A DNA stretch of 64,000 nt from Nocardioides aquaticus (GTDB lineage: Bacteria; Actinomycetota; Actinomycetes; Propionibacteriales; Nocardioidaceae), in assembly GCF_018459925.1 (NCBI RefSeq), contig NZ_CP075371.1, forward strand, positions 4,464,001 through 4,528,000, given 5' to 3'. Of the stretch, positions 1-64,000 are shown in pieces; position 1 is the first letter of the stretch, and the number at the start of each line of letters is the position of its first letter. The translations under genes and the position numbers were made by a program. The notes beneath the pieces were generated by a model that saw only the letters and a list, made by a program, of their open reading frames with translations, ran no database searches and was not told the DNA's origin.

Positions 1-209
1 GCCAGGAGTCCGTCCGGGGCCTGTACGACGCCCTGGCCGCCCTGCCCGGGGCCGGTCGACCGCGCCTGCACCTGGTGGGCGGCGCCGACCTGGCCGCGGA
101 GCTGGACGCCGAGCGGGCCATCGAGCAGGGCACCCGGGTGGCCGCCGCGCTCGGCGAGCACCTGCCGGACCGCGCGGCGAGCACCACCCCGGTCGGCGCC
201 CCCGCGTAG
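1..209 (+). CDS. C-terminal end of a FadH-like 2,4-dienoyl-CoA reductase / NADH:flavin oxidoreductase (partial)
   Basis: Only the last 68 or so codons are present, read in the frame that ends with TAG at 207-209; the start lies to the left of the window. The tail contains HLVGGADLAAELDAERAI followed by a QGTRVAAAL stretch. This is the closing motif of the Old-Yellow-Enzyme/FadH family, in which the C-terminal FAD/NAD(P)-binding half ends with a G-G-x-D-x-A-x-E-L-D-A-x-R-A-I pattern. These enzymes reduce 2,4-dienoyl-CoA or related enones with NADPH, FMN, FAD and usually an Fe-S cluster. The family call rests on this one motif. A related FAD-dependent oxidoreductase of the same superfamily is possible. 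Confidence 0.6.
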   Translation, partial: QESVRGLYDALAALPGAGRPRLHLVGGADLAAELDAERAIEQGTRVAAALGEHLPDRAASTTPVGAPA

Positions 210-219
210 CGTCGCCGGC

Positions 220-1374
220 GTGAGCGACCTGGTCCACGACCTGCCCGACGACACGATCCGCGACGCGCTGCCCCTGAAGTGGGGCTCGGTCGCGCCCGGG
301 GTGCTCCCGGCGTTCGTGGCCGAGATGGACTACGCGCTGGCGGCGCCGGTCGCCGACGCGGTCGCCGCCGCGGTCCGCCGCGGCACCACCGGCTACGCCC
401 CGCTGGGCGACCTCGGGGTCGGCGAGGCGTACGCCGGGTGGGCGCACCGGCACTGGGACCACGCCGTCGAGCCGGACGCCTGCGTGGTCACCGGTGACGT
501 GATCGCGGGGATCCGGCTGGTCCTCGAGACGCTCTGCGCGCCGGGCCCGGTCGTCGTCCCGCTGCCGTGCTACCCCCCGTTCCGCGACATCGTCGCCGTG
601 AGCGGCCGCGAGGCGGTCTACGTCACCACCGACCCCGACGCGCCCGACCAGGAGTCGGCCGGGCTCGACCTCGCAGCGGTCGAGGAGGCCTTCGCCGCCG
701 GCGCCCGCACCCTGCTGCTCTGCAACCCGCACAACCCGCTGGGCCGGGTCCCCCGCCGGTCCGAGCTCGAGGCGCTGCGCGACCTGGCCGACCGCTACGG
801 GGCCCGGGTCGTCTCCGACGAGATCCACGGCCCGCTGGTGCTGCCGGGGCTCCCTGCCGACCTGGGGTTCACGCCGTACGCCGGCATCGACCCGCGGGCG
901 GTGACCGTGACGAGCGCGTCGAAGACCTTCAACACCGCCGGGCTGCACTGCGCGGTCGTGGTCGCGCCGGACCACGCCGACCGGGCGCTGCTGCGCGGGG
1001 TGCCGCTGGTGCAGAACCACGCCTACTCCCCGCTCGGCATGGTCGCGGCCCGGGTCGCGTGGGGCGAGGGCGACGCGTGGCGGGCAGCGCTGGTGGAGCG
1101 GCTCGGCCACCAGCGCGACCTGCTCGCCGACCTGCTGACCACGCACCTGCCGCGGGCGAGGATGCGACGGATGGAGGCGACGTACCTGCCCTGGCTGGAC
1201 CTGCGCGCCTACGGCCACGACGACCCGGCGGCCGTCGCGGTCGGTCACGGCGTCGCGCCGGCGCCCGGGCAGGCCTACCAGCCCGGGCTGGCCGGCCACG
1301 TGCGACTCAACGTCGCCACCAGCCCCGCCCGGCTCACCACGATGGTGGAGAGACTGGCCGCGGCCGTGGCCTGA
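220..1374 (+). CDS. PLP-dependent aminotransferase/C-S lyase of the MalY/PatB type
   Basis: 384 aa, fold-type I PLP enzyme of the MalY/PatB (cystathionine beta-lyase-like) subfamily. Diagnostic features are the early FVAEMD segment, CNPHNPLGR in the cofactor pocket, SDEIHGPL carrying the pyridine-binding Asp, and SASKTFNTAG with the Schiff-base lysine at residue 235. The family cleaves C-S bonds of cystathionine or cysteine conjugates to pyruvate, ammonia and a thiol in the cytosol. A GTG start at 220 follows the preceding stop by 10 nt, so the two genes are probably co-transcribed. Substrate cannot be fixed from sequence; an aminotransferase role is the alternative. Confidence 0.88.
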   Translation: MSDLVHDLPDDTIRDALPLKWGSVAPGVLPAFVAEMDYALAAPVADAVAAAVRRGTTGYAPLGDLGVGEAYAGWAHRHWDHAVEPDACVVTGDVIAGIRLVLETLCAPGPVVVPLPCYPPFRDIVAVSGREAVYVTTDPDAPDQESAGLDLAAVEEAFAAGARTLLLCNPHNPLGRVPRRSELEALRDLADRYGARVVSDEIHGPLVLPGLPADLGFTPYAGIDPRAVTVTSASKTFNTAGLHCAVVVAPDHADRALLRGVPLVQNHAYSPLGMVAARVAWGEGDAWRAALVERLGHQRDLLADLLTTHLPRARMRRMEATYLPWLDLRAYGHDDPAAVAVGHGVAPAPGQAYQPGLAGHVRLNVATSPARLTTMVERLAAAVA

Positions 1375-1462
1375 TCCGGCACCACGTCCCGTCAGGAACC
1401 GTTCACCCGTCGCCCCCCGCGAGGGGTATCGGGACGTCACCCGCACGGCGCACGCTGGACGC

Positions 1463-2794
1463 ATGAGGATCTCCGTCATCGGCTGCGGCTACCTGGGCGC
1501 CACCCACGCCGCCTGCCTGGCCGAGCTGGGCCACGACGTGCTCGGCGTCGAGACCGACCCGCGGCAGCGGGCGCTGCTCGCGAGCGGCGAGCTGCCCTTC
1601 CACGAGCCCGGCCTGGACACCCTGCTGGCCACGCACGTCGCGTCCGGCCGGCTGCGCTTCACCGACTCCCTCGCCGAGGCCGCCGCCCACGCCGACCTGC
1701 ACTTCCTCTGCGTCGGCACGCCGCAGCGCCGCGACGGCCGGGGCGCCGACCTCGCCCAGGTCGACGGGGCGGTCGAGGGGCTGGCGGTGCACCTGGACCG
1801 GCCGGCGTACGTCGTCGGCAAGTCCACCGTCCCGGTCGGCACCGCCGCCCGCCTGGCCCGCCGGGTCGCGGAGCTGGCCCCCGCCGGCGCCGACGCCGAG
1901 CTGGTCTGGAACCCCGAGTTCCTGCGCGAGGGCCACGCCGTGGAGGACACGCTGCGCCCGGACCGGGTCGTGATCGGCGTCGACACGCACCGCCCCGAGG
2001 GCGAGGGCCTCGGCGGCAAGGTGCTGCGCGAGCTGTACGCCCCGCTCGAGGACGCCGGCGTGCCGGTGCTGGTCACCGACCTGCCCACCGCCGAGCTGGT
2101 CAAGGTCTCCGCCAACGCCTTCCTGGCCACCAAGGTCTCCTTCGTCAACGCCGTCGCGGAGGTCTGCGACGCCGCCGGGGCCGACGTGGTCGCGCTGACC
2201 GAGGCGCTGGGCCACGACGTGCGGATCGGCAAACGCTTCCTCTCCCCCGGCATCGGGTTCGGCGGGGGCTGCCTGCCCAAGGACGTCCGCGCCTTCGGCC
2301 ACCGCGCCGGCGAGCTCGGCGTCGCCAGCATGGCCGACCTCCTCGGGGTCGTCGACGACGTCAACCTGCGCCAGCGCAGCCGTACGGTCGCCGCCGCCAC
2401 CGCCATGCTCGGCGGCTCCGTCACCCGCGCGCGGATCGGCGTGTGGGGGGCGGCGTTCAAGCCCGGCAGCGACGACGTGCGCGACTCCCCGGCGCTGGCC
2501 GTGGCCTCCGCGCTCCAGGCGCGCGGCGCCTCGGTGGCCGTCTACGACCCGGCCGCCCGGGAGACCGGACGCCGGATGGCGCCCGACCTCGACCACGTCG
2601 GCTCGGCCCTCGACGCCGCCCGCGGCGCCGACCTGCTGCTGCACCTGACCGAGTGGCCCGAGTTCGCGGCCGCCGACCCGGTCGCGGTCGGCGCCGCCGT
2701 ACGCCGCCCCCTGCTCCTCGACGGTCGCACCACGCTCGACCCGGCCCCGTGGCGCGCCGCCGGCTGGACGGTCCGGGGGCTCGGGCGCCGCTGA
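1463..2794 (+). CDS. ugd: UDP-glucose 6-dehydrogenase
   Basis: 443 aa, close to the family norm. The N-terminal Rossmann motif is GCGYLG (residues 7-12). A middle helical domain follows, then the catalytic nucleophile in FGGGCLPKD with Cys at residue 270, then a C-terminal NAD-fold domain with GAAFKPGSDDVRDSPA for UDP-sugar binding. The reaction is the two-step NAD-dependent oxidation of UDP-glucose to UDP-glucuronate for cell-surface polysaccharide. The start at 1463 places the glycine motif at the usual distance from the N terminus. No glycosyltransferases lie nearby, so the polysaccharide is unknown. UDP-ManNAc dehydrogenase is less likely given the FGGGCLPKD block. Confidence 0.93.
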   Translation: MRISVIGCGYLGATHAACLAELGHDVLGVETDPRQRALLASGELPFHEPGLDTLLATHVASGRLRFTDSLAEAAAHADLHFLCVGTPQRRDGRGADLAQVDGAVEGLAVHLDRPAYVVGKSTVPVGTAARLARRVAELAPAGADAELVWNPEFLREGHAVEDTLRPDRVVIGVDTHRPEGEGLGGKVLRELYAPLEDAGVPVLVTDLPTAELVKVSANAFLATKVSFVNAVAEVCDAAGADVVALTEALGHDVRIGKRFLSPGIGFGGGCLPKDVRAFGHRAGELGVASMADLLGVVDDVNLRQRSRTVAAATAMLGGSVTRARIGVWGAAFKPGSDDVRDSPALAVASALQARGASVAVYDPAARETGRRMAPDLDHVGSALDAARGADLLLHLTEWPEFAAADPVAVGAAVRRPLLLDGRTTLDPAPWRAAGWTVRGLGRR

Positions 2795-2830
2795 GGCGGC
2801 CCTGCGGGGCCGTACCTGACGGGCAGGTTG

Positions 2831-2893
2831 CGAACATGTCGGCCTTTGCGAAGCCCGACATGTTCGGAAGTTCCCGGCCGACCGGGGACTTCC
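2831..2893. terminator. Two consecutive hairpins between convergent genes
   Basis: First hairpin: a 12-bp perfect arm (CGAACATGTCGG, 2831-2842) and its complement (2855-2866). Second hairpin: arms 2866-2877 and 2882-2893, 12 bp with one G-U wobble and a 4-nt loop. They lie between the converging ugd and GH1 genes and share one base. There is no clear T-run, so they are probably a bidirectional transcription-stop region rather than a classical Rho-independent site. Confidence 0.6.
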
Positions 2894-2900
2894 GGCCGCC

Positions 2901-4286
2901 CTACCCCGCGTGCCGGGGCTGGGCGGCGATCAGCGCGGCGTACCGGTCGAAGGACACCGTCGGGGTCCGCGCGCCGGTGGCGTGGTCGACGTGGACGAAG
3001 CCGTAGCGGTGGGCGTGGCCGGCGGTCCACTCGAAGCCGTCGAGCAGGCCCCGGGCGTAGTACCCGCGGACGTCGACGCCGCGGCGCACGGCCTCGGCCA
3101 CCGCCTGCAGGTGCGCCCGGTGGTAGCCGTCGCGGGCCTCGTCGTGCACGACCCCGGCGGCGTCGGGCTCGGCGTCCACGGCGCACCCGACCTCGGTGAC
3201 CAGGATCGGCGGGAGGGCGGCACGGAACCGGGCGCGGAGCACGACCAGCCACTCCCGCAGCGCGTCGGGCACCACGGCCCGGCCGTCGTCGGTGGTCGGG
3301 TGGCCGATCGGCTCGAGCACCTGCCAGGGCGCGGGCGCGTCCTCGGCCGCGGCGGCCACGCGGAGCGGGCCGTCGTAGTTCACGCCGTAGAAGTCCAGCG
3401 GCTGCCGGATCATCGCGAGGTCGCCCGGGGAGACCAGGTCCTGCATCAGCGGGGCCAGGTCGGCGGGGTAGCGGCCCAGCAGCATCGGTTCGAGGTAGAG
3501 CCCGTTCCACACCGAGTCGAAGAGCTTGGTCGCCCCCACGTCGGCGGCGTCCTCGCTGGCCGGCCACATCGGGGCGTGGTTGTTGGCGCAGCCGACCTCG
3601 CGGGCCCCGGCGGCGCGCAGCGCGACGGTGGCGTGGCCGTGGCCCAGCAGCAGGTGGTGCGCGGCCCACAGCCCGTCGAAGTAGAGCGCGCGACCCGGGG
3701 CGTAGGCGCCGCTGCCGTAGCCCAGGACGCCCATCACGGCGGGCTCGTAGACCGGGATCCAGGCGGCGACCCGGTCGGCGAGGCGCCCGGCGACCACGGA
3801 GGCGTGCTCGGCGAAGCGGTGCACGGTCTCCGGGTTCAGCCACCCGCCGTCGTCCTCGAGGCCCTGCGGCAGGTCGTGGTGGTGGAGCACGGCGACCGGT
3901 GAGACGCCGGCCTCGAGCACCCGGTCCACAAGCCGGTCGTAGAAGTCCAGGCCGCGAGGCTCCAGCGGCCCGCGACCGTCCGGCTGGACCCGCGTCCAGG
4001 AGACCGAGAAGCGGTAGTCGTCGACGCCGAGGCGGCCGAGCAGGGCCGCGTCCTCCTCGACCCGGCCGAAGTGGCCGGCGGCGACGTCGCCGGTGGTGCC
4101 GTCGGCCACGACGCCGGGCACCCGGGCGAAGGTGTCCCACACGCTGGCCCCCCGGCCGTCCACGTCGGTCGCGCCCTCCACCTGGTAGGCCGAGCTGGTC
4201 ACGCCGAAGCGGAACCCCGGGGGCAGCACAGGGACACCCGCGCCCGGCGGGACGAGCTGGCCGGACCCTGGTGCGGACACGGGCAC
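2901..4286 (-). CDS. Glycoside hydrolase family 1 protein with altered active-site motifs
   Basis: About 461 aa, (beta/alpha)8 GH1 protein (beta-glucosidase/beta-glycosidase family). The N-terminal FGVTSSAYQVEGA segment, the HHHDLPQGLE segment and C-terminal GFEWTAGHAHRYGFVHVD are family hallmarks. The usual acid/base motif T-x-N-E-P reads PVYEPAV, and the nucleophile motif I/V-T-E-N-G reads LVTEVGC. Both glutamates remain but the neighbouring Asn residues are lost, so specificity may differ. The start is uncertain: GTG at 4286, 4280 or 4229 are all in frame. The shortest begins next to the first conserved motif and leaves 58 nt before the divergent pirin gene. No signal peptide is visible, so the enzyme is probably cytosolic. 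Confidence 0.83.
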   Translation of the reverse strand: MPVSAPGSGQLVPPGAGVPVLPPGFRFGVTSSAYQVEGATDVDGRGASVWDTFARVPGVVADGTTGDVAAGHFGRVEEDAALLGRLGVDDYRFSVSWTRVQPDGRGPLEPRGLDFYDRLVDRVLEAGVSPVAVLHHHDLPQGLEDDGGWLNPETVHRFAEHASVVAGRLADRVAAWIPVYEPAVMGVLGYGSGAYAPGRALYFDGLWAAHHLLLGHGHATVALRAAGAREVGCANNHAPMWPASEDAADVGATKLFDSVWNGLYLEPMLLGRYPADLAPLMQDLVSPGDLAMIRQPLDFYGVNYDGPLRVAAAAEDAPAPWQVLEPIGHPTTDDGRAVVPDALREWLVVLRARFRAALPPILVTEVGCAVDAEPDAAGVVHDEARDGYHRAHLQAVAEAVRRGVDVRGYYARGLLDGFEWTAGHAHRYGFVHVDHATGARTPTVSFDRYAALIAAQPRHAG

Positions 4287-4287
4287 A

Positions 4288-5034
4288 ATGATGCCCGTGA
4301 CGGTGGAGATCCGACGGGGAATGGCGCGTTTCACGAGCAGGGACGCGGGGCGGCTGACCCGGCACGCCCTCTCGTTCGGGCCGCACTACGACCCCGACCG
4401 GCTGCGGCTGGGGCCGATGGTCTGCCACGACGACCACGTCCTGGGCGGCGGGCGCGGGTTCGAGACCCACCACCACGAGGACCTCGAGATCCTCACGTGG
4501 GTCGTCGAGGGCGCGCTGGACCACACCGACTCCCTCGGCACCGACCGCCGGCTGGCCGCGGGCTCGCTGGCCCTGCTGTCGGCGGGGTCCGGCGTGGAGC
4601 ACTCCGAGACGGCCGCGCCCGGCGTCCCGTCGCGCTTCGTCCAGGCCTGGCTGGTGCCCGACGAGCCCGGCCTGCCCCCGGCGTACGGCGCGACCACCCC
4701 GGCGCCGGTGCACCTCGACGGGCGGGCGGCGCTGCTCGCCGCCGGTCCCGGGGTCGTCGGCGGTGAGGACGCGGCGCTCCGGCTCGGCACCACCGGCGCG
4801 GCGCTCCAGGTCGTCCGGCTCGAGGCCGGCCAGGAGCTCGCGCTGGGCCCGGACACCTCGCCGCCGGGCAGCCTGCGCCACGTCTTCGTGACCACCGGGG
4901 CGCTGCTCCGCTTCAGCCTCGCCGAGCCGCTCGCGGCGGGCGACACCCTCGTGGTCGACGGGCCCGAGGCGCAGGCGGCCGCCACCGTGGTCGCCGCGGT
5001 GGCCACCGAGCTGATGGTCTGGACGTTCGCCTGA
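4288..5034 (+). CDS. Pirin family protein (bicupin)
   Basis: 248 aa. The first cupin carries the pirin metal site: ETHHHEDLEI, then SAGSGVEHSE about 60 residues on, giving the His-His-His-Glu iron ligand set. The second cupin half is shorter and degenerate. Family members act as quercetin 2,3-dioxygenases, redox-sensing regulators or unknown cytosolic proteins; the specific role here is open. The start may be ATG 4288, ATG 4291 or GTG 4297; the conserved VEIRRG segment follows all three. It is divergent from the GH1 gene with almost no gap if the long GH1 start is used, so promoters must overlap coding sequence or GH1 starts later. Confidence 0.9.
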   Translation: MMPVTVEIRRGMARFTSRDAGRLTRHALSFGPHYDPDRLRLGPMVCHDDHVLGGGRGFETHHHEDLEILTWVVEGALDHTDSLGTDRRLAAGSLALLSAGSGVEHSETAAPGVPSRFVQAWLVPDEPGLPPAYGATTPAPVHLDGRAALLAAGPGVVGGEDAALRLGTTGAALQVVRLEAGQELALGPDTSPPGSLRHVFVTTGALLRFSLAEPLAAGDTLVVDGPEAQAAATVVAAVATELMVWTFA

Positions 5035-5107
5035 GGGTCCCCGCACGGCCACCGGGACGTGGCACCCTCGCGGGACCGTCACCCGTCGACCCGAGGAGAT
5101 CACCGCC

Positions 5108-5782
5108 ATGCGCAGCAGCCTGTTCGAGCAGGGCCACCAGGAGGTCCAGGCCACCGAGCGCTTCTCCCAGCAGAACTCGCAGATGCTGCGCGTCGCGCTG
5201 GGCGAGGACGTGCTGGCCGTGAAGGGCTCGATGGTGGCCTTCCAGGGCGACATCTCCTTCACCCACGAGGGCGCCGGCAGCGCGATGAAGCTGCTGAAGA
5301 AGATGGTCACCGCCGAGGACAACCCGCTGATGCGGGTCAGCGGCCGCGGCGAGGTCTTCTTCGCCCACGAGGCCGGCTACCTCTTCCAGGTCGAGCTCGA
5401 CGGCGACGCGCTGAGCGTCAACGGGCGCAACCTGCTGGCCTTCGACGCCGGCCTGCAGTGGGACATCCACCGCACCAAGGGCGCCGGGATCATGGCCGGC
5501 GGGCTGTTCAACACCACGCTGACCGGCCACGGGACGGTGGCGCTGTGCACCGTCGGGCAGCCGGTGCTGCTCGACTGCCGCCAGCAGCCGACCTACGTCG
5601 ACGTCCAGGCCTGCGTGGCGTGGTCGGCCAACCTGGTCCCCCAGGTCGTCAACAGCATGAAGATGAGCTCGCTGGTCCGCGGCGGCTCCGGCGAGGCCTT
5701 CCAGTACGCCTTCCAGGGCGACGGGTTCGTGGTCGTCCAGCCGTACGAGTGGAAGCCGCCGTCGGCGAACACCTCCAGCTGA
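5108..5782 (+). CDS. AIM24 family protein
   Basis: 224 aa, matching the AIM24 (TerD-adjacent, DUF124) all-beta family. Visible marks are LGEDVLAVKGSMVAFQGDI near residues 37-55, the ALSVNGRNLLAFD segment and the glycine-rich GGLFNTTLTGHGTVAL stretch. The family occurs in bacteria and in mitochondria (inner-membrane organisation in yeast). In bacteria its biochemical role is unknown. The ATG at 5108 follows a good GAGGAG ribosome-binding site. No signal peptide or membrane span is visible. It is transcribed in the same direction as the pirin gene 73 nt upstream, which may or may not be linked. Confidence 0.85.
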   Translation: MRSSLFEQGHQEVQATERFSQQNSQMLRVALGEDVLAVKGSMVAFQGDISFTHEGAGSAMKLLKKMVTAEDNPLMRVSGRGEVFFAHEAGYLFQVELDGDALSVNGRNLLAFDAGLQWDIHRTKGAGIMAGGLFNTTLTGHGTVALCTVGQPVLLDCRQQPTYVDVQACVAWSANLVPQVVNSMKMSSLVRGGSGEAFQYAFQGDGFVVVQPYEWKPPSANTSS

Positions 5783-5883
5783 GCCGGGTGCTGCGTGGTC
5801 GTGGCCCGGGCGCCGATGAGTCCGGGTCTCGACCGCGGTCGGTCAGGACAGGCACACTGACGACCAGCGCGGAGGCACCCTCG

Positions 5884-6903
5884 ATGAGCCTGACCCAGGA
5901 GACCCCGATGTCCGAGATCGAGACCGAGACCGGCGGCACGAGCACCGGCACGGAGCTCGACGACTTCGACGCCCTGACCGCCCGGTACGGCCGGGAGCTG
6001 CTCGCCCACTGCTACCGGATGAGCGGGTCGGCCCACGAGGCCGAGGACCTGGTGCAGGAGACGCTGCTGCGGGCCTGGCGGTCCTCGGCGGGCTTCCAGG
6101 GACGCAGCTCGGTGCGGACCTGGCTCTACCGGATCGCCACCAACGTGTGCCTGACCAACCTCGAGGGCCGTCCCCGTCGGCCGCTGCCCACCGGGCTCGG
6201 GGCGCCCGACTCGCGCGCCGCCGACGAGCTCGCGCCCGACGCCGAGATCCCCTGGCTCGAGCCGATCCCCGACGCGGCCGTGACCGTCGCCGAGCGCGAC
6301 ACCATCCGGCTCGCGTTCGTGGCCGCGCTCCAGCACCTCCCGGCACGTCAGCGGGCCGTGCTGATCCTGCGCGACGTGCTGCGGTGGAGCGCCGCCGAGG
6401 TCGCCGAGGCGCTGGACACCACCAGCACCGCGGTCAACTCCGCGCTGCAGCGCGCGCACGCCACGATGGCCGAGCGCGGCCTCACCGAGGACACGGTCGC
6501 CGACGACCTCAGCCCGGAGCAGGAGGTCCTGCTCGCGCGCTACGTCGAGGCGTTCTGGCGCAAGGACATCGACCGGATCGTCTCGCTGCTCACCGCCGAG
6601 GCCGTGTGGGAGATGCCGCCGTTCACCGGCTGGTACCGCGGCTCGACGACCATCGGTGAGCTGATCGACACCCAGTGCCCGGGCGGTTCGCTGGACATGC
6701 CGATGCTCCGTACGACCGCCAACGGCCAGCCCGCCCTCGGTCTCTACATGCGCGGGCCGGACGGCGGCTTCACGCCTTTCCAGCTGCAGGTGCTGACGCT
6801 GGACGGCGACCGGGTGGCCCACGTCGGGGCGTTCTTCGACCCCGGCCTCTTCGCCCGGTTCGGTCTGCCCGACCACCTCCCGGCCGACCACGCCCCGGTC
6901 TGA
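5884..6903 (+). CDS. ECF sigma factor with C-terminal SnoaL-like domain (SigG-type)
   Basis: 339 aa, longer than a minimal ECF sigma. Region 2 spans roughly residues 30-100 (ELLAHCYRMSGSAHEAEDLVQE, then FQGRSSVRTWLYRIATN). Region 4 lies near residues 140-200 (LQHLPARQRAVLILRDVL, WSAAEVAEALDT). A SnoaL/NTF2-like domain fills the C-terminal third (EAFWRKDIDRIVSLL onward). This architecture is that of the SigG/TIGR02960-like group, in which the SnoaL domain is thought to modulate activity instead of a classical anti-sigma factor. The start at 5884 has GGAGG 8 nt upstream; ATG 5908 is the alternative. The stop overlaps the next gene by one base, so the pair is translationally coupled. Confidence 0.88.
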   Translation: MSLTQETPMSEIETETGGTSTGTELDDFDALTARYGRELLAHCYRMSGSAHEAEDLVQETLLRAWRSSAGFQGRSSVRTWLYRIATNVCLTNLEGRPRRPLPTGLGAPDSRAADELAPDAEIPWLEPIPDAAVTVAERDTIRLAFVAALQHLPARQRAVLILRDVLRWSAAEVAEALDTTSTAVNSALQRAHATMAERGLTEDTVADDLSPEQEVLLARYVEAFWRKDIDRIVSLLTAEAVWEMPPFTGWYRGSTTIGELIDTQCPGGSLDMPMLRTTANGQPALGLYMRGPDGGFTPFQLQVLTLDGDRVAHVGAFFDPGLFARFGLPDHLPADHAPV

Positions 6904-7550
6904 TGACCCCGACGCCTCCGGGCGTCGAGCTGCTCGCGCAGGCGGTGACCTACACCCGGTCGACGCTGGCCGCGGTGTCCCTCGACGACCTCGCGCGCCC
7001 GACGCCGTGCGACGGCTGGCGCCTGGCCGACCTGCTGGCGCACCTCGACGACGCCCTCGACGCCTTCACCGAGGCCGCGGACGGGCAGGTCTGGCTGTCC
7101 CCGGCGAGCCCGGCCCTGCTCGGCCGCCCGGTCGCCACCGCCGACGAGCTGCGCGCCAAGGCCCAGGACCTGGTGCGGGCGTGGCGTCGGCCCGCCCCCG
7201 TGGGTCCCGTGGTCGGGGTGGGCGGGGTCGGGGTGGGCGGGGTCGAGGTGGGCGGGGTCGAGGTGGGCGGGGTCGGGGTGGACCCCACGGCCGTCGTCCT
7301 GACGGCCGCGCTCGAGGTCGCCGTCCACGGCAACGACGTGGCGCGCTCCGTACGCGACCTGCCTGCCCGCGACCTGCGCCGGCTGCCCGGCCCGCTGGCC
7401 CGCGGGCTGGCCGGCGCCGCCGACGTGCTGGCCCCGGCCGACGACCGGACGGGGCGCTTCGGCCCGCGCCTGGCCGTCCCGCCCGGGGCCGACGACTCGG
7501 CGCGGCTGCTGGCCCACCTCGGCCGCGTGACGGGCACGACCCCGGACTGA
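6903..7550 (+). CDS. DinB-fold protein of the TIGR03086/mycothiol-type family with an elastin-like repeat insert
   Basis: About 215 aa. The N-terminal half (LLAQAVTYTRSTLAAVS, PTPCDGWRLADLLAHLDD) matches the TIGR03086/maleylpyruvate-isomerase N-terminal four-helix fold, whose members use a metal and often mycothiol. The expected second helical half is interrupted at residues 104-127 by a V-G/E-V-G-G repeat encoded by a 15-bp tandem array. A conserved AALEVAVHGNDVARS segment then resumes the fold. The ATG overlaps the TGA of the sigma factor gene (TGATG), a pairing seen for such sigma factors in actinomycetes. Substrate unknown. Confidence 0.78.
   Translation: MTPTPPGVELLAQAVTYTRSTLAAVSLDDLARPTPCDGWRLADLLAHLDDALDAFTEAADGQVWLSPASPALLGRPVATADELRAKAQDLVRAWRRPAPVGPVVGVGGVGVGGVEVGGVEVGGVGVDPTAVVLTAALEVAVHGNDVARSVRDLPARDLRRLPGPLARGLAGAADVLAPADDRTGRFGPRLAVPPGADDSARLLAHLGRVTGTTPD
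7212..7281 (+). repeat. 15-bp tandem repeat inside the DinB-fold gene
   Basis: Four full units of GTCGGGGTGGGCGGG or its GTCGAGG variant (7212-7226, 7227-7241, 7242-7256, 7257-7271) plus a partial fifth. The period is a multiple of three, so length changes stay in frame and add V-G-V-G-G or V-E-V-G-G pentapeptides. Confidence 0.9.
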
Positions 7551-7613
7551 ACCGGGCCCACGGGATTCGCCGTCCTGCCTCGCGGGCACCGCCGGTGCTC
7601 CTAGGGTCCGAGA

Positions 7614-8687
7614 GTGCTCGTCTCCGATCCCGCCGTCCCCGCCGTCGCTGTCGCCGTCGCTGTCGCCGTCGCTGTCGGCGTCGTCGGCGTCGGCGTCGTG
7701 CCGGAGCGGGCGCTGCCGTCGGTCGGCGGCCTCCGGCTCGCGCAGGACGCCCTGCGGGCCGGTCGCGTTCGGGAGGCGCGCGCCGCGTTCGGTGTCCTCG
7801 CCGGCACGCCCGACCAGGCCGTCGCGGCACCGGCCCGGGCCGGCCTCGTCGACGCGCTGCTGGCCCAGGGTGAGCTGGCGGCCGCCGCCGAGGTGCTGAC
7901 CGGGGTGAGCCTGCGGCCCACGACCGGCGCGGCCCGCGACGACCCGCGCGGCGTCGTGCACGCCCACGACCTGCACGCGGCCGGCGAGCTGGCCGCCGCG
8001 CAGGGCGACCCGGCCGCCGCCGTCGACCTCCTCCACGCCGCCGGGGCACTCCTCGACGGGGCCGTCGGGGGCCCGCCCTGGCGCGTCGCCGCCGCGCTCG
8101 CGCTGGCGCGGGTGGGTCGGCGCGACGAGGCCGTCCAGCTGGCCGGGGAGCACCTCGCCGACGCCCGGGTGTCCGGCGCGGCGCACGACACCGCGCAGGC
8201 GCTGCGGGTGCTCGCGATCCTCGACACCACCGGCTGCCGGGAGGCCCGGCTGCTGCAGGCGCGACGCGCCCTGGACGGGGTGGCCGCGCTCAGGCTCACC
8301 GCCCAGGTCGACACCGACCTGGCGGGCCTGCTGCTGCTCGGCTCCGGCGGACCGGCCGACCCGGCCGCGCAGCGGGAGGCCGTACGCCTGCTGTCGTCGG
8401 TCGAGCACTACGCCCTGACCGAGGGCCTCTGGCCGCTGCTCGGCCGGGCGCGCCGGCTCCTGGACGCCTCCGGGACCACGGCGCCCTGGCCGCACCTCGA
8501 GCGGCTCACCGCCTCGGAGCGCCGCGTCGTCGAGCCGGCCGCCCAGGGGAAGACCAACCGCGAGATCGCCGCCGCCGCCGGGATCTCGGTCAAGGCCGTC
8601 GAGTGGCACCTGTCGCGGGTCTACCGCAAGCTCGGCGTGACGTCCCGCCGCGCCCTCGTCGACGCGCTCGGCCACCCCCCGCTGTAA
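7614..8687 (+). CDS. LuxR-type transcriptional regulator, short form
   Basis: 357 aa. The C terminus (about residues 300-355) is a clear LuxR/GerE helix-turn-helix: LTASERRVV, then GKTNREIAAAAGISVKAVE and LSRVYRKLGV. The middle (about 45-290) is an alanine-rich helical repeat region resembling the TPR-like part of large LAL/MalT regulators, but no Walker A/B ATPase is present and the protein is about a third of LAL length. The first 30 residues are a Val/Ala/Gly run encoded by a 12-bp minisatellite. It could be a membrane segment or simply repeat expansion. Ligand and targets unknown. The GTG start at 7614 is the first plausible one. Confidence 0.8.
   Translation: MLVSDPAVPAVAVAVAVAVAVGVVGVGVVPERALPSVGGLRLAQDALRAGRVREARAAFGVLAGTPDQAVAAPARAGLVDALLAQGELAAAAEVLTGVSLRPTTGAARDDPRGVVHAHDLHAAGELAAAQGDPAAAVDLLHAAGALLDGAVGGPPWRVAAALALARVGRRDEAVQLAGEHLADARVSGAAHDTAQALRVLAILDTTGCREARLLQARRALDGVAALRLTAQVDTDLAGLLLLGSGGPADPAAQREAVRLLSSVEHYALTEGLWPLLGRARRLLDASGTTAPWPHLERLTASERRVVEPAAQGKTNREIAAAAGISVKAVEWHLSRVYRKLGVTSRRALVDALGHPPL
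7641..7700 (+). repeat. 12-bp tandem repeat in the 5' end of the LuxR gene
   Basis: Three identical GCCGTCGCTGTC units (7641-7676) followed by degenerate GTCGGC copies to about 7700. It encodes an A-V-A-V / V-G-V run at residues 10-29 and keeps frame. Confidence 0.85.
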
Positions 8688-8754
8688 CGCTGTGTTACTT
8701 CGGCTGGTGCACCGGCACGACGCCGTACCGGATGAAGTAACACAGCGTTACAGC
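8681..8754. terminator. Perfect 21-bp inverted repeat spanning two convergent stop codons
   Basis: Arms 8681-8701 and 8734-8754 are exact reverse complements over 21 bp around a 32-nt spacer. The left arm contains the TAA of the LuxR gene (8685-8687) and the right arm the TAA of the convergent DUF2332 gene (8748-8750 on the other strand). Each arm also holds a smaller dyad, GTAAC-N5-GTTAC (8684-8698 and 8737-8751). The arms are notably AT-richer than the surroundings. A bidirectional terminator is the simplest reading; a pair of repressor operators is the alternative. Confidence 0.75.
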
Positions 8755-9812
8755 TGCGCCGGGGCGACCCACCGCATGCTGCGGCCGTGCCCGTGCGTCC
8801 AGGCCGCCGCCCGCCCGTCGAGGCCGAGGACGAAGGTCGCCACGTCGTCGGGAACCGGGGGGCCTGTCGCGGTCACGGCGGGGTGCACCCGCTTGCCCTC
8901 GTTCGACAGCCAGTGCGCGCGCCCTGCCGCGACCAGGCCGCGCAGCCGCTGCTCCAGCACCTGGCGGGCCGCGACCGGCAGGTAGGCCGTGACGGCGCTG
9001 TGCATCACCACCACCCGACCGTGCCGTCCGGCCTCCTCCACCAGTCCGTCGAGCAGGTCCAGGCCCTCGGACGTGGTCAGGTCGGCAGCGACCACCGTCG
9101 GTGGGTCGGCCCGCGCCACCTCCACCGCGGTACGCAGCCGTGCGCGCCGGTCGTCGTGCTCGGGCCAGACCAGCGTCTCGAGCCACGCGACCTGGTCGTC
9201 GTCGGTGACGTCGACCGGCGCGAGGTCGAGCCCGCCGCGCCACGCCACCGGCAGGGGGCCGGCCGGCCACACCTCGGAGCCCGGCGCCTGACCGGTGACC
9301 TCGCAGGTCAACCGGCCCGCGGCCCCGTCGTGGGTCGACACCTCGCCGTCGGGCAGGTGCCAGGTGTAGTCCCACCGATCCGGGTAGAGGCACAGCCCGG
9401 CGCTGGCCCCGATCTCCAGCAGGGCCAGCGGCCCGCCGTGCCGGGCTGCCAGCAGGCCGAGCACCGGGGCCAGGGTGGCCAGACGACCGACCTCGTTGGT
9501 CTGGGTACGGCGGCCGGCCACGGTCGCGCGGACCGGGCCCGTGGGCGTACCCCGCCGCCGACCCTCGGCGTCGTCGCCGAGCAGGGCTGCGCGCAGGGCG
9601 TCGTACGGGCCGGGCGCCGCGACGCCGTTCCAGCGCGCTGCCGCGAGGATCAGGTTGGGCTGGCGCTCGCGGTCCGAGGCGAGCGTCCGGAGCCAGGCCA
9701 GCACCTCGGGGTCGTCGGCGACCCGCAGGGCCCAGTCGTGGAAGCACCCGTCGGGCGCCTCGTAGGTGCCGAAGTCGCGCCAGACGTCGGCGACGTCACC
9801 GAAGACCTCCAC
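8748..9812 (-). CDS. DUF2332 family protein
   Basis: 354 aa with a GTG start. Family marks are an N-terminal helical part beginning with a GTYEAP segment, LILAAARWNGV near residue 55, LLEIGASAGLCLYPDRW in the middle, and VVMHSAVTAYLP with WLSNEGKR near the C terminus. The E-I-G-A-S-A-G-L block resembles a SAM-binding motif I, so a methyltransferase-like Rossmann fold is plausible, but no activity is established for the family. It lies 21 nt downstream of the aldehyde dehydrogenase gene in the same direction and is probably co-transcribed with it. Confidence 0.85.
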   Translation of the reverse strand: MEVFGDVADVWRDFGTYEAPDGCFHDWALRVADDPEVLAWLRTLASDRERQPNLILAAARWNGVAAPGPYDALRAALLGDDAEGRRRGTPTGPVRATVAGRRTQTNEVGRLATLAPVLGLLAARHGGPLALLEIGASAGLCLYPDRWDYTWHLPDGEVSTHDGAAGRLTCEVTGQAPGSEVWPAGPLPVAWRGGLDLAPVDVTDDDQVAWLETLVWPEHDDRRARLRTAVEVARADPPTVVAADLTTSEGLDLLDGLVEEAGRHGRVVVMHSAVTAYLPVAARQVLEQRLRGLVAAGRAHWLSNEGKRVHPAVTATGPPVPDDVATFVLGLDGRAAAWTHGHGRSMRWVAPAQL

Positions 9813-9833
9813 GTCGTCAGCCCGGACGGAGGG

Positions 9834-11309
9834 TCAGTCCGCGGCCGGCACGGGCAGCGCGACGTAGGTGGTCTCGAGGTACTCCTCGATCCCCTCGAAA
9901 CCACCCTCCCGACCGAACCCGGAGGCCTTCATGCCGCCGAAGGGCGCGGCGGCGTTGGAGACCAGCCCGGTGTTCAGGCCGACCATCCCGAAGGCGAGGC
10001 CCTCGGCGACGCGGATGCTGCGCGCCAGGTCGCGCGTGTAGACGTAGGACGTCAGGCCGTACTCGGTGTCGTTGGCCCGCGCCACCGCCTCGGACTCGGT
10101 CTCGAAGGTGCTGATCGGTGCGACCGGGCCGAAGATCTCCTCCCGGTTGATCCGCGACGACGCCGCGACGTCGACCAGGACGGTCGGCTCGACGAAGTGG
10201 CCCGCGCCCTCGTGGGCCGCTCCCCCGGTCAGCAGACGCGCGCCGTCGGCGACCGCCTCCTCGACCAGGCCGGTCACGGACTCGACCGCCTTCGCGTCGA
10301 TCAGCGGGCCGACGTCGACGCCGTCGTCCTGCCCGCGGCCGACCGTCAGCGCCCCCATCCGTTCCGCGAGGCGCGAGCCGAACTCCTCGGCGACCGAGGA
10401 GTGGACCAGGAACCGGTTGGCGGAGGTGCAGGCCTCGCCCATGTTGCGCATCTTGGCCACCATCGCCCCGTCGACGGCGGCGTCGAGGTCGGCGTCCTCG
10501 AAGACCAGGAAGGGCGCGTTGCCGCCGAGCTCCATGCTGACCCGCTGGAGCCCGGGGGCGGACTGCTCGACGAGCTTGCGACCCACGGCGGTGGAGCCGG
10601 TGAAGCTGACCTTGCGCAGGCGGTCGTCGGCCTGGAGCGTCGTGGAGAGGTCGGCGTCGCGGGTGGTGGGCACGACGTTCAGGACGCCGTCGGGGAGCCC
10701 GGCCTCGGCCAGGATCCCGGCCAGGACCAGCATCGTCAGCGGCGTCTGCGAGGCCGGCTTGAGCACCATCGTGCAGCCGGCGGCGACGGCCGGTGCGATC
10801 TTGCGGGTGCCCATGGCCAACGGGAAGTTCCAGGGCGTGATGAACAGGCAGGGCCCGACCGGCTTCTTCATCGTGAGGATCCGGCTGCCGCCGGCGGGCG
10901 CCTGCATCCACAGGCCGTGGATGCGGACGGCCTCCTCGGCGAACCAGCGGAAGAACTCCGCGCCGTACGCCACCTCTCCCCGGGCCTCCGCGAGCGGCTT
11001 GCCCATCTCCAGGCTCATCAGGGCCGCGACCTCGTCGGCCCGCTCCATCAGCAGGTCGAAGGCGCGCCGCAGCACCTCGCCCCGCTCGCGCGGGGGCGTG
11101 GCCGCCCAGCCGGGCTGCGCGGCCACGGCGGCGTCCAGCGCGGCCGTCGCGTCCTCGGCGGTGCCGTCGGCGACCTCGCAGACCACGGACCCGTCGGCCG
11201 GGTCGGTGACCTCGAAGCGCGCGCCGTCGGCGGAGGGCCGCCACTGCCCGCCGACGAGGAGGGCGCGGTGGTCGGTGGGCAGCAGCTGCAGGGCGTCGGT
11301 GTGGCTCAT
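9834..11309 (-). CDS. gabD: NAD(P)-dependent succinate-semialdehyde dehydrogenase
   Basis: About 491 aa, aldehyde dehydrogenase superfamily, SSADH subgroup. Visible parts: KKPVGPCLFITPWNFPLAM (cofactor/oxyanion loop), VSFTGSTAVGRKL (cofactor), MELGGNAPF with the general-base Glu near residue 260, GEACTSANRF with the catalytic Cys near residue 294, and EEIFGPVAPI near the C terminus. The reaction oxidises succinate semialdehyde to succinate in the GABA shunt; related semialdehydes are possible. ATG 11309 (MSHTDALQ) is preferred over GTG 11318. It leads a two-gene unit with DUF2332. No GABA transaminase is adjacent. Confidence 0.87.
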   Translation of the reverse strand: MSHTDALQLLPTDHRALLVGGQWRPSADGARFEVTDPADGSVVCEVADGTAEDATAALDAAVAAQPGWAATPPRERGEVLRRAFDLLMERADEVAALMSLEMGKPLAEARGEVAYGAEFFRWFAEEAVRIHGLWMQAPAGGSRILTMKKPVGPCLFITPWNFPLAMGTRKIAPAVAAGCTMVLKPASQTPLTMLVLAGILAEAGLPDGVLNVVPTTRDADLSTTLQADDRLRKVSFTGSTAVGRKLVEQSAPGLQRVSMELGGNAPFLVFEDADLDAAVDGAMVAKMRNMGEACTSANRFLVHSSVAEEFGSRLAERMGALTVGRGQDDGVDVGPLIDAKAVESVTGLVEEAVADGARLLTGGAAHEGAGHFVEPTVLVDVAASSRINREEIFGPVAPISTFETESEAVARANDTEYGLTSYVYTRDLARSIRVAEGLAFGMVGLNTGLVSNAAAPFGGMKASGFGREGGFEGIEEYLETTYVALPVPAAD

Positions 11310-11372
11310 GACCGTCACTGTGGCACGCGGTCCGGCCGGCCGGACCGGCCCCGCGGGTGAGCTTCTGAGCCC

Positions 11373-11400
11373 TTGCGCGCGCCCGGGGGGCGCGTATAGT
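11373..11400 (+). promoter_or_regulatory. Sigma-70-type promoter for a short transcript
   Basis: TTGCGC (11373-11378), a 16-nt spacer, and TATAGT (11395-11400). It points rightward into a region with no protein gene on the + strand. Confidence 0.5.
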
Positions 11401-11403
11401 CAA

Positions 11404-11482
11404 GGGGTCGGCTTCGGAGGGAGCATCTGGAGACGACTGGGAGCCCCTCGCTGACCCCATGCGGCGAGGGGCTTCCTCTTTC
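11404..11482 (+). ncRNA. Candidate small structured RNA
   Basis: A promoter-like pair ends at 11400 and a strong terminator hairpin lies at 11442-11473, leaving a transcript of about 75 nt between gabD (leftward) and the PBP gene (leftward). The loop of the terminator contains GACCCC (11453-11458), complementary to GGGGTC at the 5' end (11404-11409), so a pseudoknot or alternative pairing is possible. No credible coding sequence is present; the only short reading frame has ATC after GGAGGGAG and ends TGA at 11452-11454. I do not recognise an Rfam family. Exact ends are inferred, and part of the GGGGTC could lie upstream of the true start. Confidence 0.45.
11442..11480 (+). terminator. Rho-independent-type terminator
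   Basis: Stem AGCCCCTCGC (11442-11451) with GCGAGGGGCT (11464-11473), 12-nt loop, followed by a pyrimidine tract TCCTCTTT on the + strand. Orientation of the T-rich tail favours the rightward short transcript over the leftward PBP gene. Confidence 0.65.
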
Positions 11483-11515
11483 CCCCGGCCTGGTCGGACG
11501 GCCGCCCGCCGCGTC

Positions 11516-13459
11516 TCAGCCGGCGGTGCGCAGGAACGCCTCCAGCAGGGGACCGGCCGTGCCCGAGCCCGAGTCGCCCTCGGCCACCAGGACCGCGACG
11601 GCCAGGTCGCCCTGCGCGGCGACCATCCAGGCCCGGGTACGGGTCTCGCCGCCGTCCTCGAACTCCGCCGTGCCGGTCTTGGCGATGGCCGGCGGGCCAG
11701 GCAGGTCGGCGAGAGACGAGCCGCTGCCGTCGGTGACCACCGCGCGGAGCATGCTGCGCAGCTGCCCGGCCTCGGTGGCCGTCAGCGGCTGGTCGTCGCC
11801 GGTGGCGGTGTCGACGTCGAGGTCGGGCAGCAGCCGCGGCGTCACCCGGGCGCCCTCCTGCACCGAGCCGACGACGGCGGCCATCACCATCGGAGAGGCC
11901 AGCACCTCGCCCTGGCCGATCATGGTCGCTGCGCGCCCCGTCTCCGACCCGGGTGCACCGACCTGGCCGAAGTAGGACGGGAAGCCGAGGTCACGGTCGA
12001 CGCCGAGGCCCAGGGCCGCGGCTGCGGTGGCCACCCCGTCGGGGCCGGGGCGGTCGCGCTCGGCGATCATCGCGGTGTTGCACGACTGCGCCACGGCGGT
12101 GCGCAGCGGCACGTCGCCCAGCGACCCGGTCGGGTAGTCGTCGTAGTTCTCGAAGACCCGTCCGTCGACGGTGACGGTCGGTGTGCACGGCACGGTGGAG
12201 GACGGGGTCAGACCACCGCGCAGGAGGGCCAGGGAGCTGACGATCTTGAAGGTCGACCCGGGGGCGTACTGGCCGTAGGTGGCGACGTTCAGGCCGTCCG
12301 CCCCGGGCCCGCTCGCGGCGGCGAGCACCGCCCCGTCGCTCGGGCGCAGCGCGACCAGCGCGCTGGCCGGGCCGACGTCGGCCAACAGGTCCTCGGCCAG
12401 CAGCTGCAGGTCCTCGTCGAGCGTGGTGCGCAGCGGGTCGCCGTCCTGGTCCGGCACCCGCACCAGGCGACGCTCCCTGCCGTCGGGGGCGACCGCGCTC
12501 AGCACGGCGCCGTCGGTGCCGCGGAGCACGTCGTCGTAGCGCGCCTGGAGACCGGACAGGCCCGCGACGTCGCCGGGGGCGTACGCCTCGGGCTCCTCCT
12601 CGACCATCTCGGCGGTGACCTCGCCGACCGTGCCGAGGACCGGCGCGGCGAACTCGCGGGTCGGGGCCAGCGGGAGCCGGTCGGAGATCAGCCGGGCGCC
12701 GGCGATCTCCGCGACCCCGGGACCGACCGCCGGTGGGACGTCCTCGTTGCGCAGCACGAGCGCCTCCACGAAGGCCGCGTCGCCCGCCGCCTCCACCCGG
12801 GCGGCGTACGGCCCCGGCGCCACCTCGACCAGCGCCGCCAGGGCACGCGCCGAGGCCGCCGCCCGCCCGGGCGCGACCTGCGTCCGATCGATGCCCACCC
12901 GGGTCACCAGCCGGTCGGTGACCAGGGCCTCGCCGTCACCACCCAGGACCTCGCCGCGGCGGGCGGCGACCGGGGTCAGCGACAGCGTGGTCGCCTCGCG
13001 CAGGCTGGGCTCGACCACCGTCCGGCTCCACTGCAGCTCCCAGGTCCCGGACCCCTCGCCCCCGCCGTCGGTCACGGGCAGCCGCATGGGGACGGTGGTG
13101 GTGTACGTCCAGGGCTCGCCGGCCACGTCCCAGGACCAGTCGAGGGTGGCCGCGGCGGTCTCGACGCCCTCGACGGGCTCGTCCTCGGTCTCGGCGACGC
13201 CGGAGAGCGCGACCGTCGGGACCAGGTCGCCGAGACCCTCGGTGGTGGCGGTCCAGTCGGCCGCGACCTCGGCGGCGCTGGAGTCCACGAAGGCTAGGTC
13301 GTCCAGCTCACCGTCCTCGAGCCCGCCGTCGAGCGCCGCCGCCAGGGTCAGGGCCGGCTCCTGGGGCCCGGGGGTGTCGTCCTCCCCGCCGGAGCAGCCG
13401 GCCAGGGCGAGGACGACCAGCACCGCGAGCGTGGGGCGGACGAGGGCGGCTCCGGGCAT
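11516..13459 (-). CDS. Penicillin-binding lipoprotein (class B transpeptidase, PBP-lipo-like)
   Basis: 647 aa from ATG 13459. A lipoprotein signal (LAVLVVLALAGC) anchors it outside the membrane. An NTF2-like MecA_N domain (about 35-150), a PBP dimerisation domain (about 160-310) and a transpeptidase domain (about 340-645) follow. Catalytic motifs are SxxK in APGSTFKI, SxN as QSCNTA and KTG in IAKTGTAEF. It cross-links peptidoglycan at the cell surface. Domain order and lipobox match the mycobacterial PBP-lipo group. The reading frame stays open another 37 codons upstream, but the lipobox fixes the start. It is divergent from dps. Confidence 0.9.
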   Translation of the reverse strand: MPGAALVRPTLAVLVVLALAGCSGGEDDTPGPQEPALTLAAALDGGLEDGELDDLAFVDSSAAEVAADWTATTEGLGDLVPTVALSGVAETEDEPVEGVETAAATLDWSWDVAGEPWTYTTTVPMRLPVTDGGGEGSGTWELQWSRTVVEPSLREATTLSLTPVAARRGEVLGGDGEALVTDRLVTRVGIDRTQVAPGRAAASARALAALVEVAPGPYAARVEAAGDAAFVEALVLRNEDVPPAVGPGVAEIAGARLISDRLPLAPTREFAAPVLGTVGEVTAEMVEEEPEAYAPGDVAGLSGLQARYDDVLRGTDGAVLSAVAPDGRERRLVRVPDQDGDPLRTTLDEDLQLLAEDLLADVGPASALVALRPSDGAVLAAASGPGADGLNVATYGQYAPGSTFKIVSSLALLRGGLTPSSTVPCTPTVTVDGRVFENYDDYPTGSLGDVPLRTAVAQSCNTAMIAERDRPGPDGVATAAAALGLGVDRDLGFPSYFGQVGAPGSETGRAATMIGQGEVLASPMVMAAVVGSVQEGARVTPRLLPDLDVDTATGDDQPLTATEAGQLRSMLRAVVTDGSGSSLADLPGPPAIAKTGTAEFEDGGETRTRAWMVAAQGDLAVAVLVAEGDSGSGTAGPLLEAFLRTAG

Positions 13460-13587
13460 GGCGTCAGTGTGGACCATCCCGCCGACGGCGCGGCCCCACC
13501 GGCACCCTCGCCGGGCACGCGCAGCCCCCGACGGGCGGGTCCCCAGGGGTGACTTGCCCTCGTCCGCCACGCCGCTACGGTCGAAGC

Positions 13588-14145
13588 ATGAGCACCGAGA
13601 AGATCTACTACACCACCCCCGGCATGTCCGAGGACGACGCGCGCACGCTCGTGGAGCTGCTGCAGGGTCGTCTCCACGCCATGAACGACCTGCACCTCAC
13701 GCTGAAGCACGTGCACTGGAACGTCGTCGGCCCGCACTTCATCGCCGTCCACGAGATGATCGACCCGCACGTCGAGGAGGTCCGCGGGTACGCCGACGAC
13801 CTCGCCGAGCGGATCGCGACCCTCGGCGGCTCGCCCAAGGGCACCCCCGGCTCGATCGTCTCCGAGCGCCAGTGGGACGAGTACTCCCTGCGCCGCGACG
13901 TCACCCAGGCCCACCTCGGCGCGCTCGACGTCGTGTACCACGGCGTGCTGACCAGCCACCGCGCCGCGATCGAGGGCGCCGGCGACCTCGACCCGGTCAC
14001 CGAGGACATGCTGATCGGCCAGGTCGACAAGCTCGAGCTGTTCCACTGGTTCGTCCGCGCGCACCTCGAGAACGCCGGTGGCCACCTCTCCACCGAGGGC
14101 GCCACCAGCGAGACCGAGGCCGCGTCGCAGGCCGGCAACGCCTGA
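13588..14145 (+). CDS. dps: Dps-family DNA-protecting ferritin-like protein
   Basis: 185 aa. The Dps ferroxidase signature is present: LHLTLKHVHWNVVGPHF (about residues 35-51), then MIDPHVEEVRGYADDLAERI with the His/Asp/Glu ligands shared across the dimer interface. The protein oxidises and stores iron and binds or protects DNA in stress. The N-terminal tail is short with few lysines. The start ATG 13588 is close behind a weak promoter-like TTGCCC...TACGGT pair (about 13553-13580), so the leader would be very short. A long hairpin follows the stop. Confidence 0.92.
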   Translation: MSTEKIYYTTPGMSEDDARTLVELLQGRLHAMNDLHLTLKHVHWNVVGPHFIAVHEMIDPHVEEVRGYADDLAERIATLGGSPKGTPGSIVSERQWDEYSLRRDVTQAHLGALDVVYHGVLTSHRAAIEGAGDLDPVTEDMLIGQVDKLELFHWFVRAHLENAGGHLSTEGATSETEAASQAGNA

Positions 14146-14163
14146 CCTCGCACCACCTCGTAC

Positions 14164-14202
14164 GACGAGACCCGCCACGCGATGCGCGTGGCGGGTCTCG
14201 TC
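14164..14202. terminator. Bidirectional hairpin between dps and the DEAD-box gene
   Basis: A 17-bp perfect stem (14164-14180 with 14186-14202) around a 5-nt loop whose outer bases can also pair. It sits between convergent stop codons at 14145 and 14237. No T-run. Confidence 0.75.
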
Positions 14203-14236
14203 ATGTCCGGCTCCCGGGGACGGGAGCGCGGGTGGG

Positions 14237-15985
14237 TCAGTCGCGGTTCCCGCGGTACGGCGGCTTGCCGCCCCGCGCGGGTGCGCCGCCGCCGCGGTTC
14301 ATCGCCGGGCCCTTGTCGCGCTGGAGCTCGATCAGCTTGCCGCTGATCCGGGTCGAGGCCAGGGCGTCGAGCGTGGACTGCGGCAGGTCGGCCGGCAGCT
14401 CGAGCAGCGAGAACTCCGGACGGATCGAGATCGCGCCGAAGTCGCTGCGCTGCAGGCCGCCCTCGTTGGCGATCGCGCCCACGATCTGGCGCGGCTCGAC
14501 CTTGTGCCGCTTGCCGACCGAGATCCGGTACTGCGCCAGGGCGGCGCCGTCGCTGCGGCGCGGGCCCCGGTCGTTGCTGCGGGCCGGGCGGTCGTTGCGG
14601 TCGGTCCGGGGCTCGCGCTCGGTGCGGGCGGGGCGGGCCGCGTCGGGGTCGAGCAGCAGCGGCGTACCGCCCTGGGCGGCGATGGCCAGCGCGGCCGCGA
14701 CGTCGGCCTCGGGCACGTCGTGGTTGCGGACGTAGTGGGCGACCACGTCGCGGAAGAACGGCAGGTCCGAGGAGCCGAGCGCCTCGGTGATCTGCTCGTC
14801 GAACCGGTTGAGCCGCGTGGTGTTGACGTCCTCGACCGACGGCAGGCTCATCTGCGTGAGCGGCTGGCGGGTGGCCTTCTCGATGTGCTTGAGCAGGTAG
14901 CGCTCGCGCGGGGTGACGAAGGAGATCGCCACGCCGCTGCGCCCGGCCCGGCCGGTGCGGCCGATGCGGTGGACGTACGACTCGGTGTCGGTGGGGATGT
15001 CGTAGTTGACGACGTGGCTGATCCGCTCGACGTCGAGGCCGCGGGCGGCGACGTCGGTGGCGACCAGGATGTCGAGCTTGCCCGACTTCAGCTGGTTGAC
15101 CGTGCGCTCGCGCTGGACCTGGGCGACGTCGCCGTTGATGGCCATCGCGGAGAACCCGCGGGCCCGCAGCTTCTCGGCCAGCGACTCGGTCTCGTTCTTG
15201 GTGCGGACGAACACGATCATGCCCTCGAAGTTCTCGACCTCGAGGATCCGGGTCAGCGCGTCGACCTTCTGCGGGTAGCTGCAGATCAGGTAGCGCTGCG
15301 TGGTGTTCGCCGAGGTGGTCGTCTTGTTCTTGACCGTGATCTCGACGGGGTCGGTGAGGTACTTGCTCGACAGCGAGCGGATCTGGCGCGGCATCGTCGC
15401 GGAGAACAGCGCGACCTGCTTGCTGTCGGGGGTGTCGGCCAGGATCGTCTCGACGTCCTCGGCGAAGCCCATGTTGAGCATCTCGTCGGCCTCGTCGAGC
15501 ACCAGGAACCGCAGCTCCGACAGGTCGAGCGTGCCCTTCTGGAGGTGGTCCATGATCCGGCCGGGGGTGCCGACGACCACGTGCACGCCGCGGCGCAGCG
15601 CGGACAGCTGGACCCCGTAGGCCTGGCCGCCGTAGACCGGCAGGACCCGGACGCCCTTGAGGCGCGAGGCGTACTTCTCGAAGGCCTCGCAGACCTGGAT
15701 CGCGAGCTCCCGGGTCGGGGCCAGGACCAGCGCCTGGGGGGTCTTCTGCTTGACGTCGAGGCGGTCCAGGATCGGCAGCGCGAACGCGGCCGTCTTGCCC
15801 GTCCCGGTCTGCGCGAGGCCGACCAGGTCGCGCCCCTCGAGCAGCGGCGGGATGGTGCGCGCCTGGATGGTCGACGGGATCTCGTATCCGACGTCTGCGA
15901 CCGCGGCGAGGGTTGCCTCGCCGAGACCGAGGTCGGCGAAGGTCGTGGTCTGGGTCTCCGCGACGTCCGCGCTCTGCTCACTCAC
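14237..15985 (-). CDS. DEAD-box ATP-dependent RNA helicase (DeaD/CsdA-like)
   Basis: 582 aa. All helicase motifs are visible: Q-motif upstream of motif I, AQTGTGKTA (I), PTRELA (Ia), TPGRIMD (Ib), DEAD in VLDEADEM (II), SATMP (III), VATDVAARGLDV (V) and HRIGRTGRAG (VI). A basic Arg/Asp-rich linker (about residues 445-480) leads to a DbpA/CsdA-type RNA-binding domain starting YRISVGKRHK. It unwinds structured RNA in ribosome assembly, mRNA turnover or cold adaptation. The linker is typical of actinobacterial DeaD. An arginine-rich PARGGKPPYRGNRD tail ends the protein. Confidence 0.94.
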   Translation of the reverse strand: MSEQSADVAETQTTTFADLGLGEATLAAVADVGYEIPSTIQARTIPPLLEGRDLVGLAQTGTGKTAAFALPILDRLDVKQKTPQALVLAPTRELAIQVCEAFEKYASRLKGVRVLPVYGGQAYGVQLSALRRGVHVVVGTPGRIMDHLQKGTLDLSELRFLVLDEADEMLNMGFAEDVETILADTPDSKQVALFSATMPRQIRSLSSKYLTDPVEITVKNKTTTSANTTQRYLICSYPQKVDALTRILEVENFEGMIVFVRTKNETESLAEKLRARGFSAMAINGDVAQVQRERTVNQLKSGKLDILVATDVAARGLDVERISHVVNYDIPTDTESYVHRIGRTGRAGRSGVAISFVTPRERYLLKHIEKATRQPLTQMSLPSVEDVNTTRLNRFDEQITEALGSSDLPFFRDVVAHYVRNHDVPEADVAAALAIAAQGGTPLLLDPDAARPARTEREPRTDRNDRPARSNDRGPRRSDGAALAQYRISVGKRHKVEPRQIVGAIANEGGLQRSDFGAISIRPEFSLLELPADLPQSTLDALASTRISGKLIELQRDKGPAMNRGGGAPARGGKPPYRGNRD

Positions 15986-16097
15986 CCGTCAACGATAGTC
16001 GCTCGGAGGGCCTCCCGTCGTTTCGGCGCTTGGTGCGACCTGCGTCACGTGGGTGTCGGAGGTGTCCGTCGGTGCGGTCGTGGCCGACGATGTCGGC

Positions 16098-16484
16098 GTG
16101 AGGACGGCGTACGGCAGGAACGGGTGGGCCGCCGTGGCGGCCGCGCTCCTGCTGCTCGCGCCGTGGCTGGCCGGGTGCGGCGAGGGGGCCCCCGCCGGCG
16201 ACGAGGGCGACTGCGCCGCGAGGCTCCGGATCGACGGGACCGTGTTCGAGTCGGACGACCGGCTCGTGGACGACCCGCCCCTGTCCCGCGCCGCCCCGGC
16301 GCTGGCGGAGGTGGTGGGCTGCGAGCCCGCGACCGCCGAGCCGGTCGACGAGGTACGGGTCCGCCGGGTGGCCGGGGCGGACCCGTCGCTCGCGGTCGTG
16401 GTGACCGGCCGGGAGTGGCGTGGGGTCTACGTACGGCAGGGCACCGGCCCGGCCGACTGGCCGCGGGTGCTGACCCGGCGCTGA
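16098..16484 (+). CDS. Small secreted lipoprotein of unknown function
   Basis: About 128 aa from GTG 16098. A basic N terminus, a hydrophobic stretch AAVAAALLLLAPWLAGC with a lipobox (LAGC), then an acidic mature region with two further cysteines (GDCAARLRIDG and VGCEPAT), which may form a disulfide. The CAARLRIDGTVF segment resembles small actinobacterial lipoproteins grouped as DUF6281, but I am not certain of that assignment. It is divergent from the helicase gene with about 110 nt between starts and converges on the broken DUF559 gene. Confidence 0.68.
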   Translation: MRTAYGRNGWAAVAAALLLLAPWLAGCGEGAPAGDEGDCAARLRIDGTVFESDDRLVDDPPLSRAAPALAEVVGCEPATAEPVDEVRVRRVAGADPSLAVVVTGREWRGVYVRQGTGPADWPRVLTRR

Positions 16485-16497
16485 GTACGGCGACGTT

Positions 16498-16536
16498 GCC
16501 GCGGATCACTGCGAATAGTTCGCAGTGATCCGCGGC
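16498..16536. terminator. Perfect 18-bp hairpin between convergent genes
   Basis: Arms 16498-16515 and 16519-16536 are exact complements with a 3-nt TAG loop. It lies 13 nt after the lipoprotein stop and 2 nt before the stop of the leftward pseudogene. Bidirectional terminator by position. Confidence 0.8.
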
Positions 16537-16538
16537 AT

Positions 16539-17516
16539 TCATGCCACCCGCAGCCTCTTCGCGGCGCAGGTGGGGCCGCAGGGGCGGAGCTCGACGGTGA
16601 TCTCGTGGTGTCGCAGGAACGCCGCCACCTTCACCGCCGTGGTGCAGGGACGCTCGAGGACCTGGCCCCAGCCCAGGCGCACCGTCGTCCGGCCGGAGGC
16701 GGCGACGTCGAGGTCGCGCTCCAGGTCCCGGTCGCGCGCGTGATGTTCGTCGTGGAACATCCGGCCGTCGAGCTCGACGACGGCCGTGGCGTAGGTCGCG
16801 TCGCGGTAGACGACCCCGCTGACCGACCGCTCCCGCTGCTGCCTGGCCGCGCGGGGCAGGCCGTGCGGGCGTTCGACCCTGGTCAGGTAGCCGTGCTCGA
16901 GCACCGAGCAGGTGCCCTCGGCGAGGTCGCACAGCACCCGCTCGGTCCACCGGCGGTGTGGCGCCCGGGGTCGGCGGGCCAGCGCGGTCGTCAGCTGCTG
17001 GGCCGTGGTCCCCCGCGTCCCGCAGCCACGGGCCAGCACGGCGACCCGTTCCAGCTCGGACCCTGCCGACAGTGCCGCGTCGAGCACCGCGTCGGCGTAC
17101 CGCTGGCGGGGCGGGCCGAGGTTCCACAGCACCGACTCCTCGAGCCGCGCGACCTGGTGCACCGTCACCCCCGGAACCGGTGCCGGCACGGACCGGCGGC
17201 GGTCGATCGCGACGTGCACGACCTGCTGCTCGGCGCGGCGCCGACCGGGGACGGGCCCGTCGTACGCGCGGAGCGCCGACTCCCCGCACAGCGCCGCCGG
17301 CCAGGTCGCGAGCACCGCGGCCCAGGCCAGCTGCTGCCAGGTCGGGTTGCCCGTGTGGCTGATGTAGACGCCGGGAAGCAGCACGACCCACGTCCCGCGG
17401 TGGAGCAGCCGGCGGAGGTCCTACTCGCCGAGCCCCGAGGCGAGGGCCTGGCGGCGCGAGACCACGCCGGCCTGGCACTGCAGCTGCGAGCGGACGGCGT
17501 CCGGCAGCGGGTCCAT
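16539..17516 (-). pseudogene. AbiEi-like antitoxin-domain / DUF559 protein interrupted by an in-frame amber codon
   Basis: Reading leftward from ATG 17516, the frame encodes MDPLPDAVRSQL, CQAGVVSRRQALASGLGE, then TAG at 17421-17423, then in the same frame DLRRLLHRGTWVVLLPGVYI and onward to 16539. Without the stop it would be a 325-residue protein: an N-terminal winged helix of the AbiEi_4 type (VVSRRQALASG...LRRLLHRGTW...GVY) plus a C-terminal DUF559/PD-(D/E)xK-like domain (AVVELDGRMFHDE, RDRDLERD, GWGQVL). The rest of the frame is intact, so the lesion is a single recent nonsense change, a read-through codon or a sequencing error. An internal GTG/ATG start downstream (near 17384) would lose the winged helix. 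Family function is unsettled. Confidence 0.82.
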
Positions 17517-17606
17517 GTGAGGAGCCTGCTGCGCGTTCGACCTCCCCGCCAGTTGCGTGGACCAACCCTGTGGATGAGCCGGCGACGAGGTGCTATCTTG
17601 CGACAC

Positions 17607-17957
17607 ATGGTACCCGGCGACGACACCAAGCTGAGCCACCTCCGGCGCGGTGCGCTGGAGTACTGCGTGCTCGCACTGCTGGTCGGCCGGGCGCGGTACG
17701 GCCTCGACATCGCCCGCGAGCTGACCCGTGACGGCGTGCTGATGTCGAGCGAGGGGACGCTCTACCCGCTGCTCGCACGCCTCCGGAAGGCCGGCCTGGT
17801 CGAGACCAGCTGGCAGGAGTCGACCGAGGGCCCCCCTCGCCGCTACTACGCCCTGACGACAGCAGGCGCCGTCGCGCTGCAGGAGTTCCGCCCCGCCTGG
17901 CGCGGGTTCCGAGACGCGGTGGACGCCGCGCTCGTCACGTCCGAGGAGACCCGATGA
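17607..17957 (+). CDS. PadR-family transcriptional regulator (short, s2 type)
   Basis: 116 aa. A PadR winged helix fills the protein: RRGALEYCVLALLVGRARYGLDI, SEGTLYPLLARLRKAGLVE and GPPRRYYALTTAG. No long C-terminal helix domain is present, as in PadR subfamily-2. ATG 17607 is preceded by TATCTTGCGACA, a sequence of the kind found at PadR-controlled promoters, so autoregulation is likely. The stop overlaps the next start by 4 nt (ATGA); the downstream membrane protein is the probable partner/target. Confidence 0.92.
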   Translation: MVPGDDTKLSHLRRGALEYCVLALLVGRARYGLDIARELTRDGVLMSSEGTLYPLLARLRKAGLVETSWQESTEGPPRRYYALTTAGAVALQEFRPAWRGFRDAVDAALVTSEETR

Positions 17958-18670
17958 GCCCGCAGACCACCCACCCCCTCGTCACCCGGTACCTCACCGA
18001 GCTCGACGCCCTGCTCCACGGCATCGACCCGCTCGAGCGGGCCGAGGTGGTGATGGGCGTGCACGAGCACGTCGAGAGCGCGCTCGAGGGCACCGCTCGG
18101 ACCGACGCGGACGTGCGGGCAGCGCTCGCCGAGGTGGGGCCCGCGACGGCGGTCGCGGAGGAGGCGTACGCGGGCCGGCCGGTCCCGGCGGGCAGCCCGC
18201 AGCCGGCCACGGCGCGCCCGTGGCTGCCCACCACGGTCGCGGTCCTCCAGGGGCTCGCCCTGGCCCTCGTGCTGCTGACCTACGGCACGCTCGGGGCCTT
18301 CGTCAGCACGTCGACGTCGAGCTCGGACGGGGACTTCGTGGTGACGGACCGGGACTACGTCGGGTCCGTCTTCGATGCGGTGGCCCTGATGGTCGCCGCC
18401 TTCCCGTTCTGGGTGCTGGCCGTCGTGCTGGTGGCCGTCGCCGCCCTCTGGTCAGGACGCGAGAAGGCCGTGCTGATGGTGCTCGTGCCCGGGTGCGCCG
18501 TCCTGCTCTCGGGCCTTCCCCCGCTCGGGTACGCCCTGGTGGGAGATATCGGCGTGTACGCCGGGGCCGGCGTCGCCGTGGTGGTCGCCCTGGGCGGCGG
18601 GGCCACCGTGCTGACGGTGCTCGTCCGACGCGCGCTGCGGCGCAGCCGCGCGGTGGCCGCCGACTCCTGA
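17954..18670 (+). CDS. HAAS-domain membrane protein partnered with PadR
   Basis: 238 aa. The N-terminal 75 residues (VTRYLTELDALLHGIDPLERAEVV, then AALAEVGPATAVAEEAYAG) match the helical HAAS/DUF1700-type signalling domain. Four hydrophobic spans follow (about residues 88-110, 135-158, 165-188, 196-222). PadR-HAAS pairs are common in Gram-positive bacteria, where the membrane protein is thought to report envelope or ligand status. The ATG overlaps the padR stop, so expression is coupled. The signal is unknown. Confidence 0.85.
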   Translation: MSPQTTHPLVTRYLTELDALLHGIDPLERAEVVMGVHEHVESALEGTARTDADVRAALAEVGPATAVAEEAYAGRPVPAGSPQPATARPWLPTTVAVLQGLALALVLLTYGTLGAFVSTSTSSSDGDFVVTDRDYVGSVFDAVALMVAAFPFWVLAVVLVAVAALWSGREKAVLMVLVPGCAVLLSGLPPLGYALVGDIGVYAGAGVAVVVALGGGATVLTVLVRRALRRSRAVAADS

Positions 18671-18676
18671 GGACTC

Positions 18677-18780
18677 GTACCCGGACAGGCACAAGTCGGC
18701 CGTGCCGGCTCGGCGCTCGCGTCGACGCAGGTCAGACGATCACCTGCCTCGCGCCTCCCGACTTCCGCCTGTCCGGCTAC
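18677..18780. repeat. Imperfect 23-bp inverted repeat with long spacer
   Basis: Arms 18677-18699 and 18758-18780 match in reverse complement at 20 of 23 positions, separated by 58 nt that contains a smaller hairpin (GCAGGT 18728-18733 with ACCTGC 18742-18747). It lies between the HAAS gene and the convergent DinB gene, and the right arm includes the DinB stop. It could be a bidirectional terminator or a relic of a small non-autonomous element. Confidence 0.55.
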
Positions 18781-19526
18781 GTCTCCACCTCCTCGTCCAC
18801 CCCCGCCGCGACCGCGTCGAGGTCGCGCACGGCGTACCGGTGGTGCTCCCACTCCTCGTTGAGGATCACGTGCAGGCAGGAGCGGACGGTCTCCGCGTGC
18901 TGGGGCGCCCACGGGTTGCCGCGCGGCTCGTCCAGCACCTCCGGCGTCACGTCGCGCAGGAAGTCACGCACCATCCCGACCCGCCCCGCACGCACCTGGA
19001 GCACCTCCGCCCAGCCCGGGTCGGTCACGCTGAAGACCGCCGGGTCGTGCCCGTCGGTCGCGTACTCCGCGTTCGGGAGGCCGCGGGGGTCGTACGGCTC
19101 CCCGAGCCCCAGCACCGCCCGACCGAGCCAGGTGTCGGTCGCCATGACCAGGTGTCGCAGCGTCTGGGCGAAGGACCACTCGCCGTCGACGGAGGCGTCG
19201 ACCGCGCCGGGCCGCATCTCCTCGGCGCGCCGCACCGTCGCCTCCCAGGTCCGCTCGAGCGCGGCCCACGCCGTACGGAGACCCTCGGGGTCGGCGGCCC
19301 GCCGCAGCCCGCGTCCGGGGAAGCGCGCGTCCAGGGCGGCCTCGACCAGCGGCGCCACGTCGACCCCGTTCACGACCAGGGATCCCCCGTCCTCGCCGAG
19401 CCAGGGGGCGTCGAGGTCGGCGTCCTGCAGGTCCACGGCGCGCATCACCGCGCCGGACAGGTCGACCCGGACGAAGCGGGCGCCGCTCAGGTCGCGGTCG
19501 ACGAACGTGGCGGTCTCGGGTGGCAT
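18777..19526 (-). CDS. Pentapeptide-repeat / DinB-fold protein
   Basis: 249 aa from ATG 19526. The first 50 residues contain a short pentapeptide-repeat stretch (DLSGARFVRVDLSGA, DLQDADLDAP). The remainder is a DinB_2-type four-helix domain with metal-ligand histidines in SFAQTLRHLVMATDTWLG and in ILNEEWEHHRYAVRDL. Such proteins are mycothiol- or bacillithiol-type transferases or unknown metal-dependent enzymes. The pentapeptide plus DinB order is a recurring actinobacterial arrangement. The frame is open 31 codons further upstream, but those codons look non-coding. Confidence 0.83.
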   Translation of the reverse strand: MPPETATFVDRDLSGARFVRVDLSGAVMRAVDLQDADLDAPWLGEDGGSLVVNGVDVAPLVEAALDARFPGRGLRRAADPEGLRTAWAALERTWEATVRRAEEMRPGAVDASVDGEWSFAQTLRHLVMATDTWLGRAVLGLGEPYDPRGLPNAEYATDGHDPAVFSVTDPGWAEVLQVRAGRVGMVRDFLRDVTPEVLDEPRGNPWAPQHAETVRSCLHVILNEEWEHHRYAVRDLDAVAAGVDEEVET

Positions 19527-19635
19527 GCGGTCTCCCAGTCGTCCGGCCGTGCAGGGCTGCGGACCTCCTGGGTAGCGCACGCGGGGGCCGACGCGCCAGG
19601 CCCGGCGGGGAGCGTCCACGCCGGTCCAATCCTAG

Positions 19636-19664
19636 TGAGAATGCCTCATCATGAGTTAAACTCA
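19636..19664 (+). promoter_or_regulatory. Tandem MarR-type operators and leaderless promoter
   Basis: Two 13-bp dyads, TGAGAATGCCTCA (19636-19648) and TGAGTTAAACTCA (19652-19664), with centres 16 bp apart. The second is a perfect palindrome. It contains a TTAAACT -10-like element that would start transcription at or next to the ATG at 19669, giving a leaderless mRNA repressed by its own product. Confidence 0.65.
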
Positions 19665-19668
19665 CGAT

Positions 19669-20109
19669 ATGGCCCGCACCCCCGCGCTCGACCTGGTCCT
19701 CCTGATCACCGTGCTGCTCGGGGAGGACATGCGCCGGGGGCTGGCGGCGATGGGGCTGACCGAGACCCGCAGCCACGTGCTGTGGCTGGTCGGCACCACC
19801 GGCCCCGCGACGCAGCAGCAGCTCGCCGTCGAGACCGGCCTCGCGCCCCGCTCGGTGACAAGCGTCGTCGACGCCCTGGCCGGGTCCGGCCTGGTGGAAC
19901 GGCGCCCGCACCCGACCGACCGCAGGGCCGTGCACGTGACCCCGACCCCGGCCGGCACCGAGCTGGTCGCCGCCCTGGTCGCCGGGCACGAGCGCCTGGC
20001 CGACCAGCTCTTCGGCGACCTCGACGAGCAGGCGTACGCCGCGACGCACGCCGCGCTCGCCGACGTCGCGGCCCGGCTGCAGGCGCTCGTGGCGGAGGAA
20101 GGGGCGTGA
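19669..20109 (+). CDS. MarR-family transcriptional regulator
   Basis: 146 aa. Winged-helix core: MGLTETRSHVLWLVG, TTGPATQQQLAVETGLAPRSVTSVVDALAGSGLVERR, and the wing PTDRRAVHVTPT. Flanking helices form the dimer interface. Members bind palindromic operators and are released by small phenolic or lipophilic ligands or oxidation; no cysteine sits in the DNA-binding region here. Two TGAG-N5-CTCA dyads immediately precede the ATG, strongly suggesting autorepression. The stop overlaps the start of the next gene (GTGA), which is the likely co-regulated target. Confidence 0.92.
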   Translation: MARTPALDLVLLITVLLGEDMRRGLAAMGLTETRSHVLWLVGTTGPATQQQLAVETGLAPRSVTSVVDALAGSGLVERRPHPTDRRAVHVTPTPAGTELVAALVAGHERLADQLFGDLDEQAYAATHAALADVAARLQALVAEEGA

Positions 20110-20765
20110 GCCGCGCACGGCGGCTGCTCCTCCGGGCCCGGGCGCTGGCCTGGCTGGCGCTGGTCACCGAGTGGCGGATGTACTGCGGGGCCGTCCGCCT
20201 GCTCACCCGCCGCCCGCACGTGCCCGACGGCGCCGGGACGGTGGCGTACTCCGGGCTCGTCGCGCTGGCCATGTGGGCCTTCACCGCCGTCTCGGCGGTC
20301 GAGCTGGTCGCGCTGCACCTGATCATCCCGTGGGAGGGCCTGCGCCTGGCCGCGGACGTGCTCGGCATCTGGGGCGTGCTGTGGTGCCTGGGGATGACGG
20401 GGTGCCACTACGTCTACCCGCACCTGGTGACCGACGCCGGACTCGTCGTCCGCAACGCCGAGCGGCGGGCCGCCGTCGTCGTGCCGTGGGACCTCGTCGT
20501 GGGCGTGGGGGTCCGGGAACGCTCGCACGAGTCGGGGCGCCGGGTGCAGCTCGGCGACGACCCGCAGCGCGCCGAGCTGCTCGTCCCGGTCGGCAAGATC
20601 ACCTCGCTCCACCTCGACCTCCGCGCCCCGCTCGAGGTCGCCGTACGGGGGCGCCGGCACGCGGTCACGCGGGTGGTGCTGGCCGCCGACGAGCCGCGCG
20701 TCCTCGCCGCGATGGTGCGCGAGCGCGCCAGCCTCTCGTCCCCGCGTCCGGGCCACCGGCCCTAG
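20106..20765 (+). CDS. Membrane protein of unknown function in the MarR operon
   Basis: 219 aa from GTG 20106, overlapping the MarR stop. Two hydrophobic spans (about residues 46-72 and 78-101) are followed by a soluble domain of about 115 residues, mostly beta by appearance (LVTDAGLVVRNAERRAAVVVPWDLVVGV and later strands). The layout resembles small actinobacterial membrane proteins with a PH-like C-terminal domain, but I do not recognise a named family. Coupling to MarR suggests an envelope or stress-related role under that repressor's control; this is inference. Confidence 0.72.
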   Translation: MSRARRLLLRARALAWLALVTEWRMYCGAVRLLTRRPHVPDGAGTVAYSGLVALAMWAFTAVSAVELVALHLIIPWEGLRLAADVLGIWGVLWCLGMTGCHYVYPHLVTDAGLVVRNAERRAAVVVPWDLVVGVGVRERSHESGRRVQLGDDPQRAELLVPVGKITSLHLDLRAPLEVAVRGRRHAVTRVVLAADEPRVLAAMVRERASLSSPRPGHRP

Positions 20766-20866
20766 GCCTCCTGACCCACCTCACCCGGTCGGGTCGGCCG
20801 ATCGCCCGCGGCCCGGTGGACGACCGTGCTAAGTTAGGTGAACAGAAGGTGAACAGGAGGTGTCCC

Positions 20867-21013
20867 ATGAACCAAACCACCGAGAACGCGGCGTTGACGA
20901 TGCGCTGGACGCTGGAGACCGACGCGTCCGGGCGTACCCGTCCCGTCGCGCACTGGGTCCCGGCCGGCCACGTCGAGATGGCGTCCCACGCCATGATCGT
21001 CCAGGCTGCCTGA
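20867..21013 (+). CDS. 48-residue small protein
   Basis: Starts MNQTTENAALTMRWTLETD and ends HAMIVQAA. The ATG follows a textbook AGGAGG 7 nt upstream, preceded by two copies of GTGAACAG. A long hairpin lies 36 nt after the stop, so this looks like an independent, well-expressed monocistronic unit. The protein has no signal peptide or membrane span and few charged clusters. Similar short proteins with a W-x-P-A-G-H motif seem familiar from actinomycetes, but no function is known to me. Too short for codon statistics to prove it; the RBS and terminator carry the case. Confidence 0.68.
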   Translation: MNQTTENAALTMRWTLETDASGRTRPVAHWVPAGHVEMASHAMIVQAA

Positions 21014-21048
21014 CCCGCGCAGCACCCCGGCGTCCGACGACGCCGCCT

Positions 21049-21085
21049 CACGACCCGTCGCGAACACCCGTCGCGGCGGGTCGTG
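21049..21085 (+). terminator. Terminator hairpin after the small protein
   Basis: 14-bp stem (21049-21062 with 21072-21085) containing one G-U pair and a 9-nt loop, followed by a T-poor sequence. It also faces the end of the leftward CitE-like gene further right. Confidence 0.65.
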
Positions 21086-21125
21086 TCGCGTCCGGTGACG
21101 GCCGCGGGCGTCAGACCTGACCGGA

Positions 21126-21190
21126 AGCGTCACCTCGACGCGCCGCGAGCGTCATCTCGGCTGTCCGGAAGCGTCATCTCGGCGGGCGAG
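21126..21190. repeat. Three direct repeats with 22-bp period
   Basis: AGCGTCAcCTCG at 21126 and AGCGTCATCTCGG at 21148 and 21170, exactly 22 bp apart. The last copy runs into the 3' end of the CitE-like gene. The spacing of two helical turns suggests a protein-binding array, but the location is downstream of genes on both sides. Confidence 0.5.
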
Positions 21191-22084
21191 GACGCGGCGC
21201 GCGCGGTCGACCACCGGCTTGTCCACCATCTGGCCGTCGAGGAGCACCACGCCCGACGCGCCGGTCCCGCCTGCCGACCCGCCTGAAGACCCGCCTACCG
21301 ACCCGCCTGCCGGCCCGCCTGCCGGCCCGCCTGCCGACCCGCCTGCCGACCCAGCCGCCGCGGCGACGACCCGCTCGGCCCAGGCCACCTCGTCGGCGGT
21401 CGGGCGGAACGCGGCGGCGGCGACGGGCACCTGCCGCGGGTGGAGGCACAGCTTGCCCCCCAGCCCCAGGCGCACGGCGTGGTCGAGGTCGTCGAGGAGC
21501 GCCGCCTCGTCGCCGACCGCGCCGGTGACGCCGTCGACCGGCGGCGCCAGGCCGGCCGCGGCCGACGCCAGGACGAGCGCCTGGCGGGCGCCGGCCATCG
21601 CGAGCCGGTCGTCGGGGGACACGCCGAGCTGGGCGGCGAGGTCGTAGGTGCCGAGGACCAGCCGGTCCACCGAGGAGGCGCGGGCGATCGCGGGGGCGGC
21701 CAGCACGCCGGCGGCGGTCTCGACCAGGGCCAGCAGGCGTACGCCCCCGCCGAGGCGCCCGGCGATCGCGTCCAGCTCGGCGGGGTCCTCGGCCTTCGGC
21801 ACCAGCACCACGTCGACCGCGCCGGCCAGCGCGACGAGGTCCTCGTCGTGGCCCGGGGCACCGGCCGGGTTCACCCGCACCGCCGCGGCCGCCGGGCCGT
21901 GGTCGGCGAGCCAGCGCCTCACGTGGTCGCGGGCGGCGGCCTTGGTGGCCGGGGCGACGGCGTCCTCGAGGTCCAGCAGCACCAGGTCGGCACCGCTGGC
22001 CGCCGCCTTGTCGAAGCGCTCCGGCCGGTCGCCCGGCACGAACAGCAGGGTGGTCGGGGCGGCGGGTGCGGCGGGGGTGGTCAT
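21152..22084 (-). CDS. CitE/HpcH-type CoA-ester lyase
   Basis: 310 aa. A TIM-barrel aldolase of the CitE family: LFVPGDRPERFDKAAASG, VLLDLEDAV (metal-binding Glu/Asp), VRVNPAG, LALVETAAGV and LVLGTYDLA, then the conserved end VVLLDGQMVDKPVV. Members cleave malyl-, citramalyl- or citryl-CoA-type esters. A Gly/Ser/Pro linker of about 28 residues, encoded by a 12-bp array, separates the barrel from the C-terminal segment. The ATG overlaps the LysR stop (TGATG). It is the last gene of the four-gene organic-acid operon. Confidence 0.88.
   Translation of the reverse strand: MTTPAAPAAPTTLLFVPGDRPERFDKAAASGADLVLLDLEDAVAPATKAAARDHVRRWLADHGPAAAAVRVNPAGAPGHDEDLVALAGAVDVVLVPKAEDPAELDAIAGRLGGGVRLLALVETAAGVLAAPAIARASSVDRLVLGTYDLAAQLGVSPDDRLAMAGARQALVLASAAAGLAPPVDGVTGAVGDEAALLDDLDHAVRLGLGGKLCLHPRQVPVAAAAFRPTADEVAWAERVVAAAAGSAGGSAGGPAGGPAGGSVGGSSGGSAGGTGASGVVLLDGQMVDKPVVDRARRVLARRDDASGQPR
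21268..21351. repeat. Seven-unit 12-bp tandem repeat inside the CitE-like gene
   Basis: Units of GCCTGCCGACCC with small variants at 21268, 21280, 21292, 21304, 21316, 21328 and 21340. On the coding strand each unit adds an x-x-G-G tetrapeptide (S-A-G-G, P-A-G-G, S-V-G-G, S-S-G-G), extending a loop before the C-terminal lid. Confidence 0.9.
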
Positions 22085-23052
22085 CAGGGGTCCTCCCGGA
22101 GCTCGATGCCGGGCCACCGGCCGCTGCCGGCCAGCTCCCGGGTCAGGGTCGTGATGCCGGTACGCACCGCGGTGACGGCGTCGTGGGGGGCGGAGGTGGT
22201 CGCCGCGGTCCGGAGCACCGCCGTACGCCGCAGCGCCGGGTCGGTGCGGCGGACGGCCAGCCCGTGCGCGGTGCTGTCGGCGGCCGTGGAGGCCGGGACG
22301 ACCGTGCACGCGCCGCCGCTGCGCGCGATGCGGAGCATCGTCGCCAGCGACTCGACGTCGGCCACGACGTGCAGGGTGCGCTCCTCGCGGCGCATCGCCC
22401 GCTCGAGCTGCTGGCGCAGGCTGCTGCGGGCGCCCGGGGCGACCACCGGGATGCCGGCGAGCTCGGCGAGGGTGACCCGGTCGGGGTCCCGGGTCGGTCC
22501 GGGCGGGTCGCCGACCAGCAGCAGCTCCTCGTCGTAGAGCAGCTGCTCGCCGGCCAGACCGGTCGCAGCGTCGGTCGGGCCCGCGGCGCGGGTGGCGGGG
22601 TCGAGGGGGTCGACGTACCGGATCGCGAGGTCCATCCGGCCGTGGTCGAAGAGCTCGTCGATGTAGCCGCTCATCGACTCGAACAGCTCCAGCCGCACGC
22701 CGGGGACGTGCTCGCGGGCCCAGCCGAACAGCGGCGCGGCCAGGTGCACCGCCGCCCCCGACGGGAGGCCGACCGCGACCAGGCCGCGGACGGGGTGCTC
22801 GGCGGCGGCCGAGGCCGCGAGCTCGTCGAACTGCCGGACCAGCCGGTGCGCGTCGCGGTAGAAGTCGGTGCCGCTGCGCGTGGGGCGCACGCCCCGGGGC
22901 CCGCGGTCCAGCAGCTGCACGCCGAGCTCGCGCTCGAGCTGGTTCATCCGCTGGCTCAGCGCCGGCTGGGAGACCCGCAGCACCGCGGCGGCCCGCGAGA
23001 GGCTGCCGGCGTCGACGACGGCGACGAGGTAGCGGAGCTGGAGGACGTCCAC
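22084..23052 (-). CDS. LysR-family transcriptional regulator
   Basis: 322 aa from GTG 23052. N-terminal helix-turn-helix in the first 60 residues (VLQLRYLVAVVDAGSLSRAAAVLRVSQPALSQRMNQLERELG). A two-lobe effector-binding domain follows from about residue 90. It resembles regulators of aromatic or organic-acid catabolism. Unusually for LysR it is co-directional and embedded in the operon it probably controls, between the CoA-transferase (9 nt upstream) and the lyase (overlapping). A T-N11-A box at 25695-25709 upstream of the first operon gene is a candidate target. Confidence 0.92.
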   Translation of the reverse strand: MDVLQLRYLVAVVDAGSLSRAAAVLRVSQPALSQRMNQLERELGVQLLDRGPRGVRPTRSGTDFYRDAHRLVRQFDELAASAAAEHPVRGLVAVGLPSGAAVHLAAPLFGWAREHVPGVRLELFESMSGYIDELFDHGRMDLAIRYVDPLDPATRAAGPTDAATGLAGEQLLYDEELLLVGDPPGPTRDPDRVTLAELAGIPVVAPGARSSLRQQLERAMRREERTLHVVADVESLATMLRIARSGGACTVVPASTAADSTAHGLAVRRTDPALRRTAVLRTAATTSAPHDAVTAVRTGITTLTRELAGSGRWPGIELREDP

Positions 23053-23061
23053 GGCCCGGCC

Positions 23062-24237
23062 TCAGACCACGCGGTCGGTCGCCAGCGCGTCGATCTCGGC
23101 ACCGCTCAGGCCGAGGTCGCCGAGGATCGTCCGCGTGTGCTCGCCGAGGCCCGGCACCGGGTCCATCCGCGGCGCGTCGTCGACGACCCCGGGCGGGGCC
23201 AGCGCGGGTACGGGCCCGGCCGGCGTGCCGACGGTGTGCCAGCGGCCGCGGGCGGCGAGCTGGGGGTGCTCCCAGACGTCCTGCATGGTGCTGACCCGGG
23301 CGTGCGCGACCGGCACCGCGGCCAGCGCGGCGGCGGCCTCGTCGCTGGTCAGCGCCGCGAACCGGGCCCCGACCACCACCGAGAGGGAGTCGCGGTGCTC
23401 GCTGCGGGCGGAGTTGGTGGCGTACTGCGGGAGCAGCGCCAGGTCGGGGTCGCCCAGGAACCGCTCGCAGAAGCGCTGCCACTCGCGCTCGTTCTGGATC
23501 GCCATCATCACCACGCCCCCGTCGGCGGCGGTGAACGGGCCGTAGGGGTAGATGGTGGCGTGCGCGGCGCCGGCGCGCGGGGGCGGCGGCGCGCCGTCGA
23601 AGGCGTAGTAAAGCGGGAAGCCCATCCACTCCACGGTGGCCTCGAGCATGGAGACGTCCAGGTGGGCGCCGGTGCCGGTGCGGCCGCGCTCGAGCAGGGC
23701 GGCGAGGATCGCGCTGTAGGCGTACATCCCGGCGGCGATGTCCGAGACCGAGATGCCGACCTTCGCCATGTCGTCACCGTCGCCGGTGACCGAGAGCAGC
23801 CCGGCCTCGGCCTGGACCATCAGGTCGTAGGCCTTCATCGACTCGTACGGCCCGCCGAGGCCGTAGCCCGAGATGTCGCAGACCACCAGCCGCGGGTTGG
23901 CACCTTGCAGCTCCTCGGCGCCGAGGCCGGCGCGGGCCGCGGCGCCCGGGGCGAGGTTCTGCAGGAAGACGTCGGCGGTGGCCAGCAGGCGGCGCAGGAC
24001 GTCGAGGCCGCGGGGGTCCTTGATGTCGAGGGTCAGCGACTCCTTGCTGCGGTTGGTCCACACGAAGTGCGAGCTCTCGCCGCGCACGCGGGTGTCGTAG
24101 CCGCGGGCGAAGTCGCCGACGCCGGGCCGCTCGACCTTGATCACGCGGGCGCCGAGGTCGGCCAGCTGCCGGCTGGCGTACGGCGCCGCGATCGCCTGCT
24201 CGAGCGAGACGACCGTCATGCCCTCCAGCGGTCGCAC
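23062..24237 (-). CDS. CaiB/BaiF-family CoA-transferase
   Basis: 391 aa, class III CoA-transferase. Motifs: LEQAIAAPYASRQLADLGARVIKVERP at the N terminus, NRSKESLTLDIKDPRG, NLAPGAAARAGLG and GLGGPYESMKAYDLMVQAEAG, with the catalytic Asp at residue 138. These enzymes move CoA between carboxylic acids (formyl/oxalyl, succinyl/citramalate, succinyl/itaconate and others). GTG 24237 starts 3 nt after the permease stop, so translation is coupled. With a CitE-type lyase in the same operon, activation of a hydroxy-dicarboxylate followed by cleavage is the favoured inference. Confidence 0.9.
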   Translation of the reverse strand: MRPLEGMTVVSLEQAIAAPYASRQLADLGARVIKVERPGVGDFARGYDTRVRGESSHFVWTNRSKESLTLDIKDPRGLDVLRRLLATADVFLQNLAPGAAARAGLGAEELQGANPRLVVCDISGYGLGGPYESMKAYDLMVQAEAGLLSVTGDGDDMAKVGISVSDIAAGMYAYSAILAALLERGRTGTGAHLDVSMLEATVEWMGFPLYYAFDGAPPPPRAGAAHATIYPYGPFTAADGGVVMMAIQNEREWQRFCERFLGDPDLALLPQYATNSARSEHRDSLSVVVGARFAALTSDEAAAALAAVPVAHARVSTMQDVWEHPQLAARGRWHTVGTPAGPVPALAPPGVVDDAPRMDPVPGLGEHTRTILGDLGLSGAEIDALATDRVV

Positions 24238-24240
24238 GCC

Positions 24241-25605
24241 TCAGACCACCAGGCTCAGCGCGGCGATGAGCGGCAGCGCGATCACCGAGGCCAGCGCGGT
24301 CACGAAGGTCAGCGCCTTCAGGGCCCCGCGGGTCGAGACGCCCATCAGGGTCTGGAACATCCAGAAGAAGTTGCTGTTGACCTGCAGCGCGAAGAGCGCG
24401 CCGGCGCCGATGGCCAGGCCGATGATGACCGCGGGGGCGTCGAGCTGGCCCATGATCGGGCCGATGATGCCGGCCGCGGTGATGGCGGCCACCGAGATCG
24501 AGCCGATCGCCAGGTGCAGGACGGCCGCGATCAGCCAGGCCAGCAGGATGCTGACGATCACCGGGGCGCCGGCCTCGGCCGAGAAGAGCCCGCCGAGGAC
24601 GCCCTCGAGGTCGGTCGCGGCGATCACCGCGCCCAGCGACCCGCCGACGCCGGTGATCAGCAGGATCTGCCCGGTGGTGTCGAAGCCCTTGCTCATCGCC
24701 TCGTTGGTCAGGTCGCCGCCGATGCTGGTCTTCGCCAGGACGTAGGCGCCGACCAGGCCGACGAACAGCGCGAGCACGGGGTTGCCGAGGAAGGCGATGA
24801 AGGTGTTCGAGAAGCCGGCGGTCTCCGCGATGGCGCCGAAGGCGATCATCACCAGGGGCACCAGGACCGGCAGCAGGGACACCAGCAGCGGCGGGACGCT
24901 GCGGCCGGGAGCCCCGGCCACCTCGTCGGCGTGGTCCTCGGCGACCCGCTCGGACTCCAGGAGCGCCTCGGAGGCGTGCTCGTCGAGCTCGGGGTTCCAG
25001 AAGCCGCGCTTGAGCAGCAGCGCCCAGACCAGGACGGTCAGCACCGCGGTCAGCGGGCCGACGAGCAGGCCGAAGCCGAGCATGGTGCCCAGGGGGATGC
25101 CGAGCAGGCCGGCGATCGAGATCGTGCCGAGGCCGGGCACCACGAAGACGTAGCCGACCAGAATCCCGGCGGTGACCGCGCCACCCATCAGCCCAAGGCC
25201 GTTGCGACCCAGCTTGGGCGCGGCGGAGCGGGCCAGCGGGGAGGCCAGGACGAGCTGGACGTCGACGTAGATCGAGGGGAACAGCGTGGTCATCACGGCC
25301 GCCATCGCGTACGGCAGCCGGCGCGTGCCGAGCACGCGCAGCAGCACCAGGACCAGCCGTTGCAGGGCCTGCATCGCGAACAGCAAGGACCCCATCAGCA
25401 CGCCGAAGCCGATCAGGAGACCGACCTCGGCCATGATCCCGCCGAAGCCCTCCACGATCGTGGCGACGGTGGCCTCGAAGCCGAGCCCGGAGGCGAGGCC
25501 GAGGTAGAGCGAGCCGGTGACCAGCGCGATCACCGGGTCGACCTTGAGGACGATGATGAGCAGGACGACGCCGAGGATGGCGACCGACGCGTGCAGGACG
25601 ATCAT
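24241..25605 (-). CDS. GntP-family organic acid permease
   Basis: 454 aa with about 12 hydrophobic spans and the GntP layout: N-terminal VLKVDPVIALVTGSLYLGLASG, FGVLMGSLL, and C-terminal GSISVAAITAAGIIGP and QVNSNFFWMFQTL. The family imports gluconate, related sugar acids or small hydroxy acids with protons. ATG 25605 has a GAGGAG RBS. As first gene of the operon it fits uptake of the acid that the CoA-transferase and lyase then process. A soluble loop rich in acidic residues (about residues 220-260) is longer than usual. Confidence 0.88.
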   Translation of the reverse strand: MIVLHASVAILGVVLLIIVLKVDPVIALVTGSLYLGLASGLGFEATVATIVEGFGGIMAEVGLLIGFGVLMGSLLFAMQALQRLVLVLLRVLGTRRLPYAMAAVMTTLFPSIYVDVQLVLASPLARSAAPKLGRNGLGLMGGAVTAGILVGYVFVVPGLGTISIAGLLGIPLGTMLGFGLLVGPLTAVLTVLVWALLLKRGFWNPELDEHASEALLESERVAEDHADEVAGAPGRSVPPLLVSLLPVLVPLVMIAFGAIAETAGFSNTFIAFLGNPVLALFVGLVGAYVLAKTSIGGDLTNEAMSKGFDTTGQILLITGVGGSLGAVIAATDLEGVLGGLFSAEAGAPVIVSILLAWLIAAVLHLAIGSISVAAITAAGIIGPIMGQLDAPAVIIGLAIGAGALFALQVNSNFFWMFQTLMGVSTRGALKALTFVTALASVIALPLIAALSLVV

Positions 25606-25694
25606 GGACGATCTCCTCGACGAGGGTGGTGGGACGGCGTGAAGGGAATCACGTCCCGACCCCCCAGCACCAGCCGCTACCTCGCGACCCGTCG

Positions 25695-25709
25695 ATAAGC
25701 GCAGGTTAT
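25695..25709. promoter_or_regulatory. Candidate LysR operator
   Basis: ATAAGCGCAGGTTAT: a 4+7+4 dyad fitting the T-N11-A rule for LysR boxes, about 90 nt upstream of the gntP ATG. The AT-rich arms stand out in a very GC-rich region. Confidence 0.5.
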
Positions 25710-25722
25710 GCCCGCGCGCCCG

Positions 25723-26367
25723 TCAGAGCTCGATGGTCGAGACCACGTCCGTGCGCGACGGCGCGACGGGGCTGGAGGAGAACCCGAACGAGGTCGCCGG
25801 GCGGACGTCGGCCAGCGAGCCCAGCGGGACGCCCTCCCACCAGCCTGCGACGGCGTCCACGCGGTGGTGGTCGGTGGCGCCGTACCACTCCCGGCGCGCC
25901 TCGGGCCCCACGCCGGTACGCCCCCGCGTGCGCACCCCGCGCTGCAGGACCCGGGCGGCCGGGTCGGTGACAAGCGTCCAGGCCGGGGCCACCGCGACCG
26001 GTCGCGGCACCGCCCTGAGGGCCCAGCCCGTCGGTGTACGCCGCCCGACGCCGACCGAGAGCCGCAGCGAGGGCGAGGCGAAGGTCAGCCAGGTCGGCAC
26101 GGCCACGCACTCGACCGGCTCGACCCGGACCTCGTCGAAGGAGTAGGTCGAGGCGACCAGGTCGGCGACGTCCTGACGCGGCGCGACCAGCACGCGGTTG
26201 CCGTCGGCGGTCTCGACCATGGCGTCGGCGAAGGCACCCAGCGGCGAGTGGCGCCAGTGCCCGACCACGACGCGGGTGCCCGACGTGCTGCCGACGCCGG
26301 TGATGGTGCCGGTGAAGGCCAGGCGCTGGGTGGGCCGCGGCGCGGGTCGCGGCGGGGTGGCGGTCAC
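25723..26367 (-). CDS. Conserved actinobacterial protein of unknown function
   Basis: 214 aa from GTG 26367, preceded by GGAG. It begins with a proline-rich tail, then FTGTITGVGSTSGTRVVVGHW and DAMVETADGNRVLVAP, and ends with REWYGATDHHRVD and SFGFSSSPVAPSRT. No transmembrane span, signal or catalytic motif is obvious; it looks mostly beta. I believe close relatives are widespread in high-GC actinomycetes, but no role is known to me. Upstream in-frame codons to 26580 have non-coding composition and are excluded. It shares direction with FprA, 79 nt downstream of it. Confidence 0.72.
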   Translation of the reverse strand: MTATPPRPAPRPTQRLAFTGTITGVGSTSGTRVVVGHWRHSPLGAFADAMVETADGNRVLVAPRQDVADLVASTYSFDEVRVEPVECVAVPTWLTFASPSLRLSVGVGRRTPTGWALRAVPRPVAVAPAWTLVTDPAARVLQRGVRTRGRTGVGPEARREWYGATDHHRVDAVAGWWEGVPLGSLADVRPATSFGFSSSPVAPSRTDVVSTIEL

Positions 26368-26446
26368 GGGCGGTCTCCTCGGGCTCCGGGCGCGGGCGCG
26401 CCGCGGACCATGGTGGACCACCCGCGGCCGCGCACGGCCCGGAGGG

Positions 26447-27784
26447 TCAGCCGCGGGAGACGCGCAGCATCTCCTCGCGCGGGACGACCTTGACCCGCTC
26501 GCGGCCGGCGGCCTCGCCCAGCCCGAGCTCGTGGGCGTCGAGGCGGGCCCAGCCCTCCCAGTCGGTGGCGTCGACGCCACGCTCGGCGAGGCGGACCAGC
26601 AGGTCGTCTGTTGCGGTCGGGGCGGGCAGCTTGTCGAGGTCGGCCAGCAGGTTCGTCACCGTCTCGTTGGCGTCCGACTTGGTGTGCCCGATCAGGCCGA
26701 CGGGGCCGCGCTTGACCCAGCCGGTGGTGTAGACCCCGGTGACGGCGAACCCGTCCTCGTCGACGACACAGCCGGCGTCGTTGGGCAGCACGCCCCGGGA
26801 CTCGTCGAAGGGCAGGCCGGGCAGGGCGCTGGAGCGGTAGCCGACGGCCCGGTAGACGGCCTGGACCGGGTGGTCGACGAACTCGCCGGTGCCGCGGGCG
26901 TTGCCGGTGCCGTCCATCTCGGTCTTCTCGGTGCGGATCCCGACGACGCGACCGTCCTCGCCGAGGACCTCGACCGGGTTCTGGCACATGTGGATGTGGA
27001 TCCGGTGGGGTGCGCCGGTCGGCTCGGCCTCGAGGTACTTCAGCAGCGTGTCGACGACGAGCCGGGTGCCCTTGTTGCTGCTGATCCGGGACTGGCCGTC
27101 GTCGTCGATCTGGAAGCCCTCCTCCTCCACGAGCACGTCGATGCTCGGGGAGTGGGCGAGCTCGCGCAGCTCCATCGGCGAGAACTTGATCTCGGCCGGG
27201 CCGCGGCGGGCGAAGACGTGGACGTCGGTGGCCCGGTTGGCCTTCAGGCCCTGGTAGACGTTGTCGGCGACCTCGGTCGTGAGCTGCTCGTCGGCGGGCT
27301 TGGCGAGCATCCGGGCGACGTCGAGGGCGACGTTGCCGGCGCCGACGACGGCGACCTGCGCGGCGTCCAGCGGCCACTCGGTCGGGACGTCGGGGTGGCC
27401 GGCGTACCAGCTGACGAAGTCGGCCGCGCCGTGGCTGCCCTCGAGGTCGATCCCGGGGATGTCCAGCGTCCGGTCGGACATGGCGCCGGTGGAGAAGACG
27501 ACCGCGTCGTAGAGCTCGCGCAGGTCGTCCAGGTCGATGTCGGTTCCGTAGTCGACGTTGCCGAGGAAGCGGATCCCGTCGCGGTCGAGCACCCGGCGCA
27601 GCGCCTTGATGATCTCCTTGATCCGCGGGTGGTCCGGCGCGACGCCGTAGCGGACCAGGCCGTACGGCGCGGGGAGCCGCTCGATCACGTCGACCCGGGC
27701 CTCGGGGTGCTCCTTGGTCAGGATGTCGGCGGCGTAGATCCCGGCGGGCCCGGCGCCGATCACGGCGACGCGGATGTTCCTCAC
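26447..27784 (-). CDS. fprA: Ferredoxin/adrenodoxin-type NADP reductase (FprA-like)
   Basis: 445 aa from GTG 27784 with a GGAG RBS. Two Rossmann folds: GAGPAGIYAADIL (FAD) near residue 10 and VVGAGNVALDVARML (NADP) near 155. Further marks are PAPYGLVRYGVAPDHP, FARRGPAEIKFSPMELREL and the C-terminal GWVKRGPVGLIGHTKSDA, which is specific for FprA/adrenodoxin reductases. It transfers electrons between NADPH and ferredoxins that serve P450s or Fe-S assembly. A P450 gene lies about 18 kb away but no ferredoxin is adjacent. Length fits the family. Confidence 0.93.
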   Translation of the reverse strand: MRNIRVAVIGAGPAGIYAADILTKEHPEARVDVIERLPAPYGLVRYGVAPDHPRIKEIIKALRRVLDRDGIRFLGNVDYGTDIDLDDLRELYDAVVFSTGAMSDRTLDIPGIDLEGSHGAADFVSWYAGHPDVPTEWPLDAAQVAVVGAGNVALDVARMLAKPADEQLTTEVADNVYQGLKANRATDVHVFARRGPAEIKFSPMELRELAHSPSIDVLVEEEGFQIDDDGQSRISSNKGTRLVVDTLLKYLEAEPTGAPHRIHIHMCQNPVEVLGEDGRVVGIRTEKTEMDGTGNARGTGEFVDHPVQAVYRAVGYRSSALPGLPFDESRGVLPNDAGCVVDEDGFAVTGVYTTGWVKRGPVGLIGHTKSDANETVTNLLADLDKLPAPTATDDLLVRLAERGVDATDWEGWARLDAHELGLGEAAGRERVKVVPREEMLRVSRG

Positions 27785-27894
27785 GACTGGCTCACTCCTG
27801 GTGCGCTGGGGGGTGCGGTGCACACGAGCACCTCGAGGGTTCTCGACCTCCACAACGGTGCGCCCGCGCGCCGTGTTCCGGTAGCCGGACGTGA

Positions 27895-27910
27895 CCTGTG
27901 GCACCACAGG
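27895..27910. promoter_or_regulatory. 16-bp palindrome in a divergent promoter region
   Basis: CCTGTGGCACCACAGG, 7-bp arms with a 2-nt centre, between divergent fprA (start 27784) and the small membrane gene (start 27990). A possible operator; no regulator is identified. Confidence 0.35.
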
Positions 27911-27989
27911 CTGCTCTTGTGTCCAGGGTACGGATCTGCCTGTGGCCCGAGGGGGGCTCCCGGGGGGCCGCGGGTGGGAAGATGACCGC

Positions 27990-28511
27990 GTGGACGTCGA
28001 GGGGGCGGGCGGAGGGTCGGGCGGCACGCCGCCGTTGCCGCGATCGATCTGGGTCGTCGCCTGGGGGTCGCTGGCGAGCCAGGTCCTGCTGCTGGCCGAC
28101 CGAGGGGTGGCGTTCGACAGCTGGGCGGGCGTCGTCCTGTCCGTCTGCTTCGGGGCGCTGCTCGTGGGGTACGTGTCCGCCGGCGTCGTCCGGGCCCGCC
28201 CCGTGCGGTTCGTGCTCGCCTGCGTCGTCATGGTCCTGGGTGCGCTGAGCGAGCTCGTCAGCGTCCTCTCGGCTTCTGGGCAGGACGCCCTGGACGTCCT
28301 GACGCTCCTGGCCTCGGTGACGGTCCTGGGTGCGCTGGTGGTGTTCCGGGGCAGCGACTGGTTCCTGTGGCAGCGCACGAGGTCGCCCGACAGCGGCCGT
28401 GCGCCCATCGGCCCGCTGGTGGCCGTGGCGGTGCTGGTGGGGGTGCTCGGCGGTGTCGCGGCACCGCAGGACGGAGGTCTGGACGCCCCGGTCAGGGTCG
28501 GCGCCCGGTGA
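27990..28511 (+). CDS. Small membrane protein of unknown function
   Basis: About 173 aa from GTG 27990. Four hydrophobic segments (roughly residues 22-42, 46-66, 72-95, 100-120) and a fifth near the C terminus (GPLVAVAVLVGVLGGVAAP). No catalytic motif or family is recognised. Upstream in-frame codons back to 27891 are possible but carry no RBS and no conserved features. The gene converges on the acyl-CoA dehydrogenase, 22 nt apart. Confidence 0.62.
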   Translation: MDVEGAGGGSGGTPPLPRSIWVVAWGSLASQVLLLADRGVAFDSWAGVVLSVCFGALLVGYVSAGVVRARPVRFVLACVVMVLGALSELVSVLSASGQDALDVLTLLASVTVLGALVVFRGSDWFLWQRTRSPDSGRAPIGPLVAVAVLVGVLGGVAAPQDGGLDAPVRVGAR

Positions 28512-28533
28512 CCTGGCCGCTCGGTGTCGCCGC

Positions 28534-29769
28534 CTACCGGATCGGGGCACCCGAGATGGTCCGGGCGATCACCAGGCGCTGGATCTCCGAGGTGCCCTCG
28601 AAGATCGTGTAGATCTTGGCGTCGCGGGCCATCCGCTCCACCGGGTAGTCGCGCGTGTAGCCGTTGCCGCCGAGCACCTGCATCGCCTTCTCGGTCACCG
28701 CCACAGCGGTCTCCCCGGCGACCAGCTTGGACATCGAGCCCTCCGCGGCGTCGAACCGGGCGCCGGTGGCGGCCATCCAGGCCGCGCGCCACACGAGCAG
28801 CCGTGCGGCGTCGATGCTGGTGCGCATGTCGGCCAGGGCGAAGGCGATCGCCTGGTTCTCGATGATCGGCTTGCCGAACTGCTCGCGCGTCCTGGCGTAG
28901 TCGAGCGCGACCTCGTACGCCGCGCGGGCGATGCCGACGGCCTGCGCGCCGACGGCGGGGCGGGTGCGCTCGAAGGTGGCCATGCTGGCGTTGCCGCTCC
29001 GCCCGGCCGCGGAGGCCGGGGTCGCGCCGTCCCGCGCGGCGCGGGCGCGGGCCAGCCGCGCGTCGAGCTTCTCCTTGCCCCCGAGCAGGCAGCGACCCGG
29101 GACGCGGACGGAGTCGAGGACGACCTCGGCGGTGTGCGAGGCGCGGATCCCGTGCTTGGCGAACTTCTGCCCCTGGGAGAGGCCCTTCGTGCGGGGCGGG
29201 ACGACGAAGCTGGCCTGGCCGCGGGAGCGCAGCTCCGGCTCGACGACGGCCGTCACGACGTGGACGTCGGCCATGCCGCCGTTCGTGGCCCAGGTCTTGG
29301 TGCCGTTCAGCACCCACTCGTCGGTGGCCTCGTCGTAGGTGGCGCGGGTGCGCATCGCGCCGACGTCGCTGCCGGCGTCGGGCTCGGAGGAGCAGAAGGC
29401 GGCGGTGCGCAGGTCGCCCGGCGAGCCGAACATCTGCGGAACCCACTCGGCGACCTGCTCGTCGGTGCCGTTCGAGCTCACGCCCGCGGCGGCCAGGGCG
29501 GTGCCGACGATGGACAGCCCGATCCCGGCGTCGCCCCAGAAGAGCTCCTCCATGGTGAGCGGGATGCCGAGGCCGGTCTCGTCGAAGGCCTGGGTGGCGA
29601 AGAAGTCCAGCGAGTAGAGGCCGACCTCCGCAGCCTCCTCGAGCACCGGCCATGGGAACTCCTCGCGCTCGTCCCACTCGGCCGCCGCCGGGCGGACGAC
29701 GTCGGCGGCGAAGGTGTGCACCCAGGCGCGCAGCTCGAGGTGGTCGGGGCCGAGTCCGAAGCTGGTCAC
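28534..29769 (-). CDS. Acyl-CoA dehydrogenase
   Basis: 411 aa from GTG 29769. FAD enzyme with the standard three-domain layout: [17 protein letters not shown] and [14 protein letters not shown] in the middle beta domain, [20 protein letters not shown] and [13 protein letters not shown] in the C-terminal helices. The catalytic base lies in [12 protein letters not shown]. It oxidises acyl-CoA thioesters to 2-enoyl-CoA. Chain length cannot be read off. An insertion of about 20 Ala/Arg-rich residues (near 215-235) is unusual for the family. No beta-oxidation partners lie next to it. Confidence 0.92.
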
Positions 29770-29844
29770 GGCAGTGAGGCTACGGGTGTGCACCGTCGTG
29801 GCGGGCCACCCGCGCCGCGACGGCACGCGCCGTAGGCTCGGGCG

Positions 29845-30582
29845 GTGCCCGCCCCGTCGCTGACCGTCGCCGTGGCGCAGCCGGCGACGGTGCCGCACGA
29901 CCTCGTGGCCAACGTCCGCGCGCACGTGGCCGCCGTCCGGACCGCCGCCGTGGTGGTCGGGGCCCGGCTGCTGGTGCTCCCCGAGATGTCGCTGACCGGT
30001 TACGAGCTCGACGCCGACGCGGTCGACCCCGGGCACCCGGTCCTCGACCCGCTCGTCGACGCGTGCCGGGCGACGGGTGTCGTCGCGCTGGCGGGCGCGC
30101 CGGTCCGCGAGGGCGGGCTCGAGCACCTCGCCGTGCTGCTGGTGGACGGGACCGGGACCCGCGTCGCCTACCGCAAGACCTTCCTCGGCGAGGACGAGGC
30201 GGAGCGGTTCAGCCCCGGGGACGGCGCCCGCGTCGTCGCCGTCGACGGCTGGGCGGTCGGACTCGCGATCTGCAAGGACACCGGCGAGCCCCGGCACACG
30301 GCCCGGCTCGCGGAGGCCGGCGTCGACCTGTACGCCGCCGGGGTGGTCGACGCACCCGACGAGGAGGACGTGCGCCGGGCGCGCACCCTGGCGGTGGCGG
30401 CGGCGCTGCGCGTCCCGGTCGCCGTGGCGAGCGCGGCCGGCCCGGCGACGACCTACCCGCTCACGCGGGGCGGCTCGACCGTGCACGCCGCCGACGGGCG
30501 GCTGCTGGCGCGGGCCGGCCGCCGACCGGGCGAGGTCGTCGGCGCGACGCTGGTCCGCCCGGTCCGGCCGGTCCGCCCGTAG
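29845..30582 (+). CDS. Carbon-nitrogen hydrolase (nitrilase superfamily)
   Basis: 245 aa. The Glu-Lys-Cys triad is complete: Glu47 in [11 protein letters not shown], Lys111 in AYRKTFL, Cys143 in [10 protein letters not shown]. The family hydrolyses amides or omega-amides in the cytosol. The protein is slightly short and the region after the Cys is less conserved than in omega-amidase, so the substrate is open. It ends with a small R-P-V repeat from a 9-bp tandem. GTG 29845 is the start. It is divergent from the acyl-CoA dehydrogenase with 75 nt between. Confidence 0.87.
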
Positions 30583-30597
30583 CCGGGGGCGGGCCGC

Positions 30598-31026
30598 TCA
30601 GTGCCAGAGCGGCGGACCGGCGACCTGGCGGCCCCGGCGCCGGTGACGCTTCACCACGACGAAGGCCACGACGAGCAGGAGGACCAGCAGGACCGGGACC
30701 TCGGAGAGCACCACGACCGCAGCGACGACCGCGAGCACGAGCAGCCACGGGTTCGGCCCGGAGCGCGACGGGCGCCCGGCACCCCGGGCCACCGTGGCCG
30801 GGGGCGGGGTCGGGCGGAAGCCGGCGACCGGCAGGTCGTGGAAGAGCAGGTCGAGGTCGGCCCGGGTGCGCGCGGACCAGGCCGCGTCCAGGCGGTCGGC
30901 GTGCTCGCCGTGGGAGAGCCGGCCGTGGGCGTAGTGCTCCCCCAGCGCAGCGGCGGCCTGCTCCCGCTCCTGGTCGCCGACCCGCAGCCGGGACGGGTGC
31001 TGCGGCCGGTCGGCCGGCCGGCTCAT
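30598..31026 (-). CDS. DUF1707 membrane protein partnered with PadR
   Basis: 142 aa. The N-terminal DUF1707 (SHOCT-like helical) domain reads LRVGDQEREQAAAALGEHYAHGRL followed by SHGEHADRLDAAWSA. A single strong transmembrane hairpin or span near residues 95-125 (LVLAVVAAVVVLSEVPVLLVLL) and a basic tail follow. DUF1707 proteins are common in actinomycetes and sit at the membrane; function unknown. The ATG overlaps the PadR stop (ATGA). Confidence 0.88.
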   Translation of the reverse strand: MSRPADRPQHPSRLRVGDQEREQAAAALGEHYAHGRLSHGEHADRLDAAWSARTRADLDLLFHDLPVAGFRPTPPPATVARGAGRPSRSGPNPWLLVLAVVAAVVVLSEVPVLLVLLLVVAFVVVKRHRRRGRQVAGPPLWH

Positions 31027-31778
31027 CGCGGGCCCTCGGCCTGCTCGCCGGCGATCTGGTCGGCGGTCCGGTCCGCGGCCGGGTCGGCCGGGTCGGCGGT
31101 GGCGTGCTCGCCGTCGGCGAGGATCCCGTACAGCTTGCGGCGGGTCTCGACGAGGACCGCGGCGGCGGCCGTCTTCTGCGTCTCCGAGCCGCTGGTGACG
31201 ATCTGCCAGACGGCGCTCATCATCTGCCCGATCTCGGGCTTGAGGTCGCGCCACGACGCCCCGCTGCCGTCGCCGGCCGCCGCGTCCTGGTCGGCGCCGG
31301 GCCGGTGCTGCTGGAAGGGCGTCCAGACGGCCGCCAGCTCGGCGACGTGCTCGGCGACGTAGGCCTCGCCGGCCGCGGTGAGCCGCAGGCTCTTGCGGCC
31401 GAGTGTCTCGTCGGTGACGAGCAGGCCCTCGTCCTCGAGCTGGCTGATCGTCGGGTACACCGAGCCGGGGCTGGGGCGCCACGCCTCCTCGCTGCGCTCG
31501 GCGATCTGCTGGATCACCTGGTAGCCGTTGACCGGCTCGCCGCGCTCGGCGGCGGCGCGGACGACGTCGAGGATGGCCGAGCGGACGTCCCCGCGGCGGG
31601 CGCGCGGCTTCGCCTCGGGGCCGCCCTGGCCCATCCCGAAGAGGCCGGCGAGCCACGGCGGCGGTCCGCCGGCCGGCCCGCCGCCGGGCCCGAACGGCCC
31701 GCCCGCCGTACGACGCTGCTGCGCGCCCCACACGGCGTCGATGTGCTTGGCCCACTGGCCCGGGAATCCCTGGCTCAT
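31023..31778 (-). CDS. PadR-family transcriptional regulator (long form)
   Basis: 251 aa. A Gly/Pro-rich N terminus (about 60 residues) precedes a PadR winged helix (RGDVRSAILDVV, GYQVIQQIAERSEEAWRPSPGSVYPTISQLEDEGLL), followed by an effector/dimerisation region with long helices and an acidic Ala-rich tail. GGAGGAG precedes the ATG. A 16-bp near-palindrome TCGCGATATATCGTGA (31838-31853) about 60 nt upstream is the probable autoregulatory site. Its partner is the overlapping DUF1707 membrane protein. Confidence 0.92.
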   Translation of the reverse strand: MSQGFPGQWAKHIDAVWGAQQRRTAGGPFGPGGGPAGGPPPWLAGLFGMGQGGPEAKPRARRGDVRSAILDVVRAAAERGEPVNGYQVIQQIAERSEEAWRPSPGSVYPTISQLEDEGLLVTDETLGRKSLRLTAAGEAYVAEHVAELAAVWTPFQQHRPGADQDAAAGDGSGASWRDLKPEIGQMMSAVWQIVTSGSETQKTAAAAVLVETRRKLYGILADGEHATADPADPAADRTADQIAGEQAEGPR

Positions 31779-31837
31779 GACTGCTCCTCCGTCTCGGCGT
31801 CACGCTCTGCGTGCGGTCGCGACATTCGGTGAGTCAG

Positions 31838-31853
31838 TCGCGATATATCGTGA
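31838..31853. promoter_or_regulatory. PadR-type operator upstream of padR-DUF1707
   Basis: TCGCGATATATCGTGA is a 16-bp dyad with one mismatched pair and the perfect core CGATATATCG (31841-31850). It is AT-rich in a GC-rich context and lies between padR and the end of the M3 peptidase gene; TCGCGAC at 31817 may be a second half-site. Confidence 0.6.
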
Positions 31854-31925
31854 GCGTACGCCGACTGTCGAGCGGGGACAAGGGGAAGCCCGCGGCCGGG
31901 ACAGGTGGGACAGGGGGCGGACCGT

Positions 31926-33869
<1,944 letters not shown>

Positions 33870-33916
33870 CGGTTCACCCTGCCACGGCCGGGCCCCACCC
33901 CCGCGTCGGGGAGACG

Positions 33917-34420
33917 TCAGGGGTTGCGGCGCACGATCGCGACGTTGAGGGCCGTCGCGAACGCGTTCCAGCCGACGTACGGCGCCAGCGCCAGCGCGGC
34001 CCGGTCGTCACCGGCGGCGCGCGCCCGGCGGACGAGGTCGAGGGTCGAGGCCTGCAGCAGCACGATCTCGGCCAGCGCCCACCTCGGCTTCTCGGCGGTG
34101 AAGAACAGCCAGCACCATCCGGCGTTGAGGCCCATGTTCAGCCACAGCGCGCGCTCGACGTCGTGCCGGTCGTCGACCGGGACCCGCTCGAGCATCGAGG
34201 CGCCTGCGACCGCGGCCGCGGCGTAGAGCGCGGTCCACACCGGCCCGAAGACCGCGGCGGGAGGCTGCCAGGACGGCTTGCGCAGCGCGCGGTACCAGGG
34301 CGAGCCGGGCCTGGTCCCCAGCCCGCCGACGACCGCGCCGGCCAGGACGGGCGGGACCGTCCGCGCCAGGCGCCGCGGCAGGGCGAGGTGGTCGATCGAG
34401 GTCGTGGCGGGGGCGATCAC
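33917..34420 (-). CDS. TspO/MBR-family membrane protein
   Basis: 167 aa with five hydrophobic helices. Family landmarks are WYRALRKPSWQPPAAVFGPVW and WLNMGLNAGWCWLFF, with PYVGWNAFATALN in the last helix. TspO proteins bind porphyrins and other tetrapyrroles or related ligands in the membrane and act in oxidative or light stress. The N-terminal extension of about 20 residues before the first helix is unremarkable. GTG start. Located between DUF427 and M3 peptidase genes in one direction. Confidence 0.92.
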   Translation of the reverse strand: MIAPATTSIDHLALPRRLARTVPPVLAGAVVGGLGTRPGSPWYRALRKPSWQPPAAVFGPVWTALYAAAAVAGASMLERVPVDDRHDVERALWLNMGLNAGWCWLFFTAEKPRWALAEIVLLQASTLDLVRRARAAGDDRAALALAPYVGWNAFATALNVAIVRRNP

Positions 34421-34466
34421 GCAGGGGTCCTGACGGTGGTGGGGCGGGGGCGGGGGCGGTGGTGCG

Positions 34467-34973
34467 TCACCAGAACCGGCTCCCGGGGATGCCCTTGAAC
34501 GGGCCGACGACGCGCGAGGTGATCCAGCCGCCGTAGAAGTCCCCCGGCTGCGGCACCACGACCTCGCCGTCGACCGAGCACAGGTCGACCGCGCCGGGCA
34601 TGACCGCGACCATGCCGAGCAGGTCGCGGAAGCCGGGCGTCGGCTCGGGGTAGGTCCACGCGGCGCGCGGCGCGACGACCTCGCCCCGCTCGTCGCCGAC
34701 CAGGTCGAAGTACGAGGCGACGCCCTTCCACTCGCAGAAGCTGGAGCCGACGGTGGGCCGCAGCGCGCCCTCGACGAAGTCGAGGACCGGGACGTAGTAG
34801 GTGGGCGGGTGGCTGGTCTCGAGCACGCGTACGGAGTGTGTCGTCGAGGCCACGGTGCGCCCGCCCAGGACGATGTCCACGCGCTCGGTGCTGTGGTCCA
34901 GCGCCGGCGGCCGGGGGTAGTCCCACACCGACTCCTGGCCGGGTCCGGGGGTCTCGGGCACAGGTCGACTCAT
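34467..34973 (-). CDS. DUF427 family protein
   Basis: 168 aa from ATG 34973. DUF427 core: VDIVLGGRTVASTTHSVRVLE, PTYYVPVLDFV, FCEWKGVASYFDLV and AWTYPEPTPGF. A short C-terminal extension with a W-x-T-S segment follows the domain. The fold is a small beta barrel; no activity is established. ATG 34973 is preferred over an upstream in-frame start at 34994 because the family begins near this point. Confidence 0.88.
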   Translation of the reverse strand: MSRPVPETPGPGQESVWDYPRPPALDHSTERVDIVLGGRTVASTTHSVRVLETSHPPTYYVPVLDFVEGALRPTVGSSFCEWKGVASYFDLVGDERGEVVAPRAAWTYPEPTPGFRDLLGMVAVMPGAVDLCSVDGEVVVPQPGDFYGGWITSRVVGPFKGIPGSRFW

Positions 34974-35013
34974 GGCGCGGACGCTACCCCGCACCTCTCA
35001 CCCACCGGTCTCG

Positions 35014-35772
35014 TCACCAGGCGGTGCGGGCGGCGACGAGCCCGGACGCGGCGACCAGCCGTCGTACGCCCTGCTCGTGCGCGGGGTCGGTGAGCAGCAG
35101 CAGCCCGCGACCCGGCGGCGCGGCCAGCGCGGCCACGAGGTCGGGGAGCGGCACGCCGCGGCAGCCCGGGGGCCAGCCGTGAGCCCCGGCCTCGACGTAG
35201 CTGTCGGCGACCCCGACCTCCGCGTCGTCGTACGAGACCAGGACGACGAAGTGGCCGACGTCCCACCCGGCGAGCGGGTGGTCGCGCGGCCAGGTCGGAC
35301 CGGTGCGCAGGTTCGCCACCACGGCCACGGGGTCCCCGGCCTCGCGCAGGCCGACCAGCAGCCGGCCCCACGGGGCGGGGTCGGCACCGCGGCCGGCGGC
35401 GGGGACGGGCACGACGGCCACCGGCGCGACGTCGGGGAGGCCGGCGGCCAGCGGCGCGGCGTCGGTCCCGCTCCGCCCGGGGTCGTCGGCGCGGGGCAGG
35501 CCCTCCCAGGCGTCCGTGCGCAGCGGCGCCCCGACCGGACGCCAGGCCGGCTCGTCGTGGGGCCAGACCCGGGTCCCGGCCGCGAGGGCCAGGTCACCCA
35601 GGTCCGCGACGTCCGTGCCGTCGAGGAGGGCGTGCAGCGCCGAGCGGGCCGCGAACGGCCCGCAGAGCTGGTCCGGCTGGGGCAGCTGGGCGGGGTGCGC
35701 GGCCAGGACCCGGTCCGCGCCGGGCAGCAGCGCGGCCGGGTCGGGCCGGTCGGTGCCGGTCAGTACTGCCAC
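35014..35772 (-). CDS. Papain-like (C39-type) thiol peptidase-fold protein
   Basis: 252 aa from GTG 35772. A Cys-His-Asp arrangement fits a C39/papain-like fold: Cys37 in PDQLCGPFAARSAL, His174 in GWDVGHFVVLVSYDD and Asp190 in VGVADSYV. A 130-residue middle part has low similarity to anything I recognise; I associate the family tentatively with DUF6885. No signal or membrane span, so probably cytosolic. The start lies 13 nt inside the preceding glutamine-synthetase-like gene, so translation is tightly coupled and the two products are likely to act together. Confidence 0.68.
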   Translation of the reverse strand: MAVLTGTDRPDPAALLPGADRVLAAHPAQLPQPDQLCGPFAARSALHALLDGTDVADLGDLALAAGTRVWPHDEPAWRPVGAPLRTDAWEGLPRADDPGRSGTDAAPLAAGLPDVAPVAVVPVPAAGRGADPAPWGRLLVGLREAGDPVAVVANLRTGPTWPRDHPLAGWDVGHFVVLVSYDDAEVGVADSYVEAGAHGWPPGCRGVPLPDLVAALAAPPGRGLLLLTDPAHEQGVRRLVAASGLVAARTAW

Positions 35773-37169
35773 CGCAGCGAGGCCACGACGTCCTCGACCC
35801 CGCGGTCGGCGGCCCAGGCGGCGTCGGCGGCCCGGCAGGCCGCGAAGGCGCCCAGCAGCTCCGCGCCGAGCACCTCGCGGACGAGGTCGCTGCCGAGCAG
35901 GTCGGCCTGCTGCTGCTCGAAGGACGTGGCCAGCGGTCGGATCCCGGCGGCCTCGCGGCGGGCCCCGTCCCAGGTGCCGACGTCCTCCTGGACCGGCGCC
36001 GGCGGCTCGAGACCGTCGCGGACCCCGGCCAGGCCGGCCGCGATCGTCACCGCGAGGGCGAGGTAGGGGTTGGCCGAGGCGTCGCAGGCCTTGAGCTCGA
36101 CGTTAGTGACCTCGCTGCCGAGCAGCCGGCTCGCCGGCACGAGTCGGAGCGCGGCCTCGCGGTTCTCGACGCCCCAGAAGCCGTACGCGCCCGCCCAGTA
36201 GCCCGGCCGTCGCCGGAGCAGGGAGCCCGTGCTCGGGGCGGTGACCGCCGTGACACCGGGCAGCTCGCGCAGCAGCCCGGCCAGGTAACCGCGACCGACC
36301 GGGGACAGCCCGTGCTCGTCGCCGCCCGCGGCGGGGTCGCCGGTCAACGCGTTGCGGCCGGTCGCGGCGTCGACCAGGGAGGTGTGCAGGTGCCAGCCGT
36401 TGCCGGCGCCCGTGGTGCTGGCCAGCGGCGCGAAGCTGGCCCGCAGTCCGTGGGCCCGGGCGGCGGCGTGCACGGTCTGCCGGGTCAGCACCTGCGCGTC
36501 GGCCATCGTCAGCGCGTCGGCGACGTCGAGGGAGAGCTCGAGCTGCGCCTCGCCGTACTCCGCGTGCAGCTGCCCGACCCGCACGCCGTTGTCGCGCAGG
36601 TCGCGCAGCAGGGTCTCGACGAGGTCGTGGACGTCGAGCACCGCGTTGGCGGAGTACGCCGGGCCGCGCCGCGCGGGGTGCCAACCGCCGTCGTCGGTGT
36701 CGTGGGTCAGCACCATCTCGACCTCGAACCCGGCGCGCACCTCGAACCCGGCCTCGGCGGCCGCGGCCACCTGCCGCTCCAGCACGGCCCGCTGGTCGTA
36801 CGGCCAGGGGTCGCCGTCGGCCGTGAGCTGGCGGCCGGGCACCCACGCCAGGCCGGGCTGGCCGGCCAGCGCCACGATGCTGTCGAGGTCCTCGACGACC
36901 GGCACCAGGCGTACGTCGCCGGACGGTGTGGCCAGGCCCTCGTGGGCGAAGGTGATGCCGTCGTGGGAGTCGAAGACGCCGAACGCGGCGGTGATCCCGA
37001 CACCCCTGGTCAGCGCCGACGGCAGCTGCTCGAGCGGGACGACCCGCGAGCGCACGATGCCGTTGTTGTCGACCCAGCCGATGCTCACCCCGAGGACGCC
37101 GAGGCCCTCCAGCCGGGCGACGAGGGAGGCGGCATCGGGAGGCTGCGGGGCGGCGACGGGAGGCGTCAT
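35760..37169 (-). CDS. Glutamine-synthetase-family ligase (GlnA3/PuuA-like)
   Basis: 469 aa. N-terminal beta-grasp part with WVDNNGIVRSRVVPLEQL, then the GS catalytic domain: GFEVEMVL and HAEYGEAQLEL (metal-binding Glu), GAGNGWHLHTSL (ATP/Glu site), and RRRPGYWAGAYGFWGVENREAALRL. It lacks the adenylylation loop of true GlnA. Such paralogues ligate glutamate to amines (gamma-glutamyl-polyamine or -ethanolamine synthetases). Acceptor substrate unknown. It overlaps a thiol-peptidase gene and is divergent from an MFS exporter, with 67 nt between starts. Confidence 0.88.
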   Translation of the reverse strand: MTPPVAAPQPPDAASLVARLEGLGVLGVSIGWVDNNGIVRSRVVPLEQLPSALTRGVGITAAFGVFDSHDGITFAHEGLATPSGDVRLVPVVEDLDSIVALAGQPGLAWVPGRQLTADGDPWPYDQRAVLERQVAAAAEAGFEVRAGFEVEMVLTHDTDDGGWHPARRGPAYSANAVLDVHDLVETLLRDLRDNGVRVGQLHAEYGEAQLELSLDVADALTMADAQVLTRQTVHAAARAHGLRASFAPLASTTGAGNGWHLHTSLVDAATGRNALTGDPAAGGDEHGLSPVGRGYLAGLLRELPGVTAVTAPSTGSLLRRRPGYWAGAYGFWGVENREAALRLVPASRLLGSEVTNVELKACDASANPYLALAVTIAAGLAGVRDGLEPPAPVQEDVGTWDGARREAAGIRPLATSFEQQQADLLGSDLVREVLGAELLGAFAACRAADAAWAADRGVEDVVASLRWQY

Positions 37170-37236
37170 GCGGCGAAACTACCGCCCTGCGGTCACTGCG
37201 GGACGGCGCCGACCACGAGGCGTACATTCGCGCCAC

Positions 37237-38535
37237 GTGCACCTCCGCGGACTCGTGGCCGACACCCGGCCCCTGCGCAACGACCACTTCCGGCGGCTGT
37301 GGCTGGCCAACATCGTCACCGTCGTCGGCGCCCAGCTCACCGTCGTGGCGGTGCCGGCGCAGATCTACGCCCAGACCGGCTCGTCGGCCTACGTCGGGCT
37401 GACCGGCGTCTTCGGGCTGGTGCCGCTGGTGGTCTTCGGTCTCTGGGGCGGGGCGCTGGCCGACGTCTTCGACCGCCGCACGCTGCTGGTGGTCACCACG
37501 ACCGGGCTGATCGTGACCAGCGGGCTGTTCTACGTGCAGGCCGCGCTGGGGTCGACGGACGTGTGGCTGCTGCTGTCGCTGTTCGCGGTGCAGCAGGCGT
37601 TCTTCGCGGTCAACCAGCCCACCCGCAGCGCGGTGCTGCCACGCCTGCTCGAGCCCGGCCTGCTGCCGGCCGCCAACTCGCTGAACATGACCGTCATGCA
37701 GGCCGGCGCGATCGCCGGGCCCCTGGTGGCCGGCACGCTGATCCCGGTGGTCGGGTTCTCCTGGCTCTACCTGGTCGACACCATCACCCTGCTCGCGACG
37801 CTGTCCGCGGTCGTCCGGCTGCCGCCGCTGCCGATCGCGCGCGAGGAGGGGGCGGGGCCAGCCCGGACCCCCGGGCTGCGCTCGGTCGTCGAGGGCGTGG
37901 TCTACCTGCGCTCGCAGCCGGTGCTGATGATGTCGTTCGTCGTGGACGTCATCGCGATGGTCTTCGGGATGCCACGGGCCCTGTTCCCCCAGATCGCCGA
38001 CGAGTCGTTCGGCGGACCGGCCGGCGGTGGGCTGGCCTTCGCGCTGCTGTTCGCGGCCATCCCGATCGGCGCGGTGCTCGGCGGCGTGTTCTCGGGGTGG
38101 GTCTCCCGGGTCGAGGCCCAGGGCCGCGCCGTCGTGGTCTGCATCCTGGTGTGGGGCGCGGCGATGACCGGCTTCGGCGTCGCGGTCGGCGTCGCGGGCC
38201 TCGGTGGTGGCTGGCAGCGCCCGATGCTGCTGGCGGCCGTGCTGATGCTGGTGGTCGGCGGCGCCGCCGACATGGCCTCCTCGGCGTTCCGCAGCTCGAT
38301 GCTGCAGAGCGCCGCCTCCGACGCGGTGCGCGGGCGTCTGCAGGGCATCTTCATCGTGGTCGTGGCGGGTGGACCCAGGATCGCCGACGTCGGGCACGGC
38401 GTCGCGGCGGCGGCGGTCGGCACCGCGGTGGCCTCGGCCGGCGGGGGCCTTCTGGTGGTGGTGCTGACCGTGGCCGCCTCGCTCGCGGTGCCGTCGTTCG
38501 TGCGCTACCGGGTCACCCGGGCGCCGGTGGGCTGA
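37237..38535 (+). CDS. MFS transporter (EntS-like, MFS_3)
   Basis: 432 aa from GTG 37237 with 11-12 hydrophobic spans. The N terminus (LRNDHFRRLWLANIVTVVGAQLT) and the loop 2-3 motif (WGGALADVFDRRTLL) mark the MFS_3/EntS-type exporter group. Members export siderophores, drugs or unknown metabolites with proton antiport. A frame stays open far upstream but overlaps the glutamine-synthetase-like gene antisense and is a shadow. Co-regulation with the divergent ligase gene is possible. Confidence 0.88.
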   Translation: MHLRGLVADTRPLRNDHFRRLWLANIVTVVGAQLTVVAVPAQIYAQTGSSAYVGLTGVFGLVPLVVFGLWGGALADVFDRRTLLVVTTTGLIVTSGLFYVQAALGSTDVWLLLSLFAVQQAFFAVNQPTRSAVLPRLLEPGLLPAANSLNMTVMQAGAIAGPLVAGTLIPVVGFSWLYLVDTITLLATLSAVVRLPPLPIAREEGAGPARTPGLRSVVEGVVYLRSQPVLMMSFVVDVIAMVFGMPRALFPQIADESFGGPAGGGLAFALLFAAIPIGAVLGGVFSGWVSRVEAQGRAVVVCILVWGAAMTGFGVAVGVAGLGGGWQRPMLLAAVLMLVVGGAADMASSAFRSSMLQSAASDAVRGRLQGIFIVVVAGGPRIADVGHGVAAAAVGTAVASAGGGLLVVVLTVAASLAVPSFVRYRVTRAPVG

Positions 38536-38632
38536 CGCCGGTGGGCCGAGGCGGCCGCACCCGCGCCCGGTCGAAGGTCCCGCCACCTCCCCGGGTGGGG
38601 CCCCCACCCTGTCGACTGCCTAGCGTCGGAGG

Positions 38633-39619
38633 ATGACGAACTTCGGCTACACCCTGATGACCGAGCAGAGCGGACCGCGGGAGCTGGTGCGGTACGCCGT
38701 GGGCGCCGAGGAGGCCGGGTTCGACTTCGAGGTCAGCAGCGACCACTTCTCCCCGTGGTTGAAGGAGCAGGGTCACGCGCCGCACGCCTGGACGGTCCTC
38801 GGGGCGGTCGCCCACGCCACCGAGCGGGTCGGCCTGATGACCTACGTGACCTGCCCGACGATCCGCTACCACCCCGCGATCGTGGCCCAGAAGTCCGCGA
38901 CGCTGCAGCTGCTCGCCGAGGGGCGCTTCACCCTCGGCCTCGGCAGCGGGGAGAACCTCAACGAGCACGTGGTGGGCGAGGGCTGGCCCGCGGTGAAGCA
39001 GCGGCTCGAGATGCTCGAGGAGGCGATCGAGATCATCCGGGCGCTGCACACCGGCGAGGTCGTCGACTTCAAGGGCGAGTACTTCGACGTCGCCTCCGCC
39101 CACCTCTGGGACGTGCCCGAGCAGGGCGTCCCGATCGGTGTCGCGGCCGCCGGCCCGCGCGGCATCGCGACCTTCGGACCCGTCGCCGACCACCTGATCT
39201 CCACCGACCCGTTCCCGAGCCTGATCGAGACCTGGAACGCCACCGAGGGCTGCGCCCGCATCGGGGACGGCGCCCGCGCCGTCGGCCAGATCCCGATCTG
39301 CTGGGGCCCCGACGAGGCCGAGGCCACCCGGGTGGCGCACGAGCAGTTTCGCTGGTTCGCCGGCGGGTGGAAGGTCAACGCCGACCTCCCCACCCCCGCG
39401 GGCTTCGCCGGCGCCACCCAGTTCGTCCGCGAGGAGGACGTCGCGCAGAACATCCCCTGCGGTCCGGACCTGGACAAGATCGTCGAGTCGGTCTCGGCCT
39501 TCTGGGAGGCCGGCTTCACCGACATCGCCCTGGTCCAGGTCGGCGACGCCCGCCAGGAGCAGTTCCTGGCCGAGGTCGCCGGGCCGCTGCTGGACAAGCT
39601 CCGCGCCGCCGCCCCCTGA
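38633..39619 (+). CDS. F420-dependent LLM-class oxidoreductase (TIGR03557-like)
   Basis: 328 aa TIM-barrel. The start MTNFGYTLMTEQSGPREL and the segments VSSDHFSPWLKEQGHAPHAW, TYVTCPTIRYHPAIVAQ and LGSGENLNEHVVGEGWP are those of the TIGR03557/FGD-like F420 group. These use coenzyme F420 to oxidise or reduce sugars phosphates or other alcohols. The closest activity known in the neighbourhood of the family is F420-dependent glucose-6-phosphate dehydrogenase, but substrate is unproven. It ends 9 nt before the convergent relZ-like gene. Confidence 0.92.
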   Translation: MTNFGYTLMTEQSGPRELVRYAVGAEEAGFDFEVSSDHFSPWLKEQGHAPHAWTVLGAVAHATERVGLMTYVTCPTIRYHPAIVAQKSATLQLLAEGRFTLGLGSGENLNEHVVGEGWPAVKQRLEMLEEAIEIIRALHTGEVVDFKGEYFDVASAHLWDVPEQGVPIGVAAAGPRGIATFGPVADHLISTDPFPSLIETWNATEGCARIGDGARAVGQIPICWGPDEAEATRVAHEQFRWFAGGWKVNADLPTPAGFAGATQFVREEDVAQNIPCGPDLDKIVESVSAFWEAGFTDIALVQVGDARQEQFLAEVAGPLLDKLRAAAP

Positions 39620-39628
39620 CCGAGGGCC

Positions 39629-41455
39629 TCAGCCCGGCTCGGTCATCCGCTCCAGCCGCTGTCGCAGCAGGTCGCGCCGCCGGGCGTTGCCGGTCAGGTC
39701 GACGTAGCGCTCCCGGTACGCCGCGAGCAGCGCGTCGTCGAGCCGCCGGACCGCGCCCGGCGGAAAGCGGTAGCCGAGCCGCTCGTTCAGGTCGTCGAGG
39801 ACGCCGTCGCGCAGCACCTCGGCGAGCTCGTCGAACCGGGTGATCCCGAGCTCGAGCAGCAGCCCCGAGATCCACGCGTAGTGGTCGGTGCGCGACCAGC
39901 CGGCGTCGCCGTACTGCCCGGCGAGGAACGCTGCGAGCTCGCGGGGGTCCAACCGGGGGTCGTGCGGCTCGACCTCGACGACGCCGGCCCCGAGGGTGCC
40001 GCCCGTGCCGCCGGCGGTCCCGGCCGCGGGGTCCGCCGGCTGGGGCGCGGGGGTCCGCAACCGGTCGCGGATCGTCGAGAACTCCTGGTCGGCGAGCTCC
40101 AGCAGGCCGGCGGCCAGGGTGAAGCGACGGTCCAGGTCGCTGGCGTGCTCGGCGGGCACGCTGCCCTTGTAGCGGGCCTCGTGCTCGAACTCGGCCCACG
40201 CGTGCTGCAGGACCGTCCGCACCTGCACCTGGGCGACCAGCCCGCGCAGCTGCGCCCACTGCGGGTGGCTCTCCCGGGCCGCGTCCAGGCCGATCAGCAG
40301 GTGCCGGCTGGCGTAGCCGAACCGGCCCTCGCGCGCGGTGGCCAGGCCCATGTCGCGGTCGTCCTTCACGACGACCTGGTCGTCGAGCAGGTCGGCGACG
40401 GCGGCGACGTCGCCGCGGACGTAGGTGACGACGCGGACCCCGAGCTGGTCGGTGATGTCGTGCAGCGGCTCGGGGTAGGCAGCAGCCCCGCCTACCCGGC
40501 GCTCGGCCTTCTCGGCGAACGACGCCACGCTCTTGGTCCGTCCGGTGACCGAGAGGTAGTTGATCCCGGCCTCGTCGAGCACGGAGGTGACCAGCTCGAC
40601 GAACGCCTGGCCGGCCTCGACCAGGGCGGGGCGGCGCTGGGCGTACTCCTGCACCGCCGCGCGGACCGGGTCCTCGAGCCGCCAGGTCCGTCCGCCCGGC
40701 GACCCGGACCCCCCGGGTGCCCCGGCGGGGGCCGGCAGCCGCTCGGGAGGCAGCGCCGGGGTGACGATGGTGCCCGTCTCGAGGTCGCCGTAGGTCGTCG
40801 TCCGCGTCGGGTGGTGCTCGGCGAACCACGCGACGTAGGCGCAGAGGACCGCGTCGACCTGGTCCTCGACCACCCGCAGCTGGCTCTTGCGGGTGGCGGT
40901 CTCGACCTGGCCGCGCAGGGTCGTCCAGGCCTCGTCGACCGTGACGACGGTCTCGACGTGCCCGACGAGCAGGAGCAGCTCGCGGCGCAGCAGGTCCAGG
41001 TCGCGACCGGGCTTGGCCTTGTACTTCAACGTCTTCGCGAGCCCGAAGAGCGCCACGCTCGCGGCGTGGGGGTAGACCTCGATCGCCCGGCGCGCGCGGC
41101 GGCTGCGCGGGTTGACGTCGAGCCCCAGCCTCTTGGAGACCCGGGCCGCGCGGGTGCCGTCGGCGAACTCCGGCTTGCCGGTGTTGGCCGGGTGCGCGCC
41201 GGCCTCGAAGCGCCGGAAGTCGCGACCCAGCGCCTGCTCGGCCGGACGCGAGCCCGTCGGGTTGACGACCACGATCGGGGCGTCGATCCCGACCAGGCAC
41301 GGTCCCTCGACGTACGGCGCCAGCGCCTCGGCCACCTCGTCGTCGGTGCGCACCGTGCTGACGTGCAGCAGGCGCGCGTCGGCGTCGAGGACGGCCAGCC
41401 CCGTGGGGCTCTTCTCGCCCCAGGCCAGGTCGACGCCCACGAAGTGCACGTCCAC
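39629..41455 (-). CDS. relZ: DUF429 (RNase H-fold) fused to RelA/SpoT-type (p)ppGpp synthetase, RelZ-like
   Basis: 608 aa from GTG 41455. Residues 3-245 are a DUF429 nuclease-fold domain: Asp9 in GVDLAWG, Asp58 in IDAPIVV, Glu126 in IEVYPHA, Asp201 in EDQVDAVLCAY. A Gly/Ser/Pro linker follows. Residues 285-430 are a synthetase domain: GRTKSVASFAEKAERR, DITDQLGVRVV (Asp336), FGYASRHLLIGL, and VQVRTVLQHAWAEFEHEARYK. The C-terminal 170 residues are of unknown fold. The layout matches mycobacterial RelZ (RHII-RSD), which has RNase HII and alarmone-synthetase activities. The Glu of the usual E-x-Q-x-R-T motif is Gln409 here, so synthetase activity is uncertain. Only 38 nt separate it from psuG upstream. 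Confidence 0.82.
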   Translation of the reverse strand: MDVHFVGVDLAWGEKSPTGLAVLDADARLLHVSTVRTDDEVAEALAPYVEGPCLVGIDAPIVVVNPTGSRPAEQALGRDFRRFEAGAHPANTGKPEFADGTRAARVSKRLGLDVNPRSRRARRAIEVYPHAASVALFGLAKTLKYKAKPGRDLDLLRRELLLLVGHVETVVTVDEAWTTLRGQVETATRKSQLRVVEDQVDAVLCAYVAWFAEHHPTRTTTYGDLETGTIVTPALPPERLPAPAGAPGGSGSPGGRTWRLEDPVRAAVQEYAQRRPALVEAGQAFVELVTSVLDEAGINYLSVTGRTKSVASFAEKAERRVGGAAAYPEPLHDITDQLGVRVVTYVRGDVAAVADLLDDQVVVKDDRDMGLATAREGRFGYASRHLLIGLDAARESHPQWAQLRGLVAQVQVRTVLQHAWAEFEHEARYKGSVPAEHASDLDRRFTLAAGLLELADQEFSTIRDRLRTPAPQPADPAAGTAGGTGGTLGAGVVEVEPHDPRLDPRELAAFLAGQYGDAGWSRTDHYAWISGLLLELGITRFDELAEVLRDGVLDDLNERLGYRFPPGAVRRLDDALLAAYRERYVDLTGNARRRDLLRQRLERMTEPG

Positions 41456-41493
41456 ACCCTGCCCTACCTCGCCGACAGGGCGGCCGACGCGTC

Positions 41494-42414
41494 CTAGCAG
41501 CCGGCGTACTCCCGGGCGATCGCCGCGCCGAGGCGGGCGTTGTGCCGCACCAGCGCGATGTTGGTGGTCAGGCTCGCGCCGTCGGTGAGCTCGACGATCC
41601 GGCCCAGCAGGTACGGCGTGACCTCCTTGCCGCGCAGGCCGCGGTCGTCGGCGTCGGCCAGGGCCCGGGCGATCACGCCGTCCATCTCCGCGGCCGGGAT
41701 CTCGTCGGCCACCGGCACCGGGTTGGCCACCACGACACCGCCGGCCAGGCCGAGGTCCCACTTCGCGCGCATCACCGCGGCGACCTCGGCGGCCCCGTCG
41801 ACGCGCATCGGGGCGCCGTGGCCGCTGCTGCGGGAGTAGAAGGAGGGGAACTCGTCGCTGCCCTCGACCAGGACCGGCACGCCCAGGGTCTCGAGCGCCT
41901 CGAGGGTCAGGCCGATGTCGAGGATGCTCTTGACCCCGGCCGAGACCACGGCGACGTCGGTGACGGCCAGCTCGGTGAGGTCGGCGGACAGGTCGAAGGT
42001 CTGCTGCGCCCCACGGTGGGCGCCGCCGAGGCCGCCGGTGACGAACGTGCGCACGCCCGCCAGCGCGGCCAGCCGCATCGTCGCGGCCACCGTCGTGGCC
42101 CCGTGCAGCCCGCGGGCCACGACGTACGGCAGGTCGCGGCGACTGACCTTGGTGACGCCGGGGTCGCTGGCCAGCAGCTCGAGGTCCTCGGGGGTCAGCC
42201 CCACCCGGGGCCGGCCGCCGAGCACCGCGACGGTGGCCGGGGTCGCGCCGGCGTCGCGGACGATGCCCTCCACCTCGACGGCCATCTCCACGTTGCGGGG
42301 GTACGGCATCCCGTGGCTGATGATCGTGCTCTCCAGCGCGACGACGGGCCGGCCCTCGGCCAGGGCTGCGGCCACCTCGTCGGACAGGGTCAGCATCGGG
42401 TGCGGGGTGCTCAC
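41494..42414 (-). CDS. psuG: Pseudouridine-5'-phosphate glycosidase
   Basis: 306 aa. Characteristic blocks: VVALESTIISHGMPYPRN, GGRPRVGLTPEDLELLA, RDLPYVVARGLHGATTVAATM, VFVTGGLGGAHRGA-type loop (here TFVTGGLGGAHRGAQQTFD), VVSAGVKSILDIGLTLE with the catalytic Lys, and GHGAPMRVDG. It cleaves pseudouridine 5'-phosphate to uracil and ribose 5-phosphate in the cytosol. GTG 42414 overlaps the psuK stop by 4 nt, so kinase and glycosidase are coupled. No permease for pseudouridine is adjacent. Confidence 0.95.
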   Translation of the reverse strand: MSTPHPMLTLSDEVAAALAEGRPVVALESTIISHGMPYPRNVEMAVEVEGIVRDAGATPATVAVLGGRPRVGLTPEDLELLASDPGVTKVSRRDLPYVVARGLHGATTVAATMRLAALAGVRTFVTGGLGGAHRGAQQTFDLSADLTELAVTDVAVVSAGVKSILDIGLTLEALETLGVPVLVEGSDEFPSFYSRSSGHGAPMRVDGAAEVAAVMRAKWDLGLAGGVVVANPVPVADEIPAAEMDGVIARALADADDRGLRGKEVTPYLLGRIVELTDGASLTTNIALVRHNARLGAAIAREYAGC

Positions 42415-43346
42415 AGCAGGCTCCTCACGAGGGCGTCGGACAGGTCGGGGCGCACGGTGTGGGGGCCGGCGACGGTCAGCGCGGCGGCGGCCTGGCCGTA
42501 CGCCGCGGCCTCCTCGGGCGCGGCGCCCGCGAGCAGGGCGTGGCAGTACGCCGCCAGCAGGGCGTCGCCGGCGCCGGTGGCGTCGACGACCTCGACGTCG
42601 ACCGACGCGTGGTGGGTCAGCCCGTCGGGCGTGCTGAGCAGGGACCCCTCCGGGCCCATCCGGACCCACACCTGCTCCACGCCCCGGGCGTGCAGGGAGG
42701 CCACCTGCTCCTCCAGGCCGGGCGGGTCGGGGTCGTCCTCGGGGACACTCAGCGCCGCCAGCTCGGCGATGTTCGGGGTGACGGTCCGCACGGGCCACCG
42801 GTCGAGCACCGGCGCGAGCACGCGCGCCTTCGGGACGCTGACCGGCTCCAGCACCACGGCGGTCCCGTGCCGCGCGGCGAGCCCCAGCGCCGCGTCGACC
42901 GCGGCCGCGGTCAGGTTCCCGTCGACGACGACCAGCGCGGCACCGGCCACCGCCGTCTCCGCCGCCGCCACGTCCGCGGGCCCGAGCAGCTCGGTGGCGC
43001 GCATGTCGGAGACCGCCACCACAAGCTCGCCGTCGCTGTCGACCACCGCGGTGTAGCTGCCGGTGGCGGCACCCACCCGGCGCACCAGGTCGACATCCAC
43101 CCCGGCCGCCCGGGTCTGCTCCAGCAGGCGGGCGCCGCCGTCGTCCTGGCCCACGGCGGCGACCAGGCGGACGGGCGTGCCGAGGCGGGCGAGGTTCTCC
43201 GCCACGTTGCGGCCCACGCCGCCGGGGGTGCGCACCACGCGGCCCGGGTTGCTCGTGCCGGCCACCGCCCGGGTGGTGCTGCGGGCCAGCACGTCGAGGT
43301 TGGCGCCACCGAAAACCACTACGCCGCGACGGTCCACCTGCGTCAC
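42411..43346 (-). CDS. psuK: Pseudouridine kinase (PfkB family)
   Basis: 311 aa ribokinase-like protein. Marks: GGANLDVLARS at the start, GGVGRNVAENLARLG (sugar binding), TPNIAELAAL, and the PfkB anion hole/catalytic base DATGAGDALLAAY near residue 255. Linkage to psuG defines the substrate as pseudouridine, phosphorylated at the 5' position. GTG 43346 start. The upstream gap of 90 nt to the divergent ABC transporter contains both promoters; I see no strong operator. Confidence 0.92.
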   Translation of the reverse strand: MTQVDRRGVVVFGGANLDVLARSTTRAVAGTSNPGRVVRTPGGVGRNVAENLARLGTPVRLVAAVGQDDGGARLLEQTRAAGVDVDLVRRVGAATGSYTAVVDSDGELVVAVSDMRATELLGPADVAAAETAVAGAALVVVDGNLTAAAVDAALGLAARHGTAVVLEPVSVPKARVLAPVLDRWPVRTVTPNIAELAALSVPEDDPDPPGLEEQVASLHARGVEQVWVRMGPEGSLLSTPDGLTHHASVDVEVVDATGAGDALLAAYCHALLAGAAPEEAAAYGQAAAALTVAGPHTVRPDLSDALVRSLL

Positions 43347-43436
43347 CCTAGGGCTGCCGATGACTACGGCTGTCGGCGGCGGTCCCTACGCTTGCCGTGC
43401 CTCGCGGGAGGCGCCGACGTGACACCGAGGAGAGCG

Positions 43437-44438
43437 ATGACCGACATGATCCGGGCCGAGGGCCTGGTCAAGAGCTACGGCAAGGTCAAGGCCCTGCGCG
43501 GGCTCGACCTGGTCGTGCCCGAGGGCACCGTGCTGGCCCTGCTGGGCCCCAACGGCGCCGGCAAGACGACCGCGGTCAAGCTGCTGGCCACGCTGCAGAA
43601 GCCGGACGAAGGCCGGGCGGAGGTCGCCGGGGTCGACGTCGTGGGCGACCCGGACGGGGTACGCGCCCGGATCGGCCTGTCCGGGCAGTACGCCGCGGTC
43701 GACGAGCAGCTCACCGGCTTCGAGAACCTCGAGATGGTCGGGCGCCTCTACGGCCTCGGCAGGGCCGCCTCGCGGCGCCGCGCGACCGAGCTCCTGGAGC
43801 GCTTCGACCTGGCCGAGGCCGGCGGCCGGCCCTCGAAGACCTACTCGGGCGGCATGCGCCGACGCCTCGACCTGGCCGGGGCGCTGGTCGCCGCGCCGCC
43901 GGTGCTCATCCTCGACGAGCCCACCACGGGCCTGGACGTCCGCAGCCGCCAGCAGATGTGGGACGTGATCCGCGAGCTCGTGGGCTCGGGCGCCACCCTG
44001 CTGCTGACCACGCAGTACCTCGAGGAGGCCGACCGGCTGGCCGACGACATCGTGGTGATCGACCACGGCACGGCGATCGCGCGCGGCACCGCCGACGAGC
44101 TCAAGGCCCAGACCGGTGGCGAGCGGGTCGAGGTGGTCCTCGCCGACACCTCGAGGCGCCCCGAGGCGCTGCGGCTGCTCGGCGAGGTGGCCATCGGCGA
44201 GGTCCGCGACAGCGACAACGGTCGCGGCCTGGTCGCCCCGGTCGACGGTGGCACCCGCTCGCTGTCGCGGGTGCTGCAGGCCTTCGAGGGCGCCGGGCTC
44301 GAGCTGCTCGACGTCGGTCTGCGGCGACCGACCCTCGACGACGTGTTCCTCACCCTGACCGGGCGCACCAGCGACGACGACGAGGCCACGACGGACACGA
44401 AGACCGGCACGAACGAGAACGCGAGGGCCTCCCGATGA
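43437..44438 (+). CDS. ABC exporter ATP-binding protein (DrrA-type)
   Basis: 333 aa. Walker A GPNGAGKTTA (about residue 37), Q-loop in GLSGQYAAVDE, signature YSGGMRRRLDLA, Walker B VLILDEPTTG and H-loop region LLLTTQYLEEAD. The C-terminal 90 residues form the DrrA-type accessory domain (LDVGLRRPTLDDVFLTLTG). ATG 43437 follows GAGGAGAG. It forms an ABC-2 exporter with the next gene (4-nt overlap). DrrAB homologues export drugs or lipids; no biosynthetic core gene is nearby, so the substrate is unknown. Confidence 0.93.
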   Translation: MTDMIRAEGLVKSYGKVKALRGLDLVVPEGTVLALLGPNGAGKTTAVKLLATLQKPDEGRAEVAGVDVVGDPDGVRARIGLSGQYAAVDEQLTGFENLEMVGRLYGLGRAASRRRATELLERFDLAEAGGRPSKTYSGGMRRRLDLAGALVAAPPVLILDEPTTGLDVRSRQQMWDVIRELVGSGATLLLTTQYLEEADRLADDIVVIDHGTAIARGTADELKAQTGGERVEVVLADTSRRPEALRLLGEVAIGEVRDSDNGRGLVAPVDGGTRSLSRVLQAFEGAGLELLDVGLRRPTLDDVFLTLTGRTSDDDEATTDTKTGTNENARASR

Positions 44439-45289
44439 GCACCGTGACCAGCACCGGCAGCAGCACCCCGACCCCGCCGCGCCGCGGCGGACCGGCCCGC
44501 GCCGCCTCCGACGGGTGGGTGGTCGCCAAGCGCAACCTGATCAAGATCAAGCGGGTGCCCGAGGTCCTCGTCTTCGTGCTGATCTCGCCGATCATGTTCG
44601 TGCTGCTCTTCGCCTACGTCTTCGGCGGGGCGATCGACCCGGGCGGCGACGTGCCGTACCGCGAGTTCCTGATCGGCGGCATCTTCGCCCAGACCGTCGT
44701 CTTCGGCGCCACCTTCACCGGCGCCGGCATCGCCGAGGACATGCAGAAGGGGATCATCGACCGGTTCCGCTCGTTGCCGATGTCCCCCTCGGCGGTCCTG
44801 GTGGGCCGGACCGCCTCGGACGTGGTCTACAACGTGCTGTCGCTGATCATCATGGCGCTGACCGGGCTGGTGGTCGGGTGGCGCGCCCGCGAGGGCGTGA
44901 TCGACATGCTCGCCGGGTTCCTGCTGCTGCTGGTCTTCGCCTACGCGATCAGCTGGGTGATGGCCTGGGTCGGCCTGCTGGTGCCGAGCGTCGAGGTCAT
45001 CAACAACGCCTCCTTCATCGTGATCTTCCCGCTCACGTTCGTCTCGAACGCCTTCGTCCCCCTGGAGTCCTTCTCCAGCGGCCTGCGGGTGTTCGTCGAG
45101 TGGAACCCGGTCTCGGCGCTGACCCAGGCCTCGCGTGAGCTGTTCGGCAACATCGATCCCTCCGTGCCTGCGCCCGACGTGTGGTCCCTGCAGCACCCCG
45201 CCCTCTACACGCTGCTGTGGGTGCTGCTGATCCTGGTCGTCTTCGTGCCGCTGTCGGTGCGCCAGTACGCCCGGGCCAGCTCGAAGTGA
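44435..45289 (+). CDS. ABC-2 type permease (DrrB-like)
   Basis: 284 aa. Six hydrophobic spans after a 25-residue Ser/Thr/Pro-rich cytosolic tail. Typical DrrB segments: VAKRNLIKIKRVPEVLVF, GIAEDMQKGIIDRFRSLPMSPSAVLVGR (coupling helix), NNASFIVIFPLTFVSNAFVP and WNPVSALTQASRELFGN. It is the membrane half of the exporter encoded with the upstream ATPase. The ATG overlaps its stop by 4 nt. Confidence 0.93.
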   Translation: MSTVTSTGSSTPTPPRRGGPARAASDGWVVAKRNLIKIKRVPEVLVFVLISPIMFVLLFAYVFGGAIDPGGDVPYREFLIGGIFAQTVVFGATFTGAGIAEDMQKGIIDRFRSLPMSPSAVLVGRTASDVVYNVLSLIIMALTGLVVGWRAREGVIDMLAGFLLLLVFAYAISWVMAWVGLLVPSVEVINNASFIVIFPLTFVSNAFVPLESFSSGLRVFVEWNPVSALTQASRELFGNIDPSVPAPDVWSLQHPALYTLLWVLLILVVFVPLSVRQYARASSK

Positions 45290-45330
45290 CCGCCGCGAGC
45301 GGCGCCACCGGCCCCTCCTAGGCTGGTCGC

Positions 45331-45798
45331 ATGCCCTCCCCCGTCGACACCACCACCGACGTCGCGCCCCTCGACGTCGTCCAGCGGTTCTGGATCGCCC
45401 TGCAGACCGGCGACACCGCCGGCGCGGTGGCGCTGCTCGACGAGGACGTCGTGTGGCGCAACACCGGCCTGCCGACCCTGCGCGGCCGCCGGGTGGGGGC
45501 GGTGCTGGAGGGCCTCGACGCCCGCGGGGTCGCGGTCGAGGTCGTGATGCGCCACATCGCGACCTCGGGCGACGTGGTGCTGACCGACCGGGTCGACACG
45601 ATCCGGACCGGGCCCCTGGCCACCAGCTTCCCGGTGCAGGGCACCTTCGAGGTGCGCCGCGGCCGGATCGTGCTCTGGGACGACCACTTCACCTGGGGCT
45701 CGATCGGGCTGGCGACCGCGGGCGCGGTCGGCGGCGCGCTGACCGGTCTCGTCGGTGGCCTCAGCGACGCAGCGCGCCGGCTGCGGCCCGGACGCTGA
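45331..45798 (+). CDS. Limonene-1,2-epoxide-hydrolase-fold (NTF2-like) protein
   Basis: 155 aa. NTF2-like cone fold with polar residues at the positions used by limonene-epoxide hydrolase: Asn in VVWRNTGLP, Arg/Asp in LTDRVDTI and Asp in LWDDHFTW. The C-terminal 30 residues are a Gly/Ala-rich tail (GAVGGALTGLVGGL) outside the fold. An epoxide-hydrolase role is plausible but many such proteins are uncharacterised. Its last 38 nt are antisense to the 3' end of the convergent P450 gene. Confidence 0.8.
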   Translation: MPSPVDTTTDVAPLDVVQRFWIALQTGDTAGAVALLDEDVVWRNTGLPTLRGRRVGAVLEGLDARGVAVEVVMRHIATSGDVVLTDRVDTIRTGPLATSFPVQGTFEVRRGRIVLWDDHFTWGSIGLATAGAVGGALTGLVGGLSDAARRLRPGR

Positions 45799-47134
45799 GC
45801 CGGCCGCGGGGGGCGACCGGGGCCGGCGGCACCGGGTCACCCGGCCACAGCCGGACCGGGAGCGCGTCCACGCCGTAGACAGCCGAGAGGTCGCGCCACG
45901 GCAGGGTCGTCTCGTCCTGGGTGAGCGCGAGGTCGGGGAAGCGGTGGGCCAGGCCGCGCAGCGCCGCGCGCAGCTCCATCCGCGCCAGCTCCGCGCCCAG
46001 GCAGCGGTGCATGCCCCAGCCGAAGGCGAGGTGCCGGCCGGGCTCCCGGGCCGGGTCGAACCGGTCGTCGCCGCCGGTGAGCCGCCGGTCGCGGTCGGCG
46101 GCCAGGAGGGACACCCCGACGCAGTCGCCCTCGCGGATGGTGCGCCCGCCCAGCTCGACGTCGCGGCGGGCGAACCGCAGGAACGCGATCTGCACCACGG
46201 AGAGGTGGCGCAGCATCTCCTCGACGACCGCGTCGACGTCCTCGTCGCTGCCCCGCAGTCGGTGCACCGCCTCGGGCGACCCGGCGAGCAGGTAGGCGCC
46301 GAGCGCGATCATCGACGCGCTGGTCTCGTAGCCGCCGAGGAAGACGCCGTCGGCCAGGCCGCCGAGGGTCACGTCGTCGAGCCGGTCGCCGTGGTCGCGC
46401 AGCAGCGCACCGATCAGGCCCTCCCCGGGGTTGGCCCGCTGCCGGGCGACGGCCTCGATCAGGAACTCCCGGGTCTCGGCGGCCGCACCGAACACCCCGG
46501 CGCCGCCCTGGGTGAGGTCGAAGCGGGCCGCCCCGAGGGCACGGAACGCCGCGCGGTCCTCGACGGGGAGCCCGAGCAGCTCGCAGATGACCTCGAAGGG
46601 CACCGGGAACGCGTACTCGGCGACGAGGTCGACCTCGGGGCCGGCCGCGGCCGCGGCGTCGAGACGCGCCTCGACGATCTCGTCGATGCGCGGGGCCAGC
46701 CGGGCCAGGCGTCGGCGGGTGAACTCCGGGGTCAGGCAGCGCCGCAGCTCGGTGTGCAGCGGCGCGTCGGTCATCCCGAGCCCGCCGATCTGCTCGGAGT
46801 CGCCACGCCCGTCCTGGGAGACGAACTGGCCGAGGTCGTTGCTCCAGGAGGTGGCGTCCCCGAGCACCGTGCGGGCCTCGTCGTAGCCGCTGACCAGCCA
46901 GATGCCCTTGCCGAAGAGGGTGGTCAGCCGGCGTACCGGCTCCTCCTCGCGCGCCCGTCCCAGGGCCGGCAGGGGGTCCACGCCGTGGCGGCGCACCGGG
47001 AGCGTGATCGAGGCCGGCAGGAAGCGGAGGGTCCGGAGGTCGATGCCGCTCCGCCCGGCCCGCCGCAGCAGCAGCGGTCCGACGGTGCGCGACAGGGTGC
47101 TCGGGATCCGCACGCGCCTAGTCCACCACGTCAC
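45761..47134 (-). CDS. Cytochrome P450
   Basis: 457 aa. The heme-binding loop FGWGMHRCLGAELARMEL has the thiolate Cys at residue 378. The I-helix reads GGYETSASM in place of the usual A/G-G-x-D/E-T-T, and the K-helix ExxR is present (EEMLRHLS region precedes it). Substrate recognition is not readable. The N-terminal extension is basic with no membrane anchor, as expected for a soluble actinobacterial P450. The 3' end overlaps the epoxide-hydrolase-like gene on the other strand by 38 nt. No ferredoxin partner is adjacent. Confidence 0.92.
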   Translation of the reverse strand: MTWWTRRVRIPSTLSRTVGPLLLRRAGRSGIDLRTLRFLPASITLPVRRHGVDPLPALGRAREEEPVRRLTTLFGKGIWLVSGYDEARTVLGDATSWSNDLGQFVSQDGRGDSEQIGGLGMTDAPLHTELRRCLTPEFTRRRLARLAPRIDEIVEARLDAAAAAGPEVDLVAEYAFPVPFEVICELLGLPVEDRAAFRALGAARFDLTQGGAGVFGAAAETREFLIEAVARQRANPGEGLIGALLRDHGDRLDDVTLGGLADGVFLGGYETSASMIALGAYLLAGSPEAVHRLRGSDEDVDAVVEEMLRHLSVVQIAFLRFARRDVELGGRTIREGDCVGVSLLAADRDRRLTGGDDRFDPAREPGRHLAFGWGMHRCLGAELARMELRAALRGLAHRFPDLALTQDETTLPWRDLSAVYGVDALPVRLWPGDPVPPAPVAPRGRLSVRAAAGALRR

Positions 47135-47177
47135 CGGCCCCGCGGGGGTCAGGCCCCCCGGGGCCGGTGCCGATCGG

Positions 47178-48299
47178 TCAGGACCGGGGACCCGACCCGC
47201 GGCCCTCGTCGGGGGCCTCGTCGGGGTCCGAGGTGCGGCCCTGGGTCAGCCGCAGCTCGCGCGCGCGGCGTCGGTCGGTGTCGCGCTTGCGCTCGGCCTT
47301 GACGATGTTGCGGGTGTCGCGGGCGGGCAGCTGAAGCTCGTCCTCGGCCGGCATGCCGGCCTGGAGCTGGCGGGCCCGCTCGAGCTCGGAGTCGATCTCG
47401 GCGCCGAAGAGCAGCGCCAGGTTGGTGATCCAGAGCCAGAGCAGGAAGACGATCACGCCGGCCAGGGAGCCGTAGGTCTTGCCGTAGCTGGAGAACCCGG
47501 CGACGTAGAACCCGAAGGCGGCCGAGGCCAGCACCCACACCAGGATCGCGACGCCGGCCCCCACGGAGATCCACTTGAAGCGGGGCTGCTTGATGTTCGG
47601 CGTGGCGTAGTAGAGCAGCGCCACGATCGTCCCGACGACCAGCAGGATCACCGGCCACTTGGCGATGTTCCAGACCAGGACGACCGACTCGCCCAGCCCG
47701 AGGGCGTTGCCGACCGCGGAGGCGGCCGGACCGGTCAGCACCAGCGCGAGCAGCACCAGCGCGGCGAGCGCGACCGTCACCACGGTGACCAGGAGCATCA
47801 CCGGGCGCAGCTTCCAGACCGGGCGGCCCTCCTCGACCTCGAGGATCCGGTTCATCGCCCGCCCGAAGGCGTTGACGTACCCCGACGCCGACCACAGGGC
47901 CGTGGCCAGGCCGACCACGAGGGCGACGCCGGCGCCGGGCGCGGTGGCCAGGCCCTCGAGGATCGGCTGGATCGTCGGGACGACGGACCCGGCCCCGACG
48001 TCGCGCAGGACCTGCAGGATCGCGTCGACGGTGTCCGGGCCCTGGCCCACCAGGCCCACAAGGGAGAGCAGGGCGATCAGACCGGGGAACAGCGCGAGCA
48101 CGGCGTAGTAGGTCAGCGCGGCCGCGAGGTCGGTGCACTGGTCCTCGCCGAACTCGCGGAAGGAGGCGCGGAGGACGTACTTCTTCGACGGACTGGTCAG
48201 GTCCGTGGGGTCGTCCGGCTTGGCCGGGTTCTCGGGGTGGGGCGGGGTGGCCCGGTCCTCGGTCCCGGTGCCGCTGGTGGTGCTCGTGCTGTCGGCCAT
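47178..48299 (-). CDS. YihY/BrkB-family inner-membrane protein
   Basis: 373 aa from ATG 48299. A polar Ser/Thr/Pro N terminus, then the YihY core with six spans: DLAAALTYYAVLALFPGLIALLSLVG, GLATALWSASGYVNAFGRAMN, and WITNLALLFGAEIDSELERARQ at the end. The tail is basic and charged. The family was once called RNase BN in error; current function is unknown but it is linked to envelope biology. It is the last gene of a four-gene leftward membrane operon. Confidence 0.92.
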   Translation of the reverse strand: MADSTSTTSGTGTEDRATPPHPENPAKPDDPTDLTSPSKKYVLRASFREFGEDQCTDLAAALTYYAVLALFPGLIALLSLVGLVGQGPDTVDAILQVLRDVGAGSVVPTIQPILEGLATAPGAGVALVVGLATALWSASGYVNAFGRAMNRILEVEEGRPVWKLRPVMLLVTVVTVALAALVLLALVLTGPAASAVGNALGLGESVVLVWNIAKWPVILLVVGTIVALLYYATPNIKQPRFKWISVGAGVAILVWVLASAAFGFYVAGFSSYGKTYGSLAGVIVFLLWLWITNLALLFGAEIDSELERARQLQAGMPAEDELQLPARDTRNIVKAERKRDTDRRRARELRLTQGRTSDPDEAPDEGRGSGPRS

Positions 48300-48301
48300 C
48301 G

Positions 48302-48568
48302 TCAGCGGCGCCGACGCCACACGACGAGGACCACGAGCAGGGCCACGACCGTGCCGGCCGCGACCGCGATCTCGGTGCCGCGCTCGTCGCGGAGCTCGGT
48401 GACCTTCTCGGTGGTGCGGGTCTTGACGTCGAGCTTCGCGCCGAGGGCGTCGACGGTCTCGGCCAGGCGCTCGCGGGTCTCCTCGAGGTCGGCCTCGATC
48501 CGGGCGACCTCGGGGCTGGTCGGCTTCGCGGCGGACGAGTCGTCGCCGGTGGGGTTCTGGTCAGCCAC
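48302..48568 (-). CDS. DUF3618 protein
   Basis: 88 aa. An N-terminal helical DUF3618 segment (RIEADLEETRERLAETVDALGAKLD) predicted to form a coiled coil is followed by one C-terminal transmembrane span and an Arg-rich end. Such proteins usually travel with phage-holin-like and YtxH-like genes, as here. The start (GTG 48568) overlaps the holin-like gene by 8 nt; the stop is 2 nt from the YihY start. Confidence 0.9.
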   Translation of the reverse strand: MADQNPTGDDSSAAKPTSPEVARIEADLEETRERLAETVDALGAKLDVKTRTTEKVTELRDERGTEIAVAAGTVVALLVVLVVWRRRR

Positions 48569-49004
48569 GGTGGGTGCCTTCCTTGAGGGTGGCGACGTCG
48601 CGCTGGACGCCGCGCTGGGTGGCGGGCACGGCCGGGGTGGCCTGGGTGACCTGCTTCTTGCCGAGCAGGGCCGCGACGCCGGCGACGGCGAGCAGGACGG
48701 CGCCGACGATCAGCGCCGCCAGCCACACGTCGAGGACGACGGCGAGCCCGGCGATCGCGGCCGCGACCAGCGCGCCGACGCCGTACAGCGCGATCACGCC
48801 GGCGCCGCCGAACAGGCCGGCACCGATGCCGGCGTGCTTGACGGTGTCGCTCAGCTCGGCCTTCGCCAGCGCCATCTCGCCGCGGACGAGCTCACGGGTC
48901 TGCTCGGTGAGGTCGTGGACCAGCCGGCCGGTGGTGGGCTCACCGCCGGCGGGGGTGCCGGTGCTGCCGGTCGAGGTGCTGCCCGAGCCGCTCGTGGCGC
49001 TCAT
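48561..49004 (-). CDS. Holin-superfamily III-like (DUF1469) membrane protein
   Basis: 147 aa from ATG 49004. RLVHDLTEQTRELVRGEMALAKAEL opens the DUF1469/phage-holin-family domain. Two spans (about residues 60-85 and 90-112) follow, then a Lys/Gln/Thr-rich cytosolic tail. The name is historical; there is no phage context. It is linked by a 4-nt overlap to the YtxH-like gene upstream and an 8-nt overlap to DUF3618 downstream. Confidence 0.88.
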   Translation of the reverse strand: MSATSGSGSTSTGSTGTPAGGEPTTGRLVHDLTEQTRELVRGEMALAKAELSDTVKHAGIGAGLFGGAGVIALYGVGALVAAAIAGLAVVLDVWLAALIVGAVLLAVAGVAALLGKKQVTQATPAVPATQRGVQRDVATLKEGTHRG

Positions 49005-49411
49005 CGGGTCGGTCCGTCCGGCTGGCCCGGGTCGGCCGGGAAGGCCGGGGGCGCCACGTCGCCCGGGGTCACGCCGGAGTCCGGGACCGCGTCGGTGGAC
49101 GGGATGACCGGTCCGGTCGAGGACTTCTCGTCGCTGCTGGAGGACACCTTGTCCTGCACGCCGGCCTTGGCCGACCCGGCAGCCTGCTTGGCGCTGCTCG
49201 TCGCCTGCTGGGCGAGGTCGCCGGCCTGGCTGGCGGCGGTCGAGGCCGCGTCCTTGGCCACGTCGGCGGCCTGGTCCTTGCGGGTCTGGACGCGCGGGTC
49301 GCGCCACACCTTGCCGGCCGTGGCGGCGATCTGGTCGTAGCGGTCGCGACCGGCGCGAGCGCCGAGCACGTACCCGGCGGCTCCGGCCGCCAGCATCGTC
49401 AACTTGCCCAT
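49001..49411 (-). CDS. YtxH-like small membrane-anchored stress protein
   Basis: 136 aa. One N-terminal glycine-rich hydrophobic segment (LTMLAAGAAGYVLGARAGRDRYDQI), an Ala/Lys-rich amphipathic helical middle (about residues 45-85) resembling late-embryogenesis-abundant repeats, and a Pro/Asp-rich disordered tail. The ATG at 49411 starts the four-gene operon (YtxH-like, DUF1469, DUF3618, YihY). Its composition suggests a membrane-tethered, stress-related role; not proven. Confidence 0.8.
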   Translation of the reverse strand: MGKLTMLAAGAAGYVLGARAGRDRYDQIAATAGKVWRDPRVQTRKDQAADVAKDAASTAASQAGDLAQQATSSAKQAAGSAKAGVQDKVSSSSDEKSSTGPVIPSTDAVPDSGVTPGDVAPPAFPADPGQPDGPTR

Positions 49412-49578
49412 GGGTCTGTTCCTCTCGTCGGGGGGCGGGACCAGGGGCGCCCGAGCTGCGGGGGTCCGCCTGCCTCGGGTCGCGGTCCGCGCCAGACCCC
49501 CACCGTCGCAGCGGTCTGGACCGGCCCACCACCTGCCTGGGGGTGGATCGGGCGCGGGCGGCGGTCTTGGATGAGACG

Positions 49579-50298
49579 GTGACCGACCCCGTTCCCGCCG
49601 GCGATGCCCCGTCCTCCACCGGCGTCGACCCGGTCCTGCGCTGGCGCGCGGCGGCCGACCGGGTCTGCGACCTGGTCCTCGCCGTCGCGGCCGAGACCCC
49701 CGCGCTGCTCGAGCAGCACGTGCCCGCCTGCCCGGACTGGACCGCGCGGGACCTGCTGTCCCACATGGTCGGCCTCGCCACCGACGTGCTCGACGGCGAC
49801 GAGCCCGACGACCACAACCCGGGGTGGACCGACCGGCAGGTGGCGCAGCGGCGGTCCCGCGACGTCACCGAGCTGGTCGCGGAGTGGCGCGCGCACGCCG
49901 ACGACCTGGTGGCGTGGATGCGCGAGCACGGGTCCCGGCCGCTGAACGATGTCGTCATCCACGAGCAGGACCTGCGCGGCGCCCTCGCCCGGCCGGGGGC
50001 GCGAGACACCCCCGAGCTGGGCGTCGTGCGGGAGAGGATGGCCGACCGGTTCGCCGGCAAGGTGGCCGACCTGCCGCCGATCGCGCTCGTGGGGCCCGGC
50101 TGGACCTGGGCCAGCGCAGGCTCGGCCGAGGACGCGCCGACCCGGCTCGAGGCCGACGACTTCGACCTGGCCCGCGCACTGTCGTCCCGGCGTACCGAGG
50201 CGCAGCTGCGGTCGTGGACCGTGCGCGGCGACGTGGGGCCGTACCTCCCGGCGCTGGCCGGGCTGGGCGACCTGCCGGCCACCCCGCTGCCGGAGTAG
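49579..50298 (+). CDS. Maleylpyruvate-isomerase-family mycothiol-dependent enzyme
   Basis: 239 aa from GTG 49579. MDMPI-type N-terminal DinB fold: RWRAAADRVCDLVLAVA, VPACPDWTARDLLSHMVGLATDVL with a metal-ligand His, and PLNDVVIHEQDLRGALARPG with the second His. A C-terminal SCP-like domain (FDLARALSSRRTEAQLRSW) completes the usual layout. Substrate unknown; the family uses mycothiol as cofactor. An in-frame GTG at 49543 is a possible earlier start. It is divergent from the membrane operon. Confidence 0.85.
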   Translation: MTDPVPAGDAPSSTGVDPVLRWRAAADRVCDLVLAVAAETPALLEQHVPACPDWTARDLLSHMVGLATDVLDGDEPDDHNPGWTDRQVAQRRSRDVTELVAEWRAHADDLVAWMREHGSRPLNDVVIHEQDLRGALARPGARDTPELGVVRERMADRFAGKVADLPPIALVGPGWTWASAGSAEDAPTRLEADDFDLARALSSRRTEAQLRSWTVRGDVGPYLPALAGLGDLPATPLPE

Positions 50299-50324
50299 CC
50301 GCCGGCCCGCGGCGCACCCGCCCG

Positions 50325-51488
50325 TCAGCGCGTCAGCGCGAGCACCTTGTCGTCGTCGCCCGCGGGGTCGCCGCGGCCGTCGGTGTTGGAGGTCGTGAGC
50401 AGCAGCCCGCCGTCCGCGGCGGGCAGGACGGTGCGCAGCCGGCCGTACTCGCCCGCGACGTGGGACACCGGCTGGCCGACGGGCTCGCCGGCCGCGGCCG
50501 GGAGCGGCACCTCCCACAGGATCGCGCCGCGCAGGGAGGCCAGCCACAACGAGCCGTCCCACACCGTCAGTCCGGACGGCGAGGCGTCGCCGGTGCGCCA
50601 CACCGCGGCGGGGTCCAGGTAGTCCTCGTCCGCGACGTCCTCACCGCCGCTGCCCTCCACCTCGGGCCAGCCGTAGTTGCCACCGGCCTCGACGAGGTTG
50701 ATCTCGTCCCACGCGGCGTCGCCGAACTCCGCCTCCCAGAGCCGGCCCTCGTCGTCGAGCGCGAGGCCCTGGACGTTGCGGTGGCCCGAGCTGTAGACCG
50801 CGGTCCCGCCGGGGTTGCCGGGCGCCGGCTCCCCGTCGAGGGTGACCCGCAGGACCTTGCCCGACAACGAGTCGGGGTCCTGGGCGCTCGCGGGGTCGCC
50901 GTTGTCACCGGTGCCGACGTAGAGCAACTCGTCGGGGCCCACCAGCAGCCGCCCGCCCTGGTGGTACCCCGCGCCGGTCGGGATCCCGGTGAGCACCGGC
51001 TCGGGCTCGCCGAGCCGGTCGCCGTCCCAGTCCATCGACACGACCCGGGCGTCCTGCTCGCCGGTGTAGTAGGCCAGCAGCCGGTCCTGGCCGGGCGGCA
51101 TCGCCAGCCCCAGCAGGCCGGACTCGCTGCCGGTCACCACGCCCGGGACCGTCGTCACCGTGGTCTGCTCGCCGGTGCCACGGTCGACCCGCAGGATCTC
51201 GGCGGTGTCCCGCTCGGCCACGAGCAGGTCGCCGTCGTCGAGCTCGACGACGCCCCAGGGGCTGGTGATCCCGGACGCCACCTCGTCGACGGCGAGCTCG
51301 TCGGTCGCCACGTCCTCGGGGGTGCCGGTGGCCACCGCCCCCGACGGTGCGTTCGCGCGGCCCCCGGTGTCGGGGTCGTCGCCCGAGGTGATGCTGTCGT
51401 CGCCGCAGGCGGCGAGCAGCCCCAGGGCGAGCACCGCGGCGACGGCCCCGCCCGTACGACGGGTGGTGCGGCTCCGCGGAAGGCTCAT
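50325..51488 (-). CDS. PQQ-dependent sugar dehydrogenase, lipoprotein (Asd/YliI-like)
   Basis: 387 aa from ATG 51488. A signal peptide with lipobox (LALGLLAAC) is followed by an acidic linker and a six-bladed beta-propeller of the GSDH family: SPWGVVELDDGDLLVAERD, GLLGLAMPPG, GYHQGGRLLVGPDELLYVGTGDNG with the conserved His, and YGWPEVEG. These enzymes oxidise aldose sugars with PQQ on the cell surface. Most actinomycetes cannot make PQQ and no pqq genes are seen here, so the cofactor may be scavenged or replaced. An upstream in-frame GTG (51515) is not preferred. Confidence 0.88.
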   Translation of the reverse strand: MSLPRSRTTRRTGGAVAAVLALGLLAACGDDSITSGDDPDTGGRANAPSGAVATGTPEDVATDELAVDEVASGITSPWGVVELDDGDLLVAERDTAEILRVDRGTGEQTTVTTVPGVVTGSESGLLGLAMPPGQDRLLAYYTGEQDARVVSMDWDGDRLGEPEPVLTGIPTGAGYHQGGRLLVGPDELLYVGTGDNGDPASAQDPDSLSGKVLRVTLDGEPAPGNPGGTAVYSSGHRNVQGLALDDEGRLWEAEFGDAAWDEINLVEAGGNYGWPEVEGSGGEDVADEDYLDPAAVWRTGDASPSGLTVWDGSLWLASLRGAILWEVPLPAAAGEPVGQPVSHVAGEYGRLRTVLPAADGGLLLTTSNTDGRGDPAGDDDKVLALTR

Positions 51489-51534
51489 GGCTCCCAGCGT
51501 GCCGACACCCCCCAAGGCGGGTCCGGGGCGGCGC

Positions 51535-52494
51535 TCAGCCGGCGGCGTCCAGGTGCGCGCGCACCGCGGTCAGGACCTCCTCGGGCCGCTGCTCGGCGAG
51601 GAAGTGGCCGGACGGCACCGCGTGGCCGACCGCGGCGGGGAACCACGTCCGCCACACCTCCACCGGGTCGGCCCGGGCGCCCACGACGCCCTTCTCGCCC
51701 CACAGCACCAGGGCCGGCAGGTCGACGGTGCGGCGCCGGTCGGCACGGTCGTGCTCGAGGTCGGTGCGGGCGCCGGCCCGGTAGTCCTCGCACCAGGCAT
51801 GGACCACCGACGGCACGCGGGCGGCGCCGGCGTACTCCTCCAGCGCGGCGGTCGTCATCCCACCGGTGCCGCCGAGCGCGCCCAGGGCGTGGTCGAGCCA
51901 GGCCTGGGGGTCTGCGTCGATCAGCCGCTCGGGCAGGCCGCCGCCCTGGATGAGGAAGGTCCAGTGGAAGTAGCGCCGGGCCAGCCAGGCGTCCATCTGC
52001 TCCCACACGTCGAGGGTGGGCAGGATGTCGAGCAGGGCGACCGAGCGGGCGAGGCCCGGGTGGTCCAGGACCAGCCGGTGGGCGGTGCGCGCCCCGCGGT
52101 CGTGACCCACGACGTGCACACCGGTGGGGTCGAGCCCCAGCGCCTCGAGGACCCGCGGCTGGTCGGCGGCCATCGCACGGAAGGTCATCTCGCCGTCGTG
52201 GCAGGTCGAGGCGCCGTACCCCCGCAGGTCCGGGGCGACCACGGTGAACCCGTCCGCGACGAGGGCCGGCGCGACGTGGTGCCACATCGCGCTGGTCTGG
52301 GGATAGCCGTGCAGCAGCAGCACGACGCCACGGGTCCCCGGGGCCGTCCGGGACGAGCGGCCGCGGACGGTCGCGCCGTCCACCTCGACCGTGAACGGGT
52401 CCAGCCCCGGGAGGAGGACGTCGTCAGCGGGCTGCTCGTGGGTGGGCGGCTCGTGGGTGGGCGGCTCGTGGGTGGGCGGCTCGCGGTCGGTCAC
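51535..52494 (-). CDS. Alpha/beta hydrolase with fluoroacetate-dehalogenase residue set
   Basis: 319 aa. Nucleophile Asp132 in VVGHDRGARTAHR, catalytic acid Asp156 in ALLDILP and His297 in SGHFLAEQ. The carboxylate/halide pocket of characterised fluoroacetate dehalogenases is also present: Arg133, Arg136, His177-Trp178 in RYFHWTFL and Tyr238 in CEDYRAGA. The spacings Asp to acid (24) and Asp to His-Trp (45-46) match what I recall for that family. Predicted reaction: hydrolysis of short 2-haloacids. The first 20 residues are a P-P-T-H-E triple repeat. It lies in a leftward run with patatin and SLC13 permease genes upstream. Confidence 0.85.
   Translation of the reverse strand: MTDREPPTHEPPTHEPPTHEQPADDVLLPGLDPFTVEVDGATVRGRSSRTAPGTRGVVLLLHGYPQTSAMWHHVAPALVADGFTVVAPDLRGYGASTCHDGEMTFRAMAADQPRVLEALGLDPTGVHVVGHDRGARTAHRLVLDHPGLARSVALLDILPTLDVWEQMDAWLARRYFHWTFLIQGGGLPERLIDADPQAWLDHALGALGGTGGMTTAALEEYAGAARVPSVVHAWCEDYRAGARTDLEHDRADRRRTVDLPALVLWGEKGVVGARADPVEVWRTWFPAAVGHAVPSGHFLAEQRPEEVLTAVRAHLDAAG
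52433..52477. repeat. 15-bp tandem repeat at the 5' end of the dehalogenase-like gene
   Basis: Three units of GGCTCGTGGGTGGGC (first with one change), 52433-52447, 52448-52462 and 52463-52477. On the coding strand they encode three copies of P-P-T-H-E before the enzyme fold starts. Confidence 0.88.
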
Positions 52495-52563
52495 GTGGGC
52501 GAACCTAGGCGAGCCGACCGGCGCCCGCCACGCCCAGCCGCGACCTGGGGCCGGCCCGGATCC

Positions 52564-53412
52564 TCAGGCCCAGGCGGCGGCGACCCGCTCGGCGACGTCG
52601 GCCGCCTGGCGGAGCCCGGTACGCGCGGCGTCGGCGCGGTGCGCGAAGTCGAGCACGTTGCGGCCGATGTCGCTCAGCGCCTGGGCGTCCGGCACCACGA
52701 CGGCCGAGCGGGTGCAGCCGGTGCGCGCGAGCTGGGCCGGGATCGACGTCGCCCGCGAGAACGCGCGCGGCAGCGGGGCCACGACGACCACGTCGTCGTA
52801 GCCGGTGGCGAGGTCGACGTTGGCGGTCGAGCGGAAGCCGCCGTCCAGGTAGTGCCGGTCGCCGACGGCCACGGTCGGCCACACCAGCGGGACCGCGCAG
52901 CTGGCGGCGACGGCGCGCACCAGCGGGACGCCGTTGACGCCCGCGGCGCGGTCGAAGACGGTGAACCGGCCGGTCTCGGCCTCGACCGCGGTGATCTTCA
53001 GCTCCCGCTCGGGCCACTCCTCCCAGGGGACGATCCCGCGGATGACCTCCACCCGCTCCTCCCGGTCCCCGGGGTGCCGCATCGCCTTGCGCCCGAGCCG
53101 GGCCCGCTTGCGCTCGGCGTCGCCGGGCAGCAGGAACGGCGGGACCAGCCGGGCGATCGTCCCCGGGCCCATCCGGGCCGTCGGGCCGGGCTCCGGCGGC
53201 TCGAGCTGGGAGTCGTACAACCCCGCCAGGTCGGTGCCCTCCGCCGGCGCGCAGCGCAGCAGCGAGCCGACGATCGAGCCGGCCGAGGTGCCGACCACCA
53301 GGTCGGCGTCGGTGAGGTCGACCCCGGCGCGGGCCAGGCCGTGCAGGAGGCCGAGCTCCCAGGCGATCCCGGTGATGCCGCCGCCGCCGAGGACGAGTGC
53401 GCGTCTGGTCAC
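52564..53412 (-). CDS. Patatin-like phospholipase
   Basis: 282 aa. Oxyanion loop GGGGITGIAWELG, nucleophile elbow GTSAGS (Ser near residue 44) and the catalytic Asp in YLDGGFRSTANVDLA. No signal peptide; cytosolic or membrane-associated lipid acyl hydrolase. Length and motifs are complete, so activity is expected; the lipid is unknown. It starts 9 nt after the stop of the SLC13 gene in the same direction and is probably in its operon. Confidence 0.9.
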   Translation of the reverse strand: MTRRALVLGGGGITGIAWELGLLHGLARAGVDLTDADLVVGTSAGSIVGSLLRCAPAEGTDLAGLYDSQLEPPEPGPTARMGPGTIARLVPPFLLPGDAERKRARLGRKAMRHPGDREERVEVIRGIVPWEEWPERELKITAVEAETGRFTVFDRAAGVNGVPLVRAVAASCAVPLVWPTVAVGDRHYLDGGFRSTANVDLATGYDDVVVVAPLPRAFSRATSIPAQLARTGCTRSAVVVPDAQALSDIGRNVLDFAHRADAARTGLRQAADVAERVAAAWA

Positions 53413-53421
53413 CCGGCGAGG

Positions 53422-54645
53422 CTAGCCACCACCCCCAGCGCCGCCCACGCCCCCCACGCCGCCCCCGACGCCGCCCCCGACCAGCGCGAGGGCCGCGACG
53501 GAGGCGACCAGCACGACCGGCACCAGCACCAGCCCGGACGCGGCGAACGACCGGGCGGTGACCTCGAGCCCCCGCGCCCGGCAGCGCTCACGCCACAGCA
53601 GCGTCGCCAACGACCCCCACACCAGGACCAGCGGCCCGGCGTTCACCCCGACGAGCACCGCGAGCAGCCGGGGCACGGAGTCGCCGGCGGCCGGCTCCAG
53701 GGCGAGGTACGCCGGCAGGTTGTTGACCAGGTTGGCCGCCCCGGCCGACGTCGCCGCCAGCCGCAGCAGGTCGGTGAAGCCGCCGCCCTCGCCGGCCACG
53801 GCGGCCGTGACCCGGCCCAGGCCGTGCTCGTCGGCCGCGGCGACGACCAGGAACAACCCGGTCACGGTCAGCACCAGGCGCCACGGCAGCGCCCGGGACC
53901 AGGTGCCGCGCGACGGCAGCGCGCGGCGGCGTACGCCCGCGACCACCGCGAGAGCCGCCGCGGCCAGCACCGCGGCCACCGCGACGTCGGCACCGGCCAG
54001 CACGGCCGTGGCGAACGCGAGCACCGCCACCAGCGCGGCGGCGAGGAGCACGGCGTCCTCGACCGGCCGGGGTGCGGGCACGACGTAGCGCCCGCGCAGC
54101 TCGCGGCGGTGCCGCACCGCGAGGACCACGACGGTCGCGACCACGGCGGCCGCGGCCGGGGCAGCCGCCCGCGCCGCGTACTCCGCCGGGTGCAGGTCGA
54201 GCGTGCGCAGCGCCAGCAGGTTGGTCAGGTTCGAGACCGGCAGCAGCAGGCTGGCGGTGTTGGCCAGCCACACGGTGGCCATCGCGAACGGCAGCGGTGG
54301 GAGCCCCAGCCGGGCGCACAGCGTGAGCACGACCGGGGTCAGCAGCACCGCGGTCGTGTCCAGGCTGAGCAGCACCGTGGTCGTGGTGGCCAGCGCGACC
54401 ACCACGCCGAACAGCAGCCACGTCCGACCACCCGCCAGCCGGGCGGCCAGGTCGGCGGCGAGGTCGAACAGGCCCGCGCTCTCGCACAGCTCGGCCAGCA
54501 GGGTCAGCGCCACCAGGAAGACCAGCACCGGGCCGACCCGGACCAGCACCGCCTCCGCCGACGCCGGGGCGAGCACCCCGGTGGCGACCACGACCACCCC
54601 GGCCAGGGCGCTCAGCAGCCACAGCGGTGCCGAACGACGTCGCAC
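53422..54645 (-). CDS. SLC13/ArsB-type permease
   Basis: 407 aa with about 10-11 spans. The ArsB/SLC13 layout is seen in LSLDTTAVLLTPVVLTL, MATVWLANTASLLLPVSNLTNLLAL and the second repeat GAANLVNNLPAYLALEP. These carry arsenite, dicarboxylates or sulfate; no arsR or arsC is near, so arsenite is not favoured. The C terminus ends in a Gly/Val run (GGGVGGGVGGVGG) from a GC repeat. GTG 54645 start. First gene of the leftward run 54645-50325. Confidence 0.85.
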   Translation of the reverse strand: MRRRSAPLWLLSALAGVVVVATGVLAPASAEAVLVRVGPVLVFLVALTLLAELCESAGLFDLAADLAARLAGGRTWLLFGVVVALATTTTVLLSLDTTAVLLTPVVLTLCARLGLPPLPFAMATVWLANTASLLLPVSNLTNLLALRTLDLHPAEYAARAAAPAAAAVVATVVVLAVRHRRELRGRYVVPAPRPVEDAVLLAAALVAVLAFATAVLAGADVAVAAVLAAAALAVVAGVRRRALPSRGTWSRALPWRLVLTVTGLFLVVAAADEHGLGRVTAAVAGEGGGFTDLLRLAATSAGAANLVNNLPAYLALEPAAGDSVPRLLAVLVGVNAGPLVLVWGSLATLLWRERCRARGLEVTARSFAASGLVLVPVVLVASVAALALVGGGVGGGVGGVGGAGGGG

Positions 54646-54712
54646 GACTCATCCCTCCCCTGGACCCCGCAGGACCGCGGCGGAGCCTACGACGCCCTGC
54701 CAGGATCGGCCC

Positions 54713-55453
54713 GTGACGACGCCACGGTGGGACGGTGCCCGCAACCTGCGCGACCTCGGGGGCCTGCCCCTGGTCGGCGGCGGCCGGACCCGCGCCGGGC
54801 AGGTCTACCGGTCGGCGGCACCGGCGACGATGACCGACCGCGGGTGGCGCGAGGCCGCCGCCGCGGGACTGGTCCGGGTCGTCGACCTGCGCAACGCCGA
54901 GGAGCGCGAGGGCGGCCCGCACCCCGCGCCGCCGGGCGTCAAGGTGGTCCACGCCCCGGTGGAGGACCCGCACGACGAGGCGTACCTCGAGGAGGTCGGT
55001 CCCTGGCTCGACCACCCCCACGGCTGGGCGCCGACGGTCCGTCGCTTCCCGGACCTGGTCGCCACCGCGGTCGCCGCGGTCGCCGAGGCGCCGGGCCCGG
55101 TGCTGCTGCACTGCCAGGGCGGCCGGGACCGGGCCGGGATGCTGTCGGCGCTGGTGCTCGCGGTGGCCGGAGTCGAGACCGACGCGGTGGTCGCCGACTA
55201 CGCAGGCGGCTTCCGGGGCGCGGCCGGCCATCCCGGGCACGGTCTGGCCTGGGACACCGCCGCCGGGGCCTGGGTGCCCCGGACGGACCCGGTCCCGACC
55301 GCTGCCGTGCTCGAGGAGAGGGTCGCCGCCCGGCTGCCCGACGCCCGGGCGTACCTGGAGGGCACGGACGTGCCCGCCGCGCTGCTCGCCGCCGGGGTCC
55401 CGTACGCGTCGCTGACCGCCCTGCGCGCCCGGCTCGACGGCGGCGCCCGCTGA
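54713..55453 (+). CDS. Protein-tyrosine/dual-specificity phosphatase (LipA/PtpB-like)
   Basis: 246 aa from GTG 54713. The N terminus NLRDLGGLPLVGGGRTRAGQVYRSAA and the P-loop LLHCQGGRDRAG (Cys134, Arg140) are those of the secreted/cytosolic tyrosine phosphatase group that includes mycobacterial PtpB and Y_phosphatase3 proteins. A general-acid Asp precedes the P-loop within VEDPHDEAY. No signal peptide. Substrate may be phosphotyrosine, phosphoserine or phosphoinositide. It is divergent from SLC13 and 92 nt upstream of the histidine kinase. Confidence 0.87.
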   Translation: MTTPRWDGARNLRDLGGLPLVGGGRTRAGQVYRSAAPATMTDRGWREAAAAGLVRVVDLRNAEEREGGPHPAPPGVKVVHAPVEDPHDEAYLEEVGPWLDHPHGWAPTVRRFPDLVATAVAAVAEAPGPVLLHCQGGRDRAGMLSALVLAVAGVETDAVVADYAGGFRGAAGHPGHGLAWDTAAGAWVPRTDPVPTAAVLEERVAARLPDARAYLEGTDVPAALLAAGVPYASLTALRARLDGGAR

Positions 55454-55545
55454 TCCGGACCGGTCGGGGCGGGTGGAAAGAAACGCGTACGGGTGGTCCG
55501 CACCCGGCCTACCCTTCGAAGCACCCACCCCCCGAGGACCACCCC

Positions 55546-57390
55546 ATGCCCGCCATCCCGACACCGCCGCCGGCGCAGGCTGCGGCGCTGAGCGACCTGC
55601 ACCGCGTGCTGCTCCTGGTCAACAGCGGCCGCGGTCTGCACGACGTGCTGCGCGCCGCCGCCGAGGGCGTGCGCGACGTGCTCGGCTTCGCCGGCGTGGC
55701 GGTCAACCTGCACAGCGCCTGCGGCTTCTTCGAGACCGTGGTCGTGGTCGGGCCGGGCACCGAGGCGGTCGCCGGGAGCCGGCACCGGGTCGAGGACGTC
55801 GAGGCCGAGCTCGACGCGGCCGACCAGTGGGGCCTGCTGCGCTTCGTCCCGGCCGGGCGCTACGACCTCCCGGAGGACGCCGCCGTGTGGCGCACCAGCG
55901 AGCCGGCGCTGGACGAGCCGGACGCGTGGCAGCCCGACGACGCCCTCTACGCGCCCCTGTGCGGCGCCGACGGCCAGCTGCTGGGGGTGCTCGGTCTCGA
56001 CCTGCCCCTTGACGGACGCCGGCCGGGTCCCGAGGCCCGGGCCATCCTGGAGATCTACGCGGTGCAGATCGGCCTGGCGGTGGGCCAGGCGCGCGAGCGC
56101 GAGCGGCTGGAGGAGCGGGTCCGGCTGTCCGCGGCGGTACGCCGACTGGTCGCGACCGCCTCGGACTCCCTGGAGCTCGCCGAGGTGCTGCCGGCCTGCG
56201 TCCCGCCGCTGCTGGAGGGCTTCCGCGCCGAGAAGGCCTGGGTCCGCCTCTTCGCCGACGAGGGTGGCGCCTGGGAGGCGGTGAACTACCCGGCCGACCT
56301 CGGCCGGACCCTGCACCACTCGGCCGCCGCCGACCAGGGCTGGCCCGAGCTCGACGAGGCGCGGGCGTTCGCGTCGGCCTGGCGCGTCGCCGGCGCCTGC
56401 TGGGAGGCCCAGCGCACGGTGGTCATCGACGAGCACCGGTTCGAGGACGACGACGGCGTGGTCCCCGCGACCAGCCGCCGGCGCGTCGTGGACTGGCTCC
56501 GGGCCCTCGGCCACGCCCAGTTCGTGATGGTCCCGCTGGGCTCGGGGCGCCAGTGCCTGGGCTACGTCGTGCTGAGCCGCGCCGAGCGGGCCGGGGCGTG
56601 GACCGAGGCCGAGGAGGACGCCGCGCTCGACGTCGCCCGCGAGCTCGGGCGGGTGATCGGCACCGCGCGGGTCCGGATGCGCGAGCACGAGCTGCTGCGC
56701 CGGCTCGAGCGGCTCGACGCCCACCGCACCGAGGTCATCACCACCGTCGTGCACGAGCTGAAGAACCCGCTCGCGGCCATCCTCGGCAACCTCGAGATGG
56801 TCCGCGACGACCCGACCGTCATCGACCGGGCCCACCAGGCGATCCAGGCCAGCGGCGAGCGGATGCTGGCGCTGGTGCAGGACATGCTCACCCTCACCCG
56901 GCTGCGCGAGCCGGCGACGGTCGAGCACGTCCCGGTCGACCTCACCGCGGTGGTCGTCGCCGTCGTCGACCAGCTGGCCGCCCAGGCCGGGCGGGCCGGG
57001 GTGGGCGTGGACCTCTCGGGTGCGCGCCCGGGCGTGCGGGTGACCGGCGACGGCGAGGAGCTGGAGCAGCTCGTGCTCAACCTCGCCTCCAACGCGATCA
57101 AGTTCAGCGACGCCGGCGACATGGTGCGCCTGGAGGTCGGCACGGACCCGGACGGACGCGCGGTGCTGCGGGTGACCGACGAGGGCATCGGCATCTCGCC
57201 CGAGGACCGGGAGGGGCTGTTCACCGAGTTCGACCGGGGCACCGACCCCGAGGCGCGACGTCGCCCGGGCAGCGGCCTGGGCCTGGCCATCGCCGGACGG
57301 GTGGCCGAGCGCCACGGGGGCCGGATCGAGGTCGGCTCGCAGCCCGGCCGCGGCAGCACGTTCACCGTACGGCTCCCCTCGGCCGGCTGA
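55546..57390 (+). CDS. Sensor histidine kinase with two GAF domains (orphan)
   Basis: 614 aa from ATG 55546. GAF-like domain 1 (about 15-185), GAF-like domain 2 (about 200-375), a coiled segment, HisKA with His403 in VVHELKNPLAAI, and HATPase_c with N-box NLASNAIKF, G1 DEGIGISPED and G2 GSGLGLAIAG. No membrane spans, so a soluble sensor of a small molecule, light or redox cue. No response regulator is adjacent on either side. The frame is open for over 4 kb upstream but that region is antisense to other genes; ATG 55546 begins the recognisable protein. Confidence 0.93.
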   Translation: MPAIPTPPPAQAAALSDLHRVLLLVNSGRGLHDVLRAAAEGVRDVLGFAGVAVNLHSACGFFETVVVVGPGTEAVAGSRHRVEDVEAELDAADQWGLLRFVPAGRYDLPEDAAVWRTSEPALDEPDAWQPDDALYAPLCGADGQLLGVLGLDLPLDGRRPGPEARAILEIYAVQIGLAVGQARERERLEERVRLSAAVRRLVATASDSLELAEVLPACVPPLLEGFRAEKAWVRLFADEGGAWEAVNYPADLGRTLHHSAAADQGWPELDEARAFASAWRVAGACWEAQRTVVIDEHRFEDDDGVVPATSRRRVVDWLRALGHAQFVMVPLGSGRQCLGYVVLSRAERAGAWTEAEEDAALDVARELGRVIGTARVRMREHELLRRLERLDAHRTEVITTVVHELKNPLAAILGNLEMVRDDPTVIDRAHQAIQASGERMLALVQDMLTLTRLREPATVEHVPVDLTAVVVAVVDQLAAQAGRAGVGVDLSGARPGVRVTGDGEELEQLVLNLASNAIKFSDAGDMVRLEVGTDPDGRAVLRVTDEGIGISPEDREGLFTEFDRGTDPEARRRPGSGLGLAIAGRVAERHGGRIEVGSQPGRGSTFTVRLPSAG

Positions 57391-57424
57391 CCCGGGCGAG
57401 GACCGGCCGGTGCGGACCTGGGAC

Positions 57425-57443
57425 TAAGGGTCACCTAACCTCT
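57425..57443 (+). promoter_or_regulatory. Iron-box-like (DtxR/IdeR) sequence before the ABC exporter
   Basis: TAAGGGTCACCTAACC starting at 57425 contains TAAGG-N4-CCTAA, an imperfect dyad that agrees with about 13 of 19 positions of the IdeR consensus as I remember it. It ends 5-7 nt before the GTG at 57448 and would block transcription or initiation if bound. Confidence 0.35.
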
Positions 57444-57447
57444 GCGG

Positions 57448-59235
57448 GTGACCCCCGACGAGATGCGCCGCCCGATGCGGACCCTGGGCGGTCGCTACCG
57501 CCAGCACCGCCCCCGCCTGGTGGCCGCCGTCGCCGCGTCGACGGTCAACAAGGTCGCCGACGTCGTGCCCGAGCTGCTGATCGGCGCCGCGGTCGACGTG
57601 GTCGTGCGTGGCGACGGGTCCCTGGTCGGCACCCTGCTCGGCGTCGAGTCCCGCTACGCCCAGCTGGCGTGGCTGGCCGCCTTCAACGTCGTGGTGTGGG
57701 TGATCGAGTCCGCCAGCGAGTACGCCGCCAGCCGGCTGTGGCGCGGGCTGTCCCAGCGGGTCGAGCACCAGCTGCGGATCGAGGCGTACGACCACGTGCA
57801 GCACCTCGACGTCGGCTGGCACGAGTCCCGCCCCTCGGGCGCGACCCTGGCGACGCTGAACGACGACGTGAACCGGCTCGAGGAGTTCCTGGACTTCGGG
57901 GCGCCGGCGATCCTCCAGACCGCGCTGAACATCCTGCTGGTGGGCGCGGTGTTCGCGGTGGCGTCCTGGGAGCTGCTGGTGCTGGCGTTCCTGCCGATCC
58001 CGCTGATCATCCTCGGCTCGCTGCGCTTCCAGCGGCGCCTCGCGCCGCTCTACGACCGGGTCCGCGCCAGCGTCGCCGACCTCTCCGACACCCTCACCGC
58101 CAACCTCGGCGGGATCACCACGATCAAGGCGTTCACCGCCGAGGACCGCGAGCGCGAGCGGCTCGCGGTGACCAGCGCGGAGTACCGCGACGCCAACCTG
58201 CAGGCCATCCGCTCCTCGGCGCTCTTCGTCCCGCTGGTCCGGATGGCGATCCTCGTCGGCTTCACCTGCACCCTGCTCTTCGGCGGGTGGGCCGCGCTGA
58301 ACGGCACCCTCGAGGTCGGGCTCTACTCCGTCCTGGTCTTCATGACCCAGCGCCTGCTGTGGCCGCTGACCGACGTCGCCGAGGTGCTCGACCTCTACCA
58401 GAAGTCGCGGGCCTCGACCGTGCGCATCCTGCGGCTGCTCGACGAGGAGTCGACCGTGGTGCCCGGCACGACCCTGCTGACCCGGCCGACCTCCGGGCGG
58501 ATCGAGCTCCGCGGGGTCCGGGCCGGCTACGCCGACCACCCCGACGTGCTGCACGGCCTCGACCTGGTCGTGCCGGCCGGGGAGACCCACGCGGTCGTCG
58601 GCTCGACGGGTGCCGGCAAGTCGACCCTGCTGCGCCTCGTGCTGCGCTTCGAGGACCCCCGCGCGGGCCACGTGCTGCTCGACGGCGTCGACGTGCGCGA
58701 GCTCGACTGGGACTCCCTGCGCGGGGCGATCGGCTACGTCGCCCAGGACGTCTACCTCTTCGCCGGCAGCGTCGCCGACAACATCCGCTACGGCCGGCCG
58801 GAGGCGACCGACGCCGAGGTCCGTGAGGCCGCGGACGCCGCGGAGTCGACCTCCTTCATCGAGGCGTTGCCCCAGGGCTGGGACACCCTGGTCGGCGAGC
58901 GCGGGGTAACGCTGTCCGGCGGGCAGCGCCAGCGGCTCGCGCTGGCCAGGGCGATCCTGCGCGACCCGGCCGTGCTCGTGCTCGACGAGGCCACCTCGGC
59001 GGTCGACAACGAGACCGAGGCCGCGATCCAGCGCTCGCTGGGGGTCGTCACCGCCCGGCGTACGGCGCTGGTGGTCGCCCACCGCCTGTCCACGGTGCGG
59101 CACGCGGACCGGATCTGGGTGCTCGACGCCGGTCTGGTGGTCGAGTCCGGCACGCACGACGACCTGGTCGCGGCCGGCGGGACCTACGCCGCGCTGTGGG
59201 GCGTGCAGACCGGCGAGGCCGCGCCGGCGCGCTGA
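57448..59235 (+). CDS. ABC transporter, fused permease-ATPase (exporter type)
   Basis: 595 aa. Membrane domain with six spans (about residues 20-310), including the DFGAPAILQTALN and TTIKAFTAEDRERERL coupling segments. Nucleotide-binding domain about 350-590: Walker A GSTGAGKST (Lys391), Q-loop VAQDVYLFAG, signature LSGGQRQRLALA, Walker B VLVLDEATSA, H-loop AHRLST. A half-transporter working as a homodimer. It resembles multidrug/lipid exporters and the IrtAB-type siderophore machinery more loosely. A candidate iron box sits at its start. Confidence 0.92.
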   Translation: MTPDEMRRPMRTLGGRYRQHRPRLVAAVAASTVNKVADVVPELLIGAAVDVVVRGDGSLVGTLLGVESRYAQLAWLAAFNVVVWVIESASEYAASRLWRGLSQRVEHQLRIEAYDHVQHLDVGWHESRPSGATLATLNDDVNRLEEFLDFGAPAILQTALNILLVGAVFAVASWELLVLAFLPIPLIILGSLRFQRRLAPLYDRVRASVADLSDTLTANLGGITTIKAFTAEDRERERLAVTSAEYRDANLQAIRSSALFVPLVRMAILVGFTCTLLFGGWAALNGTLEVGLYSVLVFMTQRLLWPLTDVAEVLDLYQKSRASTVRILRLLDEESTVVPGTTLLTRPTSGRIELRGVRAGYADHPDVLHGLDLVVPAGETHAVVGSTGAGKSTLLRLVLRFEDPRAGHVLLDGVDVRELDWDSLRGAIGYVAQDVYLFAGSVADNIRYGRPEATDAEVREAADAAESTSFIEALPQGWDTLVGERGVTLSGGQRQRLALARAILRDPAVLVLDEATSAVDNETEAAIQRSLGVVTARRTALVVAHRLSTVRHADRIWVLDAGLVVESGTHDDLVAAGGTYAALWGVQTGEAAPAR

Positions 59236-59275
59236 GGCCTGGTGGTCGTCGGGCGGGGCGGCGGCCCGCGACCGC

Positions 59276-59327
59276 GGGACGTCATACGTTCGCGCGGTCG
59301 GCCACGGCGCCGACCGCATGACGTCCC
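59276..59327. terminator. Nested hairpin between convergent ABC and aqpZ genes
   Basis: Outer stem GGGACGTCAT (59276-59285) with ATGACGTCCC (59318-59327); inner stem GCGGTCGG (59294-59301) with CCGACCGC (59310-59317); an 8-nt bulge separates them on the left. It lies in the 164-nt gap between stops at 59235 and 59400. Nothing else is seen in that gap. Confidence 0.7.
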
Positions 59328-59399
59328 GGTGGCGGCCGACGTGACGTCGCCCGGTGCGGTCGTCGTGGGCGACACGCGGTCCTCGTGCGCTGAGCCGGG

Positions 59400-60170
59400 T
59401 CAGCCGACCCGGTCGTCGCCGTCGATCTCGGTGCCGCGGCGGTCGACCCCGGTGACCAGCGCGTACGTCGCGCCCGCCAGGGCCGCACCGACGACCGGCG
59501 CGAGGAGGAACAGCCACACCTGACCGAGCGCGGCGAGGTCGAACCACGCCACGGCCAGCGAGCGGGCCGGGTTGACCGAGGTGTTCGAGACCGGGATCGA
59601 GATCAGGTGGATCAGGGTCAGCGCCAGGCCGATCGCCAGCGGGCCGAAGCCGGCGGGGGCGCGGCGGTCCGTCACGCCGAGGATGACGTAGAGGAACACG
59701 AAGGTCAGGACGGCCTCGGCCACCGCGACGGCGAGCAGCGAGTACCCGGTCGGGGACAGGTCGCCGTACCCGTTGGTGGCGAAGCCGTCGGCCAGGGAGA
59801 ACCCGCTGCGGCCCGACGCGACGACGTAGAGCACGAGCGCGCCCAGCGACCCGCCGGCGGCCTGGGCGACGACGTAGCCGGGGACGTCCCTCCAGGCGAA
59901 CCTGCCGGCGACGGCGAGGCCGACGGAGACGGCCGGGTTGAAGTGCGCCCCTGACACGTGGCCCACCGCGTAGGCCATGGTCAGCACGGCCAGGCCGAAG
60001 GCCAGCGAGATGCCGACGAACCCGACCTCGTCCCCGGCCAGGACGGCGGTGCCGCAGCCGGCGAGGACCAGCCAGAAGGTGCCCAGCGCCTCCACGGGAA
60101 GGCGACGGGCCAGCGACGGGGTCGCGGTCCCGGTCGGGGGTGCGGGACGGGTGGGGGTGCGGGTGCTCAT
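59400..60170 (-). CDS. aqpZ: Aquaporin Z
   Basis: 256 aa from ATG 60170 with six spans. Both NPA half-helices are present: [17 protein letters not shown] and [16 protein letters not shown], with the Arg after the second NPA. An [19 protein letters not shown] first helix is typical of AqpZ. The pore-lining Cys/Phe/His pattern suggests water rather than glycerol, but this is a family inference. The N-terminal 20 residues are Thr/Pro-rich. About 139 nt separate it from the SIP gene upstream; no notable structure seen there. Confidence 0.93.
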
Positions 60171-60309
60171 CAGTGCCTCCTGGGGACGCCGTCGTCCCCC
60201 TCGGGAAGTCCGGCTCCGTGCCGGCTGACGATCAGTCGTCCCCGACCCGCCGACCGTCACGCGCACCGGGCGTGAGCCCGCCCACAACCCGCCCCCGCTG
60301 GGCCGACCG

Positions 60310-61116
60310 TCAGCCGTCGGCCTCCATGGCCGCCACGAAGTCCCGCTTGACCGCACGCCAGTCCTCGTCGGTCATCGTCCGTCGCCAGTACGGCGAGCAG
60401 GACATGTCGGCGCGGGTCATGCCGCGCTCGACCAGCAGGTGGCGGCGCACCGCGCGGACCTCGTCGGCCTCGCCGTGCACGAACGCCTGCACCCGCCCGG
60501 CGGCCGGGTCGGGCAGGGCCGCCCCGCGGACGGCCTCGGCCAGCAGGTCGACGTCCCCGTCGTCCCCGCGGCGGTGCAGCCACACCAGGTCCAGGTCGCC
60601 GGTCGAGTCCAGGGGCACCTCGTGCCCGGGTCCGTCGCAGAGCAGCCGGACCACGGCGCGCGCCCCCGGGGGGACCGCCCGCAGCGAGGCCGCGATCGCG
60701 GGGAGGGCGGACTCGTCGCCCGCCATCAGGTGCACCTCGGCGCCCGGCTCCGGGCGGTAGCCGCCGCTGGGCCCCTCCCACACGAGCACGTCCCCGGGCT
60801 GCGCCGTCGCCGCCCACCGCCCCGCGGCACCGGTGTCGCCGTGCACCACGAAGTCGATGCTCAGCGCGTGCCGCTCGGCGTCCCAGTCGGCCACGGTGTA
60901 GCGCCGACGCGCGGGCCAGGTCTCCCGTGGGTGCTGCTCGCGCACCTCGGCGGGGTCGAAGACCACGTCGTACGGCGCCCCGTCCGGCCGGAGCGCCAGG
61001 TTGACGTACGCGTCGGTCTCGGGCCCCCTCTCGAAGCCGGCGAGGTCCTCGCCGCCGAGCACCACCCGGACCAGGGTCGGGGTGAGCCAGCGGGTCTCGG
61101 TGACGCGTGCGTGCAA
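60310..61116 (-). CDS. Siderophore-interacting protein (FAD ferric-siderophore reductase)
   Basis: 268 aa. N-terminal FAD-binding barrel with [32 protein letters not shown], a key SIP block, and C-terminal NADPH domain with [16 protein letters not shown], plus the final [20 protein letters not shown], typical of SIPs. It reduces ferric siderophores in the cytosol to release Fe(II). The start is a TTG at 61116 after GAGAGGAA; no better in-frame ATG/GTG lies near. No siderophore synthesis or uptake genes are adjacent in the window. Confidence 0.92.
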
Positions 61117-61221
61117 CGCAGAGTTCCTCTCGGAGCGGGCCGGCGCGGGGCCGCCGGCCCGACGAGCCTAGACCCGGTTTCTGAGCCGCGGCTGTGCGTC
61201 ACCGCCCTCTACGCTGGCGCC

Positions 61222-61875
61222 ATGAGCGCGGTGGACCAGCAGCAGCCCGTCGACGGCCGGGGCGGCGTCGACGGCCCCGAGGAGGACCTGTCGGCCTACG
61301 ACATCAGCCTGCGCCCGTACGGCGTGGGCCTCGTCGTGCTCGGCGCCCTCGGGCTGCTCGCCGCCTTCACGCTGACCGTCGACAAGCTGAAGCTGCTCGC
61401 CGACCCGTCCTTCACGCCGGCCTGCGACATCAACCCGATCGTGTCCTGCGGCTCGGTGATGGCCAGCGACCAGGCCGAGGTGTTCGGGTTCCCGAACTCG
61501 CTGCTCGGGCTGATCGGCTTCGCGGCCGTCGTGGCCCTCGGCCTCTCCCTGGCCCTCGGCGCCCGGCTGCCACGCACGGTGCTCGCCGGACTCGCCCTCG
61601 GCGGCCTCGCCGGGCTCGTGTTCGTGCACTGGCTGGCCTTCCAGACCCTCTACGAGATCAACGCCCTCTGCCCGTGGTGCCTGGTGGTGTGGGCGGTGAC
61701 GATCCCGACGGCGGTGTGGTCGACGCTGGTGGCCGCCGGGGCCGGCACCTCGCGCTCGCCCCGCGTCGTGGAGAAGCTGTGGAACGTGCGGTACCTGATC
61801 GTGCTCGGCTGGTACCTGCTCCTCGCGGGCGCGATCCTCGAGCGGTTCTGGGACTACTGGGTCACCCTGCTCTGA
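61222..61875 (+). CDS. Vitamin K epoxide reductase family protein (VKOR)
   Basis: 217 aa with four to five spans. VKOR redox centre CPWC in INALCPWCLVVWAV, and the upstream cysteine pair CDINPIVSCGSVM, are both complete. The protein re-oxidises DsbA-like partners in the actinobacterial envelope, using menaquinone. No thioredoxin-fold domain is fused and no DsbA gene is adjacent. ATG 61222 follows a CATG context without a strong RBS. Divergent from the SIP gene. Confidence 0.93.
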   Translation: MSAVDQQQPVDGRGGVDGPEEDLSAYDISLRPYGVGLVVLGALGLLAAFTLTVDKLKLLADPSFTPACDINPIVSCGSVMASDQAEVFGFPNSLLGLIGFAAVVALGLSLALGARLPRTVLAGLALGGLAGLVFVHWLAFQTLYEINALCPWCLVVWAVTIPTAVWSTLVAAGAGTSRSPRVVEKLWNVRYLIVLGWYLLLAGAILERFWDYWVTLL

Positions 61876-61888
61876 CCCGCCGGACACC

Positions 61889-62734
61889 TCAGAGCGTGGG
61901 CAGCCAGTCCACCTGACCGGCCAGCACGGCGTACCCGACGAAGGCGCCGATGTCGAGGAACGTGTGGGCGACCACCAGCGGGGTGACCCGCTGCCAGCGG
62001 CGGTAGAGCCAGCCGAAGAGCAGCCCCATCGCGAGGTTGCCGACGAACCCGCCGAGGCCCTGGTAGAGGTGGTAGCTGCCGCGCAGCAGGGCGGCCAGCC
62101 CGATCGCGCTCGCGTCGCCGAGGCCGGCCTGGCGCAGCCGGACCTGGACGAACCCGAGCACCACGAACTCCTCCACCACGGAGTTCTGCAGCGCCGAGAG
62201 GACCAGCACGGGGTAGCGCCACCACTCCTCGGGCAGGCCCTGGGCGACCACGGTGAGGTTCGTGCCGAGCGCGAAGGTCGCCAGGTAGAACACCACGCCC
62301 AGCGACCCGACGCCGAGCGCGATCACCGCGCCGGAGCCGAGGTCGCGCCACCCGGCGCCGCGGAACCACACCTCGCGCACCCGGGTGCCCGAGCGGACGA
62401 GGAGGTAGGCGCACAGCAGCACCGGGACGACCGCGAACCCCATCCGCAGCAGCTGGTAGGCGAGGTCGAACCACGGACGGTCCGGCGTGACCGAGGTGTT
62501 CAGCGTGGCGGCCTGCTCCGACAGCGCACCCGGTGCCGTGACGGCCTCCAGCAGGTTCACCACGGAGTAGACCGCGGAGCGGCCCAGCGAGAGCAGCAGC
62601 ACCAGCACGACCTCGAGGACCAGCACCGCCCGGGCCAGCTCGGGCACGCCTCCCGGGACGGGGCTGTCGCGGCGCAGCGCGGCCCGGGCGCGGGCCAGGC
62701 GGGGGGTCCGGGTCGTCGCGGCGGCAGTGGTCAC
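61889..62734 (-). CDS. CPBP-family intramembrane metalloprotease (Abi/CAAX-like)
   Basis: 281 aa from GTG 62734 with about seven to eight hydrophobic spans. CPBP motifs: Glu-Glu in NSVVEEFVVLGFVQVRL, His in GSYHLYQGLGG, and His/Asp in VAHTFLDIGAF. The usual E-E-x-x-x-R-G has Leu in place of Arg. The family includes Rce1-type proteases and bacteriocin immunity proteins; function here unknown. It is followed at 62794 by the partial regulator in the same direction. Confidence 0.87.
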   Translation of the reverse strand: MTTAAATTRTPRLARARAALRRDSPVPGGVPELARAVLVLEVVLVLLLSLGRSAVYSVVNLLEAVTAPGALSEQAATLNTSVTPDRPWFDLAYQLLRMGFAVVPVLLCAYLLVRSGTRVREVWFRGAGWRDLGSGAVIALGVGSLGVVFYLATFALGTNLTVVAQGLPEEWWRYPVLVLSALQNSVVEEFVVLGFVQVRLRQAGLGDASAIGLAALLRGSYHLYQGLGGFVGNLAMGLLFGWLYRRWQRVTPLVVAHTFLDIGAFVGYAVLAGQVDWLPTL

Positions 62735-62793
62735 CGGACCAGGATGCCCGGGGTGGCTGAGAGACCGGTGAGCGCCGGGGCCGGGTGGGTAGG

Positions 62794-64000
62794 TCAGTAC
62801 GCCGTGATCCGCAGCGTCCGGAGCTTGGCGTAGAGGGTCGTGCGCGAGATGCCCAGCGCCGCCGCGGCCCGGACCTTGTTGCCGCCGTGCTGGTCGAGCG
62901 CGGCCACGATCGCGTCGCGCTCGGCGCGCTCCAGCGGGGCGAGGGTGCGGGCGCCGTCGCGGGAGCGGTACGCCTCGGGCAGGTGGTCCACGGTGATCGG
63001 GCCGAGCCCACGATCCCGGACGGCGTGCTCGAGCACGGCGCGCAGCTCGCGCAGGTTGCCCGGCCAGGACTGGGCGCCGAGCGCGGCCAGGGCGGAGGGG
63101 GCGAGGTGGACCGAGGCGTCGCAGCCGAGGTCGACCAGCTGGGTCGCGACCAGGTCGGGTAGGTCGGCGGTGCGGGCGGCCAGCGGCGCCAGCTCGGTGC
63201 GGTCGGTGCAGGCCGAGACCAGTGCCGCGGCCCGGCCGACGAGGTCGTCGACCGGCCCCGAGATCAGCACCACCCGGGGCGCCGTCGCGGTGGCGACGTG
63301 GGAGGCCACGAGGTCGACGAGGTGGTCGGGGAGCAGGTCGACCCCGTCCACGCAGACCGTGCCCTGCCCGGCCCGGACCAGGGAGGCGAAGTCGCGCGAC
63401 CACGCCTGCGGGCCGTCGAGCAGGGCGCGCGCCGCGGTCAGCACCGCCACCCGGTGGTCGCCGGCGAGCCGGGCGGCGTACGTGGTGCGGCCGGTGCCCG
63501 GCGCGCCCGCGACGAGCGCGGGGCCGGTCGCGACCCGGCTCACCGGGGTGGTCCGGTTGCGGGGGCTGCGCGGACGGGCCAGCGGCTCGACGTGGACCAG
63601 GGACCCGCCGCGGGTGCGCGGCACGTGCTCCACGCGGACCCGGGCGGCCACCCCGGACTCCAGGGTGATCTCGCGGGACAGCCCGGTGCTGCCGACGTCC
63701 TGGGCCAGCATCCGGAGCAGGGTCAGGTCGACCTGGCCGAGCAGGTCGAGCGCGGTCCGGTTCGACATCGTCAGGTCGTCCAGCATCGCCACGACCGCCC
63801 GGCGCCGCCCGGACGCGGCCTGGAAGGCGTGCAGCAGCTCGGTCTCGCTGACCCGGCTGCCGTCGAGCAGCCGCTGCTCGATGTCGGCGACCGCCCGGGC
63901 GACCACCGGGCGCAGGAGGGGGTCGGCGGACGTCGCGACGCAGGTGATGTCGAGGACGCCCTCGATCCGGCGGGTGACCGGGTGGAAGATCGGGTGGCCG
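62794..64000 (-). CDS. GAF/AAA/Fis-type transcriptional regulator, 5' end outside the window (partial)
   Basis: At least 402 codons, open to the right edge. The visible part starts in a GAF-like domain (GHPIFHPVTRRIEGVLDIT), then an AAA-like segment with Walker A GAPGTGRTTYAARLAG and the R-finger-like WPGNLRELRAVLEHAV, and a C-terminal Fis HTH (NKVRAAAALGISRTTLYAKLRTL). It resembles AcoR-type activators, but the sigma-54-contact motif GAFTGA is absent, consistent with actinomycetes lacking sigma-54. It probably works with the main polymerase. ATG/GTG codons inside (e.g. 63906) are not the real start. Confidence 0.85.
   Translation of the reverse strand, partial: GHPIFHPVTRRIEGVLDITCVATSADPLLRPVVARAVADIEQRLLDGSRVSETELLHAFQAASGRRRAVVAMLDDLTMSNRTALDLLGQVDLTLLRMLAQDVGSTGLSREITLESGVAARVRVEHVPRTRGGSLVHVEPLARPRSPRNRTTPVSRVATGPALVAGAPGTGRTTYAARLAGDHRVAVLTAARALLDGPQAWSRDFASLVRAGQGTVCVDGVDLLPDHLVDLVASHVATATAPRVVLISGPVDDLVGRAAALVSACTDRTELAPLAARTADLPDLVATQLVDLGCDASVHLAPSALAALGAQSWPGNLRELRAVLEHAVRDRGLGPITVDHLPEAYRSRDGARTLAPLERAERDAIVAALDQHGGNKVRAAAALGISRTTLYAKLRTLRITAY

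What the first reader, a model, noticed from the sequence alone, without database searches (positions are those of the whole stretch)
39629..41455. RelZ-like RNase H-fold/(p)ppGpp synthetase fusion with the motif Glu changed to Gln
The gene joins a DUF429 nuclease-fold domain to a RelA/SpoT synthetase domain, the layout of mycobacterial RelZ. In the synthetase the otherwise near-invariant E-x-Q-x-R-T motif reads AQVQVRT (Gln409), while the Asp336, G-Y-x-S-x-H and G-R-T-K-S motifs are intact. In Rel enzymes that Glu helps coordinate magnesium. The protein may be a nuclease with a nucleotide-sensing, low-activity or altered synthetase.
Basis: partly seen in the sequence, partly recalled or inferred. 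Interest (0 to 1): 0.72.

Follow-up and report, generated by a model that had tools for sequence, protein, structure and literature searches.

The report
Alarmone-synthetase family missing its catalytic glutamate
A soil bacterium's gene joins a nuclease-like domain to an enzyme domain that makes bacterial stress signals, and it, like nearly all relatives sampled, lacks an acidic residue thought to hold the enzyme's magnesium ion, which may explain a reported magnesium-independent relative.

Summary
The minus-strand gene at 39629-41455 encodes DUF429 + RelA_SpoT + a C-terminal helical region, with Gln409 where small alarmone synthetases have the Mg-binding Glu.

It is not a peculiarity of this gene. 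Of 346 two-domain fusions retrieved with one Nocardioides and two mycobacterial queries (capped lists), none has Glu or Asp there (Ser 243, Gln 97, Ala 4, Thr 2). M. gilvum, M. tusciae and an M. vanbaalenii isolate, species listed as RelZ-type orthologues, carry Ser. The other residues I take as catalytic are invariant in all 346. The synthetase domain is under purifying selection (median dN/dS 0.07, 40 pairs). Glu persists in Streptomyces-like relatives and in five fusions of the window's own genus.

RelZ of M. smegmatis is reported to make pGpp, ppGpp and pppGpp (PMC7591505), with Mg-independent activity (cited in PMC5566576). The likeliest reading is a working, slow synthetase with a one-carboxylate metal site, not a dead domain.

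New here is the family-wide loss and its possible link to magnesium independence. No activity was measured.

The parts
39629..41455 (-). relZ-type gene: DUF429 + RelA/SpoT synthetase fusion, 608 aa from GTG 41455 (or 606 aa from GTG 41449)
40814..41437 (-). DUF429, RNase H-like fold (residues 7-214); invariant acids D9, D38, D58, E73, E126, E197, D198, D201
   Evidence: Pfam PF04250; 346 of 346; RuvC-like by structure comparison
40163..40543 (-). RelA_SpoT (p)ppGpp synthetase domain (residues 305-431)
40229..40231 (-). Gln409 (CAG) at the column of the Mg-ligand Glu (RelP E174, RelSeq E323)
40448..40450 (-). Asp336, the retained Mg-ligand Asp (taken as the counterpart of RelP D107)
   Evidence: 346 of 346
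40358..40360 (-). Asp366, invariant in the Glu-less sequences, His in 17 of 17 Streptomyces-like Glu-bearing actRel
39638..39961 (-). C-terminal helical region (about residues 499-606), also present in Streptomyces-like actRel; no Pfam match

Best explanation
The gene is a RelZ-type actRel small alarmone synthetase. An N-terminal DUF429 domain, which has an RNase H fold and is probably a nuclease acting on RNA:DNA or branched nucleic acid, is joined to a synthetase that moves pyrophosphate from ATP to the 3'-OH of a guanine nucleotide. In this family the second Mg-binding carboxylate was replaced by Ser, Gln, Ala or Thr. The enzyme most likely still works, using Asp336, Lys308 and Lys316, with the metal bound mainly by Asp and the ATP phosphates. 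I expect it to be slow and less dependent on Mg, and it probably shares the GMP preference reported for M. smegmatis RelZ. Shown here: the domains, the missing Glu across the sampled family, the invariance of the remaining residues, and purifying selection. Inferred: catalysis, metal behaviour and nuclease activity of this protein.
For: The domains and fold match RelQ/RelP. In one search, 346 of 346 fusions lack Glu/Asp at 409, while R306, K308, K316, D336, R341, Y381, S383, H385, R413, W420, E424, H425 and K430 are 346 of 346. Median dN/dS of the synthetase part is 0.074, against 0.104 for DUF429 and 0.107 for the C-terminal part (40 of 341 pairs). RelZ of M. smegmatis is reported active, GMP > GDP > GTP (PMC7591505 section 10), and Mg-independent (statement in PMC5566576 citing Murdeshwar and Chatterji 2012). 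Ser is found in all three other mycobacterial species that PMC7591505 lists as dual-domain orthologues: M. gilvum PYR-GCK P0230, M. tusciae P0284 and M. vanbaalenii, here isolate BC8_1, L089. In RelP the Glu reaches Mg through two water molecules (PMC7983052), so a neutral polar residue could be tolerated.
Against: No activity was measured. No sequence identifiable as M. smegmatis RelZ was found, so its Ser is inferred from relatives. In B. subtilis, changing this Glu is used to kill SAS enzymes (recalled, no call; one search found no held paper). Ser, Gln, Ala and Thr interchange, which could also mean the position is simply free. The Mg-independence report is second-hand.
Confidence: 0.62

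Rival explanations
1. Pseudo-synthetase: the domain binds ATP and guanine nucleotides or alarmone but no longer transfers pyrophosphate, and serves as a sensor controlling the DUF429 nuclease.
For: The Glu is lost in 346 of 346. The substitutes are chemically mixed, as expected of a position freed from catalysis. M. smegmatis RelZ domains are reported to be non-functional when expressed apart (PMC7591505 section 10).
Against: Lys308, Lys316 and Asp336, taken as the counterparts of RelP residues that serve ATP phosphate and metal (PMC7983052), are invariant. M. smegmatis RelZ is reported to be an active synthetase, and inactivating one domain did not affect the other. Twenty same-family loci matched only over the Glu-less synthetase half at that place (L164-L183, 18 S and 2 Q), so a nuclease in the same chain is not always there to be controlled.
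Confidence: 0.2
2. Compensated active site: an acidic residue elsewhere, for example Asp366 of the DxRD stretch, has taken over the metal-binding role, so the mechanism is ordinary.
For: Asp366 is 181 of 181 in Glu-less sequences but His in 17 of 17 Streptomyces-like Glu-bearing ones.
Against: The Glu-bearing sister fusions also have Asp at this place (L034, L236-L239: GDRDKG), so it predates or is independent of the loss. It lies on another strand (362-368) than Gln409 (408-414). No coordinates could be measured.
Confidence: 0.1
3. Anti-phage effector: the DUF429 nuclease and the synthetase act together in defence.
For: DUF429 of this protein matches the PADLOC candidate-defence model PDC-S44 at 1.4e-78, and the synthetase matches PDC-S33 weakly at 2.6e-6.
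Against: Those are candidate models only. The immediate neighbours look metabolic (PfkB kinase, Indigoidine_A-like protein, F420-type oxidoreductase), and 119 of 215 genomes of the window's genus have a near full-length match, more like a widespread accessory enzyme. The wider window was not searched for defence genes.
Confidence: 0.08

Closest known systems
RelZ / MS_RHII-RSD of Mycobacterium smegmatis (actRel subgroup with DUF429)
   Same: Same domain order and family. Many mycobacterial relatives bear the NCBI name 'bifunctional ribonuclease/(p)ppGpp synthase'. Fusions in mycobacteria and Marmoricola were already described (passages of PMC3153485, and PMC5566576).
   Different: Gln rather than the mycobacterial Ser at 409; about 51-56% identity to mycobacterial members; untested biochemically.
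RelQ / RelP small alarmone synthetases (B. subtilis YjbM and YwaC, S. aureus RelP)
   Different: They have the Mg-ligand Glu and no DUF429.
RelS of Corynebacterium glutamicum (actRel without nuclease domain)
   Same: Placed in the actRel subgroup; uses GTP and GDP (PMC5566576 passages), and a C. glutamicum SAS can use GMP too (PMC10112252 passage).
   Different: No RNase domain. It is said to contain all conserved synthetase motifs with slight deviations from ExQIRT (PMC5566576 section 11); its sequence was not read here.
RuvC / MOC1 resolvases
   Different: Sequence identity about 8-20%; shared fold only, no shown resolvase activity.

Membership tests
RelZ-type actRel (DUF429 + RelA_SpoT) | N-terminal DUF429 fused to a RelA_SpoT domain | tested here: met
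RelZ-type actRel (DUF429 + RelA_SpoT) | Groups with mycobacterial RelZ-type fusions rather than with RelP/RelQ-like or other SAS | tested here: met
   trees; identity about 51-56% to mycobacterial fusions
RelZ-type actRel (DUF429 + RelA_SpoT) | (pp)pGpp synthesis with GMP preferred | not testable with these tools
   reported for M. smegmatis (PMC7591505 section 10)
RelZ-type actRel (DUF429 + RelA_SpoT) | RNA:DNA hybrid hydrolysis; hexamer | not testable with these tools
   reported for M. smegmatis (PMC7591505 section 10); candidate DUF429 acids conserved
Canonical RSH/SAS synthetase | Glu of the Syn4 motif ExQxRT (Mg ligand) | tested here: not met
   Gln409; absent in 346 of 346 fusions
Canonical RSH/SAS synthetase | Asp Mg ligand, Lys pair, GYxSxH | tested here: met
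   D336, K308, K316, G380-Y381-S383-H385
RuvC-type resolvase | RNase H fold with RuvC-like acidic residues | tested here: inconclusive
   fold match; D9, E73, D198, D201 invariant; the correspondence to RuvC catalytic residues is recalled, not measured
PADLOC candidate defence PDC-S44 | Match to the model | tested here: met
   E 1.4e-78 over residues 3-238; the model is a candidate only

The most novel reading that the evidence does not exclude
RelZ enzymes are a natural class of alarmone synthetases that have given up the second metal carboxylate and transfer pyrophosphate with a one-Asp or near metal-free site. This would underlie the reported Mg-independence and perhaps the GMP preference. 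Five fusions of the window's own genus that keep Glu give a ready natural comparison.
Probability: 0.35. Interest if true: 0.72.

Novelty: new variant of a known kind. Interest (0 to 1): 0.52.

Why it matters
The catalytic Glu is treated as part of the diagnostic motif of an active (p)ppGpp synthetase. If a whole characterised family works without it, motif-based calls of 'inactive' alarmone synthetases are unsafe, and the odd reported metal behaviour of RelZ gets a structural cause that can be tested with natural protein pairs. If the family is inactive instead, the reported RelZ activity needs another look. Either result is informative.

Tried and rejected
Chance or sequencing error: rejected, because the change is family-wide. 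Alignment slip: rejected; there is no gap between column 409 and Q411-R413-T414 (345, 346 and 346 of 346), and no acidic residue holds a fixed place just before it in the contexts. A single clean loss: (119 sequences thinned at 85% identity) gave a monophyletic Glu-less clade (98 tips, support 0.96). With four more Glu-bearing fusions added those group with L039 (Ser): support 0.52 in the FastTree, UFBoot 92 in a 36-sequence IQ-TREE. So two losses, or one loss and one regain, are also possible. Decay of the domain: not supported (dS may be saturated in this GC-rich set). Conserved operon: the kinase and Indigoidine_A-like genes lie near relZ in only 7 of the 150 loci scanned, though many of those loci have short flanks. 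Metal-site geometry: no model coordinates were available, so distances were not measured.

Finding M. smegmatis RelZ: three protein searches with capped lists, one named genome scan limited to 80 loci, genus searches of 297 and 396 partly overlapping genomes and a relatives search of 148 did not yield a sequence that I could identify as M. smegmatis. Two genomes with MspA 98-99% identical to the recalled sequence (G657, G925) both carry Ser. Literature: searches listed no paper whose title or shown abstract reports the missing Glu, and no passage I read does. I read section 10 of PMC7591505, section 11 of PMC5566576, and otherwise passages only (those two, PMC3153485, PMC4429107, PMC3985635, PMC4300193, PMC10112252, PMC8622095, PMC7983052, PMC6793942, PMC10434055). 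The primary RelZ papers (Murdeshwar 2012, Krishnan 2016, Petchiappan 2020) were not read. Structure comparison: no RNase HII appears among the 50 entries listed, which excludes nothing.

Full report

THE COLUMN. Gln409 stands where B. subtilis RelQ and S. pneumoniae GTP pyrophosphokinase have the Glu of EIQIRT. In S. aureus RelP this Glu (E174) and an Asp (D107) complete the Mg shell, and the Glu acts through two water molecules (PMC7983052, passages). I take Asp336 as the counterpart of D107. The lists behind the counts are each limited to the best 120 hits of one query. P0002-P0121 from the window protein (P0002 is the window protein itself): Q 97, S 18, A 3, T 2 of 120. P0122-P0241 from M. 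brisbanense: S 119, A 1 of 120. P0242-P0347, the newly listed proteins from the M. moriokaense query: S 105 and one not matched by the pattern, of 106 (that one is P0299). Aligned together without P0002: S 243, Q 97, A 4, T 2 of 346, no E or D. Eighty named genome loci found with L036, whose best hit L064 (M. rhodesiae) is identical: S 51, Q 25, A 4. Thirty same-order loci L005-L034, L005 being the window's own: Q 23, S 5, A 1, E 1. Twenty same-family loci matched only over the synthetase half at that place (L164-L183): S 18, Q 2. Fifteen further mycobacterial loci L214-L228: all S.

WHERE GLU REMAINS. Sixteen loci of an unnamed genus of 7.4-9.7 Mb genomes (taken to be Streptomyces, not verified) all have Glu (L144-L154, L159-L163), as does L233. 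Where both halves were found in those genomes, synthetase and DUF429 lie at separate loci. Eighteen other SAS-like sequences all have Glu. Five fusions of the window's own genus keep Glu (L034, L236-L239). Of the other six loci newly fetched in that search, L240-L245, all have Gln; the remaining matches of its 119 genomes were not read. In the final set of 227 synthetase sequences: S 123, Q 59, A 5, E 40 (L003, L005 and L229 dropped as duplicates).

IS THE DOMAIN ALIVE? R306, K308, K316, D336, R341, Y381, S383, H385, R413, W420, E424, H425 and K430 are 346 of 346. Which of these are catalytic rests partly on PMC7983052 (the RelP Lys pair and Asp) and partly on recalled RSH literature. Median dN/dS for 40 of 341 pairs at 85-97% identity is 0.074 in the synthetase, 0.104 in DUF429 and 0.107 in the C-terminal part. 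A dead domain would not be expected to keep all this while losing one carboxylate.

HISTORY. With column 409 masked, a first tree put all Glu-less sequences in one clade (98 tips, support 0.96) with the Glu-bearing fusion L034 as sister. Adding L236-L239 moved the Glu-bearing fusions next to L039 (Ser): support 0.52 in the larger FastTree, UFBoot 92 in a 36-sequence IQ-TREE. So the loss happened once with one regain, or twice. Glu-bearing fusions exist, so fusion and loss are separate events.

LINK TO FUNCTION. PMC7591505 (section 10 read) states that M. smegmatis RelZ hydrolyses RNA:DNA hybrids and R-loops and makes pGpp, ppGpp and pppGpp with GMP > GDP > GTP. It names M. vanbaalenii, M. tusciae and M. 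gilvum as dual-domain orthologues. Here all three species carry Ser: P0230 is M. gilvum PYR-GCK, P0284 is M. tusciae, and L089 is M. vanbaalenii isolate BC8_1, not necessarily the same strain. PMC5566576 (section 11 and passages) states, citing Murdeshwar and Chatterji 2012, that the M. smegmatis enzyme has Mg-independent pyrophosphokinase activity and calls its mechanism apparently divergent. Loss of a Mg-ligand Glu across the family is a simple candidate cause. That link is my inference; none of the passages I read makes it. The M. smegmatis sequence itself was not read. Two genomes near it by MspA (98-99%) carry Ser.

A SECOND SIGNATURE. Asp366 is invariant in Glu-less sequences (181 of 181; 346 of 346) and is His in 17 of 17 Streptomyces-like ones. 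The Glu-bearing fusions also have it, so it is not a simple replacement. It sits before the guanine-binding GY stretch, at the position of the RXKD/EXDD motif of long Rel enzymes (placement recalled), and might bear on the GMP preference. This is an idea only.

VERDICT. Observation right; the gene-specific interpretation is too narrow. The gene is a member of the known RelZ kind, and the family is a variant of alarmone synthetase lacking a residue held to be essential.

Noticed in passing
window 41494-43346 (-): Immediately upstream of relZ on the same strand lie an Indigoidine_A-like gene (the pseudouridine-phosphate glycosidase family, recalled) and a PfkB kinase whose best NCBIfam hit is pseudouridine kinase, below its cut-off. 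The pair lies near relZ in 7 of 150 scanned loci (L115, L136, L137, L142, L143, L231, L232; many loci have short flanks).
   Followed up: partly
window 40814-41437: The best-listed solved structures for the DUF429 domain are RuvC and MOC1 Holliday-junction resolvases. Invariant D198-x-x-D201 recalls the RuvC C-terminal acid pair (recalled).
   Followed up: partly
window 40742-41449: DUF429 matches PADLOC candidate defence model PDC-S44 at 1.4e-78.
   Followed up: no
L034, L236, L237, L238, L239: A small group in the window's own genus has the same fusion but keeps the Glu, with ARAK instead of GRTK read in L034; a natural control for activity tests.
   Followed up: partly
G871:C4:3867-6444 and G725:C202:12259-14818: In two genomes of the mycobacterial genus a separate DUF429 match lies directly beside the full-length relZ fusion, as a tandem.
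   Followed up: no
L004 (G000:C1:1437393-1437719): The same genome has a further divergent RelA_SpoT protein in a 527-codon frame with Glu in the motif, of no group recognised here.
   Followed up: no
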